From Gemmatimonadota bacterium (GTDB lineage Bacteria > Gemmatimonadota > Gemmatimonadetes > Gemmatimonadales > Gemmatimonadaceae): a stretch of DNA of 64,000 nucleotides. The notes under the pieces are model-generated. The model did not search any database and was not told where the DNA came from. It was given only the letters and a program-made list of their open reading frames with translations. The DNA lies in assembly GCA_028287235.1 (NCBI GenBank), contig JAQBQB010000020.1:248001-312000 (forward strand). The letters are read 5' to 3'. Made by a program: the position numbers and the translations under genes. Shown here one piece after another: positions 1-64,000 of the stretch (position 1 is the stretch's first letter; each line of letters begins with the position of its first letter).

Positions 1-307
1 GGCCGCTCGCGACGCGGAACAGATGCATGACCGCGTCGCGATCGCGGCGCACGTAACCGTAGCCCGACGCTTCGGTGCCAAGCCGGGTGGACAGCTCGCT
101 CCACACGGCCGGCACGGCGTCAGTTTCCGACTCGACGAGATAGATCTCGGTGCGGTTGCAGGTCGACAACAACACCGCCTCGCGCGCACCGGATTCCGCG
201 AGGAGCGCGTCGAGGGCGTCGGCGACTTCGGTGGCGCGATACGCGATGCGCTCCCGGATGTCGAGCGGCGCGCCGCGATGATTGATTCCGACGACGGTCA
301 GCGCCAT
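1..307 (-). CDS. hemA: Glutamyl-tRNA reductase, N-terminal part (cut by window edge)
   Basis: First enzyme of the C5 tetrapyrrole pathway: it reduces glutamyl-tRNA(Glu) to glutamate-1-semialdehyde with NADPH in the cytosol. Reading leftward from ATG at 307 the frame is open to the edge (102 codons). It starts MALTVVGINHRGAPLDIRER, the family N-terminus, and carries STCNRTE around residue 50, whose Cys is the catalytic nucleophile. The dehydrogenase and dimerisation domains lie outside the window. Its start overlaps the end of the upstream siroheme-type gene by 10 bases, so the two are probably co-translated. Identity is firm; only completeness is unknown. Confidence 0.95.
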   Translation of the reverse strand, partial: MALTVVGINHRGAPLDIRERIAYRATEVADALDALLAESGAREAVLLSTCNRTEIYLVESETDAVPAVWSELSTRLGTEASGYGYVRRDRDAVMHLFRVASG

Positions 308-909
308 TCGCCGAGCCTCGCGTCGAAGGCACCCGACTCGACCTGCTCGCAGAAATCCGCGCCGACGAGTGCGGCGGCGGCGGCGGACCACCGCGTGCCG
401 TCGCCGCCGGCGAGCAGCGTGCGGCGGAGCGTGGACAGCTCGCGCACCGCCGATGCGTAGCGCGCGTCGACGGTGCCGGCGATCGCGTCGCGGATGCGCA
501 CCGCGGCGTTGGGAACGCGTCCCGTCGAGACCGCAACGACGACGTCGCCCGCGCGATGCACCGCGGGCGTGACGCAGTTCCCAAGCTCGGGGGCGCTGGC
601 GACGTTGACCAACCGCCCGCCCGCCCGCGCGTCGGCGGCGACGGCGGCGTTGGTCTGCGCGTCGTCGGTCGCGGCGACGACCAACGTCGCGCTGCCGAGG
701 TGCGAGGACGAATACCGGTCGCGCGTGACGCGGAGACCGGCGCGAGCTCCTTCGGCCGCCTGAAGCGCCTCGCTGATCGCCGGCGACACGACATGGACGC
801 GAGCGCCCGCGTCGAGAAGCGCGAGCGCTTTCCGAGTCGCGACCTTGCCGCCGCCGACCACGATCGCGTCGATCGCTTCGCCGTCGAGCACGAGCGGATA
901 CGCGCTCAC
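298..909 (-). CDS. Precorrin-2 dehydrogenase / sirohydrochlorin ferrochelatase-type protein
   Basis: About 203 residues, matching the CysG N-terminal/Met8/SirC family that oxidises precorrin-2 to sirohydrochlorin with NAD and may insert iron. A nucleotide-binding GGGKVA lies at residues 19-24, a VVAATDD strand at 77-83, and the family motif ASAPELGNCVTPA near 104-116. I chose the GTG at 909, which overlaps the TGA of the upstream CcsA-like gene (GTGA); the longer frame only runs through that gene. It lacks the uroporphyrinogen methyltransferase domain of full CysG. The order ccsA/hemX-like, this gene, hemA is a recurrent haem-biosynthesis arrangement. Confidence 0.88.
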   Translation of the reverse strand: MSAYPLVLDGEAIDAIVVGGGKVATRKALALLDAGARVHVVSPAISEALQAAEGARAGLRVTRDRYSSSHLGSATLVVAATDDAQTNAAVAADARAGGRLVNVASAPELGNCVTPAVHRAGDVVVAVSTGRVPNAAVRIRDAIAGTVDARYASAVRELSTLRRTLLAGGDGTRWSAAAAALVGADFCEQVESGAFDARLGEWR

Positions 910-1712
910 AGGAACTGCCCCGCTTTCGGTCCGGCGACGCGGAACGCTACGTAGAGCACCAGCACCGCGACGAAGGCGGCGCTCGAGTATTTGGCCGCGC
1001 GCTGCGCCTGCCATCCGCGCGTGACGCGCCCCACCGCCAGGCAGGTGACGGCCAGCCACGCGCCACAGCCCCAGACGAGCTGCGGAAGATTGAGCTCGTG
1101 GTACGCGAGCGAATAGGTGCCGGCGAGCACTACACCGAGCGTCAGCCCGAGCCACCCGGCGATCGCCGCGAGATGGTTCACCCGATCGAGCGTCGCGAGG
1201 GGCGGGAAAAACCGGAACAGAATACTGAAGTGGCGCGACTTGAGCTCGTGCCGTTGGACGAGATACATCGTGCCCGCCACCGCGGCCGTCGCGAACGACG
1301 CGATGCCGACGAAGCTGAGCGCGATGTGCGAGAAGAGCCAGATACCCCGCGCCCCGTCGGCGGACGGCCCCGGTGTGAGGCCGATGACGTTCGCGCAGAT
1401 CGTGGGAATTGCGGCCAGGGGCGCGGCGACGAGCGTGAGGCTCACGTCGCGCGCGAGGATCTCCACCACCAGGAGGGTGAACGCCAGCACGAGCCCCGCG
1501 AACGACAGTGAAGGGCCGAGTCCGGTGAGTGGAATCGCACTGGCTTGGAATCCGAAGGCCAGGAGGGCCACGGCGTGCGCGAAAATACCCAGCGCGAGCA
1601 CCCCGAGCACACCTGCAACCGGCGCGCGGACTGGACGCGCGAACGGCACCGCGGCGAGAGCCGCGGCGCCGAGGTAGCAGGAGATGGCGACGAAGTGGGC
1701 GATTGCGATCAT
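906..1712 (-). CDS. CcsA/HemX-type cytochrome c assembly membrane protein
   Basis: 268 residues, almost entirely hydrophobic, with about eight likely membrane helices starting from the N-terminus. A His-containing helix pair (WLFSHIALSF, then MYLVQRHELKSR) and a later HELNLPQLVWG segment match the CcsA/CcmC/HemX family, which handles haem at the membrane for cytochrome c maturation; in Bacillus, HemX sits next to hemA and affects HemA level. Here the gene is upstream of and overlaps the siroheme-type gene, which is followed by hemA, so a HemX-like role is the better guess. No second cytochrome c assembly gene (ResB/Ccs1) is nearby. Family is firm, exact role is not. Confidence 0.8.
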   Translation of the reverse strand: MIAIAHFVAISCYLGAAALAAVPFARPVRAPVAGVLGVLALGIFAHAVALLAFGFQASAIPLTGLGPSLSFAGLVLAFTLLVVEILARDVSLTLVAAPLAAIPTICANVIGLTPGPSADGARGIWLFSHIALSFVGIASFATAAVAGTMYLVQRHELKSRHFSILFRFFPPLATLDRVNHLAAIAGWLGLTLGVVLAGTYSLAYHELNLPQLVWGCGAWLAVTCLAVGRVTRGWQAQRAAKYSSAAFVAVLVLYVAFRVAGPKAGQFL

Positions 1713-1745
1713 GTCAACCGCCCAAATCTACTGCGGGACCAGAGG

Positions 1746-2879
1746 TTACGGGATCTTTGCGGCAACCCGCGCGGCAGTGCCTTCCACGATTTTCGGCTGT
1801 TCCTGGGCGGTGATCACGACCGTGGCACCGTAGGGCGTCGCGCGAAGCACCTGCGCCCACGCGAGATGGAGCTCCGGAATAGCGAGGTCGCGTCCGTCGG
1901 TCGGACCCTGGCGCGGCTGAAACAGCTCGACTTGATCCCCCGGATTCGCTGCGCCTCTCGGAATGTCGACGACCAGGAAATCCTGGATGCTCGGCAGCAC
2001 GGGTTGGTTGTAGACCCAGCGCACCTTGCCCGAGCGGCCGTTCGCGATCGCGAACGGCCGGGCGCGCACCACGCCGGCGCTGCTGTCGTACGGAATCAGC
2101 CGCTGATTCTGGAGCACCTCGCCGTAGATCTTCAGCACACGGCCAATCGACGCTTCGCCGTTCCGCGCGGGTCGCGTGACTTGGATGATCCCGGTGGGAA
2201 TCACGATCTGCCCGAAGTCCTCGATGAGCGGTCCGAGGCGATATGACAGGTAGAGCTGGCGTTCCGGCGCGATCGGGCCGGCCGGCGGCGAGATGAGCAG
2301 ATTGTCATAGAGGTGCATGCGCGACTGGTCGGCCGACGCGATGCCGGTGAGATCGGCCGCCTGCATGATGAACCCCGAGCCGCGCGGGCCGCCGCGATCG
2401 TCGACCCATGGCGCCGCGGCGTACTCCCCCATTCGGATGCTCGACGGCGCGGCTTGAATCGAGTTGGTATCGACGACGAGCGCGGGTGCCGGTGCGAGCG
2501 GTGTCGGCGCCGGAACCGGAGCGGGCGCCGCGACCGGAGCCGCGGGTGGAAGCACCGACGCCGGCGGCGCAACGGCGATCACCTTGGCGGGCGCGCCGGG
2601 CAGCTTGAGTATCTCGCCAGGATAGATCCAATGCGGATCTTCGATGATGTCGGCGTTGATTCGGTAGATCTCGGGCCAGAGGAACGGGTCGCCGAGGTAG
2701 GTCTTCGCGATGTCCCAGAGCGTGTCGCCGCGCTTGACGGTGTGCGACGCGGGCAGTGGCGACGCCGGCTGCTGCGCGGCGAGCGAATGCGGAAATGCTA
2801 CTGCGATGCCAAATGCGGCAAGAGCGACCACGCGGATCGAAGATCCGAGCGTTCGGCTGCGGACAGCCCGCACGACCAT
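1746..2879 (-). CDS. Secreted LysM-domain protein
   Basis: 377 residues. Residues 1-35 are a signal peptide (basic start, hydrophobic core, SLAAQ cleavage region). Residues 46-94 form one LysM domain (HTVKRGDTLWDIAKTYLGD ... IYPGEILKLPG), which binds glycan of peptidoglycan. A Pro/Ala-rich linker follows, then a domain of about 230 residues that I do not recognise. ATG at 2879 was chosen because AGGAG lies 8 bases upstream and the signal peptide begins there. The likely location is periplasm or cell wall. LysM proteins with this 'DPFLWPEIYRIN' extension occur widely in Gram-negatives without a defined enzymatic role. Confidence 0.85.
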   Translation of the reverse strand: MVVRAVRSRTLGSSIRVVALAAFGIAVAFPHSLAAQQPASPLPASHTVKRGDTLWDIAKTYLGDPFLWPEIYRINADIIEDPHWIYPGEILKLPGAPAKVIAVAPPASVLPPAAPVAAPAPVPAPTPLAPAPALVVDTNSIQAAPSSIRMGEYAAAPWVDDRGGPRGSGFIMQAADLTGIASADQSRMHLYDNLLISPPAGPIAPERQLYLSYRLGPLIEDFGQIVIPTGIIQVTRPARNGEASIGRVLKIYGEVLQNQRLIPYDSSAGVVRARPFAIANGRSGKVRWVYNQPVLPSIQDFLVVDIPRGAANPGDQVELFQPRQGPTDGRDLAIPELHLAWAQVLRATPYGATVVITAQEQPKIVEGTAARVAAKIP

Positions 2880-3019
2880 GGCGTCAACTCCTGGCGAGTT
2901 CGTGAAACCTGCTCCAACCGCGGCGGCAGACGGTGCCAGCCTCTGCGTTGGGGACGATTCGAGGCGCGCGGAGGAAACTGGGACTGGGCGCCGATCACCG
3001 GTCCGAGGTCCGAGGGAGA

Positions 3020-3046
3020 GCATCGTGGTGATACAGGTCACGATGC
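3020..3046. other. 8-bp stem-loop downstream of ssb
   Basis: GCATCGTG (3020-3027) pairs with CACGATGC (3039-3046) around an 11-base loop. It lies in the 200-base gap between ssb and the LysM gene. There is no T-tract on either side, so it is not a clear intrinsic terminator. The rest of the gap shows nothing further apart from the LysM gene's ribosome-binding site. Confidence 0.3.
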
Positions 3047-3078
3047 GCACCCTCAGACCAGCGACCCGATGCCTGCGA

Positions 3079-3588
3079 CTAGAACGGCAGGTCGTCGTCC
3101 TCGTCGGCCAACGCGTTCGGAAAATCCTCGAACTCCTGGCCGCCGGCGGCCGGCGCCTTGGCCTTGGCACCCGCTGCCGGAGCGCGGCGCGGAGGCGCGC
3201 TCTCGCTGTCGAAATCACCACCACCACCGCCACCACCACCCTTGCCGCCGCCGAGCATGATCATCTCGCGGACGTTGATCTCGGTGCTGTAGCGGGTCTG
3301 GTTCTCCTTGTCCTGCCACTGGCGGTACTCGATGCGGCCCTCGACGTAGAGCTTGTCGCCCTTCTTCACGTACTTCTCGACGATGTCGGCGAGCGTGGAA
3401 CCCTTGGTGTTCCAGACGACGCAGCGGTGCCACTCCGTCTTCTCCTGCTTCGCTCCCGACTGATCGTTCCACGACCGGCTGGTGGCGAGCGAGAAGGTGG
3501 CGACGCGATTGCCGCCGGTGGTCGACCGCACTTCCGGATCGTTGCCCAGATTCCCGATCAGCACGACTTTGTTCAAGCTACGGCTCAC
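3079..3588 (-). CDS. ssb: Single-stranded DNA-binding protein
   Basis: 169 residues. An OB-fold at about 5-112 (NKVVLIGNLGNDPEVR, then TEWHRCVVW and KGDKLYVEGRIEYRQW) binds ssDNA in replication, repair and recombination. A glycine run and an Ala/Pro-rich linker lead to the acidic tip DEDDDLPF, which recruits partner proteins. The start is GTG at 3588, preceded by AGGAGG with a 5-base spacer; the upstream part of the open frame has no SSB similarity. The gene stands alone, with about 120 bases of non-coding sequence upstream. Confidence 0.96.
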   Translation of the reverse strand: MSRSLNKVVLIGNLGNDPEVRSTTGGNRVATFSLATSRSWNDQSGAKQEKTEWHRCVVWNTKGSTLADIVEKYVKKGDKLYVEGRIEYRQWQDKENQTRYSTEINVREMIMLGGGKGGGGGGGGDFDSESAPPRRAPAAGAKAKAPAAGGQEFEDFPNALADEDDDLPF

Positions 3589-3707
3589 TGTTTCCTCCTG
3601 GCGAGAGAGTCCTTGACCTCGCCGCTCACGGTATGATCCAGTCCGTGTTGTTGTGCAAGCAAATTCCCGCACATCAACGACTTCTGTTGCACGTCTCACA
3701 AACTACT

Positions 3708-4166
3708 TCACACGTCCTGCTCCATCAGCGTACGCCGCAGCACGATGGCGTCCTCGTCAGGCCGCCGATAGTAGCCTCGCCGCCGTCCCACCTCCTCGAA
3801 GCCGCGCGAACGGTACAACCGCCGCGCCCGCTCGTTCGAGTCCCGCACTTCCAAATACACCGCCTGCGCGCCACGCCGGCCCCCCTCGTCGAGCGCGGCG
3901 TCGAGCAGCGCGCGGCCGATGCCGCCTCCCCACTCGTCCGGCGCCACCGCCAGGTTGGCAATCTCTCCCTCGTCGGCCACGAACCAGGCGACAACATAAC
4001 CCGCCACCTCCGCGTCGTCACGGCGCGCACAGGCGAAGTAGACCGCCGGGTGGTCCAGCGCCTCGCGGAACGACTGCGCCGACCACGGATCGCTGAACGC
4101 CGCACGCTCGATCGCGACGATCGCCGGCACGTCGCCGTCGGTCGCACCGTCGATCGTGACGCTCAT
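3708..4166 (-). CDS. rimI: Ribosomal-protein-alanine N-acetyltransferase (GNAT)
   Basis: 152 residues with one GNAT fold. The acetyl-CoA loop (Q/RxxGxG/A) appears as EWGGGIGRALL near residue 79, and the C-terminal part has the RimI-typical LEVRDSNERARRLYRSRGF with the catalytic-region Tyr. RimI acetylates the N-terminal Ala of ribosomal protein S18. The start overlaps the end of tsaB by 4 bases, and the tsaE-tsaB-rimI order seen here is a common bacterial arrangement. The substrate is inferred from family and context. Confidence 0.9.
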   Translation of the reverse strand: MSVTIDGATDGDVPAIVAIERAAFSDPWSAQSFREALDHPAVYFACARRDDAEVAGYVVAWFVADEGEIANLAVAPDEWGGGIGRALLDAALDEGGRRGAQAVYLEVRDSNERARRLYRSRGFEEVGRRRGYYRRPDEDAIVLRRTLMEQDV

Positions 4167-4825
4167 CCCACCGGTAGCGGTCGGCCGTGCGCCGACTCCC
4201 AGCGCACCTGCGCTTCGGCCAGCCGACCGTACGCCGGTTCCCAGCTCGCGACGTCGACCGGGCCACGCGACAGCAACGCCTCCAACTTGGCCACCGCTCG
4301 CGCTCGTGGATTGGCCCGCACCGCGCCGGCCAGCGGCGACGGACCGATCACCGCCGCGCCGTATTCCAGCGCCACACCTTCGACTGCTTCCGCCGCCACG
4401 AGCTTCGCGGGCTCGATCTCGGCGATCGACCCGTCCTCGCCCACGTCGTACAGCCCGACGTAGAACTCAACGCGCAGCGCGTCGATCGCGACGAGGTACC
4501 GGCCCGCCTTCACGTCCGCGCCACCGACGATCAGCGCCATGGACGGCACGGCGAACAACGGGCAGCGGATGCCCGTCGCGATGCCCTTGGCGATGGCGCC
4601 GGCAATGCGGAGGCTGGTGAAGCTGCCCGGCCCCGCCCCGCAGACGACTCGCCCGATGGATTTCGGCACGACCGACGCGCGCGCCAGCACCGCGGCGACC
4701 GCAGGCATCAAGCGCTCCTCATCGGCGCCCTTCATCGCCAGGCTCTCCTCCGCGAGCAAGCGCGCGCCGTCGAGCACCGCAACGTCGCCGACGTACGTCG
4801 ACGCGTCGATGGCGAGCGTGATCAC
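4163..4825 (-). CDS. tsaB: tRNA t6A biosynthesis protein TsaB
   Basis: 220 residues, an ASKHA-fold pseudo-enzyme that partners TsaD in making threonylcarbamoyl-A37 on ANN-decoding tRNAs. The N-terminus (ITLAIDAST) and the VCGAGPGSFTSLR loop near residues 61-73 are diagnostic. The GTG start at 4825 overlaps the TGA of tsaE (GTGA), which rules out the longer frame that runs back through tsaE. TsaD is not in the window. The neighbours tsaE and rimI support the call. Confidence 0.93.
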   Translation of the reverse strand: MITLAIDASTYVGDVAVLDGARLLAEESLAMKGADEERLMPAVAAVLARASVVPKSIGRVVCGAGPGSFTSLRIAGAIAKGIATGIRCPLFAVPSMALIVGGADVKAGRYLVAIDALRVEFYVGLYDVGEDGSIAEIEPAKLVAAEAVEGVALEYGAAVIGPSPLAGAVRANPRARAVAKLEALLSRGPVDVASWEPAYGRLAEAQVRWESAHGRPLPVG

Positions 4826-5283
4826 TGATGACCGCCCGCGTAGAATAGCCGGCGATCGGGATCGTTCGGCAGATGCTGCAGGCTGACCGGAACGTGGTCG
4901 CGCGGAATCCGATCGCCCGCGCGCTCCGGCCATTCGACGAGCACCAACGCCTCATCGGCGAGGATCTCATCCCAGGCGAGGTTGGTGAGCTCGTCGGAGT
5001 TCACGAGCCGATAGAGGTCGAGGTGAAACACGGGCGAGCGCGGCGCCGCATACTTGTGCACGAGCGCGAACGTGGGGCTCGTGACTTCGTCGGTCACGCC
5101 GTAGCCGCGGCAGATGGCCTGCACGAGCGTCGTCTTGCCCGCACCAAGCTCGCCCGCGATCGTGACGACGAGCGGCGGTTGGGCGACGCGGCCAAAGCGC
5201 TCGCCCCAGCTCCTGAGCTCGGAGGCGTCGAGCGCGAGGCGGCCATGTCCGGCGAGCGGCGGGATGATCGGTTCGTGCGACAC
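4822..5283 (-). CDS. tsaE: tRNA t6A biosynthesis ATPase TsaE
   Basis: 153 residues. A Walker A motif, GELGAGKTT, lies at residues 44-52, with the family sequence VTSPTFALVHKY after it and FHLDLYRL further on. TsaE hydrolyses ATP to reset the TsaBD complex in t6A synthesis. The start is GTG at 5283, directly abutting the uvrB stop with no spacer, so it is likely translated after uvrB on the same message. Length is normal for the family. Confidence 0.94.
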   Translation of the reverse strand: MSHEPIIPPLAGHGRLALDASELRSWGERFGRVAQPPLVVTIAGELGAGKTTLVQAICRGYGVTDEVTSPTFALVHKYAAPRSPVFHLDLYRLVNSDELTNLAWDEILADEALVLVEWPERAGDRIPRDHVPVSLQHLPNDPDRRLFYAGGHQ

Positions 5284-7335
<2,052 letters not shown>

Positions 7336-7341
7336 CCTGGT

Positions 7342-7347
7342 AATATA
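7342..7347 (-). promoter_or_regulatory. Extended -10-like element directly before uvrB
   Basis: On the minus strand the bases before the uvrB ATG (7335) read TGTTATATTACCAGG. TATATT at 7347-7342 matches a -10 hexamer and carries the upstream TGn of an extended -10. Initiation about seven bases downstream would fall on or next to the start codon, so the uvrB message may have almost no leader. No good -35 is visible. Inference from sequence only. Confidence 0.4.
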
Positions 7348-7426
7348 ACACCGCAATCGGCGTTTGTTCGGTCCGGTCCCACCACCCCATCCAGGTACGG
7401 AGACGACACTGCAGATCGATCAGCCA

Positions 7427-9472
7427 ATGAGCCCGGCCCACCGGCGGGCGGGCATCGCCGTGTGGGCGGGACTCTGCCTCGTCTTCGGGCTCGCGCTGGT
7501 ACTGGTGGCATTCGAGACCGCGATGCACTTCAACGGGTCTGCGATCGACGGCCCGTTCCAGCTATACAACGCACTGCGCCGAATCCAAGCCGGCTTTCGC
7601 CCGGGCGTGGACTTTCAGTACTTCCACGGCCTGGGTGGTCCGTACCTGCATTACTGGCTGTACCGCCTCCTGGGCGGCGGCCTGCGAGGCTCCGAGCTCG
7701 CGCGAGAGCTGATCAGCGCCGCGCTCTACCCTGTGGTGCTCCTCGTGTTCTTCCGGGCGTTCGTGGGGGACTGGCGACGGACGCTCTGCCTCACCGCGGC
7801 GGCGCTTGCGCTGTCATTCGTGCTGAATCTGTCCGGCATCCTGTTCGCCCTGAACGGGATGCTCGGACTGCGCTCAACGCTCCCGACGTTGCTGCCCGTG
7901 GTGCTGTACCTCGCACCGACGCGGCGCATCCGGATCGTCGCGGTCGGCGTGACGCTCGGTGCCGCGCTGTTCATCAGCACGGAGCAAGGACTCGCGGCCG
8001 TGCTCGCGTACGTGATCGTGTCCGCGATCGCGTTGATGCGTGGTGGCGGCGAGCGAAAGGCGCAGCTCGTCGAGCAGGCGGCGACCGTCGCGCTCGCGGT
8101 TGCGACGCTGCTGCTCTGTCTGTTCGCGGTGGGCGGCTATTCCGGCATGCGCGGCGCGCTCCGCTACAACTTCGCGATCGTGCCAACGGACCAGTACTGG
8201 TACTTCGGCTCACCGCCAAACCGGTTCGTGCCGTCGTGGAAGGACGGCATCGCGATGTCCGTACTGATCTGGCCGATCGGCGCCGCGCTGTTGCTCGGGA
8301 TCGCGGCCGCGGCGATGCATGTGCGCCGCTTCTGGCGCGCGGCCGAGGGTGCCGCGAGCCGTCGGGCGTTCGGTTTCGCGATGCTCGCCGTGTACGCGCT
8401 GCTGTCGTGCACGTCGCTGCTCGGCGTATTCGTCGCGGTGTACGTGCAGCCGTGTTGGCGCGCGATCATTCTCCTCGGGCTGCTCGAGCTGATGGCTGTC
8501 GCGGAGCGCTCGCGCGACGTGAGCGCCTCGACGGGGACGCAGCGCTGGCTCGGCGTTCCGCGCGCCGTCGCAGCCGTCGCGTTGGCGGTGTCGGCGTGGG
8601 CGATCGTCACGCGCACCCTGATTCCGACGGTGTTCAGCGACGCCCTGCCGCACGTCATTCGCGATCACCTGTTCGGCGACGCGCGGTTCAGCGTGTACGG
8701 CATCTGGCCTGAAACGCTCGTGGAGGGCCAGCGTGCGATCGACACGCATCGCGGCCCGCATGGCGAGCCGCCGGTGCTCTGGTCTACCTACGCAGGGTGG
8801 ATCGAGGCGCGCAACGGACTCTTTCATCCGTCGTTCGACTACATCATCCACGCGCTGGGCACCGACAACCGGCGCGCGTACGTCGAGACATTCAAGGCGA
8901 TCAAGCCGACGCTGGTGCAGACGGTGCTCCCCACGTACACGCAGTACGAGCCGTGGATCGAGAACAACGACTGGGAATTCTACGACGCGCTCCTCCAATC
9001 GTACGTCGTGTCGTCGACCACACCCTGGTCGATCTTCTGGGAGCGCCGGCCGACTCCGGCGCCGCAGCCGGAACTCGTCGGTACGATGACCGTGCCCGCC
9101 GGCATGGAGGCGGTCGCGCTGCCGCCCATCCCCGCCTCGAACGCCGGGCTACCGACGCTCGTCGAGATCGAAGTGGAGTACGACGTGCGGAATCCGCTGC
9201 ACTGGCTGCCCATCGTCGGCCAGAGTCCGCGGTACATCGTCGGGATCAACGACGCCGTGAGCCGTTTGCCCGTGGCGCTCAACCCGTTCGTTCACCAGAA
9301 ACGCTTTCCGCTGCTCGTGCGCGCCGGACAGCACCCGACGCTGTTCTTCCGGACGCTGTCGCTGCTGCCCGGCGCCTCGTGGACGCCGCGCACGCTGCGC
9401 GTGTTCCGCCGCCCGGTCGATCCGAGGAACGGGCCCTGGCTGACGGCGCTCACGACTCAACTTTCGCGGTAG
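7427..9472 (+). CDS. Polytopic membrane protein, possible lipid-linked-sugar glycosyltransferase
   Basis: 681 residues from ATG at 7427 (an upstream TTG would add 21 unlikely residues). The first 460 residues hold about ten hydrophobic segments; the last 220 are hydrophilic and probably extracytoplasmic. The layout, an early periplasmic loop with acidic and aromatic residues (GSAIDGPFQLYNALRR, then FHGLGGPYLHYWLYR) and many helices, resembles GT-C-type integral glycosyltransferases. I see no family-defining motif, so the function is open. It is the first gene of a plus-strand block with a GT9 enzyme and a second membrane protein, suggesting surface glycan assembly. Confidence 0.65.
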   Translation: MSPAHRRAGIAVWAGLCLVFGLALVLVAFETAMHFNGSAIDGPFQLYNALRRIQAGFRPGVDFQYFHGLGGPYLHYWLYRLLGGGLRGSELARELISAALYPVVLLVFFRAFVGDWRRTLCLTAAALALSFVLNLSGILFALNGMLGLRSTLPTLLPVVLYLAPTRRIRIVAVGVTLGAALFISTEQGLAAVLAYVIVSAIALMRGGGERKAQLVEQAATVALAVATLLLCLFAVGGYSGMRGALRYNFAIVPTDQYWYFGSPPNRFVPSWKDGIAMSVLIWPIGAALLLGIAAAAMHVRRFWRAAEGAASRRAFGFAMLAVYALLSCTSLLGVFVAVYVQPCWRAIILLGLLELMAVAERSRDVSASTGTQRWLGVPRAVAAVALAVSAWAIVTRTLIPTVFSDALPHVIRDHLFGDARFSVYGIWPETLVEGQRAIDTHRGPHGEPPVLWSTYAGWIEARNGLFHPSFDYIIHALGTDNRRAYVETFKAIKPTLVQTVLPTYTQYEPWIENNDWEFYDALLQSYVVSSTTPWSIFWERRPTPAPQPELVGTMTVPAGMEAVALPPIPASNAGLPTLVEIEVEYDVRNPLHWLPIVGQSPRYIVGINDAVSRLPVALNPFVHQKRFPLLVRAGQHPTLFFRTLSLLPGASWTPRTLRVFRRPVDPRNGPWLTALTTQLSR

Positions 9473-9560
9473 GATATTTAGCGTTTACTCATCGCCCGCG
9501 CTTCGACGCGGACCCTCGGCCGATTTGATACCTCCGGCGGCCCAAATCAGTCCTTTGGGT

Positions 9561-10748
9561 ATGCACGTTCGGACGCAACGAAAGCTGGACAATTACGTCG
9601 GTCGCCTGGGCATCGCCGTGCTTCGGCCGGCGGCCATGCTGCTCGGCCGTCTGCTGCGTCGCGACCACGAGCTGACGGTCGGCGACCAGGTGGTCTGGGT
9701 GAAGATGCTGGGCGGCGGCAGCCTGCTGCTCGCGATGCCGATGCTGCTCGGATTCCGTCGCGCGTACCCCGGCGTGAAGATGGTGCTCGTCACGACGTCG
9801 AGCGTGCGCCCGTTCGCGGAGCTGATCGGCGTGTTCGACGAATATCGCGTCGTCGACGTCGGCGGACCGTGGCGGGTGATCCGCTCCGGCTTTTCCGCCC
9901 TTCGTCGTTCGCTGCGCGTCGACTGCATCGTCGACCTCGAGGTGCATAGCCGGCTCACGACTGTGTTCACCACGCTGACCCTCGCCCGAAATCGCGTGAG
10001 CTTCTGGCTCGAGGACATCTTCTGGCGACGCGGACTGTCGTCGCACCTCGTATTCTTCAACCGCGCCTCCGGGAGCTACCACTTCTACGACCGCATCGGC
10101 GATCTCTTCGGCGTGCCGATCGTCTCGCGTGAGGAATGCCGCGCGGCGCTGCTCGCCGCCTGTGCGATCGCCGAACCGGCAGCGACGGTCGCGGGCCGGG
10201 TGTGTGTGGGCTTCGCCTGCTCCGACCTCGGCCAGGAGCGCATGCTCAGCGCCGCACAGTGGGCGCGGGTCTTCGCGGACAACCTTCGTCCCGAGCATCG
10301 AGCCTTCGCGTTCCTCGGCGGACCGGCCGACCGCGCTCGCGCGCAGGACATCATCGACGTGGTGCATGCACAGTTTCCACACGTCACGATGCGCAACTGC
10401 TGCGGAGAGCTGACCTTGTGCGAGTCGGTCGGGATGCTCGTCGCGTCGACGGACTTCTGGGGCATCGATTCGAGTCTGCTGCACCTCGCGCGCATCGCCG
10501 GCCTTCGATGTCTGTCCTACTGGGGGCCGACGGACCCCGCGACGCGTCTGCGTGAGACCTGGAACGTCGAGGACCACGTGCACTACCGGAAGATTGCCTG
10601 CTCGCCCTGCGTTCATACGAGCGAGGAGCCGCCCTGCCGCGGCGACAACCGGTGCATTCAGGGATTATTCGGCGACGCGACCCTGTCCCCGCGCGGTTGG
10701 ACGCCGATCGAGTATCCGCAACATCGCCGACGGCCGGTGACGCAGTGA
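9561..10748 (+). CDS. Glycosyltransferase family 9 (heptosyltransferase-like)
   Basis: 395 residues from ATG at 9561; the TTG further upstream is less likely. Two Rossmann-like halves: residues about 40-110 (VVWVKMLGGGSLLLAMPMLL) resemble the acceptor domain, and the C-terminal half has CVGFACSDLGQERMLSAAQW, FLGGPADR and the donor-site block ASTDFWGIDSSLLHLARIAG, corresponding to the family's D-S-G-x-x-H-L-A region. GT9 enzymes add heptose or similar sugars to lipid A core. The Cys-rich C-terminus (ACSPCVHTSEEPPCRGDNRC) is the family's common tail. A 6-bp inverted repeat (CCCAAA...TTTGGG) lies just before the start. Its stop overlaps the next start (GTGA). Confidence 0.8.
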   Translation: MHVRTQRKLDNYVGRLGIAVLRPAAMLLGRLLRRDHELTVGDQVVWVKMLGGGSLLLAMPMLLGFRRAYPGVKMVLVTTSSVRPFAELIGVFDEYRVVDVGGPWRVIRSGFSALRRSLRVDCIVDLEVHSRLTTVFTTLTLARNRVSFWLEDIFWRRGLSSHLVFFNRASGSYHFYDRIGDLFGVPIVSREECRAALLAACAIAEPAATVAGRVCVGFACSDLGQERMLSAAQWARVFADNLRPEHRAFAFLGGPADRARAQDIIDVVHAQFPHVTMRNCCGELTLCESVGMLVASTDFWGIDSSLLHLARIAGLRCLSYWGPTDPATRLRETWNVEDHVHYRKIACSPCVHTSEEPPCRGDNRCIQGLFGDATLSPRGWTPIEYPQHRRRPVTQ

Positions 10749-12418
10749 AGCGCGTCGCATCGGCCGTGTGGGACAACATCGGATTTGTCTGCGTCGCGAT
10801 CGTGTTGATCTATTGCGTCGTGCACGCGTTCGACCCGCCGCGGCTGAACTGGGGCGACTCCGGCTCCGACTACAACGTCATGATCGCCGGCCGCAACTTT
10901 CAGAAGTATGGCTTTCTGAAAATGCATCTCACGCCCGTGCTGATGGACGCGTCGCTGCTCGTGATGCCGGAGGATCAGCCGTTCATCTACACGCACTACC
11001 CGCAGTTGCCCGACCTCATGAACGGCGTGCTGCGGACCGTGTTCGGCCTCTCGGACATCGTGCAGTTCCGGCTCGTCGCGCTGCTGGTCTCGTTCAGCGC
11101 GCTGGTCTTCGTCTACAAGCTGCTGTCGTACTACTGGGGCCGCCGCACCGCCCAGATCGCGCTGGCGCTGTGGGTGGTGAATCCTCTCTGGATTCAGCAC
11201 GCCGATTATTTGCACCACGGTCCGTACGGCGCGTTCTTCGGCTTCGGCTGTCTGTACTTCCTCGTCCGGTATTTCCAGGACGAGACGCGGACGCGATTCC
11301 TCGTCGCGGCCGGCGTGTTCATGATGTTCACCGTCTTCGCGTCGTACGACTACTGGTTCTTTGCGCCACTGCTCGTGGCGCTCGCGACCGTCGCGAACTA
11401 CCGCGCCGTGTTCCGCGCGCCGGTCATTCGTGTGCTCGGAACCCTCGCGGTGTGCGCCATCGGTGCCGTGCTGCTCAAGCTGGCGACGAACGCGTGGGCA
11501 TTCGGCAGCGTGCGCGGCCTGCTCGACGACCTGCACTTCCAGTTCGCCGAGCGCGCCACGGATACGGTCACGCGTAGCTCGTTCCAGACGGGCGTCTGGG
11601 ACACGATGTACGGCCGCGTCGAGCGCTTCTTCACGCTCCTGCTGTTCCCGATCGCGGCCTTCTGGGCGATCGCGCCGCTGCTGCGCCGGCGATTCGTGAG
11701 CCGGTGGCCGGCGTTGGGAGGCGTGCGGTCGAACCCGATCTTCCTCCTGCTGGCCGCGCTCCCCTTCCTCTACGTGTTCCGCGAGATCTGGATCGGCCAG
11801 TACTACCCCGGGCTGTTGGTGCTGCCCTTCTACGCGGTCGCCTCGGCGGCGATGATCGTACTACTGCTGCAGACCGACCAACGGATCGTGCGCGTCGCGG
11901 GCGGCGTGCTGCTCGCGGGACTGCTGGCGAACTCGCTCGACGAGGACGCGAGCTTCAAGAAGGCGTTCTTCCGGCGCGAGGACATCCGAACGCTCAAGGC
12001 GCAGCTCGACTCGGTGAGCCGCCCCGGTCAGCGTTTGCTCATCAACAACGTATCCGATCCGCTGTATCGGTATTACTTCGACCGGCAGACCGTCCAACTG
12101 ATCCTCAATCCGCCGGGCGTGGTGGAGATCGCAATCGCATCGCACTCGAACCCGCTCACACATCCGCGCTCGGGCACGCCGGAGGGCGCGATCTTCGTCC
12201 AGCACAAGAATCTGAAGGACGAGATGTTCGACAAGGGATACTACTACATCCTCGGCCGGTACCGCCTCTGGAAGCTCTGGGGGAACCCGCCCAAGTACCG
12301 CGATGTGATCGACACGCTCATGATCGAGCGAGACTCGGTCCTCATGAGCAAAGTGGCACGGGTCGGGCACAAGCTGTACGAGACCAACCGGTACGTCGTG
12401 TGGCGGGTGAAGCCGTAG
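10745..12418 (+). CDS. Polytopic membrane protein, GT39/ArnT-like glycosyltransferase candidate
   Basis: 557 residues from GTG at 10745, overlapping the GT9 stop by 4 bases. About ten membrane helices occupy the first 420 residues. An early loop with paired acidic residues (NWGDSGSDYN), YTHYPQLPDLMNG, and a helix-loop reading WVVNPLWIQHADYLHHGPYG resemble polyprenyl-phosphate-sugar-dependent transferases of the PMT_2/ArnT type. The C-terminal 130 residues are soluble. With the GT9 gene and the 7427-9472 membrane protein it probably forms a three-gene glycan operon. The family assignment is by architecture only. Confidence 0.65.
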   Translation: MKRVASAVWDNIGFVCVAIVLIYCVVHAFDPPRLNWGDSGSDYNVMIAGRNFQKYGFLKMHLTPVLMDASLLVMPEDQPFIYTHYPQLPDLMNGVLRTVFGLSDIVQFRLVALLVSFSALVFVYKLLSYYWGRRTAQIALALWVVNPLWIQHADYLHHGPYGAFFGFGCLYFLVRYFQDETRTRFLVAAGVFMMFTVFASYDYWFFAPLLVALATVANYRAVFRAPVIRVLGTLAVCAIGAVLLKLATNAWAFGSVRGLLDDLHFQFAERATDTVTRSSFQTGVWDTMYGRVERFFTLLLFPIAAFWAIAPLLRRRFVSRWPALGGVRSNPIFLLLAALPFLYVFREIWIGQYYPGLLVLPFYAVASAAMIVLLLQTDQRIVRVAGGVLLAGLLANSLDEDASFKKAFFRREDIRTLKAQLDSVSRPGQRLLINNVSDPLYRYYFDRQTVQLILNPPGVVEIAIASHSNPLTHPRSGTPEGAIFVQHKNLKDEMFDKGYYYILGRYRLWKLWGNPPKYRDVIDTLMIERDSVLMSKVARVGHKLYETNRYVVWRVKP

Positions 12419-12421
12419 TGT

Positions 12422-12523
12422 TGTCATCCTGCGCGCAGCGAAGAATCGTTCTCCAGGCAAAGAGATCCTTCGGTCGCTACGCTCCCTCAGGATGACACGC
12501 TCAGGATGACGCGCTCAGGATGA
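12422..12523. repeat. Interspersed palindromic repeat, copy 1
   Basis: Begins 3 bases after a stop codon with TGTCATCCTG and closes with CTCAGGATGACA at 12486-12497, with a GATCCTTCG arm between; the arms can fold on each other. Two more CGCTCAGGATGA units follow in tandem to 12523. The second of these contains the stop codon of the convergent methyltransferase gene. The same arms recur at 16.3-16.5 kb and 61.97-62.05 kb, so this is a genomic repeat family lying at gene ends. Confidence 0.85.
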
Positions 12524-13347
12524 CGCGGCGCGAAACACCAACCCCATCTCGCCGAAGTTGAACGGGACGGCGAGCGCCGTTCCTCCGAGCCATTTGCGTG
12601 CGCCGTCGGCGACGCCCGCCTTGTGCAGCGCATGGGCGATGGCCATCTGGGGCGAGATGTACTTGAGCGGAAAGAAGTCGGTGCGCAGCGCGAACCCGCG
12701 TTTGCTCATGAACTCCACGAGCCCACGCTGCGACCAGTGAAAGAGATGGTCGGGCAGCTTGTGCAGCCACAACCGGCCCATCAGCGTCTGCGACAACGAG
12801 TCGGCACGCGGCGCAACGAGCAGAATTTCCGCGCCTGGCGAGCTGTTATCGCGCATCCAATCGACGAACGGCGCGGGATCGGGGATGTGCTCGAAGGCAT
12901 CCTGGAAGATCCACAGGTCCACCGGCTCGTCGAGGCGCGCCGGCAGCTCGTCGATGAGAAGCAGCTCGGCCCGATATCCGGCCTGCTTCGCGTGCGCGAT
13001 CGTCGTCGCGTTCGCCTCGATGCCCAATACGTGGCGGGCCTCCTGGGCGAGCAAGGGCAGACACGTTCCTCCGCCGAAACCCACCTCGCACACCCGCTTT
13101 CCTTTCACCACGACATCCGCCGAGTCCAACCAGTGCGACAGCGTGCGCATCTTCAGCGCGCCCACGCGCGGATCGAAGTGTCCGCGCTCGGCAGGATAGC
13201 TCGCGTCGTACGCGATGTCCGCCGCGCGCGATTCGAGATCCCAGAACGAGCCGCACACGCCGCAGACGACGCGGAAGGAGTCCTGTTTGGCCTGGTCGAG
13301 CGGATGTTCGCAGAGGAGCGGCGGCGTGGACGGCAGCGAACCGTTGG

Positions 13348-13351
<4 letters not shown>
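12515..13351 (-). CDS. Class I SAM-dependent methyltransferase
   Basis: 278 residues from ATG at 13351. The SAM site is CEVGFGGGTCLPLL near residue 83, followed by an acidic residue in HVLGIEANATTI; IFQDAFEHIPDP is the post-I region typical of methyltransferase type 11/23 families. An N-terminal CxxC (CGVCGSFWDLES) suggests a small zinc-knuckle-like start, as in sugar C-methyltransferase-like proteins. The substrate is unknown; the adjacent glycan genes make a sugar a fair guess. The 3' end runs into the repeat element, which supplies the last codons (Ser-Ser-stop). The start overlaps the rel gene stop by 4 bases. Confidence 0.75.
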
Positions 13352-15542
<2,191 letters not shown>

Positions 15543-15546
<4 letters not shown>

Positions 15547-16247
15547 AACAGTCCTGCCTCCGCGAAACTCGTGTACCGTCCCCGTCCGATGATCACGTGG
15601 TCGTGCACCGGAATGTCGAGCAAGCGCCCTGCCGCGACCAGCTGCTCCGTCACGGTCCGGTCGTCCGCCGAGGGCGTCGGATCGCCGCTCGGGTGGTTGT
15701 GGACGAGGATGACCGCCGCCGCCCGCTCGGCGATCGCCTCGCGAAAGACTTCGCGCGGATGCACGAGCGACGAATTGAGGATGCCGCGTGTCACCGTGAT
15801 GTCGCGCTCCAACCGATGTTGCGCGTCCAGCACGGCGACGTGGAATTCTTCGACCGGCAGGTCTTCCATGCGGGGCGCGAAGTACTCGACCACGTCACGC
15901 GGAGAGCGAACCGGCGTGCCATCCTGCCGCCCCTCCGCCGCCATGCGCCTCCCAAGCTCCAACGAGGCGTGAATCGTGACCGCGCGAGCCATTCCCACAC
16001 CCGGGACCGCCGTCAGCGCGGCAACCGGTTGCCGAGCAATCCATCGCAGCGCCCCGCCGGCTTCGACGAGGACCGACTGACCAATCTGAAGCGCCGACCG
16101 ACCGGCGCCTCCCGACCCGAGCAGAATCGCCATCAGTTCGGCGCTGCTGAGGGCCGTCGCGCCCAGATCGACCAGCCGTTCTCGCGGCCGGTCCGACCGG
16201 GGTAACTCTCGAATAGTTAACGCTTTTGGCAGCTCGAGGCCAGACAT
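15543..16247 (-). CDS. radC: RadC/YeeS-family JAB-domain protein
   Basis: 234 residues: an N-terminal helix-hairpin-helix region (LTAVPGVGMARAVTIHASLELGRR) and a C-terminal JAB/MPN metalloprotease-like domain with HNHPSGDPTPSADD, the metal-binding His-x-His and Asp, near residue 170. Despite the name, its role in recombination repair is not established. The N-terminus (IRELPRSDRPRERLVDLGA) is typical, so ATG at 16247 is secure. It lies downstream of a repeat-filled gap after secA. Confidence 0.93.
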
Positions 16248-16322
16248 GCGCGTGCTCCGGAAGAGGATCGGAGCATGATGAACCGGTCGTGTGGGCCGGG
16301 TAGGATCGAATCCACTCGGTCG

Positions 16323-16485
16323 TCATCCGGAGCGCAGCCGCATGTGTCATCCGGAGCGCAGCCGCATGTGTCATCCTGAGCCCAGCCGCATGTGTCATCC
16401 TGAGCGCAGCGAAGGATCGCTCCGCGAGTACAGCGATCCTTCGCTATCGCTCAGGATGACATCGTTCGCTATCGCTCAGGATGAC
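16323..16485. repeat. Interspersed repeat, copy 2, with 24-bp tandem units
   Basis: Three head-to-tail 24-bp units start at 16323, 16347 and 16371 (TCATCCGGAGCGCAGCCGCA and TG-rich remainder; the third has T for G and one more change), followed by a fourth partial unit at 16395 that continues into GCGAAGGATC. The inverted partner arm GATCCTTCGCTATCGCTCAGGATGACA lies at about 16435-16461, and a further TCGCTATCGCTCAGGATGAC at 16466-16485. It fills the secA-radC gap of about 255 bases; the rest of that gap shows nothing else. Confidence 0.85.
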
Positions 16486-16502
16486 GCCGTTCGGGGACTC
16501 GG

Positions 16503-19799
<3,297 letters not shown>

Positions 19800-19807
19800 G
19801 CAATCCT

Positions 19808-20380
19808 CTATCGGTACAGCCGCTCCGTCGCGATGTAGCCGGCGACGGCATCCGGCACGAAACCTCGAATCGACTTCCCTTCCTTCACCCGCTGGCGGAT
19901 CTCGGTCGACGAAACGTCGACCCGCCTGGTCAGCAATCTTTGAGGCCTTCCCGGCATCGCACTCAGGTCCGGCGCGTCGCCGGCGCGCTCCATCACAACG
20001 ACGGTGGCGAGCTCCACGATTCGCTCCGGCTCCCGCCACTTCGCGAACGACTGCGGAACGTCGGCCCCCACCAACCAGAACAGCTCCGAGCCCGGCCAAC
20101 GCGCCGCCAGGTTCGATAATGTGTCAACCGTGTAAGATAACCCGCCCCGTTCGATTTCGATCGCGCTGACCTCGAAACGGGGGTCGCCGTCCACGAGGTG
20201 CCGCACCATCATCAAACGCTGATCGGCCGTCGCCCCCGCCTGGCCCGCCTTGAGGGGCTGGACCGCCGCCGGAATGAACACGACGCGATCGAGCCCGAGC
20301 GCGTCATAGACGTCGCCCGCGGCCAGGAGGTGTCCGTTGTGGGGGGGATCGAAGCTCCCCCCGAGGAGCCCGATCCGCAT
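19808..20380 (-). CDS. nadD: Nicotinate-nucleotide adenylyltransferase
   Basis: 190 residues. The nucleotidyltransferase signature GGSFDPPHNGH lies at 7-17 and the second motif, SSTEIRQR, near 160. NadD adenylates nicotinate mononucleotide to deamido-NAD in NAD synthesis. The gene is 3 bases downstream of bamD and 8 bases upstream of secA, so the three probably share a message. Length is normal. Confidence 0.95.
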   Translation of the reverse strand: MRIGLLGGSFDPPHNGHLLAAGDVYDALGLDRVVFIPAAVQPLKAGQAGATADQRLMMVRHLVDGDPRFEVSAIEIERGGLSYTVDTLSNLAARWPGSELFWLVGADVPQSFAKWREPERIVELATVVVMERAGDAPDLSAMPGRPQRLLTRRVDVSSTEIRQRVKEGKSIRGFVPDAVAGYIATERLYR

Positions 20381-20383
20381 GGG

Positions 20384-21205
20384 TCAGGACGTTGGTGGTT
20401 TCGCTGGTTTGTCTGGCGGCGGTGCCGGCGGGGTCGAGTCGGCCTTCACCGCGGGGGGCGCCACGCCCGTGCACACGCCGACCACTTCCCGGTCGTTCGG
20501 ATACCGCTGCCGGAGCTGGGCACAGAGCTCCGAGGCGTCCTCGAAGTAGCGAATGCCCTTGTAGGCCTCGACCAGCCTGATGCCGGCATCGTGCGCCTTG
20601 GGGGTGTTCGCGTACTTCGTCAGCGCGTCCTTGAAGTACAGGATCGCGGAGTCGTACGCATGCGGATGCATCCGCATGTAATACATCCCGGCGTCGAAAT
20701 CCTTGATCGCGAACCAGTTCTCGAGCTCGTTGATGTCCTTTTGCGCCGCCGGAATGAGCGGCGACGTGGGGTACAGCCCGATCAGCGTGTTGTACGACGC
20801 GAGGGCGGTCTCCCCGTAAGTCGGATCGAGCTGCGGCTTCCGCCACATCCGCTTGTACGAGCGTGCGGCCTCGAGGCCAGCGTCGTCGGCCAGCGAGTCT
20901 TCGGGGAACGACTCGACGAGCCGGCTAAAGCTCTGGGCGGCGAGCAGGTTCTCGCCGATGTGCTGATGCGCGGACGCAAGATACCAATACGACCGGGGCA
21001 GCAGCGTGTCGCGCGCGGGGAGGTCGGCCGTCAGCTTCTCGAAGCCGCTGACGGCGTTGTCCCATCGCTTTTGCTGATACTCTTTCAACGACGCGCCGTA
21101 CAGCGCCTCGTTCGTCGTGAGCTTCTTGAGGTCGAAGTCCGGCCGGCACGCAACGGCGGTCAGCAACGACAGCGCCGCGGCGAGTCTCCAGGGAGTACAA
21201 TGCAT
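20384..21205 (-). CDS. bamD: Outer membrane assembly lipoprotein BamD-like
   Basis: 273 residues. A lipoprotein signal ends at LLTAVAC, giving lipidated Cys20. Five TPR-like repeats follow (EYQQKRWDNAVSGFEKL, YWYLASAHQHIGENLLAAQSFSRLVESFPEDSLADDA, and later PHAYDSAILYFKDALTKYANTPKAHDAGIRL), the YfiO/BamD pattern. BamD is the essential lipoprotein of the beta-barrel assembly machine at the inner face of the outer membrane. A proline-rich tail of about 25 residues ends the protein. Finding it with secA supports a double-membrane cell. Assignment as BamD rather than another TPR lipoprotein is good but not certain. Confidence 0.85.
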   Translation of the reverse strand: MHCTPWRLAAALSLLTAVACRPDFDLKKLTTNEALYGASLKEYQQKRWDNAVSGFEKLTADLPARDTLLPRSYWYLASAHQHIGENLLAAQSFSRLVESFPEDSLADDAGLEAARSYKRMWRKPQLDPTYGETALASYNTLIGLYPTSPLIPAAQKDINELENWFAIKDFDAGMYYMRMHPHAYDSAILYFKDALTKYANTPKAHDAGIRLVEAYKGIRYFEDASELCAQLRQRYPNDREVVGVCTGVAPPAVKADSTPPAPPPDKPAKPPTS

Positions 21206-21265
21206 ATCGGGGCTTCTACCCGGGACAGTGGCAGGGGTTCGATTTGGAACCGGGAAAGATAACCA

Positions 21266-21295
21266 CCCCCGGTCGTGCGACGGAGTTGCCGGGGG
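21266..21295 (-). terminator. Possible intrinsic terminator after the sugar-nucleotide operon
   Basis: CCCCCGG (21266-21272) pairs with CCGGGGG (21289-21295) around a 16-base loop. On the minus strand the stem is followed by TGGTTATCTTT, weakly T-rich. It lies between the stop of the UDP-glucuronate decarboxylase gene and the start of bamD, where an operon boundary is expected. The long loop weakens the call. Confidence 0.4.
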
Positions 21296-21300
21296 CGGGT

Positions 21301-22299
21301 TCAGGAGCCGGACCCCACTGAGGGGAACTGCATGGTGCGCGTGCCGACCTTCGCGCCGAGGCGGGGGGCCGCGAGCAGGGACCGGAAATACTCGATCGTC
21401 CGCGCAATGCCCTCCCGAACCGGCACCTGGGGCTCCCAGCCGAGCATGGTACGGGCCCGCGTGATGTCTGGACGCCGAACCTTCGGGTCATCGGTCGGCA
21501 GCGGCTGGAACGCCAACGGCGACGACGAGCCGGTCAGCTCGAGGACGATCTCGGCCAATTGCCTCACCGTGAACTCGTCGGGATTCCCGATGTTCATCGG
21601 CTGCGCGTCGCCGCGCATGAACAGCTGGTAGATCCCTTCGATCTCGTCGTCCACGTAGCAGAAGCTGCGGGTCTGGCTGCCGTCGCCGTAGAGCGAGAGC
21701 GGCTCCCCGGTGAGCGCCTGGACGATGAAGTTCGTGACCACCCGGCCGTCGTGCGGACGCATGCGCGGGCCGTAGGTGTTGAAGATCCGGACGATGCGCG
21801 TGTCGAGCTTGTGGTGCCGGTGGTACGCCATCGTCGCCGCTTCGGCGTACCGCTTGGCTTCGTCGTACACGGAGCGGGGCCCAACCGAACTCACGTTCCC
21901 CCAGTACGACTCGCGCTGCGGGTGCTCGGTGGGGTCGCCGTACACTTCCGACGTCGACGCCATGAAGAACCGCGCGCCGTTCAGCCGCGCGAGCTCGAGC
22001 GCGTTGTGCGTGCCGTACGAGCCGACCTTGAGCGTCTCGATTGGAAGCTCGTAGTAGTCGATCGGGCTCGCGGGCGATGCGAAGTGCAGCACCCCGTCGA
22101 CTTTGACGTCGACGGGAATCGACGCCGACACATCGCTCTCGATGACACGAAAGCCGTCGTGATCGGCGAAGGACTCGACGTTCGCCGGCGAGCCGGTGAC
22201 GAAGTTGTCGACGCCGATGACCTCGTGGCCGTCGCGCAGGAACCGCTCGGACAAGTGCGAGCCGAGAAATCCCGCGGCGCCGGTGATGACGACTCTCAT
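21301..22299 (-). CDS. uxs: UDP-glucuronate decarboxylase (UDP-xylose synthase) type SDR
   Basis: 332 residues from ATG at 22299. Extended SDR: NAD site TGAAGFLG at 6-13, STSEVYGDP at 115-123, and catalytic Tyr145 and Lys149 in SVYDEAKR. The run [20 protein letters not shown] and [16 protein letters not shown] are typical of Uxs, which converts UDP-glucuronate to UDP-xylose. The upstream gene, overlapping by 4 bases, is ugd, which supplies UDP-glucuronate, so the pathway order fits. The C-terminal 20 residues are unconserved. An epimerase role is possible but less likely. Confidence 0.87.
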
Positions 22300-23606
22300 G
22301 GAACGGCCCGGCGGCCCATCGAGTGGTACGTGAAGCCCAGCTCGGCCATGCGCTCGAGCGAGTATAGGTTGCGGCCGTCGATGACGATGGGGCGGCGCAA
22401 CGTAGCTTTGATGCGTGTGAAGTCGGGGTGCCGGTACTCGTTCCAATCGGTGACGACGACCAGCGCGTCGGCGCCGACGAGCGCGTCGTAGCTCGACGTG
22501 GCGAAGCGTACCGTGGCGCCCAGCCGGCGCTCCGCCTCTTCCATGGCCACGGGATCGTGCGCCGCCACGCGAGCGCCCGCCGCCAACAGCTCGTCGATGA
22601 GCGTGAGCGCCGGAGCCTCTCGCATGTCGTCGGTGTTCGGCTTGAAGGCGAGCCCCCACACCGCGACGGTGGCGCCCGACAGCTCCGATCCCAACGCCTG
22701 CTTGAGCTTTTCGGTGAGGCGGTGCTTCTGCGCGTCATTCACCTGCTCGACCGCCTCGAGCACGCGCAGCGGCGCGGCCTGATCGCGAGCCGTCTTGGCG
22801 AGCGCCTTCACGTCCTTCGGGAAACACGAGCCGCCGTACCCGGGGCCCGGGAAAAGGAACGCCGGCCCGATGCGATCGTCCGAGCCAATTCCCTTCCGCA
22901 CGTGGTCGACGTTTGCGCCGACGCGCTCACACAGGTTCGCGATCTCGTTCATGAAGCTGATGCGCGTCGCGAGCATCGCGTTCGCCGCGTACTTCGTCAT
23001 CTCCGCCGACGCGATGTCCATGAAGACTATCGGCTTCCCCGTGCGCACGAACGGCGCGTACAGCTCGGCCATCACGCTGCGGGCGTGATCCGTTTCGGCG
23101 CCGAGCACCACCCGATCGGGCTTCATGAAATCGTCGACCGCCGCTCCCTCTTTGAGAAACTCTGGGTTGCTGACGACGTGGAAGGGGTGTCGCGCGTGCT
23201 TGCGAACGCAGTCGGAGACCTTGGCCGCGGTGCCCACGGGAACCGTGGACTTGGTGATGACCACCATCTCGCGGGCCATGCTCTGTCCAATCGTCTCGGC
23301 CACGGCGAGCACGTGACGCAAGTCCGCCGAGCCGTCTTCGTCCGGCGGCGTGCCGACGGCGATGAACACGACGTCGCTCGCTCGAATCGCCGCGGACACG
23401 TCGGTCGTGAATGACAGGCGTCCGGCCGATTGGTTTCGCTCGACCAGATCCTCGAGGCCGGGCTCGTAGATCGGCAGCACGTTCCGCTTGAGACCGTCGA
23501 TCTTCGCGACGTCCACATCCGCGCCGATGATCTGGTTTCCCGTTTCGGCCAGACACGCGCCCACCACGAGACCGACATACCCGGTTCCGACAACGCAGAT
23601 GTTCAC
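22296..23606 (-). CDS. ugd: UDP-glucose 6-dehydrogenase
   Basis: 436 residues. NAD-binding GTGYVGL at 7-13; the catalytic Cys261 lies in [13 protein letters not shown]; a C-terminal UDP-binding domain contains [15 protein letters not shown]. The enzyme oxidises UDP-glucose twice to UDP-glucuronate using NAD. The GSCFPKD form marks UDP-glucose dehydrogenase, as opposed to the GHCIPLDP of the UDP-amino-sugar dehydrogenase encoded just upstream. The stop overlaps the start of the decarboxylase gene. Confidence 0.94.
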
Positions 23607-23618
23607 GGAGGCTCGGCT

Positions 23619-24977
23619 TTAGTGGGACGCCGCGAGAGCCGCGCGCGTCGTCGTGAGGGAGACGACGCGCGCGTTGGTCTGCACCAGATCGCGGGTCACG
23701 TTCCGGCTGTCGACGATCACCGTCGCATGGTCCATGACCATTTGATAATCGACGTTGCTGTGGTCGGTCACGATCACCACCGCGTCGGTGGCGGCGACGA
23801 TCGCGGGCGTGAGCGCCGTTCCCGCGCGCACGTGACCGTCTTCGCGGATCGATGGGATGTATGGGTCGTGGAACGTCACCGTCGCCCCGCTCTCCTCGAG
23901 CAGCCGGATCACGTCGAGCGCCGGACTCTCGCGCACGTCGTCGATGTCTCGCTTGTACGCCACGCCCAGCACGAGAATGTTGCTGCCGTTGACCGGCTTG
24001 CGGTCCGCGTTCAACGCGTGCGCCACCTTTTCCACGACGAACATCGGCATCTGGCTGTTGATCTCGCTCGCCAGATCGATGAAGCGCGTCTTGTAGTTCA
24101 GCGTGCGCATCTTCCACGCGAGGTAGTGCGGATCGAGCGGAATGCAGTGCCCGCCGATTCCCGGCCCAGGTGTGAATTTCATGAATCCGAACGGCTTGGT
24201 CGCGGCGGCGTTGATGACTTCCCAAACGTCCACGCCGAGCTTGTCGCAGACGATCGCCATCTCGTTGACCATCCCGATGTTCACCGACCGAAACGTATTC
24301 TCGAGCAGCTTGACCAGCTCGGCCGCCTCGGGCGACGACACGGTCACGATCGTATCGATGCAGCTCGCGTAGAGCGCCGTGGCCAGCTCGGTGCACGCCG
24401 GCGTGATGCCGCCCACCACCTTCGGCGTGTTCTTCGTGTGGTAGACGGGATTTCCGGGGTCCACGCGCTCCGGGCTGAACGCGACGAACACGTCCTCGCC
24501 GATGTGGAATCCGCGCTTCGCGAGCGCCGGCGCGAGGATCTCGCGCGTCGTGCCGGGATAGGTCGTGCTTTCGAGAATCACGAGCATGCCGCGCCGCGCC
24601 TGGCGCGTCGCCGCCTCCGCCGCGGCGATCACGTAGCTCATGTCCGGGTCGCGCGTCTTCGAGAGCGGTGTGGGTACGGCGATCGAGATCGCGTCAACCT
24701 CGCTGAGTCGCGCTTCGACCGTGGTGGCCTCGAAGAGGCCGCGCCGCACCAGGTCCGCCACTTCGGCGGGCGGCACGTCCTGAATGTGCGACTCACCGCG
24801 CATGAGCAACGACGCGACGCGCTCGCTCACGTCGTACCCGATGACGCGGAAGCCCGCCTTCGCGAACTCCATGGCCAGCGGAAGTCCAACGTACCCGAGG
24901 CCGATCACCCCAATGACGGCCGATCGGTCCTCGATTCGCTGCAGGACCTGCTGCTTCATCGAGCGATCAGCGGCCAT
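23619..24977 (-). CDS. wbpA: UDP-N-acetylglucosamine 6-dehydrogenase (WbpA type)
   Basis: 452 residues. NAD site GVIGLGYVGLPLA at 23-35; catalytic Cys278 in PGPGIGGHCIPLDP, the form typical of the WbpA/WbpO/TviB group that oxidises UDP-HexNAc at C6; GVAYKRDIDDVRESP near the C-terminus. I kept ATG at 24977, which overlaps the aminotransferase stop by 11 bases; ATG at 24959 is an alternative. With the three genes upstream it makes up the P. aeruginosa-type pathway to UDP-2,3-diacetamido-2,3-dideoxyglucuronate. Confidence 0.9.
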   Translation of the reverse strand: MAADRSMKQQVLQRIEDRSAVIGVIGLGYVGLPLAMEFAKAGFRVIGYDVSERVASLLMRGESHIQDVPPAEVADLVRRGLFEATTVEARLSEVDAISIAVPTPLSKTRDPDMSYVIAAAEAATRQARRGMLVILESTTYPGTTREILAPALAKRGFHIGEDVFVAFSPERVDPGNPVYHTKNTPKVVGGITPACTELATALYASCIDTIVTVSSPEAAELVKLLENTFRSVNIGMVNEMAIVCDKLGVDVWEVINAAATKPFGFMKFTPGPGIGGHCIPLDPHYLAWKMRTLNYKTRFIDLASEINSQMPMFVVEKVAHALNADRKPVNGSNILVLGVAYKRDIDDVRESPALDVIRLLEESGATVTFHDPYIPSIREDGHVRAGTALTPAIVAATDAVVIVTDHSNVDYQMVMDHATVIVDSRNVTRDLVQTNARVVSLTTTRAALAASH

Positions 24978-26079
24978 AGAATCCGCGCACGGCGTCGGTG
25001 ACTTCGTTGAGCTGCGACGTCGTGAGCTCCGGGTAAACCGGGAGCGACAACACTTCTCGCGCGGCGCGCTCGGACTCGGGACACGAGCCCTGCTTGTAGC
25101 CGAGATACGCGAAGCAGGGCTGCAAGTGCAGCGGCAACGGATAGTAGATCGAGTTGCCGATCTGGCGCTCCTTGAGGAACGCCTGCAGCTCGTCGCGTCG
25201 GTCGGTGCGGATGGTGTACTGGTTGAAGATCGATTCGTTCCGCGGATCGACGTACGGCGTCGTCATGCCCGCAAGATCGGCGAAGGCGGCGTTGTAGTAC
25301 GCCGCGTTCTCTCGGCGCTTCGCGCTCCATGCGGCGAGATGCGGCAGCTTGGCGCTCAGCACCACCGCTTGCAGGGCATCGAGCCGGCTGTTGAAGCCCA
25401 CTTCGTCATGGAAGTACTGCTTCGCGCCGCCGTGCATGCGGAGACGCTTGAGGCGGGCGGCCAACGCTTCGTCCTGCGTGACCATCATGCCGCCATCACC
25501 GTAGCCGCCGAGGTTCTTCGAGGGAAAGAAGCTGAAGGTGCCGATCGTCGGAACTTCGCCCGCCATCCGCCACTCGCCGTCGATCGATTGCCGCGCGCCG
25601 ATCGATTGCGCGGCGTCTTCGATCACGGGAAGGCCCGGGAGCGCGGTCATGATCTCCGTTAGCGGTGCCATCTGACCGAATAGATCGACCGGCATCACCG
25701 CCTTCGTCTTCGACGTTCGCGCCGCCGCGGCCGCGTCGGGACGAATGTTGTAGGTCTTCGGATCGATGTCGACGAACACGGGCGTGGCGCCCACGTTGTG
25801 AATCGTGCCCGCGGTCGCGAAGAAGGTAAACGGCGTGGTGATGACCTCGTCGCCGCGGCCACAATCGAGCGCGCGGAGGGCGAGCAAGAGCGCGTCGGTT
25901 CCGTTCGCGCATCCCACCGCGTAGTTCGTATGCGACAGCTCGGCGACCTCGCGCTCCAGTTTCTCGACGGCCGCGCCAAGAATGAAGAGCTGCGAGTCGA
26001 CGAGATCGATCAGGGCGGGAAGTACTTCATCTCGGATCGTGGCGTGCTGCGCACGTAGATCCAGCAGAGGGACGGCCAT
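24967..26079 (-). CDS. wbpE: DegT/DnrJ/EryC1/StrS-family sugar aminotransferase (WbpE type)
   Basis: 370 residues. PLP-dependent: Lys188 in TFSFFPSKNLGGYGDGG forms the Schiff base, Asp155 in VIEDAAQSIGA pairs with the pyridine nitrogen, and the N-terminal CANGTDALLLALRAL binds phosphate. The family aminates 3- or 4-keto sugar nucleotides. Next to a WbpB-type 3-dehydrogenase and a WbpD-type acetyltransferase, the likely reaction is amination of the 3-keto UDP-GlcNAc-uronate with glutamate as donor. The 32-base spacer before the start is AT-rich (TTTTCGCGAATTTTT) for this genome. Confidence 0.9.
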   Translation of the reverse strand: MAVPLLDLRAQHATIRDEVLPALIDLVDSQLFILGAAVEKLEREVAELSHTNYAVGCANGTDALLLALRALDCGRGDEVITTPFTFFATAGTIHNVGATPVFVDIDPKTYNIRPDAAAAARTSKTKAVMPVDLFGQMAPLTEIMTALPGLPVIEDAAQSIGARQSIDGEWRMAGEVPTIGTFSFFPSKNLGGYGDGGMMVTQDEALAARLKRLRMHGGAKQYFHDEVGFNSRLDALQAVVLSAKLPHLAAWSAKRRENAAYYNAAFADLAGMTTPYVDPRNESIFNQYTIRTDRRDELQAFLKERQIGNSIYYPLPLHLQPCFAYLGYKQGSCPESERAAREVLSLPVYPELTTSQLNEVTDAVRGFYGR

Positions 26080-26111
26080 GGAAAAATTCGCGAAAAGTGA
26101 GAATTGACTGA

Positions 26112-27155
26112 TCAGCCCTTAAAACTAAGCGGGATCGGCACTTCAGCGCCTGTTTTGGCCGCTTCGTAGATGCCGAGGATGATCTCGAGCGACTTGCGGC
26201 CTGCGCGCCCGTCGGTCTCCGGCTTCGCCTCGCCACGCAGCACCGCGAGCACGTTGCGGTAGTAGCCCTCGTGCCCGAAGCCATAGACATTCGGCGGGTT
26301 GGTGCTCGCCGCCTCGACGAGCTTGTCGTCGTCGTCGTAGTCGGCAAAGGTCCAGTGCTCCACGCGGTTCACCGCCGTGCCGCCGATCTTCACCGAGCCC
26401 TTCTCGCCGAGGATCGTGATCGACCCCTCGAGATTCTTGGGGTACGTCAGCACGTTGACCTCGATCACGCCGAGGGCGCCGGAGCGGAACTTGAGCAGGC
26501 CGATGCCCGAGTCCTCGGCCTCGATGCGCCGCGCCTGCGTCGCGGTCTTCGCCGAGATGGACTCGACGGGCCCCACGAGCCACTGCATCAGATCGACGTA
26601 GTGGCTCGCCTGGTTCATGATGGCCCCGCCGTCGAACTCCCACGTGCCGCGCCACGGCTCGGCGTCGTAGTACTCCTGCGGCCGCTGCCAGCGGACGGTG
26701 ACGTTGGCCATGTAGATCCGGCCAAACCGGCCCTTGTCCACGGCGCGCTTCAACAGCTGCACCGGTGGGTTGAGCCGATTCTGCTTGACGACGAAGAGCT
26801 GCACGCCCGCGTCGTCACAGGCCCGCACCAGCTCGTCCGCCTGCGCGAGCGAGAGGGACATCGGCTTCTCGGTCACCACGTGTTTGCCGGCGCGCGCCGC
26901 CGCGGCGCCCTGCGCCGAATGGATCCCCGACGGCGTGCAGATCGCGACGACGTCGATCTCGCCCGCTCGCAACATCTCGTCGAGCGACGCGAAGGCCGGC
27001 ACGCCCTGCTCGTCCCCGGCGCGCCGCGCGCGCTCGGCGTCGAGGTCGGCGACCGCGGCAAGCGTGAGCCCGTCGACCTTTCGCAGCGCGTCGAAATGGT
27101 TCTTGCTGATGCGGCCGCAGCCGACCAGGCCTACCCGAAACGACCGTGCGGTCAT
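26112..27155 (-). CDS. wbpB: Gfo/Idh/MocA-family sugar-nucleotide dehydrogenase (WbpB type)
   Basis: 347 residues from ATG at 27155. NAD-binding [16 protein letters not shown] at 9-24, then EKP at 96-98 (Lys97 is the usual catalytic or cofactor-contact Lys). The [13 protein letters not shown] and [11 protein letters not shown] segments match the WbpB/WlbA group, which oxidises UDP-GlcNAc-uronate at C3. The start overlaps the wbpD stop by 4 bases. The substrate is inferred from the neighbours. Confidence 0.9.
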
Positions 27156-27754
27156 GGAGTCCCCTGGCTCGAGTCCACGCGGGCGATGCCCTCGCCCCGC
27201 CGCGCATACGACGTTCCGCAGGCGGCGCAGGTTCCGACACCGCCGTCGGGCAGGCGTTCCCCACACTCGCACATCCACCCGATGCGCCGCGCGGGCACGC
27301 CGGCCATGAGCGCGTACGGAAGCACGTCCTTCGTGATGACCGCGCCCGCGCCGATGAACGCATATTCGCCGAGCGTCACGCCGCAGACGATCGTCGCATT
27401 CGCGCCGATGGACGAGCCGCGCTTGACCAGCGTCCGCTTGTATTCGCTCTTCCGCGAGACGTGACTGCGCGGATTGATCACGTTCGTGAACACCATCGAC
27501 GGCCCACAGAACACGTCGTCCTCGAGCTCCACGCCCTCGTACACCGACACGTTGTTCTGGATCTTGGCATTGTTCCCGATGCGCGTGCCGTTCATCACGA
27601 CGACGTTCTGTCCGAGGCTGCACCGCTCGCCGATGACGGCGCCGGGCATGACGTGGCAGAAGTGCCAAATTTTTGTCCCCGCGCCGATCGTCGCGCCCGC
27701 GTCGACGTACGCCGACTCGTGCACGAACACGTCGGCGCCGCCGCTCGCGCTCAC
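27152..27754 (-). CDS. wbpD: Left-handed beta-helix sugar N-acetyltransferase (WbpD type)
   Basis: 200 residues from GTG at 27754, overlapping the carB stop by 4 bases. Hexapeptide repeats run from [20 protein letters not shown] to [27 protein letters not shown], the trimeric LbH acetyltransferase fold using acetyl-CoA. The tail holds a zinc-ribbon-like pair, CECG near residue 165 and CAACG near 178, common in WbpD relatives. It would acetylate the 3-amino group made by WbpE. The long upstream open frame is carB antisense-free overlap and not part of this protein. Confidence 0.88.
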
Positions 27755-30700
27755 GCGGTCACCTGTCCGATGTCCGCCTGCCACTCCTGCAGCGACTTGA
27801 CCCGCGGGCGGCGCGAGCGAAGCGACAGGATCGCGTCGCACGCCGCACTCGCGGCGGACATGGTGGTGGTGTACGACACGCGGTTCACGATCGCGGCCTG
27901 CCGCAACAGATAGTCGTCGAGCTGCGCGTGCTTGCCCATGGGCGTGTTGATGAGCAATTGCGCATCGTGGTTCACGATCATGTCGAGACAGTTCGGCCGG
28001 CCTTCGTGCACCTTGAACACTCGCTGCGCCGGAATGCCGCGCGCCCGCAGGTACGCCGCCGTACCCGCCGTAGCCATGATCTCGAAGCCCATCTCGTGGA
28101 AGCGACGCGCGATCGGTGTCACCGTCGGCTTGTCGGAGTCGATCACCGTGATCAACACGACGCCCTCGAGCGGCAGGCCGTTCGACGCCGCGAGCTGCGC
28201 CTTGGCGAACGCCGAGCCGAACGAGTCGGAGATGCCCATGCACTCGCCGGTCGACCGCATCTCGGGGCCGAGCACGGGATCGGTGCCGGGGAACTTGTTG
28301 AACGGGAACACCGCCTCTTTCACCGAGACGTAGGGCGGAATGATCTCCTCGGTGAAGCCGATCTCCTCGAGCGTGTCGCCCACCATCACCCGCGCGGCGA
28401 GCGAGGCCAGCGGAACGCCGATCGCCTTGGAGACAAACGGAATCGTTCGGCTGGCGCGCGGGTTCACCTCGAGCACGTACACCACGCCGTTCTTGATCGC
28501 GTACTGCACGTTGATCAGGCCCACCACGCCGAGCGCTTTCGCCAGCGACACGGTCTGCTCGCGCATCGACTGCATGTCGGCCGCGCCGATGAGATACGGC
28601 GGCAGCACGCACGCCGAATCGCCGGAGTGGATACCGGCGTCCTCGATGTGCTGCATGATGCCGCCGATCACGACGCGCGTGCCGTCGGAGATCGCGTCGA
28701 CGTCGCACTCGAATGCGTCCTCGAGAAAGCGGTCGACGAGCACAGGCCGCTCCTCCGACACGCGCACCGCGGTGGCGAAGTAGCTCCGGAGCGATTCCGA
28801 GTCGTACACGATCTGCATGGCCCGCCCGCCCAACACGTACGATGGCCGCACCAGCACCGGATATCCGATGCGCTCCGCAATCTCGAGCGCTTCGTCCACG
28901 CTCGTCGCGGTTCCGTTCGGCGGCTGCTGGAGTCCGAGCTCGCGCGCGATCTTGTCGAAGCGCCGGCGGTCCTCCGCTACGTCGATCGAGTCGGGAGAGG
29001 TGCCGAGAATGCGCACGCCGGCCGCCTCGAGCTGCCGCGTGAGCTTGAGCGGCGTCTGTCCGCCGAGCTGCACGACGACCCCTTCGGGCTTTTCGCGATC
29101 GACGATCTCGAGGACGTCCTCGAAGGTGAGCGGCTCGAAGTACAGCTTGTCGGACGTGTCGAAGTCCGTCGACACCGTCTCGGGGTTCGAGTTGATCATG
29201 ATCGTCTCGAACCCGCGCTCGCGCAGCGCCATCACGGCGCGCACGCAGCAGTAGTCGAACTCCACACCCTGCCCGATCCGATTGGGTCCGCTGCCCAAGA
29301 TCACGACGGAGCGTTTGTCCGTCTTCGGCGCTTCGTTCTCCTCGTCGTAGCTGCCGTAGAGATACGGGGTCGCCGACGGGAACTCACCCGCGCAGGTGTC
29401 CACCATCTTGTACGCGGGCCGGACGTTCATCGCCCAGCGGCGCGCGCGAACCGCGTCCTCGCTCTCGCCGCGCAGCGTGCCGAGCTGACGATCGGAGAAC
29501 CCCATGCGCTTCATGCGGCGCGTGGCGTCGGCCGTGACGTCGTCGAGCGCCGCATACTCGCGCTCCGACTCGATCAGCTCCGACATCTGGTTCAGGAACC
29601 AGGGGTCGATCGCCGTGAGATCGTACACGTCGGCGACCGTGAAGCCCCGCTCGAGGGCACGCTTGACCTGGAAGATGCGCTCGGGCGTCGGCTGGCGGAG
29701 CGCGCCGCGCAGCGCCTCGTCGGTCTCGTCGGGCAGGCGGTCGTCGATCGGCCTCGTGGCGGTCGTCCACCCGTGGCGCCCCGTCTCGAGCGCGCGCAGC
29801 GACTTCTGGAACGCTTCCTTGAACGTGCGGCCGATCGACATCGCCTCGCCCACCGACTTCATCTGCGTCGTGAGGTACGGGCTCGCCGAGGGAAATTTCT
29901 CGAAGGCGAAGCGCGGCACTTTCACGACGACGTAGTCGAGCACCGGCTCGAAGGATGCCGGCGTCGTCTTGGTGATGTCGTTCGTGATCTCGTCGAGGCG
30001 ATAACCCACGGCGAGCTTGGCGCCGATGCGCGCGATCGGGAAGCCCGTCGCCTTGGAGGCCAGCGCCGACGAGCGCGACACGCGCGGATTCATCTCGATG
30101 ATGAGCATCTCGCCGTCGCGAGGATTCACCGCGAATTGGATGTTGCAGCCGCCGGCGTCGACACCGACCTCGCGGATGATCGCCACGGCCGCGTCGCGCA
30201 TGACCTGATATTCGCGGTCGGTGAGCGTCATCGCCGGCGCCACGGTGATCGAGTCACCGGTGTGCACGCCCATGGGATCGAGATTCTCGATCGAGCAGAC
30301 GATCACGACGTTATCCTCGTGGTCGCGCATCACCTCGAGCTCGAACTCCTTCCAGCCGATCAGGCTGCGCTCCACCAGCACCTGCGTCGTCGGCGACTGA
30401 TCGAGGCCGTGACGCACGATCTGCTCGAACTCTTCGCGGTTGTAGGCGATGCCGCCGCCGGTGCCGCCGAGCGTGAACGACGGCCGAATGATGGCCGGAA
30501 AGCCCGTCGTGGCGAGGATCTCCAGCGCCTCGTCGAAGTTCTCGGCGATCCCGCCCGCGGCCACGCCGAGACCGATGCGGTGCATCGCCTCGGAGAACAG
30601 CTTGCGGTCCTCGGCGATCGCGATGGCGTGCGCCGTGGCGCCGATCAGCTCGACGTCGTACTTCTCGAGCGCGCCGGACTGCGAGAGCGACATGGCGACG

Positions 30701-30973
30701 TTGAGCGCCGTCTGGCCGCCCATCGTGGGCAGGATCGCGTCGGGGCGTTCCTTCTCCAGGATCAACTCGACGAACTCCGGCGTCACCGGCTCGATGTACG
30801 TCCGATCCGCGAACTCGGGATCGGTCATGATCGTGGCCGGATTCGAGTTGATGAGGATTACCTCATACCCTTCCTCCTTCAGCGCCTTGGTGGCCTGCGT
30901 TCCGGAGTAATCGAATTCAGCGGCTTGCCCGATGATGATCGGGCCAGAACCGATTACGAGGATGCGGTGCAGG

Positions 30974-30990
<17 letters not shown>
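27751..30990 (-). CDS. carB: Carbamoyl-phosphate synthase large subunit
   Basis: 1079 residues from ATG at 30990; E. coli CarB is 1073. It makes carbamoyl phosphate from bicarbonate, ATP and glutamine-derived ammonia for pyrimidines and arginine. Two ATP-grasp halves are visible: the first begins [21 protein letters not shown], the second [21 protein letters not shown] near residue 570, with [10 protein letters not shown] and [10 protein letters not shown] in the respective domains, and a MGS-like allosteric domain at the C-terminus ([26 protein letters not shown]). The placement is odd: it overlaps rmd by 17 bases and wbpD by 4 in a sugar-nucleotide operon. carA is not nearby. Confidence 0.97.
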
Positions 30991-32919
<1,929 letters not shown>

Positions 32920-32930
32920 CTAATGGTTAG

Positions 32931-32957
32931 AAAAAAGGGGAGCCCGAAAGCTCCCCT
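32931..32957 (-). terminator. Intrinsic terminator of the alpha ribosomal operon
   Basis: On the minus strand AGGGGAGC pairs perfectly with GCTCCCCT (8-bp stem, 6-base loop, 32936-32957) followed by a run of six T residues (32936-32931) and TCT. It lies about 30 bases past the rpmB stop and before gmd, so it separates the ribosomal operon from the sugar-nucleotide operon. Confidence 0.88.
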
Positions 32958-32988
32958 CGTTGCCCGCGCGATGCTCACGATGGCAATG

Positions 32989-33219
32989 TCACGCCAACGC
33001 CGCTTGGGCTGCCTGCCCGCGGGGGGCGCGCTTGACCTTGCCGGAGTTCATGCAGCGCGTGCAGACCTTGACCTTCTCGATCTTGCCGTCGACCACGGTG
33101 CGCATGACCTGCAGGTTCGGCTTCCACGTGCGGCGGGTCTTGTTGTTCGCGTGCGACACGTTGTTGCCGAACGCGACGCCCTTCTTGCACGAGTAGCAGA
33201 TGTTTCGCTGGATCGCCAT
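32989..33219 (-). CDS. rpmB: 50S ribosomal protein L28
   Basis: 76 residues. It contains the L28 pattern with paired cysteines (CYSCKKG near residue 8 and [10 protein letters not shown] near 54) that can bind zinc, and [18 protein letters not shown]. It starts 3 bases after the rplQ stop, so it is translated as the last gene of the alpha operon, not with rpmG as in many genomes. A terminator follows. Confidence 0.95.
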
Positions 33220-33222
33220 GGC

Positions 33223-33579
33223 TCAGCCCTCGACGAGTTCGATGCGCGCCATCTCGGCGCCGTCACCCTTGCGGTGGCCGGTCTTGAGAATGCGCGTGTA
33301 ACCGCCGGGACGCGAGGCGAACTTCGGTCCGAGCTCCTGGAACAACTTGTCCGCCGTCTCGCGCTTGTGGATGTGGCGCACGGCCTGACGACGGTCGTGC
33401 AGCGTTCCCGAGCGCGCCTTGGTGATCAGCTTCTCGATGAACGGCCGCATTTCCTTCGCCTTCGCTTCCGTGGTCTCGATCGCGCCGTGCTCGATGAGCG
33501 ACGAGGCGAGATTCCGCATGAGGGCGAGCTTCTGTTCACTGGTCCGGCGAAGCTGGCGCCCCGCTTTACGATGCCGCAT
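33223..33579 (-). CDS. rplQ: 50S ribosomal protein L17
   Basis: 118 residues from ATG at 33579 (MRHRKAGRQLRRTSEQKLAL, the standard L17 start). TTEAKAKEMRPFIEKLIT and GGYTRILKTGHRKGDGAEMA are conserved family segments. It lies 5 bases after rpoA and 3 before rpmB. The longer upstream frame overlaps rpoA and is rejected. Confidence 0.96.
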   Translation of the reverse strand: MRHRKAGRQLRRTSEQKLALMRNLASSLIEHGAIETTEAKAKEMRPFIEKLITKARSGTLHDRRQAVRHIHKRETADKLFQELGPKFASRPGGYTRILKTGHRKGDGAEMARIELVEG

Positions 33580-33584
33580 GTGCC

Positions 33585-34658
33585 TTACTCCTCCATGTCG
33601 TCGGGCGCCGCGGCGGCGGCACGGCTCGGCGGTGTGCCCCAATCGAGCACACGCACGCTGCCGTCTCCGCCTTCCTCGAACCGCATCCCGAAATTCAAGC
33701 CTTCACGCTCGAGCAGATCGGCGATCTCCTGGAGCGACTTCTTACCGAAGTTCTTCACCTGCAAAATCTGGCTCTCGGTCTGGCGAACCAGATCACCCAG
33801 CGTGCGGATGTTCGAGTTCTTGAGCGAGTTCACCGAGCGAACGGACAGCTCGAGATCGTCAATCGGCGTGCGGAGCAGCCCGCCGAGGCGCGCGCCGTCA
33901 CCGGCGCCGTTCTCGCTGGCCGTGCCGATCGGCGCCGACGAATGCGAACCGAAGTCCGCGAAGTACTGGAAGTGCGTCTGCGCCAGCGCGGCCGCATAGC
34001 TCACCGCTTCTTCCGGCGAGATCGTGCCGTTGGTCTCGACCGTGAGGACGAGACGATCGTAGTCGGTCCGCTGACCCACACGGGTTTCGGCCACCGTGAA
34101 ATTGCAGCGGCGGACCGGATTGTAGATCGAGTCGATGCGGACGAGATCGACCGGAAGTCCACGGTCGAGCGGGTGCTGGTCGGACTCGATGTAGCCGCGG
34201 CCCTTGTTCACGTACAGGTCGACGTTGAGATCGCGGTCGTCCTGCAGGGTGAAGAGGTGGTGCGCGGGATCGATGATGCGCACGCCGCCCGCGCTGCTGA
34301 TGTCGGCCGCGGTGACCGCGCCGGACTCCGACTTGGAGATGTGCAGCACGACGTCTTCGACGTCGTCGGGCAGAGAGAGCGTCAGCGTCTTGAGATTGCC
34401 GATGATCTGGTGCACGTCTTCGACGACGCCAGGAATGGTCTGGTGCTCGTGGACCACGCCGTCGATGCGGAAGCCCCACACCGCGGAACCGCGGAGGGAG
34501 GACAGGAGCATGCGACGCATCGAGTTGCCGAGCGTGTGGCCGAAGCCACGCTCGAGCGGCTGCAGCCGGAACTCGGCGACGTTATTGGCATCTTCGCGCT
34601 TGGTCGCTTCGACCAGCTGCGGGCGGACGAGTCCGCGGAGATCAATCGTGTTGGGCAT
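33585..34658 (-). CDS. rpoA: DNA-directed RNA polymerase subunit alpha
   Basis: 357 residues. The N-terminal domain (FGHTLGNSMRRMLLSS, near 36-51) dimerises and assembles polymerase; the C-terminal domain (ELSVRSVNSLKNSNIRTLGDL ... NFGKKSLQEI, near 270-320) contacts activators and UP elements. The extreme C-terminus is an extra acidic/Ala-rich tail. No clear Shine-Dalgarno precedes the ATG (upstream is CGAATTTTCCTA). A 267-base spacer with strong hairpins separates it from rpsD. Confidence 0.97.
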   Translation of the reverse strand: MPNTIDLRGLVRPQLVEATKREDANNVAEFRLQPLERGFGHTLGNSMRRMLLSSLRGSAVWGFRIDGVVHEHQTIPGVVEDVHQIIGNLKTLTLSLPDDVEDVVLHISKSESGAVTAADISSAGGVRIIDPAHHLFTLQDDRDLNVDLYVNKGRGYIESDQHPLDRGLPVDLVRIDSIYNPVRRCNFTVAETRVGQRTDYDRLVLTVETNGTISPEEAVSYAAALAQTHFQYFADFGSHSSAPIGTASENGAGDGARLGGLLRTPIDDLELSVRSVNSLKNSNIRTLGDLVRQTESQILQVKNFGKKSLQEIADLLEREGLNFGMRFEEGGDGSVRVLDWGTPPSRAAAAAPDDMEE

Positions 34659-34925
34659 TAGGAAAATTCGTGTATTACGGTCTTACCAGGAATCGCCCTG
34701 GTATCGCCCTACCCCGCCCTTCACGCGCGGTAGGCTCGAACGGGAGTGAGGTCCCGACCACAGCGACAGGTTCTGGGGTTTCGTGGCTGGGGCTCAGGGG
34801 AAGTACGTCGCGCCTGAGGCGCGACTCGATGGGTGAACCTTGCGGCATCCCCATACGGAGCGGCGCGCCCAAGGCGCGCCGCACACCTTCCCTAAACCCT
34901 ACACCCGGTACCCTAACCCCTGCCT
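34659..34925. other. rpsD-rpoA spacer with two perfect hairpins
   Basis: This 267-base gap sits inside an otherwise tightly packed ribosomal operon. GTCGCGCC (34807-34814) pairs with GGCGCGAC (34818-34825) around TGA. GCGGCGCGCC (34860-34869) pairs with GGCGCGCCGC (34873-34882) around CAA. Neither is followed by a T-run on the minus strand, so attenuation, RNA processing or message stability are the likely roles. No open frame in it looks like a protein, and no convincing promoter for rpoA is visible. Confidence 0.75.
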
Positions 34926-35561
34926 TTACTTCGAGTACAGTTCGACGACCAGCTGTTCCTGCGCGGCAATCGGAATGCTCGCGCGCGCGGGGCGCTCCAG
35001 CATCCGGCCGCTGAATGAATCGCGGTCCACCGCGAGCCACGCCAACGGCGCGCCACGGCCGGCCTGATCCATGGCCGCCAACACCGGCTGCACTTCGCGC
35101 GACTTCTGGCGAATCTTCACTTCCTCGCCCGGCGCGACCATGTAGCTGGGGATGTCGACCGACTTGCCGTTGATCTCCACATGCCGGTGCCGAATGAGCT
35201 GACGTGCAGCTTTACGGCTCGCAGCGAAACCCATGCGGTAGATCATGTTATCCAACCGACTCTCAAGTGCTGCGAGAAGGTTGTGGCCCGTGATGCCCGG
35301 CAGCGAGCGCACCTTTTGGAAGGTGTTCCGGAACTGTTGCTCGCTCAGACCATAGATGCGCTTGATCTTCTGCTTTTCCCGAAGCTGCTTCGAGTACTCC
35401 GACGCCTTGCGGCGGCGGGCCGTGCTCTGGCCGTGCTGGCCCGGAGCATACGGACGACGCTCGACCGGACACTTCTCGGTAAAGCACTTGGTGCCCTTCA
35501 GGAAAAGCTTCGTTCCTTCACGCCGACACTGCTTGCAGCTCGGCCCAGTATACCGACCCAT
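34926..35561 (-). CDS. rpsD: 30S ribosomal protein S4
   Basis: 211 residues. It begins MGRYTGPSCKQCRREG with the zinc-type cysteines (CKQCRREG and later KCFTEKC), so it is the C+ form of S4. The S4 RNA-binding domain follows (RLDNMIYRMGFAASRKAARQLIRHRHVEINGK near 92-123). S4 nucleates 30S assembly and in some bacteria represses its own operon. Spaced 3 bases after rpsK. Confidence 0.96.
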   Translation of the reverse strand: MGRYTGPSCKQCRREGTKLFLKGTKCFTEKCPVERRPYAPGQHGQSTARRRKASEYSKQLREKQKIKRIYGLSEQQFRNTFQKVRSLPGITGHNLLAALESRLDNMIYRMGFAASRKAARQLIRHRHVEINGKSVDIPSYMVAPGEEVKIRQKSREVQPVLAAMDQAGRGAPLAWLAVDRDSFSGRMLERPARASIPIAAQEQLVVELYSK

Positions 35562-35564
35562 GGC

Positions 35565-35942
35565 TCAGACTCTCCGACGCTTGGGAGGACGGCAACCGTT
35601 GTGCGGGATCGGCGTCACGTCCTTGATGGACTTGACCTGCAGACCCGCCGTTGCCAGCGCCTGGATCGCCGATTCACGGCCGGAGCCCGGCCCCTGCACG
35701 CGCACGTGCACGCGCTTGACCCCAGCGGTCAGCGCTTCGCGCGCGCACTGCTCGGCCGCGACCGTCGCGGCGAAGGGCGTGCTCTTCTTGGAGCCCTTGA
35801 ACCCGGCTTTGCCGGACGAGCCCCAGGACACAGCGTTGCCGTGCGTGTCCGTGATCGTGATCGTCGTGTTGTTGAACGTCGCACTGATGTGCGCGACGCC
35901 CTCCGCTTCCACAACGCGCTTTGCTTTCTTCCCAGTAGCCAT
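35565..35942 (-). CDS. rpsK: 30S ribosomal protein S11
   Basis: 125 residues: [22 protein letters not shown] near 20-41 and the C-terminal [22 protein letters not shown]-type tail conserved in S11, which forms part of the 30S platform by the mRNA exit. It follows rpsM by 6 bases in the usual order. Confidence 0.97.
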
Positions 35943-35948
35943 AATTGT

Positions 35949-36326
35949 TTACTTGGTGACCTTCTTTTTGCCGGCGATCGCGCGGCGCGGCCCCTTCTTG
36001 GTGCGCGCGTTGGTATGCGTCCGCTGTCCGCGGACCGGCAGACCACGGCGGTGACGGATTCCGCGGTAGGAGCCGATGTCCATCAATCGCTTGATGTTCA
36101 TCGCCACTTCCGTGCGGAGCGCGCCTTCAACCTTGTGATCGCGCTCGATGACGCCGCGAATCTTGTTGACGTCCGCGTCGGTGAGATCGCGAATGCGCAG
36201 GGATGCATCGATGCCCGCCTTCTGGAGAATCTCCAGAGCCGCGTGGCGACCGATGCCATAGATGTACGTCAATCCGATCTCGACCTTCTTGTCACGCGGG
36301 AGATCGACGCCAGCAATACGAGCCAT
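35949..36326 (-). CDS. rpsM: 30S ribosomal protein S13
   Basis: 125 residues, beginning [21 protein letters not shown], with [11 protein letters not shown] and the C-terminal [20 protein letters not shown] that reaches the P-site tRNA. Start and length are typical. It lies 6 bases after rpmJ. Confidence 0.97.
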
Positions 36327-36332
36327 AGTTGA

Positions 36333-36449
36333 TTAGCCCTGACGCTGCTTATGCTTTGGGTTGCGTTTGCAGATAATGCGAGTCACGCCGTTGCGCTTCA
36401 CAACTTTGCAATGCTCACAAATCGGCTTCACGCTTGTGCGAACTTTCAC
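36333..36449 (-). CDS. rpmJ: 50S ribosomal protein L36
   Basis: 38 residues from GTG at 36449, too short for usual ORF cut-offs. It reads [17 protein letters not shown] and then [19 protein letters not shown]; Cys11, Cys14, Cys27 and His33 are the zinc ligands, so this is the zinc-binding form. GGAG lies about 8 bases upstream. It is the first gene of the operon; infA, often just upstream, is not here, and the 100 bases beyond it to pyrF hold no gene. An AT-rich stretch at 36481-36520 is the likely promoter region. Confidence 0.96.
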
Positions 36450-36551
36450 AGGCGCTCCGGCACAGTACAGAACGAAAATTTCACGGACAGACACTAACAG
36501 TAATTAGGACCGTAACTTCAAGCAAGGGGATGGGTTGCTTGGTCTCTGAAC

Positions 36552-37247
36552 CTACTCCCCTCCCAACTCCCGAAGCACCTGGTCCATCGCCGCGCGCCGG
36601 TCCGGGGCCGCCGTCACCATCCGGCCGATGATCGCGTATCGGGCGCCGGCCGCCGCAACGTCCCGGGGCGTCACCACCCGCGCCTGGTCCTGGACGGGCC
36701 CGCCAGCGGCCCGTACGCCCGGGACGAGCACCGCCAGTTGGTCGCCAAACCGCTCACGCACGCGCGCCGCTTCGTGCCCGCTACACACGATTCCGTGCGC
36801 CCCAGCCGCCGCCGCAATCTCGGCGAGCCGTAGCACCTCGTCGCTCACGTCGAGCTCGTCGTGCCGGCCCCACGCCGCCGCGATATCCTGTCCGGCCAGC
36901 GACGTTAGCACGGTCACCGCGAGCACACCGCATGACGGGCCGGCCGCGGCCGCGGCCGCCTCGAGCATCGCTCGGCCGCCAGTGGCGTGCACAGTGACGA
37001 GCCGCGCACCCATCTCCACGGCATTCCGAACGCCGCCCGCCACCGTGTTGGGGATGTCGTGGAACTTGAGGTCGAGGAAGACGTCGCAGTTGCGCGCCCG
37101 GAGCTCTCGGACCATCGCCGGGCCAGCGGCGGTGAAGAGCTCGTTGCCGACCTTGTAGAAGGTGCAGCGATCGCCAAGGTGGTCGACCAGCTCCAGCGCG
37201 TCGACCGCCGAAGGGACGTCGAGCGGCACGATGGGGATCGTGCGCAT
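36552..37247 (-). CDS. pyrF: Orotidine 5'-phosphate decarboxylase
   Basis: 231 residues from ATG at 37247. The catalytic block DLKFHDIPNTV lies at 59-69 (Lys61, His63, Asp64); the phosphate-binding end is RYAIIGRMVTAA. It decarboxylates OMP to UMP, the last step of pyrimidine synthesis. The ATG shares one base with the pyrD TGA (TGATG), indicating coupling. Confidence 0.95.
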   Translation of the reverse strand: MRTIPIVPLDVPSAVDALELVDHLGDRCTFYKVGNELFTAAGPAMVRELRARNCDVFLDLKFHDIPNTVAGGVRNAVEMGARLVTVHATGGRAMLEAAAAAAGPSCGVLAVTVLTSLAGQDIAAAWGRHDELDVSDEVLRLAEIAAAAGAHGIVCSGHEAARVRERFGDQLAVLVPGVRAAGGPVQDQARVVTPRDVAAAGARYAIIGRMVTAAPDRRAAMDQVLRELGGE

Positions 37248-38203
37248 CAGGCTTGCGCGGGCCACTCCAGAGAGCCGCTCAGCGTTTGAATGTCCCGCAC
37301 TCCGTGATGACGGCACCAGTCCTCCAGTTCTCGCACAATTCGCTCGGGCGCACGCGGATCGCGCATGGCCGCCGTGCCCACGCCGACCAGCGACGCACCG
37401 GCCAAAATGTACTGTACGGCGTCAGTCCCGCTGCGCACACCGCCGAGCCCGACGATTGGCAGCGTCACGGCCTGCCGCACCTTCCAGGTGGCGAGCACGC
37501 CCACCGGGAGAATCGCCGGACCGCTGACGCCACCGGTACCGAACCCGAGCGCCGGCCGGCGCCGCTCGACGTCGATCACCAAGCCGGGAATCGTATTCAC
37601 GACGCTGATCGCGTCGGCCCCTGCGTCGGCGGCGATCCGCGCCGCCTCGCCGATGTTCGGAAGAACGGGCGACAGCTTTACGAACAGCGGTCGGCGCGTC
37701 TCGCGCCGCGCGCCCTCTACTACCGCCCGCAGCGCCTGGGGATCCGCGCCGAACTCCATGCCGCCGGCCTTCGTGTTCGGGCAGCTCACGTTGAGCTCGA
37801 ACGCGTCCACGGCGGCCGCGTTCGCGCCGTCGAGCTCTTCTTCGAGCCCAGCGACCACCGCCGGATACTCGTCCACGGTGAAGCCGACCACGTTGACGAT
37901 CTTGCGGCTGGCGAGCAGATGGGTCGCGAGCCAGGGAATCTGGTCGCGTCGGACCGCCGCGAGCCCGGGGTTCGCCAAGCCGACGGCGTTCATCATTCCG
38001 CCCTCGAACTCGGCGACGCGCGGGGCTGGGTTGCCGTGGCGCGGCGCGAGCGACACGGCCTTCGTCACGAACCCGCCGAGAGCCTCGACGCGCATCACGC
38101 CGGCCAGTTCCTCGCCGTAGCCCGCGGTACCGGCGGCGAGCACGATAGGATTCTCGAATATGAGATTGCTGACGACCGACCGGAGCGGAGACTCCGCCGT
38201 CAC
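37247..38203 (-). CDS. pyrD: Dihydroorotate dehydrogenase, class 1
   Basis: 318 residues from GTG at 38203, overlapping the amidase stop (GTGA). The TIM barrel carries FMN-binding VVGLGGVRSG-like and VVNTIPGLVID segments; the catalytic base is Cys141 in ELNVSCPNTKAGG, which marks class 1 rather than the Ser of class 2. The fit to the 1B subclass suggests NAD as acceptor, but its partner PyrK is not adjacent. It oxidises dihydroorotate to orotate. Confidence 0.93.
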   Translation of the reverse strand: MTAESPLRSVVSNLIFENPIVLAAGTAGYGEELAGVMRVEALGGFVTKAVSLAPRHGNPAPRVAEFEGGMMNAVGLANPGLAAVRRDQIPWLATHLLASRKIVNVVGFTVDEYPAVVAGLEEELDGANAAAVDAFELNVSCPNTKAGGMEFGADPQALRAVVEGARRETRRPLFVKLSPVLPNIGEAARIAADAGADAISVVNTIPGLVIDVERRRPALGFGTGGVSGPAILPVGVLATWKVRQAVTLPIVGLGGVRSGTDAVQYILAGASLVGVGTAAMRDPRAPERIVRELEDWCRHHGVRDIQTLSGSLEWPAQA

Positions 38204-39510
38204 CGGTTCACTCCACCGCCCGCTCCCGCTCCGTTCGCCTTCGTGCGATCCTCGTAGCGGCGGAGATACGTCATCGCCGCGTCGGCGACGGCCGCCGCGA
38301 TCGCGCTCTGCTTGGCCGGGTCGGACAGGAAGGCCGCCTCGCGCGGGTTCGTCCCGAAGCCGATCTCGACGAGCACCGCGGGCATGTACGCCGTCACGAG
38401 CACCCGGAAACCCGCCTGCTTCACGCCGCGGCTCGGGCCGGGGTGCATCTTGCCGAGTCGCTGCTGGATGATGTCCGCCAGCTCGCTCGACTCGCGCAGA
38501 TGTTCGTTCTGCGCCATGTCCGCCTTGATGAAGCCGAGCGGATCGTCCGCGCTCGGCTTGGACGAGTCCTCGAACTGAATGGACTCGTTTTCCATGTGCT
38601 CCACGCGCCGCGCGTCTTCGGTGCGCGCCTCCGAGAGGAAGTACGTCTCGAAGCCGCGCGAGCCGCCCGGATCCTTCCAGTTCGGGTTGGCGGCGTTCAC
38701 GTGGATCGAAATGAACAGATCCCCGTTCGCGCGGTTGGCGATCCGCCCGCGGTCGTCGAGGGCGATGAGGGTGTCGGCCGTGCGCGTGTAGACGACGTCG
38801 ACGCCCCGCGCCTCGAGCTGCTCCCCGAGCTTCATGGCGACGGCGAGCGTGATGGTCTTCTCGTAGATCCTCGGTCCGCCGCCGATCGGCCCGGTCATCC
38901 CGTTGTCCACGCCGCCGTGCCCCGCGTCGACGACGATGGTACGGCGGTTGTGCTTCACCGGAACGGGCGGCAGTCGCCCGCCAGACACGGACGCCGACGT
39001 CGCGAGCGAAGCGGAGCGCCGCGACACCGGCGGTTGCTCGCCTACATTCTGCTTGGCGGCGTTCTTCGGCGTGAGGCCGCCTCTCGTGGACCCGAAGACC
39101 ACCAGCTGTGAGCTGTCGGCATCCCAGCGAGTGTTGGGGACCACCTTTGGAAAGACTTCCGAGATCAACTGCAGCGGCACCAGAAAGTGGCCGTTCGTCA
39201 CCGTCGGCGGGGAGGCCAGCGGGCGCGTCTCGCCTCCGACCCGGACGATGGCCACGCCCGACTCGAGCTGAAGTCGCGTGCCTTCCACCTCGATGGTGTA
39301 GAACGATCCGGAGTCGTGACGCACGACGATCGGCACCATCGCCGCGAGCAGATCCGGTCGCAGCATGGGCCCGTTCGGCGACGCGACCACGGCGACGCGA
39401 ACGGACTGCGTCGCGTCGCGGATCACCAGCGACTGCGGCGACTGCGCCGTCTGCGACTGCGGAAGCGGCGCCGCGGCAACCTGAAACGCGGCGAACAGCG
39501 CGCCGATCAT
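38200..39510 (-). CDS. N-acetylmuramoyl-L-alanine amidase (Amidase_3) with N-terminal AMIN-like domain
   Basis: 436 residues from ATG at 39510. A signal peptide (about 1-22) is followed by a domain near 28-140 resembling the copper-amine-oxidase N-terminal/AMIN fold (PNGPMLRPDLLAAMVP ... GHFLVPLQLISEVFP). After a linker comes the zinc amidase: IVVDAGHGGVDNG (His198), an EK pair near 220, ISIHVNAA, and VLVEIGFGTN with the catalytic Glu. It cleaves stem peptides from MurNAc in the periplasm during cell separation. It overlaps smpB and pyrD by 4 bases each. Confidence 0.92.
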   Translation of the reverse strand: MIGALFAAFQVAAAPLPQSQTAQSPQSLVIRDATQSVRVAVVASPNGPMLRPDLLAAMVPIVVRHDSGSFYTIEVEGTRLQLESGVAIVRVGGETRPLASPPTVTNGHFLVPLQLISEVFPKVVPNTRWDADSSQLVVFGSTRGGLTPKNAAKQNVGEQPPVSRRSASLATSASVSGGRLPPVPVKHNRRTIVVDAGHGGVDNGMTGPIGGGPRIYEKTITLAVAMKLGEQLEARGVDVVYTRTADTLIALDDRGRIANRANGDLFISIHVNAANPNWKDPGGSRGFETYFLSEARTEDARRVEHMENESIQFEDSSKPSADDPLGFIKADMAQNEHLRESSELADIIQQRLGKMHPGPSRGVKQAGFRVLVTAYMPAVLVEIGFGTNPREAAFLSDPAKQSAIAAAVADAAMTYLRRYEDRTKANGAGAGGGVNR

Positions 39511-39998
39511 CGCGAGCGCACGCGCGCCATGTCGCGCTCCGCGTCGCGCGTGCGCTCGGTGTCGCGCTTGTCGTGCAGCTGTTTGCCCTTGCCCAGTGCC
39601 AGGGTCACTTTGGCCACTCCGTTCTTGAAGTAGAGCTCGAGCGGGATGAGGGTGAGTCCCTCGCGCTCGACGGCTCCAATCAAACGACGGATTTCCTTGC
39701 GGTGGAGCAACAGCTTGCGTGTACGGTCGGGCTCGTGGTTCGAGTAGCCGCCCCTTTCGTAGGCCGAAATGTGGAGATTCAGCAGGTAGGCTTCGCCATC
39801 CTTGATGATCCCGTAGGCGTCGGTGATGTTCGCCCGGCCGTCGCGGAGCGACTTGACCTCGGTGCCGACCAGGACGAGCCCCGCTTCCCACGTGTCGAGG
39901 ATGTGATAATCGAATCGCGCCCGCTTGTTTCGGGCAATCGACTGGATCTCGGTCTCGGTGGCTTTCTCTTTCGCGGGCGATTTTGCTGGCTTGGCCAT
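39507..39998 (-). CDS. smpB: SsrA-binding protein SmpB
   Basis: 163 residues from ATG at 39998. NKRARFDYHILDTWEAGLVLVGTEVKSLRDGRANITDAY near 25-63 and NHEPDRTRKLLLHRKEI near 88-105 are diagnostic; the basic tail reaches the ribosome decoding centre during tmRNA trans-translation. It heads the smpB-amidase-pyrD-pyrF string. I looked for a tmRNA next to it and saw none in the window. Confidence 0.96.
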   Translation of the reverse strand: MAKPAKSPAKEKATETEIQSIARNKRARFDYHILDTWEAGLVLVGTEVKSLRDGRANITDAYGIIKDGEAYLLNLHISAYERGGYSNHEPDRTRKLLLHRKEIRRLIGAVEREGLTLIPLELYFKNGVAKVTLALGKGKQLHDKRDTERTRDAERDMARVRSR

Positions 39999-40088
39999 CG
40001 GAACGACGAGGAAGATCGCGCGGCGACTCCGCCTTCGCGCTGTCTCGCAAGTTAGGCACGCCATCTGTGCGCAGCAACACGCGATACG

Positions 40089-40117
40089 TTGACGTTCCAG
40101 CGCATCGCGACTAACTT
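40089..40117 (+). promoter_or_regulatory. Promoter of tRNA-Leu
   Basis: TTGACG (40089-40094), a 17-base spacer, then TAACTT (40112-40117); the tRNA begins 10 bases later. Spacing and position match a sigma-70-type promoter with a very short leader. It lies in the 128-base gap between smpB (opposite strand) and the tRNA. Confidence 0.65.
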
Positions 40118-40126
40118 TTTCGGTCT

Positions 40127-40210
40127 GCCGGAGTGGTGGAATTGGTAGACGCGCTGGCTTCAGGAGCCAGTGGGTGCAAGCCCGTGTGGGTTCGAGTCCC
40201 ACCTTCGGCA
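40127..40210 (+). tRNA. tRNA-Leu (anticodon CAG)
   Basis: 84 bases. Acceptor GCCGGAG pairs with CTTCGGC (one G-U), discriminator A. Anticodon stem CTGGC/GCCAG with loop TTCAGGA gives anticodon CAG, reading CUG. A long variable arm (TGGGTGCAAGCCCG region) is present as expected of a class II leucine tRNA, and GTGGGTTCGAGTCCCAC is the T arm. CCA is not encoded. Confidence 0.97.
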
Positions 40211-40241
40211 TTACCGCAGACCGATCGCAGCCAGAGACTCG

Positions 40242-40283
40242 AACGGCACATCGAGATCGTTTTCGATGTGCCGTTTTCTGTTT
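40242..40283 (+). terminator. Intrinsic terminator of tRNA-Leu
   Basis: AACGGCACATCGA (40242-40254) pairs with TCGATGTGCCGTT (40263-40275), a perfect 13-bp stem with an 8-base loop, followed by TTCTGTTT. It lies 32 bases past the tRNA. Confidence 0.85.
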
Positions 40284-40302
40284 CCGCAAGCGCAACGCCA
40301 CG

Positions 40303-40872
40303 CTACACCGTGGGAGGACCGCCGCCAATCAGCGCGCTCGGCGCGACGTTTTCCGGCAACGCGGCCGTACCGAAGCTCGCGCGGAGCGCTTCGTTGGCCT
40401 CGGTCAGATAGCTGTCCAACAGCTCGCCGGCGCGGACGATGTTCGCGTCCTGCTTCTTGAAGCTGCCGCCGGCGAACGCCATCAGCGTTTGGCCCATGCG
40501 GATCTGGGTCGGTGCGCCCGCCTTGGCCGCCAGCCCGTCGCGGTACGCGCTGAGCCGCGCGTTGAACTGCCGCTCCGACGTGTCGACCATCTCGAGGGCG
40601 ATGTTCGGGTCGCGCGTGAACGCTTCCGAGATCGCCTTGGCCACGATCGACGCCGTGCGATCGTCGAGCGCGTCGCGCTGCGCGGCGATGAGTCCCAGGG
40701 ACCGGCGAGCGTACCGGAGCTCCCAGCGCGCATGGTCGACGTCGCCGCGCGTCGCGGCGCCGGCCAGCCATTCGACGTCGGCATCCGCGGGATCCCGAAA
40801 CAGCGCCTCGACGAACGACACCGCCTTGCGCTGCAAGTCACGCTCGGCTCTCCAACGCGCGAAGAATGGCAT
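40303..40872 (-). CDS. Hypothetical helical protein downstream of an Rrf2 regulator
   Basis: 189 residues from ATG at 40872. I do not recognise a family. The sequence is charged and appears all-helical (LQRKAVSFVEALFRD, ARWELRYARRSLGLIAAQRDAL, STSERQFNARLSAYRDGLAAKAG), with no signal peptide, membrane helix or Cys motif. It starts 5 bases past the Rrf2-type gene on the same strand, so the two probably share a transcript and may be functionally linked. Confidence 0.7.
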   Translation of the reverse strand: MPFFARWRAERDLQRKAVSFVEALFRDPADADVEWLAGAATRGDVDHARWELRYARRSLGLIAAQRDALDDRTASIVAKAISEAFTRDPNIALEMVDTSERQFNARLSAYRDGLAAKAGAPTQIRMGQTLMAFAGGSFKKQDANIVRAGELLDSYLTEANEALRASFGTAALPENVAPSALIGGGPPTV

Positions 40873-40877
40873 CGCCG

Positions 40878-41372
40878 TCAATCCTGCAAGACCGGCAACG
40901 CCCGCGCGGCGACAGTCTCCGACGAGCGCATCGATAGCCCGACGCGCGTTCGAACGTCGCCCTCTTCGCCGAGCAAGTCGGACAGATGCACGCCCTCGAG
41001 CACGTCGTCGATCTTGCGCTGCAACAACATCCACACGGGACGGATGCTGCACGTGTGCGAGGTCGAGCAGCGCTCCTCCCCCACCGGGTGCGAGACGCAG
41101 TGCAGGTCGAAGGTCGTCGTCTCCGACGCCTCGATCACGTCGCGAATCGAGATCTGGTCCGCGGGCTTGGCGAGCGCGTAGCCGCCGTGCGCCCCGCGCG
41201 TGCTCCGCACGATGCCGGCGCGCCGAAGCCGCAGCAAGATCTGCTCGACGTAGTCGCCCGGCAAACGCTCCACCGCGGCGATCTCCCGACCGGTGATGGG
41301 ACCTTCGGTCGAGCGACGCGCCAGGTGGAGGGCGCAGATGACGCCGTATTCGGCGAGGGTGGTGATGCGCAC
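40878..41372 (-). CDS. Rrf2-family transcriptional regulator
   Basis: 164 residues. An N-terminal winged helix (MRITTLAEYGVICALHLARR, EIAAVERLPGDYVEQILLRLRRAGIVRSTRGAHGGYALAK) matches IscR/NsrR/CymR. Cys92, Cys102 and Cys108 (HCVSHPVGEERC, then STSHTC) can hold a [2Fe-2S] or [4Fe-4S] cluster, so it probably senses iron-sulphur status, redox or NO. The C-x9-C-x5-C spacing is closer to NsrR/RsrR than to IscR. No isc/suf genes are adjacent; the upstream gene is an aspartase and thioredoxin reductase is two kilobases away. Confidence 0.88.
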   Translation of the reverse strand: MRITTLAEYGVICALHLARRSTEGPITGREIAAVERLPGDYVEQILLRLRRAGIVRSTRGAHGGYALAKPADQISIRDVIEASETTTFDLHCVSHPVGEERCSTSHTCSIRPVWMLLQRKIDDVLEGVHLSDLLGEEGDVRTRVGLSMRSSETVAARALPVLQD

Positions 41373-41423
41373 GTCGTGGAATCTACGATTGCAACGGAGA
41401 GGGTGTAAGAGCGCTCGCGGCGC

Positions 41424-42848
41424 TCAGCCCCCCGCCGACGCTCCGAACTTCCCCCCGGGCATCCCGATCTCCGTCATCTTGCGCAGATCGAGCACCTCGT
41501 CCACCTGATCGTCGGGCAGGATCTTCTCGCGCTTCACCAGATCGCGGATCAGCACGCCCTCCTTGACCGACTGCTTGCTGATCTCGGCCGCCTTGGCGTA
41601 GCCGATCTGCGGCGCGAGCGCCGTCGCCAGCGCGGCGGACCGTTCGACCCAGTAGGCGCACATCTCGCGGTTGGCCTCGATGCCCTTCACGCATTTGTCG
41701 GCGAACACGTTGGCGGCGTTCGTCATGATGCGCATGGCGAGCAGCACGTTGAACGCGATCACCGGCATCATGACGTTGAGCTCGAGCTGCCCGTGCTCCG
41801 CGGAGATGCCCACGGTCGTGTCGAGGCCCATGACCTGGAAGCACACCTGGTTCACCATCTCGGGAATCGACGGGTTGATCTTGCCGGGCATGATCGACGA
41901 GCCGGGTTGCACCGCGGGAAGCGTGATCTCGTCGATGCCCGTGCGCGGACCCATTACCATCAGGCGCAGATCGCTCGCGATCTTGCTCAGGTCGATCGCC
42001 AGCACGCGAAGCTGCGCGCTGAAGCCGGCCACGTCGCCCATGCTCTGCATGAGCTGAATGCGATCCTGCCCAACGCGGAGATCGAGGCCGGTGATCTCCT
42101 TCAAGTACTTGTTCATCAGCTCGGGATATTCCTTCTCCACCGTCACACCCGTGCCGACGGCGCTGCCGCCGATGCCCAAATCGCGCAGGTAATCCGCCGC
42201 TTCGTTCACGCGTTTGAGCCCGCGCGTCATGGATCCCGCGTAGGCCGTGAACTCCTGGCCGAGGCGAATGGGCATGGCGTCCTGCAGGTGCGTGCGGCCC
42301 GCCTTCACCACGTCGTCGAACTCGCGGCCCTTCGCCGCAAGCGCGTCGCGCAGATTCTCGAATGCGCGATTCAGCTTCGGCAGCTCGGCGAGGCACGCCA
42401 ACCGGATGTTGGTCGGGATCGTGTCGTTCGTCGACTGCGCCATGTTCACGTGATCGTTCGGATGCACCGGCGCGTACTCGCCGCGCTTGCCGCCGAGGAG
42501 CTCGTTGGCGCGGTTGGCCAGCACCTCGTTGATGTTCATGTTGTGCGAGGTGCCCGCCCCCGCCTGGTACGGATCGACGATGAACTGGTCGCGATGCTGG
42601 CCGCCAAGCACTTCGTCGGCGGCCTGCACGATCGCGTCGGCGCGTTTGGCGTCGAGGCGCCCTGTCTGCTTGTGCGTCAGCGCGGCGGCCTTCTTGAGCC
42701 ACACCTGGGCGTCGACGAAGGCGTCGAGCGGGCGGAGCCCGCTGATCGGGAAGTTCTGTTTGGCGCGGAGCGTCTGGACGCCGTACAGCGCGTCGGCGGG
42801 GACGTCGAGCGGCCCGAGGGGATCCTTCTCGCGGCGAGTGGCGGACAT
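41424..42848 (-). CDS. aspA: Aspartate ammonia-lyase (class II fumarase superfamily)
   Basis: 474 residues. AGAGTSHNMNINEVLANRA near 96-114, HPNDHVNMAQSTNDT near 128-142, and the superfamily loop GSSIMPGKINP near 328-338 with the catalytic Ser. AGTS-NMN and NDHVN...QSTND favour aspartase (aspartate to fumarate plus ammonia) over fumarase C, which has SGTQ and QSSND; GKINP is shared with fumarases, so a fumarase role is not excluded. It lies just downstream of a small membrane protein gene. Confidence 0.82.
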   Translation of the reverse strand: MSATRREKDPLGPLDVPADALYGVQTLRAKQNFPISGLRPLDAFVDAQVWLKKAAALTHKQTGRLDAKRADAIVQAADEVLGGQHRDQFIVDPYQAGAGTSHNMNINEVLANRANELLGGKRGEYAPVHPNDHVNMAQSTNDTIPTNIRLACLAELPKLNRAFENLRDALAAKGREFDDVVKAGRTHLQDAMPIRLGQEFTAYAGSMTRGLKRVNEAADYLRDLGIGGSAVGTGVTVEKEYPELMNKYLKEITGLDLRVGQDRIQLMQSMGDVAGFSAQLRVLAIDLSKIASDLRLMVMGPRTGIDEITLPAVQPGSSIMPGKINPSIPEMVNQVCFQVMGLDTTVGISAEHGQLELNVMMPVIAFNVLLAMRIMTNAANVFADKCVKGIEANREMCAYWVERSAALATALAPQIGYAKAAEISKQSVKEGVLIRDLVKREKILPDDQVDEVLDLRKMTEIGMPGGKFGASAGG

Positions 42849-42855
42849 GGAATGA

Positions 42856-43350
42856 TTATTTTTGAATGATAAAATCAGAATCGGACTGCAGCGAGCGAGC
42901 CGACAGGACCATCGCTACCACAGCGGCGAGCATCGCCATGCCGAGCCAGGCGACGCTGATGCCGTGCAGCCGCCCGAACGCCAGGCGCCGCGCGTCGTCG
43001 AGGGGCAGATCCTCGATGGGGCCCGCAATCGCCGAGCGAATCCGCTCGATGCGCGGCGCCACGAACAGCTGGGCAACGGCGCAGGCCACGATCATCGCGA
43101 GCGCCGAGAGCGCGCGTCCGCCCCAGGCACGGCGCGTGGCCACCTGCATCGCGATCACGGCCAGCCCGATCGCCATGCCCGAGTAGAACACCGCCGGCAG
43201 CAGCCGCCCGACCACCGCGCCGGCGAGCGCGCGGTTCGGCAACACGGCGAAGAGGGCCGGCGCCACCGCAACGCTCATGAACCCTGCCGCCCCGAGCCAG
43301 AGCGCCAGCACGGCGAGCTCGATGATCGAGGGATTGATGCGCTGGGCCAT
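42856..43350 (-). CDS. DUF4149/TMEM205-like membrane protein
   Basis: 164 residues with four hydrophobic helices (near 10-30, 48-68, 80-98, 132-152). A positively charged loop between helices 3 and 4 (APRIERIRSAIAGP) and the pattern VAPALFAVLPNRALAGAVVGRLLP match the DUF4149 family, whose function is unknown. It sits 7 bases upstream of aspA and 5 bases after a metallo-hydrolase gene, so it is probably co-transcribed with both. Confidence 0.75.
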   Translation of the reverse strand: MAQRINPSIIELAVLALWLGAAGFMSVAVAPALFAVLPNRALAGAVVGRLLPAVFYSGMAIGLAVIAMQVATRRAWGGRALSALAMIVACAVAQLFVAPRIERIRSAIAGPIEDLPLDDARRLAFGRLHGISVAWLGMAMLAAVVAMVLSARSLQSDSDFIIQK

Positions 43351-43355
43351 GGCGG

Positions 43356-43997
43356 CTAGCGCTTCACGATGCGCGCCGCACCCGTCAGAAAGCCGTTCGT
43401 CGCACGCTCGTGGCCGATCGTCGTGCGCGGTCCGTGCCCGGGATGCACGACAGACGCATCGTCGAGCTCACAGATGCGCGCCAACGATTCTTCCATGCGC
43501 GCCGGATCGGACAACGGCAAGTCGGTGCGGCCGATCGATCCGGCGAACAGGAGATCGCCGCCGAAGACGGTGTTTCCGTGGCGGAACACGACGTGGCCCG
43601 GCGAGTGGCCCGGCGTGTGGATCACGTCGAACTCGAGCGATCCCACGCTCACCCGGTCGCCATCGGCGAGCGCCACGTCGGGATCGTTGGGCGGATCGAA
43701 GGGCAGCCCGTACATGGCCGCCTGGCTCGCGCCACGCGCGAACAACGGTTGATCCGCCGGGTGCATGTGCACCGGCACCGTCCACTCGCGCTGCACGCCG
43801 GCGATGCCGCCGATGTGATCGATGTGGCCATGCGTGAGCCAGATCGCCTCGAGCACGGCACCCGACTCGCGCACCATCGCGACGAGCATCTCGGGCTCCG
43901 CGCCCGGATCGATGAGCACCGCGCGGTTCGTCGTTTCGTCGACCACGAAGTAGGTGTTCTCCTGGAACGCGCCGACGGTCCGCACGTCGACTTTCAT
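43356..43997 (-). CDS. Metallo-beta-lactamase-fold hydrolase, glyoxalase II-like
   Basis: 213 residues. Metal ligands in THGHIDHIGG (His56, His58, Asp60, His61), a later His in TPGHSPGHVVF, Asp in FGGDLLFAGSIGRTDLP, and His in VHPGHGP. This is the short form of the glyoxalase II-like group that hydrolyses thioesters; it lacks the C-terminal glutathione-binding domain, so the substrate may be another thiol ester. The start overlaps the trxB stop by 4 bases. Confidence 0.87.
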   Translation of the reverse strand: MKVDVRTVGAFQENTYFVVDETTNRAVLIDPGAEPEMLVAMVRESGAVLEAIWLTHGHIDHIGGIAGVQREWTVPVHMHPADQPLFARGASQAAMYGLPFDPPNDPDVALADGDRVSVGSLEFDVIHTPGHSPGHVVFRHGNTVFGGDLLFAGSIGRTDLPLSDPARMEESLARICELDDASVVHPGHGPRTTIGHERATNGFLTGAARIVKR

Positions 43998-44983
43998 ACC
44001 GTGTAGCCCCCGCTCCCGATGATCGGCTCGCTCGGATCGCCGTCGGCCAATGCCTTGAGATACTTCTCCGCCGCGATCGCCGCGGTGGTCGCGTCGCCCA
44101 CGGCCGTGGTCACCTGCCGCGTGAGCTGGGCGCGCACGTCACCCGCGGCGAACAGGCCACGAATGCTCGTGTGCATGTTCGCGTCGGTGAGCAGATAGCC
44201 CATGTCGTCGTGCTCGACGTGTCCGTCGATGATACCCGTGTTCGGGCGGAAGCCAACGAACACGAACATGCCGGTCGCCGCAAGCTCGCTCGTCTCGTTG
44301 GTGTTGACGTCGCGGAGCTTGAGATTGCGCACGAGCCCTTGCGTGTCGCCCTCGACCGCGTCGACGGTCTTGTTCCAGATCAGCTCGACTTTCGGATTCG
44401 CGAACAGCCGCTGCTGCAGGATCTTGGACGCACGCAGCTCGCCGCGGCGATGGATGAGATACACCTTTTCCGCGTAGCGCGTGAGAAAATCCGCCTCCTC
44501 GGTCGCCGCGTCACCGCCGCCAATCACGGCAATCGTGTGGCCGCGGAAGAACGCGCCGTCACAGATCGCGCAATACGACACGCCCTTCCCCGCGTACTCG
44601 ATCTCGCCCGGTACGCCGAGCTTGATCGGCGTGCCGCCCGCCGTCACGATGACGGTCTTCGACAGGTAGACGTCGCCCGACTCGGTGCGCGTCTCGAACG
44701 TGCCGTCGGCACGCTTCTGCACGCACTCCACCACGACGCCGTTCTGGAACTCCGCACCGAATTTTGCGGCGTGGTCGGCGAACTTCTGGGCAAGCTCGTG
44801 GCCGAGGATCGTCTCGAAGCCCGGATAATCCTCGATCAGTTCCGTATTGAGCAGCTCGCCGCCCGGAAACCCGCGCTCGAGCACGACCGTCTTCAGCATC
44901 GAGCGGCCGGCGTACATGCCGGCACACATGCCGGCAGGCCCCGCGCCCACGATGACGACGTCGTAGTTGTGAGTCGTAGCCAT
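43994..44983 (-). CDS. trxB: Thioredoxin reductase
   Basis: 329 residues. FAD site VIVGAGPAGMCAGMYAGR at 10-27; redox pair Cys138 and Cys141 in SYCAICDGAFF; NADPH site VIGGGDAATEEADFL; C-terminal FAD motif GLFAAGDVRAQLTRQVTTAVGDA. It passes electrons from NADPH to thioredoxin. All key residues are present. It heads the trxB-hydrolase-DUF4149-aspA string and is preceded by a stem-loop at 45001-45021. Confidence 0.95.
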   Translation of the reverse strand: MATTHNYDVVIVGAGPAGMCAGMYAGRSMLKTVVLERGFPGGELLNTELIEDYPGFETILGHELAQKFADHAAKFGAEFQNGVVVECVQKRADGTFETRTESGDVYLSKTVIVTAGGTPIKLGVPGEIEYAGKGVSYCAICDGAFFRGHTIAVIGGGDAATEEADFLTRYAEKVYLIHRRGELRASKILQQRLFANPKVELIWNKTVDAVEGDTQGLVRNLKLRDVNTNETSELAATGMFVFVGFRPNTGIIDGHVEHDDMGYLLTDANMHTSIRGLFAAGDVRAQLTRQVTTAVGDATTAAIAAEKYLKALADGDPSEPIIGSGGYTV

Positions 44984-45000
44984 CCATCCCTCGGAGTACT

Positions 45001-45021
45001 GGCGGGCTGAACGAGCCCGCC
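45001..45021. other. 8-bp stem-loop upstream of trxB
   Basis: GGCGGGCT (45001-45008) pairs with AGCCCGCC (45014-45021) with a 5-base loop. It lies between the stop of the unknown gene at 45040 and the trxB start at 44983. No T-run follows on the minus strand, so a terminator role is weak; a leader structure is also possible. Confidence 0.4.
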
Positions 45022-45039
45022 TCGATTAATGTCTCAAAT

Positions 45040-45846
45040 CTAGCCGACGTGGGAATCGGCGAGGGCCGCGGGCGCGCCGATGACCAGCCGGGTGAGCGCC
45101 CCATGGCAATGCGACACCGTACCAATGATGACCTCCGCGCTCCCCGCCTCTCCCGCGGTCCGGATGCGATCGTCCGCGGCGAGCACTTCGCCGGTGCCGA
45201 ACATGCCGACACCGTACGCCCGGTGACGGCAGAAGAGCGTCGCGACGACGATCGGTCGTCCCGTCTCCGCCTCCGCCTCCGCTCGGGAATGTTCAGCCAA
45301 CCGCTCGGGCATGCTCCAACTGCGTACGTCGCGCGTGTGTGGGCAGGTGCGCGGCTCGACGCAGTTGATCGGACACATCCACGTCGCGAAGCTCACGTAG
45401 TGGGTGCCGTCGGCGCCGGCACGCTCCCAGGGAACCGCCGGTGCGCGGTCGAACGGCTGCGTTGCCATCTCGCGACTTGGCCACCGCGCCTGGGCCCGGC
45501 CAACCAGCCACTCGCCCATGAGATGCGGCATGAGCGGCGATGGAACGACCGCGTCGCTCGAATACGACTCCGGCGCCGACGCCGCCGCACCGAGGTAGTC
45601 CGTGAAATAGTCGCGCCACTCCGCGACAACGACGCGCGTTGGGACCGCCGCGGCGGCGTTCGATGCGAGCTCGCGCGCCACCTGGCACTCCGCGTCGCGA
45701 TCCACGACGACGACTTCCCGCGCGGCGATCGCATTGGCCTGCACCGCGCGATGGAGCTGCCGCACGTAGTAGCCGCCGTAGCATCCGCCGCCCACCACGA
45801 CGATGGTGCCGTACTCCTGCCGCGCCGCGCCGTCAGCGACGGACAT
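45040..45846 (-). CDS. Unknown protein with Rossmann-like start and conserved-looking Cys cluster
   Basis: 268 residues. I cannot assign a function. Residues 14-22 (TIVVVGGGC) and 46-51 (VVVVDRD) look like a dinucleotide-binding beta-alpha-beta unit, though with GGGCYGG in place of a normal GxGxxG spacing. Residues 158-169 read CPINCVEPRTCP, giving Cys158, Cys162 and Cys168, with further Cys206 and Cys247 (FCRH, SHCHGA): a plausible metal or Fe-S site. No signal peptide or membrane helix. It starts inside the end of the SDR gene (14-base overlap), so the two are translationally linked. Confidence 0.7.
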   Translation of the reverse strand: MSVADGAARQEYGTIVVVGGGCYGGYYVRQLHRAVQANAIAAREVVVVDRDAECQVARELASNAAAAVPTRVVVAEWRDYFTDYLGAAASAPESYSSDAVVPSPLMPHLMGEWLVGRAQARWPSREMATQPFDRAPAVPWERAGADGTHYVSFATWMCPINCVEPRTCPHTRDVRSWSMPERLAEHSRAEAEAETGRPIVVATLFCRHRAYGVGMFGTGEVLAADDRIRTAGEAGSAEVIIGTVSHCHGALTRLVIGAPAALADSHVG

Positions 45847-46564
45847 GTCGACCGCCGTCGACGATGATCGTTTCGCCGGTGAGATAGTCGGAGTCGAGGA
45901 TGAACAACACGGTCTTGGTCACATCCTCGGGACTGCCCATCCGCTCAAGGGGTGTGGTCTGACGCAGATGTTCGGCTTCGTCCTCGTTCCAGTTCTCAGG
46001 GAGCAGCACGGTGCCCGGCGCGATTCCCGCGACACGAACCTCCGGGGCGAGCACGCGCGCCAGCGAGCGGGTCATCGTCACCATGCCGCCCTTCGAGATG
46101 CCATGCGGGAGATATCCGGGCCACGTCTCGAACGCGGCGAGATCGGCGATGTTGACGATCACACCATGCGCCGCACGAAGATGCGGAGCGGCCGCCTGGG
46201 CGAGGAAGAAGGGCGCGCGCAGGTTGAGCGCCATGATGCTGTCCCACTGTTCCGCCGTGATCTCGCCAAAGGGTGTCCGCACCATCACGGCGGCCGAGTT
46301 CACGAGCACGTCGAGGCCGCCGAAGGTCTGGACGACGGACCCCACGAGCTGTTCGGCCGCGTCGACGTGCGTGAGATCGGCGCTCACGATCTCCGCCTCT
46401 CCCCCTGCGCCGCGAATCTGCCGCGCCGTTTCGCGCGCGCCGTCGGCCGTCGCGTTGTAATGCACGGCCACGCGCATTCCCTGCGCGCCGAGCGCCACGG
46501 CGATCGCCCGCCCGACGCGGTGCCCTGCACCGGTCACCAGCGCCGTCCGCCCGCGAAGCTCCAT
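45833..46564 (-). CDS. Pteridine-reductase-like SDR with altered active site
   Basis: 243 residues. The cofactor site TGAGHRVG at 11-18 has the TGxxxRxG form of pteridine reductases (PTR1/FolM), selective for NADPH. VNIADLAA near 138-145 has Asp141 where classical SDRs have catalytic Ser, again as in PTR1. The catalytic Lys158 is present (HGISKGG), but the position of the catalytic Tyr is His154. AGAGGATACTC provides a good ribosome-binding site. The role may be dihydropterin or another ketone reduction, or the protein may be inactive as a reductase. Confidence 0.8.
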   Translation of the reverse strand: MELRGRTALVTGAGHRVGRAIAVALGAQGMRVAVHYNATADGARETARQIRGAGGEAEIVSADLTHVDAAEQLVGSVVQTFGGLDVLVNSAAVMVRTPFGEITAEQWDSIMALNLRAPFFLAQAAAPHLRAAHGVIVNIADLAAFETWPGYLPHGISKGGMVTMTRSLARVLAPEVRVAGIAPGTVLLPENWNEDEAEHLRQTTPLERMGSPEDVTKTVLFILDSDYLTGETIIVDGGRHVRR

Positions 46565-46593
46565 GAGTATCCTCTAGTTCAATCCTGCTCGGC

Positions 46594-47457
46594 TCAGGCG
46601 GCGCGCGCGCGAACGCGGCCGTCCTGCTTCTCCAGCCAATCCGCCGGCACGTGCATCATGCCGAGCGTCCGCGGACCCTCGGCGGCGCCGTGCCAATCCG
46701 ACCCGCCGCTCGGCACGAGCGAAAAGTGCGCGACGAGGGCGTTCAAGCGAAGGGTATCCTCCGACGAGTGGCTTGGATGCCGGACTTCGACGCCGTCCAT
46801 CCCCTGCTCGACGAATGCCGCGATGCGCTCGCGCGTGCCCGAGTACGACGGGTGGGCGAGCACCGCCAGTCCGCCGGCGCGATGAATGAGGCCGATGGCG
46901 TCGACGACGGCGAGACGATCCTTGGCGACGTACGCCGGCCGGCCGTTGCCGAGGTAGCGGTCGAACGCGTCGCGGAAGTCGACCGCCCAGCCCTCGGCGA
47001 TCATGGCACGCGCCACATGCGGCCGGCCGATGGCGCCACCGGCGGACTGCTCGAGCACCGACGCGAATTCGATGCGCACGCCGAGGTCGTTGAGCCGGAT
47101 GACGATTCGCTCCGCACGCGAGCGCCGCATCTCGCGCAGCGACACAAGGCCGGCTTCCATCTCGCGCGTGTCCGAGAGGTGCAGCCCGAGAATGTGCGTC
47201 TCGACGTCGCCTTCCACCGCGCTCAGCTCCACGCCCGGCACCACCCGCACGCCGAGCTCGGCACCCATCGCCGTGGCTTCAGCAATCCCGTCGATGGTGT
47301 CGTGATCGGTCAGCGCAATCGCCGCGAGTCCCACGCGCTTGGCCTCGCGGATGACGTCGGCCGGCGCGCGCGATCCGTCGGACGCCGTGGAATGTGCGTG
47401 TAGGTCGACGAACGGTCCTGCTCCGCTGGTGTCGCCGCCCGAGTGCGGCGCGGTCAC
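46594..47457 (-). CDS. PHP-domain phosphoesterase (YciV/RNase AM type)
   Basis: 287 residues from GTG at 47457, which overlaps the previous stop (GTGA). Metal-binding segments are DLHAHSTASDGS near 18, ALTDHDT near 48, GVELSA near 75, IGRPHVARAMI in the middle, AVLAHPSYSG, and SDWHGAAEG at the end. This matches 3',5'-nucleoside bisphosphate phosphatase / 5'-3' exonuclease RNase AM (YciV). The inserted helical segment after the fourth motif is family-typical. Confidence 0.88.
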   Translation of the reverse strand: MTAPHSGGDTSGAGPFVDLHAHSTASDGSRAPADVIREAKRVGLAAIALTDHDTIDGIAEATAMGAELGVRVVPGVELSAVEGDVETHILGLHLSDTREMEAGLVSLREMRRSRAERIVIRLNDLGVRIEFASVLEQSAGGAIGRPHVARAMIAEGWAVDFRDAFDRYLGNGRPAYVAKDRLAVVDAIGLIHRAGGLAVLAHPSYSGTRERIAAFVEQGMDGVEVRHPSHSSEDTLRLNALVAHFSLVPSGGSDWHGAAEGPRTLGMMHVPADWLEKQDGRVRARAA

Positions 47458-47720
47458 GCCGAGTAATCGGCTTCGGGCGAGGTATCGCTGGGCTGCGAGT
47501 ACCCGAAGAGCCGCTGCAGCTCGGCGTCGCTCAGCTCGATGAGCGACTGCTCGCGAGAGCGGGAGCCCAGAGGCGAATAACGCGTCACGCGCACCGACCT
47601 GCCGGCGCCCGTGCCGTGCACGAACATGAGGCCGAACTCGTCGCGATCGTACTGCGTGACGCGACCAGAGGGGAACACCAGCCAGTCCTTTCCGTCTACG
47701 GTAACCGAACGTGTGGGCAT
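47454..47720 (-). CDS. Small unknown protein (88 aa)
   Basis: 88 residues. I recognise no family. It is predicted soluble: beta-rich first half (SVTVDGKDWLVFPSGRVTQYDRDEFGLMFVHG) and a helical segment (SLIELSDAELQRLFGYSQ). The stop overlaps the PHP gene start, and its ATG directly abuts the previous stop, so translation is almost certainly coupled. The tight packing supports a real gene. Confidence 0.75.
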   Translation of the reverse strand: MPTRSVTVDGKDWLVFPSGRVTQYDRDEFGLMFVHGTGAGRSVRVTRYSPLGSRSREQSLIELSDAELQRLFGYSQPSDTSPEADYSA

Positions 47721-47981
47721 CTATCGCAACTCCACTTCCGTGTAAACACGATTGGGATCGAGGACCGGCTCGGGCGCGCCAGCATGCGCCCGCGCCAACG
47801 TCGCGGCGTCGTCGGCCTCGAAAAATTCCAGAAACGCGCCCGGCAGACCCGCCTCCTCGAACGCCCAGAACCGGCAGTTGGCCTTCGCGTAGTATTCGTG
47901 TTTACGCTTGAGCTTTTCGTGAAAACGCGCGCGGTCCGGGGGAGTCACGAGGGTACGCTGGATCGTCAGGGCACGTGGCAT
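47721..47981 (-). CDS. Small unknown protein (86 aa) after the E2 gene
   Basis: 86 residues from ATG at 47981, 2 bases past the E2 stop. Not recognised. The N-terminal half is basic with a helix reading FHEKLKRKHEYYAKANCRFWAFEEAG; the rest (GAFLEFFEADDAATLARAHAGAP) resembles a ferredoxin-like/ABM-type strand-helix unit, but this is a weak impression. It is probably translated with the dehydrogenase genes. Confidence 0.75.
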   Translation of the reverse strand: MPRALTIQRTLVTPPDRARFHEKLKRKHEYYAKANCRFWAFEEAGLPGAFLEFFEADDAATLARAHAGAPEPVLDPNRVYTEVELR

Positions 47982-47983
47982 CG

Positions 47984-49327
47984 TCAGAGCACCGTCTCGG
48001 GGAACGTCTCGAGGCTCTTCTTGACGAACGACATGAACTTGTCCGCGTCCGCGCCGTCGACGATCCGGTGGTCGAACGACAGCGCCAAGTAGGCACAGGT
48101 GCGAATCGCGATCGTGTCCTCGCCGTCGGCCGTCGTGACGACCTTCGGCCGCTTCTCGATCGCGCCGATGCACAGGATGCCGACCTGCGGTTGATTGATG
48201 ATCGGCGTGCCCATCAGCGAGCCGAACACGCCGGGATTGGTGATCGTGAACGTGCCGTCCTGCACCTCGCGCGGGTCGAGCTTCTTGATTCGGGCGCGCG
48301 CCGCGAGATCGTTGAGCGTTCTCGTGAGCCCGGTCAACGACAGGTTGTCGGCGTGCTTGATCACGGGCACGATCAGCCCCCAGTCGAGCGCGACCGCGAT
48401 GCCGATGTTGATCTGCTTGCGGAAGATGATCTCCTTGTCGCGCACCGATGCGTTGAGCACCGGGAACGCCTTGAGACCATCCGTGACGGCTTTGATGATG
48501 AACGGCAGATAGGTCAGCTTCTCGCCCGTCGCCTTCTCGAACTCGCCGCGGTGCTTTGCGCGAATCCGGGCGATGCGCGTGAAGTCGACCTCGAAGAACG
48601 AGTTCACGTGCGCCGACGTCTGAACGGACATGACCATGTGGTCGCTGATCAGTCCGCGCATCTTGGACATGGGCTCCACGACGTCGCCTGGCCACGGCTC
48701 GGGGAGCGGTCCGTGTGCAGCGGCGCGCGGTGCGGCCGGTGTCGTGGGCGTTGCGCCCGAGCCCGCGGGAATGGCCGGAGCCTTCGCGCCGGAGTCGAGG
48801 AACTCCACGAGGTCGCGCTTGGTGACACGGCCGGCAATGCCGCTGCCCTGGAGGGCGCTGATCTCGACGCCGTGCTCCGCGGCCATGCGGCGAACCAGCG
48901 GCGACGACTTGGTGCGCAGGCGCTCCTCGAAGGAGTTGCCCCCTCCCCCGTTCGCGTGCGTGGGCGCGGCTTGCGCGCCGGCCGCAGGAGCGGCGGCCGG
49001 AGCCGTGGCCGACGCGACGATCGGCGCAGCGGACGCGGCGGCCGCCGCTGTCGGAGCCGGCGCAGCTGCACCTACCGCCGCGTTCACATCCGTTTCCAAC
49101 CGTGCGACGATCGTCTGCACGGCCACGGTCTGACCCTCCGTAACGAGGATCTCGGCGAGCACGCCGCTCGTCGGCGCAGGAATCTCCGCATCGACCTTGT
49201 CGGTCGAGATCTCGAAGATCGGCTCGTCGCGCTTCACCTGGTCGCCGACCTTCTTCAGCCACTTCGATAACGTCCCCTCGGCGATCGACTCGCCCATCTG
49301 GGGCATGACGACGTCTACGCGTGCCAC
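47984..49327 (-). CDS. 2-oxoacid dehydrogenase E2 (dihydrolipoamide acyltransferase)
   Basis: 447 residues from GTG at 49327, with GAGGG 9 bases upstream. Domain order: lipoyl domain 1-80 with Lys44 in EISTDKVDAEIP; a long Ala/Pro linker; E3/E1-binding domain near 142-177 (SSPLVRRMAAEHGVEISALQG); catalytic domain from about 215 with SFDHRIVDGADA carrying the His and Asp of the active site near 418. It transfers the acyl group from E1 to CoA. Substrate (pyruvate, branched-chain or 2-oxoglutarate) cannot be told from sequence; the split E1 favours pyruvate or branched-chain acids. Confidence 0.92.
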   Translation of the reverse strand: MARVDVVMPQMGESIAEGTLSKWLKKVGDQVKRDEPIFEISTDKVDAEIPAPTSGVLAEILVTEGQTVAVQTIVARLETDVNAAVGAAAPAPTAAAAASAAPIVASATAPAAAPAAGAQAAPTHANGGGGNSFEERLRTKSSPLVRRMAAEHGVEISALQGSGIAGRVTKRDLVEFLDSGAKAPAIPAGSGATPTTPAAPRAAAHGPLPEPWPGDVVEPMSKMRGLISDHMVMSVQTSAHVNSFFEVDFTRIARIRAKHRGEFEKATGEKLTYLPFIIKAVTDGLKAFPVLNASVRDKEIIFRKQINIGIAVALDWGLIVPVIKHADNLSLTGLTRTLNDLAARARIKKLDPREVQDGTFTITNPGVFGSLMGTPIINQPQVGILCIGAIEKRPKVVTTADGEDTIAIRTCAYLALSFDHRIVDGADADKFMSFVKKSLETFPETVL

Positions 49328-49331
49328 CGAA

Positions 49332-49631
49332 TTACCCTCGATCCAAGTTTTGCGTGCGCCTGCGTGCACGTCGGAGCGATGTGATCGCCAACACCGGCAA
49401 GAGGATCGAGCCGGCGATCGCCCCAAAAAATGCGTACGTAACCCAATTGCACGGCGCTCCCGTGTCCGCTTCGACCGAACACTTCGTCACCGCGCCGACA
49501 ATCTTCGCAATCAATACGGCGACCATTCCGCCGCCCGCCAATCCAGCAACGGCGGTGAAGCAACCTACCCCAAAATAGTGGGGACCCGGGGTTTCCGTCG
49601 CCCCCTCGAGCCGCTGGCGTTCGTCGGGCAT
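49332..49631 (-). CDS. Small two-helix membrane protein between E1 beta and E2
   Basis: 99 residues from ATG at 49631, sharing a base with the E1-beta stop (TGATG). Two strong hydrophobic segments at about 20-45 (YFGVGCFTAVAGLAGGGMVAV) and 63-86 (WVTYAFFGAIAGSILLPVLAIT) flank a short loop with two Cys (TKCSVEADTGAPC), a possible external disulphide. The basic end (RRARRRTQN) is likely cytoplasmic. Function unknown; it lies inside the dehydrogenase operon and is probably co-translated. Confidence 0.75.
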   Translation of the reverse strand: MPDERQRLEGATETPGPHYFGVGCFTAVAGLAGGGMVAVLIAKIVGAVTKCSVEADTGAPCNWVTYAFFGAIAGSILLPVLAITSLRRARRRTQNLDRG

Positions 49632-50608
49632 CAATATGCCGCCAGGGTCCGCGCCGCGTGGACGATGTCGGCCACCTGCGGCAAGACATAATCCTCGAGC
49701 GACGGCGCGTAGGGCAACGGCACGTCGTGCGCCGTCACGCGCAGCACCGGTGCGTCGAGCCAGGCGAACGAGCTCTCATTGATTCGCGCCGTGATCTCGC
49801 CGGCGAGACCTCCGGTGCGCGTGTCCTCGTGCACGATCAGCACGCGGTTCGTCTTGCGAACCGTCGCCTGAATCGCGTCGTCGTCGAGCGGCGCGAGCGA
49901 CCGGAGATCGATGATCTCGACCGACAGCCCGTCCTCTTTCTCCAATTGCTCCGCCGCCTCGAGCGCCTTCCAGACGGTCGCGGCGTAGGTGATGATCGAC
50001 AGATCCTTCCCTTCGCGGGCGACGCGCGCCTTACCGATGGGCACGACGTGATCGCCCGCCGGCATCTCCGCCTTGATGCGGCGGTAGAGATACTTGTGCT
50101 CGAAGAAGAGCACGCAGTCGTCGTCGCGAATCGCGGCTTTCATCAGACCCTTGGCGTCTTCCGCCGTCGACGGATACACGACCTTGAGTCCGGGCGTGTG
50201 CACGAACCCGGCTTCGGGATTCTGCGAATGGAACGGACCGCCGCGTACGTAGCCGCCGCTCGGACCGCGCACCACCATGGGGCACGGAAGAAACGCGCGG
50301 TAGCGCGCCGTGGCGACGTAGTTGGTCAGCATGTCATAGGCGTTGGCGATGAAGTCGATGAATTGCATCTCGACCACGGGCCGCATGCCCATGTGCGCCG
50401 CGCCCGCGGCCGCGCCGACGATCGCGATCTCCGAGATCGGCGAGTCGATCACGCGCTGCTCGCCGTATTTCGCCATCAGCCCGTCGGTGACTTTGAACGC
50501 GCCGCCGTACGCACCGATGTCTTCGCCCAGACAGAAGACGTTCTTGTCGCGCTCCATCTCCTCGAACAACGCCTCGCGAATGGCCTCGAGGTAAGTGATC
50601 TCAGCCAT
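49631..50608 (-). CDS. pdhB: 2-oxoacid dehydrogenase E1 component, beta subunit
   Basis: 325 residues from ATG at 50608, coupled to the E1-alpha stop (TGATG). TYLEAIREALFEEMERD start; GEDIGAYGGAFKVTDGL near 33-49; PISEIAIVGAAAGAAHMGMRPVVEMQFIDF; KARVAREGKDLSIITYAATV and the C-terminal ALEAAEQLEKEDGLSVEIIDLRSLAPLD are the TPP-enzyme pyrimidine/C-terminal domains. The subunit joins E1 alpha in an alpha2beta2 heterotetramer. The open frame runs further upstream only because of the overlap. Confidence 0.93.
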   Translation of the reverse strand: MAEITYLEAIREALFEEMERDKNVFCLGEDIGAYGGAFKVTDGLMAKYGEQRVIDSPISEIAIVGAAAGAAHMGMRPVVEMQFIDFIANAYDMLTNYVATARYRAFLPCPMVVRGPSGGYVRGGPFHSQNPEAGFVHTPGLKVVYPSTAEDAKGLMKAAIRDDDCVLFFEHKYLYRRIKAEMPAGDHVVPIGKARVAREGKDLSIITYAATVWKALEAAEQLEKEDGLSVEIIDLRSLAPLDDDAIQATVRKTNRVLIVHEDTRTGGLAGEITARINESSFAWLDAPVLRVTAHDVPLPYAPSLEDYVLPQVADIVHAARTLAAY

Positions 50609-51768
50609 CAGTGCTTGTCTCCCGGCTGAGTCGAGAACGTGCCCCATCCCTCGGGACGTTCGTGCTGGTCGACCACGCCGCCCTTCCCCTCGCGGAACCA
50701 GAGCGGCTTCTCGGCCGGCGGATCGGCGTAGACACCGGCCAGCGCATCGAGCGCTTCGGGAAGACCGGACTGCTCGGCCACGTCCGTCGCTTCGTCGACG
50801 ACTCGGCGCACACGGTCGTCGGTCGCCTCGATCTCCGCGGGCTTGAACGAAAACTCGTCGCGTAGCCGCGCGACGAAGCGCGCGATCGGATCGTTCTCCG
50901 CTTCCCACCGCTCGATTTCGCCGGTCGGCACGTACGACTGATTGTCGTGCTCGGCGTGTCCCTTTCGCCGATAGGTCATGAGCTCGACGAGCGACACGCC
51001 CTCGCCGCGGCGCGCACGATCGACGGCGCGCTTCGTCACGTCGTACACGGCGAGCACGTCGTTGCCGTCGGCCTGTTCGCCTGGAATGCCGTAGCCGATC
51101 GCCTTGTCGACGAACTGCTTCGCGGCCGTCTGTTTCGCCGTGGGCGTCGAGTACGCGTATCCATTGTTCTCGACGATCACGACGAGCGGGCAGCGCTGGA
51201 CGGCTGCGAAGTTGATTCCTTCGTGAAACGCGCCGGTCGACGTCGCGCCGTCGCCGATGTAGACGAGACCAACGCGATCTTCCTGGCGCATCTTGAACGT
51301 CAGCGTCACGCCGGCCATCACGGGAATCATGTCGCCGAGGGGCGAGATCTGCCCGATGAAGCCGCGATCGGTGTCGCCGAAGTGAATGTTCAGCTCGCGA
51401 CCGCGCGTCGGCGAGTCGCCGCGTGCCATGTACTGCTTGAGAATCTCGACCGGGGTTGCGCCCTTCACGAGCATCGCGCCCAGGTTGCGAATGAGCGGCG
51501 ACATGATGTCGCGCCGCTCGAGGGCGTACGCGCTGCCCACCGCGTCCGCTTCCTGACCCAGCGAGCGGAAGAGCCCACCGACGACCTTCGTCTGCCGGTA
51601 GAGCGCCACGAGCCGCTCCTCGAGCGTTCTCGTGAGACGCATCCAGTAGTACAGGTCGAGCAACTGCTCACGAGTGAAAAGCGCCGACGGTCGAGACGCC
51701 ACGGCGTTTTCGTTTTTCGTCTCTGCCCGCGCCGTTCTTCCCTCTCGCCGCTTTGTTTCCCGGCCCAT
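50608..51768 (-). CDS. pdhA: 2-oxoacid dehydrogenase E1 component, alpha subunit
   Basis: 386 residues. The TPP-diphosphate motif begins GDGATSTGAFHEG and ends VENNGYAYSTP (near 170-205). YYWMRLTRTLEERL at the N-terminus and SYVPTGEIERWEAENDP near 295 are typical. It decarboxylates the 2-oxo acid and acylates the E2 lipoyl group. The first 25 residues are a charged, low-complexity extension. The start overlaps the stop of the 97-residue gene upstream. Confidence 0.93.
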   Translation of the reverse strand: MGRETKRREGRTARAETKNENAVASRPSALFTREQLLDLYYWMRLTRTLEERLVALYRQTKVVGGLFRSLGQEADAVGSAYALERRDIMSPLIRNLGAMLVKGATPVEILKQYMARGDSPTRGRELNIHFGDTDRGFIGQISPLGDMIPVMAGVTLTFKMRQEDRVGLVYIGDGATSTGAFHEGINFAAVQRCPLVVIVENNGYAYSTPTAKQTAAKQFVDKAIGYGIPGEQADGNDVLAVYDVTKRAVDRARRGEGVSLVELMTYRRKGHAEHDNQSYVPTGEIERWEAENDPIARFVARLRDEFSFKPAEIEATDDRVRRVVDEATDVAEQSGLPEALDALAGVYADPPAEKPLWFREGKGGVVDQHERPEGWGTFSTQPGDKH

Positions 51769-52061
51769 CAGTAATTCGCCGAGATCGCGTGCGAAGGATC
51801 TTCGGTGCGATGCAGGCTGACGAAGAAGCGCTTGACGTTGCGATCGAGGCGGCTCTCACCCATCTGGTCCGTATCGACCTGGACGAACGTGTAGTGGCCG
51901 CCCTCGGGCTTGGCCGAGAGCTTGAGGCCGCCGAGCGCACCCGAATAGGTGCGCGTGCGTGGCGCGGTGGTATTCTGCGTGAGGCCGATCGCCGGAAAGA
52001 ATTCATCCGCCGTCGCGAGGACGTCGGCGGGCGCGAGATGGCTACGGTAAAAGTGTCGCAT
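51768..52061 (-). CDS. Small unknown protein (97 aa) before E1 alpha
   Basis: 97 residues. Not recognised. Soluble alpha/beta look: FYRSHLAPADVLATADEFFPAIGL, then strands with KLSAKPEGGHYTFVQVDTDQMGESRLDRNVKRFFVSLHR. The ATG and the preceding lipoprotein stop share a base, and its stop overlaps the E1-alpha start, so it belongs to the same translational string. Confidence 0.75.
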   Translation of the reverse strand: MRHFYRSHLAPADVLATADEFFPAIGLTQNTTAPRTRTYSGALGGLKLSAKPEGGHYTFVQVDTDQMGESRLDRNVKRFFVSLHRTEDPSHAISANY

Positions 52062-52501
52062 TACGGTGTTGGTGAGGGCTTCTCGTCGTGTACTTCCTGC
52101 ATCCAGTCGATGCGCTCCAGCGGGCGGAGCGAATCGCGGCGGAAGCGGATCGCCACGGCCCAGGTGCCGGCCACGACGTAGTTCAACTTCGCGTGATACG
52201 TGCCGATTTCCGGCCCGTAGGCCAGGGCATCCCAGGTCTTTGCCCCTTGGTTGTTGCTGGCGAAAAGCTGCCCCTCGCCGCTCTCGATCGGCTGGCGCGT
52301 CTTCCGGTCGAGAATCTGAATCTTGAAGTGAATGTCCTGCCGCGCGTGCGGCGGGGCGTCATCGGGCGTGATCGTGTACGAATACGTGTTCGACATTTGC
52401 CGAAGCGGAGGCGGCATGTTGTCGCCGCCTCCGCAGGCCTGTGTCGCCCCGATCACCGCCGCGAGCGCTCCCGCCGATCCCATCGCCGCCCAGCGTCGCA
52501 T
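52061..52501 (-). CDS. Lipoprotein with YtkA/FixH-like domain
   Basis: 146 residues. The signal ends IGATQAC, giving a lipidated Cys near position 23 followed by GGG. The body (IHFKIQILDRKTRQPIESGEGQLFASN ... PEIGTYHAKLNYVVAGTWAVAIRFR) has the beta-sandwich pattern of the YtkA-like/FixH periplasmic domain family. Exported to the periplasm. Role unknown. Coupled by overlap to the 97-residue gene downstream. Confidence 0.75.
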   Translation of the reverse strand: MRRWAAMGSAGALAAVIGATQACGGGDNMPPPLRQMSNTYSYTITPDDAPPHARQDIHFKIQILDRKTRQPIESGEGQLFASNNQGAKTWDALAYGPEIGTYHAKLNYVVAGTWAVAIRFRRDSLRPLERIDWMQEVHDEKPSPTP

Positions 52502-52512
52502 CGTGCCTCTCC

Positions 52513-53826
<1,314 letters not shown>

Positions 53827-53846
53827 TATTGAGTCTCCTTACGGTA

Positions 53847-54542
53847 CTAAGGGCGCGTACCCGTCCGACGACGGCGACGCAGCCAAAAGGTTTTTTCGAT
53901 GGTGAGCGGAATGGGCGGGGCCCCGCCGCGCGAGTTGGTCTGCTGATACACGAAGTGCATGCGCTGCACGACGGTGATCCAGGCAGTGACCGTCAGAATT
54001 ATAATGATCACCGCGAGGATCAGCCCGTTCAGACCAAGTCCGAAGAATGCCTGGGGGGCGGAAAGCAGGACGATTCGTTCCGGCCGCTGCATGATGCCGA
54101 CCTTGGCGTCCAGTCCCAGGGCTTCGGCGCGCGCCCGGATGTACGACGTCATGTAGGCGCCGATGAGCCCGAGCAGGCAGACGGCCATCATCGGAACGTT
54201 GTGGTGGCGCGGGTTCAGGGCGTAGAACACCGCGAGACCGGCGAGCAGCGCGCCGTCGGCGACCCGGTCGAGCGTCGAATCCAGGAAGGCACCAAACGTC
54301 GAGCTCTTGTTCGACCGGCGGGCGACCGTGCCGTCGAGCACGTCGAACAACGCGGTAGCTCCCAGAAAAAAGCCTCCCGTGCGAATGTGACCGGTGGCGT
54401 AGATGACTCCGCCGGCGACCGTGCACAGCGTTCCGATGACCGTAATGGTATTCGGATGGACTCCACGCCGGACCAGCCAATTCGCGACCGGATCGATGAC
54501 CCTCAAATATCCGTTTTTGAGCCAGTCCGGGAGAAGCTTCAT
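53847..54542 (-). CDS. CDP-alcohol phosphatidyltransferase, probable phosphatidylinositol-phosphate synthase
   Basis: 231 residues from ATG at 54542. The full CDP-AP motif is present: Asp67, Asp70, Gly71, Ala74, Arg75, Gly84, Asp88 and Asp92, then five further membrane helices. The family joins a CDP-diacylglycerol to an alcohol. Being directly followed by ino1 suggests the acceptor is inositol phosphate, as in actinobacterial PIP synthases; the alternative is glycerol phosphate (PgsA). A basic tail (LRRRRRTG) ends the protein. Confidence 0.88.
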   Translation of the reverse strand: MKLLPDWLKNGYLRVIDPVANWLVRRGVHPNTITVIGTLCTVAGGVIYATGHIRTGGFFLGATALFDVLDGTVARRSNKSSTFGAFLDSTLDRVADGALLAGLAVFYALNPRHHNVPMMAVCLLGLIGAYMTSYIRARAEALGLDAKVGIMQRPERIVLLSAPQAFFGLGLNGLILAVIIIILTVTAWITVVQRMHFVYQQTNSRGGAPPIPLTIEKTFWLRRRRRTGTRP

Positions 54543-54622
54543 GCGGCTCCGAATGGGCGCGGTGGCGCGACGCAGCGTCGGGAGGCCAACGCGGCCGGAA
54601 AATGGAGCACAAACGCCTAAGA

Positions 54623-54641
54623 GCCGGAGCCCTGCTCCGGC
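54623..54641. other. 8-bp stem-loop upstream of the phosphatidyltransferase
   Basis: GCCGGAGC (54623-54630) pairs with GCTCCGGC (54634-54641) around CCT. On the minus strand it is followed by TCTTAGGCGTTT, a weak T-rich stretch, so it could end the transcript of the lipoprotein gene at 54731. The 188-base gap contains nothing else that I can identify. Confidence 0.4.
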
Positions 54642-54730
54642 CGTAAAAGTAGCTCTTCCACAGACTTGTAGCAACCAGCGCGACCACGCCGAGGCCTCGC
54701 CGGGCGCCTCGCCGGCGCGTCCCGGCTGGC

Positions 54731-55066
54731 CTATGGGAGCGTGAAGACGTACGTCCCGTTGAGGGTCACGTTCGCGCGGGAATAGTTGTGCACGCCGTCG
54801 ATCGTCACCGCCTTCAGCGACACCGTCGATCCGGGAGCGAATCCCTGCACCGGGATCGTCACGGAGGCGTTTGCCGGAACCTGGCGGAGAAAGGTGTCCG
54901 TGCCGCCGGAGTTTGCGTACACGTTCACCGCCTGGGCCAAGTTGTTGTTCACCTGCAGCGAGATCTGGGTCTGCTGGGCGGGTGCCGTGCGAACCTCGAC
55001 CTGGCGAGGGCTACATGCCGCGAGGATGCCGAGCGACACGATCAGAAGCAGCCTGCGTGCAATCAT
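54731..55066 (-). CDS. Small exported lipoprotein
   Basis: 111 residues from ATG at 55066. Signal MIARRLLLIVSLGILAAC with lipidated Cys near 18. The mature part is a single beta-rich domain of about 90 residues (QISLQVNNNLAQAVNVYANSGG ... GSTVSLKAVTIDGVHNYSRANVTLNG), an Ig-like impression. No family recognised. Lies alone between hairpins; a gap of 137 bases separates it from the next gene. Confidence 0.75.
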   Translation of the reverse strand: MIARRLLLIVSLGILAACSPRQVEVRTAPAQQTQISLQVNNNLAQAVNVYANSGGTDTFLRQVPANASVTIPVQGFAPGSTVSLKAVTIDGVHNYSRANVTLNGTYVFTLP

Positions 55067-55203
55067 GAAATGATTCCTGAAGAAGTTCGCCGATCGGAGC
55101 ATTCCTGGAGCGTCGAGACCCGTCTCCTCACGGACCGTCGGTGCAAGACGTGTGCGCGACGGACGCGCCCGCTCGCCGCAGGCGCTCGCACGCTCGACGG
55201 CGG

Positions 55204-56499
55204 TCACCGGTAGATGCGGTAGGGCCGCGCGCCCTTCAAGAATGCGTCGACGTACTGGCGTTGTGCGTCCATGGCCACATCGGGGTCGGTGCCGGCCATG
55301 ATCGCCTGTCGCGCCGCGGTGCTCCCGAAGCGCTCGTCGAAGGCACGGTCCGAGATGCGCAACGAATCGCGATGCGCGCCGACGAGCGCCCAGAGAATTG
55401 CCGCGCTGACGCGTCCCGACTGCACCCGATCGCGGTCGGTGACGTCGATGCGTACGCCGGGGATCCGCATGCCGGCGAACTTCGCGTCGCCGGGATTTTG
55501 CGGCGTGAACGAATCCACCACGAAGCGCACACCGGCGAGCCGGCGCCCGTTCAACGACTCGGCGACGCGCGCCGCGTTCATCCAAGACGCGCCGAATCGC
55601 TGAAATGCGTCGCTCGTTCCCCGCCCCACCGATACGTTCGATCCCTCGAACGCCACGACCGATGGATACGTCAACGCGCTGGTGAGATTGGGCAGGTTCG
55701 GCGACGGGCGCACCCAGGGTAGTCCGGTCTCGTCGAACCACATCGCGCGCCGCCACCCCGCAACAGGCACGACGTGCAGCGGTGCGTGGATGCCGAGCAC
55801 GGCGTTGTAGAAGAGCGCCATCTCGCCCATCGTCATTCCGTGCCGCAGCGGGAACGGGTATAATGCGTACGGCTTCGCTGGCTTTTGCTGCGTGTGCTCA
55901 TCCGCGTTCGACCACGCGGTGTCGAGCATGGGACCATCGACGTGGTCGCCCGTGATCGGATTCGGGCGATCGAGCACGATGATCGGCAGACCCCGGCGCG
56001 CCGCCGCGCGCATCGCGTAGATCATCGACCCCACGTACGTCCACGTCCGAGTGCCGATGTCCTGCAGATCGAAGACGAGTGCGTCGATGTCCCGCAGCAG
56101 GCTGTCCGGCGGCGCGATCGCCGTGACGGTGTAGAGCGAATGCACCGCGAGCCCGCTCCGCGTGTCGATACCGCTCTCGACGCCCTCGCGGTCTTCCGTG
56201 CCGCGGATGCCGTGCTCCGGCGAGAAGAGCCGAACCAGCGTGACGCCGGCCGCGCGCGCGCCGGCGTCGCGCAGCAGCTCGATGTCCGACGTGCCGTGCG
56301 CGTCGACGCCCGTCTGGTTGGTCAGCAGCGCGATGCGCTTGCCGCGGATGAGCGCGAGACTATCATCGAGCAGGACCGAGATGCCCGGACGTACTGCCCC
56401 ACTGGGTTGCGGACGCGGCGTTCGGCCCGCGCAGCCGGCCAGACACATTGCCACCATTCCTCCGATCACCCACGGCCCACGATGCACAACGTGATGCAT
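55204..56499 (-). CDS. namZ: Exo-beta-N-acetylmuramidase NamZ family (DUF1343)
   Basis: 431 residues from ATG at 56499. Lipoprotein signal with VAMCLAGC. The body is the DUF1343 family: GKRIALLTNQTGVDAHGTSDIELL, LFSPEHGIRG, VFDLQDIGTRTWTYVGSMIYAM, DRPNPITG, PFPLRHGMTMGEMALFYN, NLPNLTSALTYPSVVAFEGSNVSVGRGT. In Bacillus NamZ (GH171) removes MurNAc from the non-reducing end of peptidoglycan chains. The open frame runs far upstream, but that part is antisense to the divergent gene and has no similarity. It shares its start region with that gene. Confidence 0.88.
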   Translation of the reverse strand: MHHVVHRGPWVIGGMVAMCLAGCAGRTPRPQPSGAVRPGISVLLDDSLALIRGKRIALLTNQTGVDAHGTSDIELLRDAGARAAGVTLVRLFSPEHGIRGTEDREGVESGIDTRSGLAVHSLYTVTAIAPPDSLLRDIDALVFDLQDIGTRTWTYVGSMIYAMRAAARRGLPIIVLDRPNPITGDHVDGPMLDTAWSNADEHTQQKPAKPYALYPFPLRHGMTMGEMALFYNAVLGIHAPLHVVPVAGWRRAMWFDETGLPWVRPSPNLPNLTSALTYPSVVAFEGSNVSVGRGTSDAFQRFGASWMNAARVAESLNGRRLAGVRFVVDSFTPQNPGDAKFAGMRIPGVRIDVTDRDRVQSGRVSAAILWALVGAHRDSLRISDRAFDERFGSTAARQAIMAGTDPDVAMDAQRQYVDAFLKGARPYRIYR

Positions 56500-57693
56500 G
56501 ACGTTCGATCCTCGATGCTGGCGCTGTTGATTGTGCCGCTGATCGTCGGCTGCCGGCCCGCCGCGGCGGCGAGCGCGAACGCGAGCGCGCAGCCGGAACA
56601 TGACATGGCGATCGCGTCGCGACCACCCCGGTCCGATTCGGCAATCCGCGACTCGCTGCGGCAGATACTGGACCGCGCGCTGCGCGACAGCGCGTTCCCC
56701 GGAGCGATCGCCGTGGTCGGCACGCGCGCACGCGTCATCGGACAGTACGCCGTGGGCCACCTCGACTGGGCGCCGAGCCCCGCCCCGAACGAGCATACGC
56801 TCTGGGATCTCGCGTCGCTCACGAAGGTCGTTGGTCTCACGAGCGGCATCATGCAGCTCGTCGAAAAGGGCGACATTTCTCTCGACGCGCCGCTGCAGCG
56901 CTATTTCCCGAGCTGGACCGGTCCGAACAAAGAGCGTGTCACCATCCGCCATCTGCTGACGCACACCTCTGGGTTGCCGTCGTTCAAGCCGTACGACGAG
57001 ATAACGCACGACCCCGACAGCCTGGCGAAGCTCATGTTCTCGACGCAGCTCGATACGCTGCCGGGCGCGAAGATGGTGTACAGCGACATCGGCGCGTACA
57101 TGCTCGGGCGCACGCTCGAGAAGGTCACGGGGCAGACGCTCGACGCCTACCTCGCCTCGCACGTGTTTCAGCCCGCCGGCATGAGCGAAACGATGTACAA
57201 GCCGCCCGCCTCCCTGCTGCCGCGCATCGCACCCACGGAGATCGATCCGCGCCGCGGCGGTCTCGTGCGCGGCAAGGTGCACGACGAGCGCGCGTACTAT
57301 CTCGGCGGCGTGTCGGCGCACGCCGGCATCTTCAGCACGGCGCACGACCTCACACGCTTCGCGCAGATGTACCTGAACAACGGCGTGATCGACGGCGTGC
57401 GCGTGCTGCCCGCCTCGGGCATCGCGACGTTCACCGTCCGCCAGGTGGCCGATCGCGCACTCGGTTGGCAAAAGCCCGACGGCATGAATTCCGCCGGCCA
57501 TTTCATGTCCCCCGAAGCGTTCGGCCACACGGGATTCACCGGTACGTCGATCTGGATGGATCCAACGAACGACGTGTTCATCATTCTCTTGAGCAACCGC
57601 GTGAACCCGACGCGCGCCAACACGAAGATTGGCCGGGTGCGCGTCGCGCTCGCCGACGCCGTGCTGTCGGCCCTTCCGCGCGTTCAGAAGTAA
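56482..57693 (+). CDS. Serine hydrolase of the beta-lactamase/AmiE family
   Basis: 403 residues from ATG at 56482 (56494 and 56515 also fit). A lipoprotein-like signal ends IVPLIVGC (Cys24). The catalytic Ser-x-x-Lys is SLTK at 112-115, YSD at 200-202, and HTG at 349-351: the serine-type penicillin-recognising fold. Divergent from a namZ homologue, it parallels Bacillus AmiE, a MurNAc-L-Ala amidase encoded in the namZ locus, so I infer a muropeptide amidase. An esterase or D-Ala carboxypeptidase is possible. Confidence 0.85.
   Translation: MHNVMHDVRSSMLALLIVPLIVGCRPAAAASANASAQPEHDMAIASRPPRSDSAIRDSLRQILDRALRDSAFPGAIAVVGTRARVIGQYAVGHLDWAPSPAPNEHTLWDLASLTKVVGLTSGIMQLVEKGDISLDAPLQRYFPSWTGPNKERVTIRHLLTHTSGLPSFKPYDEITHDPDSLAKLMFSTQLDTLPGAKMVYSDIGAYMLGRTLEKVTGQTLDAYLASHVFQPAGMSETMYKPPASLLPRIAPTEIDPRRGGLVRGKVHDERAYYLGGVSAHAGIFSTAHDLTRFAQMYLNNGVIDGVRVLPASGIATFTVRQVADRALGWQKPDGMNSAGHFMSPEAFGHTGFTGTSIWMDPTNDVFIILLSNRVNPTRANTKIGRVRVALADAVLSALPRVQK
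56488..56505. promoter_or_regulatory. Near-perfect 18-bp palindrome spanning both divergent start regions
   Basis: AACGTGATGCATGACGTT at 56488-56505 is symmetric apart from one central-flanking G-G pair. It contains an ATG of the plus-strand gene (56494) and the ATG of the minus-strand namZ (56499). A regulator site, or a chance consequence of overlapping start codons, are both possible. Confidence 0.4.
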
Positions 57694-57718
57694 GACTCCT
57701 CATCACCGTGAGTGACGC

Positions 57719-59575
57719 ATGCACCTGACCGCTATCGATTGGGCGATCGTCGTCGCGTATTTCGCGTTGTCGGCCGGCATCGGACTGGCTTTCGCCAAGA
57801 AGGGCGGCGAGAGTCTCGAGGAATATTTCATCTCGGGGCGCCAGGTCTCGTGGTGGCTCGCCGGCGCCTCGATGGTCGCGACGACCTTCGCGGCCGACAC
57901 GCCGCTCGTCGTCACCGGCATCGTCGCGGCGAACGGCGTTGCCGGCAACTGGCTGTGGTGGAACATGCTGATGAGCGGCATGCTCACCGTGTTCTTCTTC
58001 GCGCGGCTGTGGCGCCGGGCGAACGTGATGACCGACGTGGAGTTCGCCGAGATCCGATACAGCGGCAAGCGCGCCGCCGTCCTCCGCGGCTTTCGCGCCC
58101 TCTATCTCGCCATCCCGATCAACCTCATCATCCTCGGCTGGGTGACGCGGGCGATGATCAAGATCCTCACCATCTCGCTCGGGCTGCACGACGTGCAGAT
58201 CGCGGGATTTTCCGTGTCGGGCCAGGTGATCGCGGTTGGGATCTGCTTCCTCGTCACGATGTCCTACTCGGTGGCCGCCGGCATGTGGGCCGTGCTGTGG
58301 ACCGATCTCGTGCAGTTCGTGATCAAGATGTCCGCGGTGATCATTCTCGCCGTGTACTCCGTGCGCGCCGTGGGAGGCATGGCGAAGCTCAAGGCCGGCG
58401 TCGCCGCGCACTTCGGCAGCGAGGCCGCGGGTCTTTCGGTGCTGCCGGTGAAGTTCACCGGCCACGGCATCGAGGCGTACACGTGGATGCCGCTCCTCGC
58501 GCTCGGCGTATTTCTCTCCGTGCAGTGGTGGGCCGCGTGGTATCCGGGCGCCGAACCGGGCGGCGGGGGCTACGTGGCGCAGCGCATCTTCTCGGCGAAA
58601 ACCGAGCGCGACGGCGTGCTGGCGACGCTCTTCTTCCAGGTGGCGCACTACGCCATTCGCCCGTGGCCGTGGATCATCACCGGGCTCGCGACGATCATGC
58701 TCTACCCGCAGGGCATCGGTCCAACGCACGATCACGAAGCCGGCTACGTCCAGGCGTTCGTCGACCTGCTGCCCACCCCGTGGCGCGGCGTGATGTTGGC
58801 CGGATTCGCCGCGGCCTACATGTCCACCGTGGGAACGCAGCTCAACTGGGGCGCGTCGTACCTGGTCAACGACTTCTATAAGCGTTTCATCAACAAGAAC
58901 GACACGCAGAAGCACTACGTCAAGGTCTCCCGCTGGACGACCATCGGCCTGTTCTTGGCGTCCGCGGTCGTCGCCTGGCAGCTCGATACGGTGCAAGGCG
59001 CGTGGGAATTTCTCCTCGCGCTCGGATCGGGCACCGGGCTGGTGCTCATTCTCCGGTGGTACTGGTGGCGCGTGAACGCGTGGTCGGAGATCGCCGCGAT
59101 GATCATCTCGGGCGTCGTGTCGCTCGCGTCGCATCCGTTCATCGTCGCCTACTATCCCGCGGGCGATCCGCGCGTCATCGCCGTCACCATGCTCGTGACG
59201 GTGGTGCTGAGCACGGCGGTGTGGCTCGCGGTCACGTACCTGACGCCGCCCGAGCCGGACGAGACACTCGATGCCTTCTATCTCCGCGTGCGGCCCGGCG
59301 GACCCGGCTGGGCCCGCGTGTCGGAACGGCTCGGGTTCGGCCGTGAATCGACGCCGGGCGGGGCGCTGGCGTGGACCAACTGGATCGCCGGAATCGTCGC
59401 GGTGTATTCCACACTGTTCGGCATCGGCAAGCTGATCTTTGGTGAGCTGGGATCTGGCTTCTTGCTCCTGCTCGTCGCAGCGGCTGCGTTCGCCTGGATC
59501 GCGAAATCGTTCCAATCGGAGCCGCCGCCGCCCGCGGCCGCCATTCGCCGGGAAGAGCGGGTCGCCGCCGATTGA
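57719..59575 (+). CDS. Sodium:solute symporter family protein (618 aa)
   Basis: 618 residues, about 13-14 membrane helices, of the SSS/SLC5 fold. The N-terminal helices (AIDWAIVVAYFALSAGIGLAF, then GGESLEEYFISGRQVSWW) and the later SPLVVTGIVA-type substrate helix (AADTPLVVTGIVAANGVAGNW) are family hallmarks, as is the GTGLVLILRWYWWR loop. It is a sodium-coupled importer; the substrate is not visible in the sequence. It follows the serine hydrolase by 25 bases, so a muropeptide or amino-sugar substrate is inferred from context. Confidence 0.85.
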   Translation: MHLTAIDWAIVVAYFALSAGIGLAFAKKGGESLEEYFISGRQVSWWLAGASMVATTFAADTPLVVTGIVAANGVAGNWLWWNMLMSGMLTVFFFARLWRRANVMTDVEFAEIRYSGKRAAVLRGFRALYLAIPINLIILGWVTRAMIKILTISLGLHDVQIAGFSVSGQVIAVGICFLVTMSYSVAAGMWAVLWTDLVQFVIKMSAVIILAVYSVRAVGGMAKLKAGVAAHFGSEAAGLSVLPVKFTGHGIEAYTWMPLLALGVFLSVQWWAAWYPGAEPGGGGYVAQRIFSAKTERDGVLATLFFQVAHYAIRPWPWIITGLATIMLYPQGIGPTHDHEAGYVQAFVDLLPTPWRGVMLAGFAAAYMSTVGTQLNWGASYLVNDFYKRFINKNDTQKHYVKVSRWTTIGLFLASAVVAWQLDTVQGAWEFLLALGSGTGLVLILRWYWWRVNAWSEIAAMIISGVVSLASHPFIVAYYPAGDPRVIAVTMLVTVVLSTAVWLAVTYLTPPEPDETLDAFYLRVRPGGPGWARVSERLGFGRESTPGGALAWTNWIAGIVAVYSTLFGIGKLIFGELGSGFLLLLVAAAAFAWIAKSFQSEPPPPAAAIRREERVAAD

Positions 59576-59651
59576 ATCGCCTTCCCGGCGGCGCTATACT
59601 TGTATCCATCGCGGCGATCACTACTTGCCGCCTCAAATGGGGGGTTTCGGA

Positions 59652-60008
59652 ATGAGCACAATGAATCAGCCCGAGGTGATGGTCGTGATCACGCCCAACG
59701 CCTCGACCGAAGTCAAGAAGTTCATGGAAGTCGAGGGTGTCGACCCGGGCAAGGGCGGCCTTCGCGTGAGCGTCCAGCCCGGCGGCTGCAGCGGCTTCAA
59801 GTACGGCCTGCTGATCGAAGACGAAGCGGCCGAGGACGACCTCATCGTGGGCCAGGGCGACTGGCGCGTGTTCGTCGACCCGTTCTCGGCACAATATCTG
59901 AACGGCGTCACCATCGACTATGTCTCGTCGATGCAAGGCTCCGGCTTCACGTTCAAGAACCCGAATTCCACGGGCGGCTGCGGGTGCGGCAGCTCGTTCT
60001 CCGCGTAA
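59652..60008 (+). CDS. erpA: Iron-sulphur cluster insertion/carrier protein (IscA/ErpA type)
   Basis: 118 residues from ATG at 59652; an in-frame ATG 15 bases earlier is an alternative. Cys46 in PGGCSGFKY and Cys110/Cys112 in GGCGCGSSF are the three conserved cluster ligands. A-type carriers pass [2Fe-2S] or [4Fe-4S] to client proteins. It stands 76 bases past the symporter, with GGGG before the start, so it may have its own signals. Its place among sugar-salvage genes looks incidental. Confidence 0.9.
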   Translation: MSTMNQPEVMVVITPNASTEVKKFMEVEGVDPGKGGLRVSVQPGGCSGFKYGLLIEDEAAEDDLIVGQGDWRVFVDPFSAQYLNGVTIDYVSSMQGSGFTFKNPNSTGGCGCGSSFSA

Positions 60009-60029
60009 CACGCCCGCTTCAGGGGTAAC

Positions 60030-61970
60030 ATGGAACGGTCAGTCGCTGGCGCAGGCCGGGACGCCGTCGTGACGGAAACAACAGGGGCCCGCGATTCCAT
60101 GAATCGCGGGCCCTCTCGCGTTTCGCATGCCGCAAACGCGGGCGAGCGAATCCGCACGGTGGTCGTCGAGGATCATGAAGACATCGCGCGACTGGTCGCG
60201 AATCGCATCGCCACGCTCATCCGCGAGCGCAACGCCGCCGGCGAGCATACCGTACTCGGTTTGGCGACGGGCTCGACGCCGATCGGCGTGTACCGCGAGC
60301 TCATTCGCATGCACAAGCAGGAGGGGCTGAGCTTCGCCAGCGTGGTGACGTTCAATCTCGACGAGTACTACCCGATGCCGAAGGACAGCATCCACTCCTA
60401 CCATCGGTTCATGTGGGAGAACCTGTTCTCGCACATCGACATCGATCCGGAAAACGTGCACATCCCGCCGGGCGACGTGCCGCGCACGGAGATCGACGAA
60501 GCCGCCGATCGGTACGAAGGCGCCATCGCGCGCGCCGGAGGCATCGACTTCCAGATCCTCGGCATCGGCAAGACGGGACACATCGGGTTCAACGAGCCGG
60601 GATCGGGCGCCGAGAGCCGCACGCGACTCGTGACGCTGGATGCCGTGACGCGCGCCGACGCCGCCTCCGATTTCTTCGGCGAGGAATACGTTCCGCGCGA
60701 AGCCGTCACCATGGGCGTGGCCACGATTCTCGACGCGCGTGAGATTGCGATCATCGCGACCGGCGAGCACAAGTCCACCATCGTCAAGCGCGCCGTGGAG
60801 GGAGAGATCGACGTCGAAGTCGCGGCGACGTTCCTGCAACGCCATCCCAACACGACGTTCTACGTCGACCGGGCCGCGGCCGCGGAGCTCACGCGCATCA
60901 AGACGCCGTGGCTCATCGACCAGGTGCAGTGGACGCAGAGCCTCATCATCCGCGCGGTGATCTGGCTGTCGCAGCAGACGGGCAAGGCGATTCTCAAGCT
61001 CACGCAGCGCGACTACGCCGACGCGCACATGTCGTCGCTCGTCGCAAAGTTCGGCTCGCCCGGCGAAGTGAACGGCAAGGTCTTCAACATGTTGGGCGCC
61101 AAGATTCGCGGGAAGTCGAAGCTCGCGGTGGGCAAGAAGATCATCTGCTTCTCGCCGCACCCCGACGACGACGTGATCTCGATGGGCGGCATCCTGCGCA
61201 AGCTCGTCGAGAACGACAACGACATCGTCGTGGCGTACATGACGAGCGGCAACATCGCGGTGTTCGACCACGACGTGCGCCGCTATGTCGACTTCCTGGA
61301 GCGCATGGCCGACGAGGGCCGCATCGAGCGCGACCGCGTCGATCCGCTGGCGGCAAAGGTGCAAGAGTGTCTCGAGCGAAAGACGCCGGGCGAAGTGGAC
61401 ATCCCCGAAGTGCAGGACATCAAGCGCATCATTCGCGAAGCCGAGGCGGTGAGCGGCATCGAGACGCTCGGTCTGCCGCGCAGCGCGGCGCGCTTTCTCA
61501 ACCTCCCCTTCTATCAGACGGGCAAGGTGCGGAAGGATCCGATCGGTCCGCCGGACGTCGCGATCGTGCGCCAACTGCTCGAGGACGTTCGTCCCGATCA
61601 GATCTTCGTCGCCGGCGATCTGTCCGATCCGCACGGCACGCATCGCATGTGCAAAGAGGCAATCGACGGCGCGCTGGCGGAGATGAAGGACACGCCGCGC
61701 CCGGAAGTCTGGCTCTATCGCGGCGCCTGGCAGGAGTGGCCGGTGCACGAAGCGCACTTCCTCGTGCCCCTGTCACAAGAGGAGCTGCGCCTCAAGATCC
61801 AGGCGATCTTCAAGCATCAGTCGCAGAAGGACTCGGCTCCTTTCCCGGGCGGCTATGACGACCGTGAGTTCTGGCAGCGCGTCGAAGCACGCAACAAGGG
61901 CACGGCGGCGGAGCTCGACCGACTCGGTCTCGCCGAGTACTTCGCGATGGAAGCGTATGTGGTGGAATGA
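60030..61970 (+). CDS. nagB: Glucosamine-6-phosphate deaminase fused to a PIG-L/LmbE-type deacetylase
   Basis: 646 residues from ATG at 60030 (AGGGG 5 bases upstream); ATG at 60099 and GTG at 60159 are alternatives. NagB domain, residues 40-310: LGLATGSTPIGVYRE, NLDEYYP with the catalytic Asp, ILGIGKTGHIGFNEPG, and the lid helix. PIG-L domain from about 370: SPHPDDDVISMGG with the metal His and Asp, and SDPHGTHRMCKEA later. NagB turns GlcN-6-P into fructose-6-P and ammonia; the fused domain probably removes the acetyl group of GlcNAc-6-P or related sugars. The architecture is known in Bacteroidetes. Confidence 0.9.
   Translation: MERSVAGAGRDAVVTETTGARDSMNRGPSRVSHAANAGERIRTVVVEDHEDIARLVANRIATLIRERNAAGEHTVLGLATGSTPIGVYRELIRMHKQEGLSFASVVTFNLDEYYPMPKDSIHSYHRFMWENLFSHIDIDPENVHIPPGDVPRTEIDEAADRYEGAIARAGGIDFQILGIGKTGHIGFNEPGSGAESRTRLVTLDAVTRADAASDFFGEEYVPREAVTMGVATILDAREIAIIATGEHKSTIVKRAVEGEIDVEVAATFLQRHPNTTFYVDRAAAAELTRIKTPWLIDQVQWTQSLIIRAVIWLSQQTGKAILKLTQRDYADAHMSSLVAKFGSPGEVNGKVFNMLGAKIRGKSKLAVGKKIICFSPHPDDDVISMGGILRKLVENDNDIVVAYMTSGNIAVFDHDVRRYVDFLERMADEGRIERDRVDPLAAKVQECLERKTPGEVDIPEVQDIKRIIREAEAVSGIETLGLPRSAARFLNLPFYQTGKVRKDPIGPPDVAIVRQLLEDVRPDQIFVAGDLSDPHGTHRMCKEAIDGALAEMKDTPRPEVWLYRGAWQEWPVHEAHFLVPLSQEELRLKIQAIFKHQSQKDSAPFPGGYDDREFWQRVEARNKGTAAELDRLGLAEYFAMEAYVVE
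60085..60113. other. Perfect 13-bp stem-loop at the nagB 5' end
   Basis: GGGCCCGCGATTC (60085-60097) pairs with GAATCGCGGGCCC (60101-60113); the loop is CAT and its last two bases with the next G make an in-frame ATG (60099). It lies 77 bases past the erpA stop, inside the first codons of the longest nagB frame. Downstream is TCTCGCGTTTCG, a poor T-tract. It may be an erpA terminator or a structure affecting nagB translation. Confidence 0.6.
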
Positions 61971-62046
61971 TGTCATCCTGAGGGAGCATCGCGACCGAAG
62001 GATCGGCCCGCTCGCAGCGCGATCCTTCGCTGCGCTCAGGATGACA
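61971..62046. repeat. Interspersed palindromic repeat, copy 3
   Basis: Starts on the base after the nagB stop with TGTCATCCTGAGGGAGCATC, carries GAAGGATC at 62008 area and the inverted GATCCTTCGCTGCGCTCAGG arm, and ends GATGACA at 62046. The GTG of the next gene is 2 bases later, so the element fills the whole intergenic gap and its CAGGAT supplies the only Shine-Dalgarno-like bases. Confidence 0.88.
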
Positions 62047-62048
62047 TC

Positions 62049-63584
62049 GTGAGAGGCCTGAACGGCCTCGATTTCGTCGTCATCGTTGCATATCTGGTCG
62101 GCATCACGGCGCTCGGCATGTGGGTGGGCCGGCGCCAGCGCGACGCCAAGGATTATTTCGTCGCCGATCGCGAGATCCCGTGGTGGGCAGTCATGTTCTC
62201 GATCGTCGCGAGCGAGACGAGCGCGCTGACGTTCATCAGCATTCCAGGGCTCGCCTACATCGGGAACCTCGGCTTCCTGGAGATCGCGGCGGGATACCTG
62301 CTGGGACGTATCGCGCTCGCGTTCACGCTGCTCCCCAAGTACTACGAGGGAAACCTCGTCACCGCCTACGCGCTGCTCGAGAAGCGGTTCGGCCTCGCCA
62401 CACGGCGCTTCACGTCGATCGTGTTCATGGCCACGCGCGGCATGGCGGACTCGGTGCGCGTGTTCGCGACGGCGGTGCCGATCGCGTTGATCATCGGTCC
62501 GCTGCTGCCGAAGGCAGCGGTCATGCCCGTCGCCGTCTTGGTGCTCGGAACGCTCACCGTGCTGTACACCATCAAGGGCGGCATGCGCGCGGTGATCTGG
62601 ACGGAGATCGTGCAGGCCTCCGTGTATCTCATCGGCGGGCTCTCAGCGCTGCTGATCGCGGTCCATCTCACGCCGGGCGGGTGGGGCACGATCATTCCCG
62701 CGGCCTCGGCGGCGGGAAAACTGAAAGTCATCAGCTGGTACACGGGCTTCGATCAGCCGCATACCATCTACGCCGGGTTGATCGGCGGCGCGTTTCTTTC
62801 CATGGCCTCGCACGGCGCCGACCAGCTGATCGTGCAACGCCTCATGTCCGCGCGCTCGCTCAAGGGCGCGCAGGCGGCGGTGATCGGCAGTGGCATCGCG
62901 GTGATCATCCAGTTCACGCTCTTTCTGATGCTCGGCATTACGCTCTGGGCGTTCTACGGCGGCCAGCAGTTCCCCATTCCCGACTCGATCTTCCCCACGT
63001 TCATCGTCGACCACATGCCGCACGGCCTCGTGGGGTTGCTGCTCGCCGCGGTGCTCGCGGCCACGATGAGCACGCACTCCGGCGCGATCAACTCGCTGGC
63101 GGCGGCGTCGACGCACGACATCTATCTGCCGCTCACCGGGCGCTCGCCCGACGATCCGAAAACGCTGAAGATCGGACGCATCTTCGCGCTGATCTGGGGC
63201 ATCGCGCTCACCGGGGGCGCCCTGCTCTTTCCGCAGAACGCCAAGACTCCCGTGGTCGTGGTGGCGCTCTCGATCGCGTCGTTTACCTACGGGGCCCTGC
63301 TCGGCGGCTTCTTCCTCGCTATTTTCTGGCGACGGGCCATTCAGCGCGACGCGATCCTCGGCATGTCGGTCGGCATTCTGGTCATGAGTCTCATCGTCTT
63401 CGCCAAGCAGATCAGTGCCGCCGTTCCGGCGCTGGCCGGCGCGCTGCAGCCGGTGTCGACGATCGCATACCCCTGGTACGTCTTGATCGGGACGACCATC
63501 ACTCTCTCCGTGGGCATTCTCTCCTCGCTGACGCACGGCGCTCCACCCGTTCCAGCCGAGCCGGCGCGAGTTGCAACGACATGA
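62049..63584 (+). CDS. Sodium:solute symporter family protein (511 aa)
   Basis: 511 residues from GTG at 62049. About 13 membrane helices; N-terminal GLNGLDFVVIVAYLVGITALGMWVGRRQRDAKDYFVADREIPWW and the sodium-site helix ASETSALTFISIPGLAYIGNLGFL are SSS hallmarks. Lying immediately upstream of, and overlapping, a BadF-type amino-sugar kinase gene, it resembles the MurT-MurK pair of Tannerella forsythia, in which an SSS-type protein imports MurNAc. Substrate inferred from this context. Confidence 0.87.
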   Translation: MRGLNGLDFVVIVAYLVGITALGMWVGRRQRDAKDYFVADREIPWWAVMFSIVASETSALTFISIPGLAYIGNLGFLEIAAGYLLGRIALAFTLLPKYYEGNLVTAYALLEKRFGLATRRFTSIVFMATRGMADSVRVFATAVPIALIIGPLLPKAAVMPVAVLVLGTLTVLYTIKGGMRAVIWTEIVQASVYLIGGLSALLIAVHLTPGGWGTIIPAASAAGKLKVISWYTGFDQPHTIYAGLIGGAFLSMASHGADQLIVQRLMSARSLKGAQAAVIGSGIAVIIQFTLFLMLGITLWAFYGGQQFPIPDSIFPTFIVDHMPHGLVGLLLAAVLAATMSTHSGAINSLAAASTHDIYLPLTGRSPDDPKTLKIGRIFALIWGIALTGGALLFPQNAKTPVVVVALSIASFTYGALLGGFFLAIFWRRAIQRDAILGMSVGILVMSLIVFAKQISAAVPALAGALQPVSTIAYPWYVLIGTTITLSVGILSSLTHGAPPVPAEPARVATT

Positions 63585-64000
63585 CTTTCATCGTAATTGG
63601 AATCGACGGCGGCGGATCGAAGACGCACGCCATGGTCGCCGACGAACAGGGCCGCACGATCGCCGAAACGGTCGGACCGGGCAGCGCCGTGCGTCCCGGC
63701 CAGGCCGAGCATTCGGCGAACGTCATCTCCGACGTCGTGCGCGACGCGCTGGCGTCGTGCGAGATGACCCACGTGACGCCGCGCGCCCTGTGCGTGGGTG
63801 TCGCCGGCGCGGGGCGCGAGACGGAGCGCCAGGAGCTCTGGCAGGCCCTCGTGAGCCGCGATCTCGCCTCGGAGCTCGTGATCCACTCCGACTTCAGCAT
63901 CGCGCTCGACGACGCCTTTGGCGACGGCCCGGGCGTATTGCTGATCGCCGGCACCGGATCGGTCGCCTTTGGGCGCAGTCCGGCCGGCGCGACGTCGCGC
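63581..64000 (+). CDS. BadF/BadG-type amino-sugar kinase, N-terminal part (cut by window edge)
   Basis: ATG at 63581 overlaps the symporter stop (ATGA). 140 codons are visible. GIDGGGSKTHAMVADE at 7-22 is the ASKHA phosphate-1 loop; LCVGVAGAGRE near 75 and LLIAGTGSVAFG near 127 are the adenosine/phosphate-2 motifs of the N-acetylglucosamine/MurNAc kinase (NagK/MurK-like) family. It would phosphorylate an imported amino sugar. The C-terminal part is outside the window, so the exact sugar cannot be told. Confidence 0.88.
   Translation, partial: MTFIVIGIDGGGSKTHAMVADEQGRTIAETVGPGSAVRPGQAEHSANVISDVVRDALASCEMTHVTPRALCVGVAGAGRETERQELWQALVSRDLASELVIHSDFSIALDDAFGDGPGVLLIAGTGSVAFGRSPAGATSR

Follow-up and report, generated by a model that had tools for sequence, protein, structure and literature searches.

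The question raised by this locus is whether a block of about 9 kb in a Gemmatimonadota genome serves the salvage of amino sugars from peptidoglycan, and how GlcNAc-6-phosphate would then be deacetylated in a phylum that is widespread in soil but poorly represented in culture, and in which MurQ is present in all of the 65 genomes sampled and NagA in none. The window analysed is a stretch of 64,000 nucleotides (bases 248001–312000 of contig C26) from a genome of 5.73 Mb, whose closest relatives, judged by the fusion protein described below, are Gemmatimonadaceae MAGs with 80–85% identity. The evidence favours a locus for the salvage of MurNAc (and GlcNAc), and a likely substitute for NagA in the PIG-L half of the fusion.

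A sequence-only reading of the window had placed a NamZ homologue, a divergent AmiE-like hydrolase, two SSS symporters, a NagB-PIG-L fusion and a BadF-type kinase within 9 kb, and all of these family matches were confirmed (Table 1). The open reading frame 55204–57528 is an over-extended frame, within which the NamZ gene occupies the shorter interval listed, and an IscA/ErpA-like gene absent from that reading lies within the row. The kinase gene ends 513 bp beyond the window edge, and its start overlaps the SSS2 gene in an ATGA. The six genes on the plus strand are separated by 21–85 bp or share 4 bp with their neighbour, an arrangement suggestive of a single operon. The start codons of the divergent NamZ and AmiE-like genes (56482–56499) overlap or are no more than about 6 bp apart, so that each promoter would lie inside the other gene; the gap is also near zero in loci L027 and L028.

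Table 1. Genes of the putative amino-sugar salvage block (window coordinates; alternative starts in brackets)
Feature	Coordinates	Strand	Family match or domain
NamZ-like exo-beta-N-acetylmuramidase (former DUF1343), putative; predicted lipoprotein	55204..56499 (or 56487)	-	NamZ_N, NamZ_C
AmiE/PBP4B-like serine hydrolase; predicted lipoprotein; SLTK motif	56482 (or 56494)..57693	+	PF00144
SSS symporter 1 (SSS1), 618 aa; accessory	57719..59575	+	PF00474, 111 bits
IscA/ErpA-like A-type Fe-S carrier	59661..60008	+	TIGR00049, 117 bits (above cut-off)
NagB-PIG-L fusion	60030..61970	+	NF002557, 909 bits
SSS symporter 2 (SSS2), 511 aa	62049..63584	+	PF00474, 137 bits
BadF-type sugar kinase, 310 aa	63581..64513 (end = C26:312513; L003:11581-12513)	+	PF01869, 135 bits

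A short way to the left of the block are genes for a myo-inositol-1-phosphate synthase and a CDP-alcohol phosphatidyltransferase (52513–54540, minus strand), a pair that suggests inositol phospholipid synthesis; of 29 loci compared, 23 retain the synthase next to the block. Between the phosphatidyltransferase and NamZ there is a small predicted lipoprotein (MIARRLLLIVSLGILAACS..., approximately 54731–55063, minus strand), and a similar one is in the same place in locus L122.

Both hydrolases are predicted to be lipoproteins, NamZ on the strength of a CLAGC lipobox read by eye. The NamZ-like protein scores 224 bits to NamZ_N and 118 bits to NamZ_C, against curated cut-offs of 26.9 and 25, and it matches PDB entry 4k05 (E 1.6e-58); we regard it as a putative exo-beta-N-acetylmuramidase that would release terminal MurNAc. 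A second NamZ is encoded on contig C28 of the same genome. The AmiE-like label stands at the family level, with a 214-bit match to the beta-lactamase fold family and an SxxK motif; the top NCBIfam model is PBP4B (156 bits, under its cut-off of 385), and the sole PDB match at E <1e-20 is an esterase.

The best solved relatives of the kinase are the MurNAc/GlcNAc kinase 8zo3 (E 7e-36), the probable GlcNAc kinase 1zc6, an archaeal hexokinase and human NAGK, and the closest are amino-sugar kinases (8zo3, 1zc6 and NAGK); the Tannerella MurK/K1058 structures are far weaker matches (E ~5e-5 or weaker). Its only NCBIfam match is to NagK_SO3507 (NF046058), at 115 bits with a cut-off of 370, and it is therefore not a member of that equivalog. 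The selectivity of MurK has been linked to small residues at positions 133–135 and 94, with no bulky Glu/His in the 133–136 region, and specificity for MurNAc or GlcNAc is not decidable from sequence alone (PMC10465942); when our kinase is aligned to NAGK, the 133–136 region corresponds to CGGWG and position 94 to Ser, a combination that MurNAc as substrate would allow. The protein is best described as a putative MurNAc/GlcNAc kinase, and we rejected its candidacy as a BcrA/BadF activator. A broader form of that alternative, in which neither the kinase nor SSS2 acts on these sugars and their substrate is an unrelated one, as for the BadF/BcrA ATPases of benzoyl-CoA reduction, has in its favour that the Pfam family is named after these activators; however, among solved structures the protein is most similar to MurNAc/GlcNAc kinases and NAGK, and the much higher-scoring PF01869 proteins (up to 271 bits), presumably true BcrAD, form separate multi-gene sets in other genomes of the sample, with none in this one. 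We regard it as very improbable, and the sequence-only reading, in preferring an amino-sugar kinase of the MurK/NagK kind to a benzoyl-CoA reductase activator, appears to have been correct.

SSS2 has as its nearest solved structure the sialic acid symporter SiaT (5nv9, E 1.8e-43), in which Ser60 and Thr63 contact the carboxylate of the sugar (PMC5931594). These two positions are kept in 47 of 47 SSS2 sequences, across which the Na2-site positions are also conserved. The position of SiaT Thr58 is always Glu, and Arg135 is unaligned, with two invariant arginines in TM3 three to four residues (about one helical turn) away. As weak evidence, the pattern would suit an acidic amino sugar, MurNAc for example; SSS2 is a candidate importer of MurNAc and perhaps also of GlcNAc. 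SSS1 has Ala at SiaT position 60.

Conservation of the block was assessed in 29 Gemmatimonadota-like loci with enough flanking sequence. The partners are retained to different extents (NamZ in 21 loci, AmiE in 25, IscA, SSS2 and the kinase in 24 each, and SSS1 in seven), and all five core partners (NamZ, AmiE, IscA, SSS2 and the kinase) are present in one layout in 20 of the 29. The strands are constant and the block recurs in relatives down to ~55–60% identity, which is more than expected by chance. We note that the IscA/ErpA-like carrier, found within the sugar row in 24 of the 29 loci, has no obvious tie to amino-sugar metabolism.

The NamZ family is present in all 65 genomes and the kinase family in 64, and in 47 of these 64 no more than 12 kb separates the kinase from NamZ, a lower bound because of contig ends. 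The association holds where the fusion is absent (10 of 11 genomes) or encoded elsewhere (19 of 23). Five fusion-less genomes were read directly, and each retains the IscA-SSS2-kinase row, complete but for the fusion; NamZ is beside it in four of the five and AmiE in four of the five (both in G129, G004 and G073, only NamZ in G191 and only AmiE in G024). The constant core is thus composed of the hydrolases, the symporter and the kinase, with the fusion a common addition, and the proximity of kinase and NamZ, with or without the fusion, points to a probable role of this core in handling MurNAc. These observations bear on a reading in which the locus serves salvage of GlcNAc from chitin or fungal walls, with the kinase and symporters acting on GlcNAc, the fusion finishing GlcNAc-6-phosphate, and NamZ and AmiE simply sharing a regulon or a place. 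The chemistry of the fusion is that of GlcNAc catabolism, the kinase's only NCBIfam match is a GlcNAc kinase model, and of the 53 genomes that have both kinase and fusion, 30 have them no more than 6 kb apart (again a lower bound because of contig ends). However, the kinase is usually near NamZ even in genomes where the fusion is missing or encoded elsewhere, MurQ is universal in the sample, and we think this reading unlikely. A dual MurNAc/GlcNAc kinase would reconcile it with the MurNAc reading.

The sequence-only reading expected murQ, nagA or nagZ just past position 64000 and named an RpiR/LacI-type regulator as a further gene to look for, and none of these is seen, by reading and gene calls, in the next ~23 kb to the contig end. 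Immediately 3′ of the kinase, on the opposite strand, is the large subunit of a molybdopterin oxidoreductase (Mo-hydroxylase), identified by profile. The genes that follow were assigned by reading, as its small subunit, a symporter of the dicarboxylate type, a permease of the APC type and an H+-pumping pyrophosphatase (H+-PPase). The murQ gene is elsewhere in the genome, at C19:32954–33826 (TIGR00274, above cut-off), in an operon with an AnmK gene (341 bits) with which it shares 4 bp, and NagZ-like GH3 genes with the motif KHFPGHGDT are on contigs C27 and C15; a profile search of this genome found no nagA. One of the NagZ-like genes (L123; G000:C27, ~137210–138202) directly follows the gene of a further serine hydrolase with the beta-lactamase fold, and the two may be a second pair for wall degradation. 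The position of murQ and nagZ outside the cluster argues against salvage as the role of the locus; the families encoded, a kinase of the MurK/NagK kind, and MurQ, AnmK and NagZ-like GH3 proteins in the same genome argue for it, as had been proposed.

The NagB-PIG-L fusion carries a GlcN6P deaminase (NagB) domain at approximately residues 41–293 and an LmbE/PIG-L deacetylase domain at approximately 367–646, and its score to NF002557 is far above the cut-off of 384 bits, covering profile positions 21–648 of 653. In an AlphaFold model (48 sequences; mean pLDDT 86.7, pTM 0.77), the NagB domain matches 2bkv (Z 38.6), and the PIG-L domain matches BshB (Z 22.2), the diacetylchitobiose deacetylase Dac (~20) and MshB (17). 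Similarity of fold alone does not show a function, but these structural relatives are deacetylases of GlcNAc conjugates. The PIG-L motifs HPDD(D) and DPHGTH are invariant in 48 fusion sequences, as are two residues of the NagB half that we take to correspond to His143 and Glu148 of E. coli NagB.

Two observations across the phylum point to the PIG-L half as the GlcNAc-6-phosphate deacetylase: MurQ is found in 65 of 65 genomes, and in profile searches NagA exceeds its cut-off in none of them (best 39 bits versus 226). We therefore infer that this half likely replaces NagA, and the fold shared with BshB and Dac and the pattern in Bacteroidota agree. NagA is present in seven of 39 fusion-bearing Bacteroidota genomes versus eight of 11 with NagB only (Fisher p = 0.001, with phylogeny ignored and the NagB-only group chosen after the scores were known). 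Within the Gemmatimonadota NagA is missing with or without the fusion, so that the pattern inside the phylum cannot test replacement. In at least one Bacteroidota genome, G269, the fusion adjoins nagA, an argument against strict replacement. Two further points count against the reading. Eleven of the 65 Gemmatimonadota genomes have the kinase, NamZ and MurQ with neither the fusion nor NagA; these include G004, G073, G129, G191 and others (L117–L121), and in the four named the NagB portion of NF002557 is unmatched too. Further PIG-L proteins are encoded in the genome studied here. Solitary copies of the fusion, seen in Gemmatimonadales and Planctomycetota, lie in diverse surroundings that share no theme, and a gene downstream of one of them (L087), guessed to be NagX-like, has no Pfam match. 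Some Bacteroidota (e.g. G220:C25 and G236:C19) encode ~790-aa proteins matched by NF002557 only at 141–436 and 423–610, an apparently different architecture. Searches of the open-access literature for a function of the fusion, including PIG-L/LmbE with GlcN6P deaminase and Gemmatimonas with GlcNAc, returned no paper on what the fusion does.

It is also conceivable that the PIG-L half acts on another GlcNAc conjugate such as GlcNAc-inositol and not on GlcNAc-6-phosphate, since PIG-L and MshB relatives act on GlcNAc-inositols, and the inositol-related pair flanks this block, its synthase recurring in most of the loci. However, this half is joined to a GlcN6P deaminase, and its gene belongs to an operon-like row that includes a sugar kinase; in structure it matches BshB and Dac more closely than MshB. 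The inositol genes are on the opposite strand, on the far side of NamZ, and the fusion is also found in many other genomic settings. We consider this improbable, more so than GlcNAc salvage, and retain GlcNAc-6-phosphate as the likely substrate.

A pathway for MurNAc salvage can be drawn from these components, in which every substrate, the sequence of steps and the location of the three hydrolases outside the cytoplasm are as we infer them. There, NagZ-like GH3 proteins encoded elsewhere and NamZ would release sugars one at a time from fragments of peptidoglycan, while the AmiE-like hydrolase would take off the peptide. The free sugar would enter together with Na+ through SSS2, with SSS1 as a helper, and the kinase would form MurNAc-6-phosphate (or GlcNAc-6-phosphate). 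MurQ would convert MurNAc-6-phosphate to GlcNAc-6-phosphate and D-lactate, the PIG-L half would do the work of NagA by removing acetate, and the NagB half would convert GlcN-6-phosphate to fructose-6-phosphate and ammonia.

The locus is real and conserved, a role in cell-wall sugar salvage is plausible, and the substrates assigned are putative; taken together, we believe that it is probably a MurNAc (and GlcNAc) salvage locus. More tentatively, and with rather more doubt than confidence, we propose that in much of the Gemmatimonadota and part of the Bacteroidota a single polypeptide carries GlcNAc-6-phosphate to fructose-6-phosphate, with its PIG-L domain an unrelated replacement for NagA, and that SSS2 is a MurNAc importer of the SSS family. 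The interest lies in the phylum-wide lack of NagA and its likely PIG-L substitute. If the PIG-L half is the missing deacetylase, a gap in amino-sugar metabolism across the phylum is closed, and a widespread protein named only 'deaminase-like' acquires a function; the predictions for the symporter and kinase are testable in E. coli.

Comparison with known systems shows both likenesses and differences. The NCBIfam model that the fusion matches over its full length (NF002557; PRK02122, glucosamine-6-phosphate deaminase-like protein) states no function for the PIG-L half. The Shewanella-type GlcNAc kinase is of the same superfamily as ours, but no NagP, NagX or NagA partner was found in the cluster here. 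In Tannerella forsythia the system is murT-murK-murQ (PMC10465942, PMC9007349), and TfMurT is distantly related to NagX, an HGSNAT-like protein (PMC9007349). The Tannerella MurT-MurK pair had been cited as a precedent with an SSS-type transporter; the kinase part of this holds, at the level of the superfamily, but the transporter part does not, since TfMurT is described in the papers as NagX-like or as a novel family, in contrast to the SSF symporters here. The murQ gene is not adjacent here and our kinase is nearer to 8zo3 than to the Tannerella structures; shared between the two are non-PTS import, a same-superfamily kinase followed by MurQ, and the presence of NamZ in both organisms.

The ybbC gene of Bacillus is presumably namZ. 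The Bacillus subtilis MurNAc recycling cluster is murQ-murR-murP-amiE-nagZ-ybbC (PMC5061867), and the statement that NamZ and AmiE are encoded together in Bacillus is thus borne out. The cluster here is without a PTS gene (MurP), a regulator, murQ or nagZ, the latter two being elsewhere in the genome. The suggestion that the locus combines the Bacillus and Tannerella designs holds for NamZ with, at the family level, an AmiE-type hydrolase, and fails for the SSS transporter, which is not that of Tannerella. The likeness to Bacillus consists of NamZ with an AmiE-type serine hydrolase, and MurQ and a NagZ-like GH3 in the genome, and the place of the PTS is taken here by SSS symporters together with an ATP-dependent kinase.
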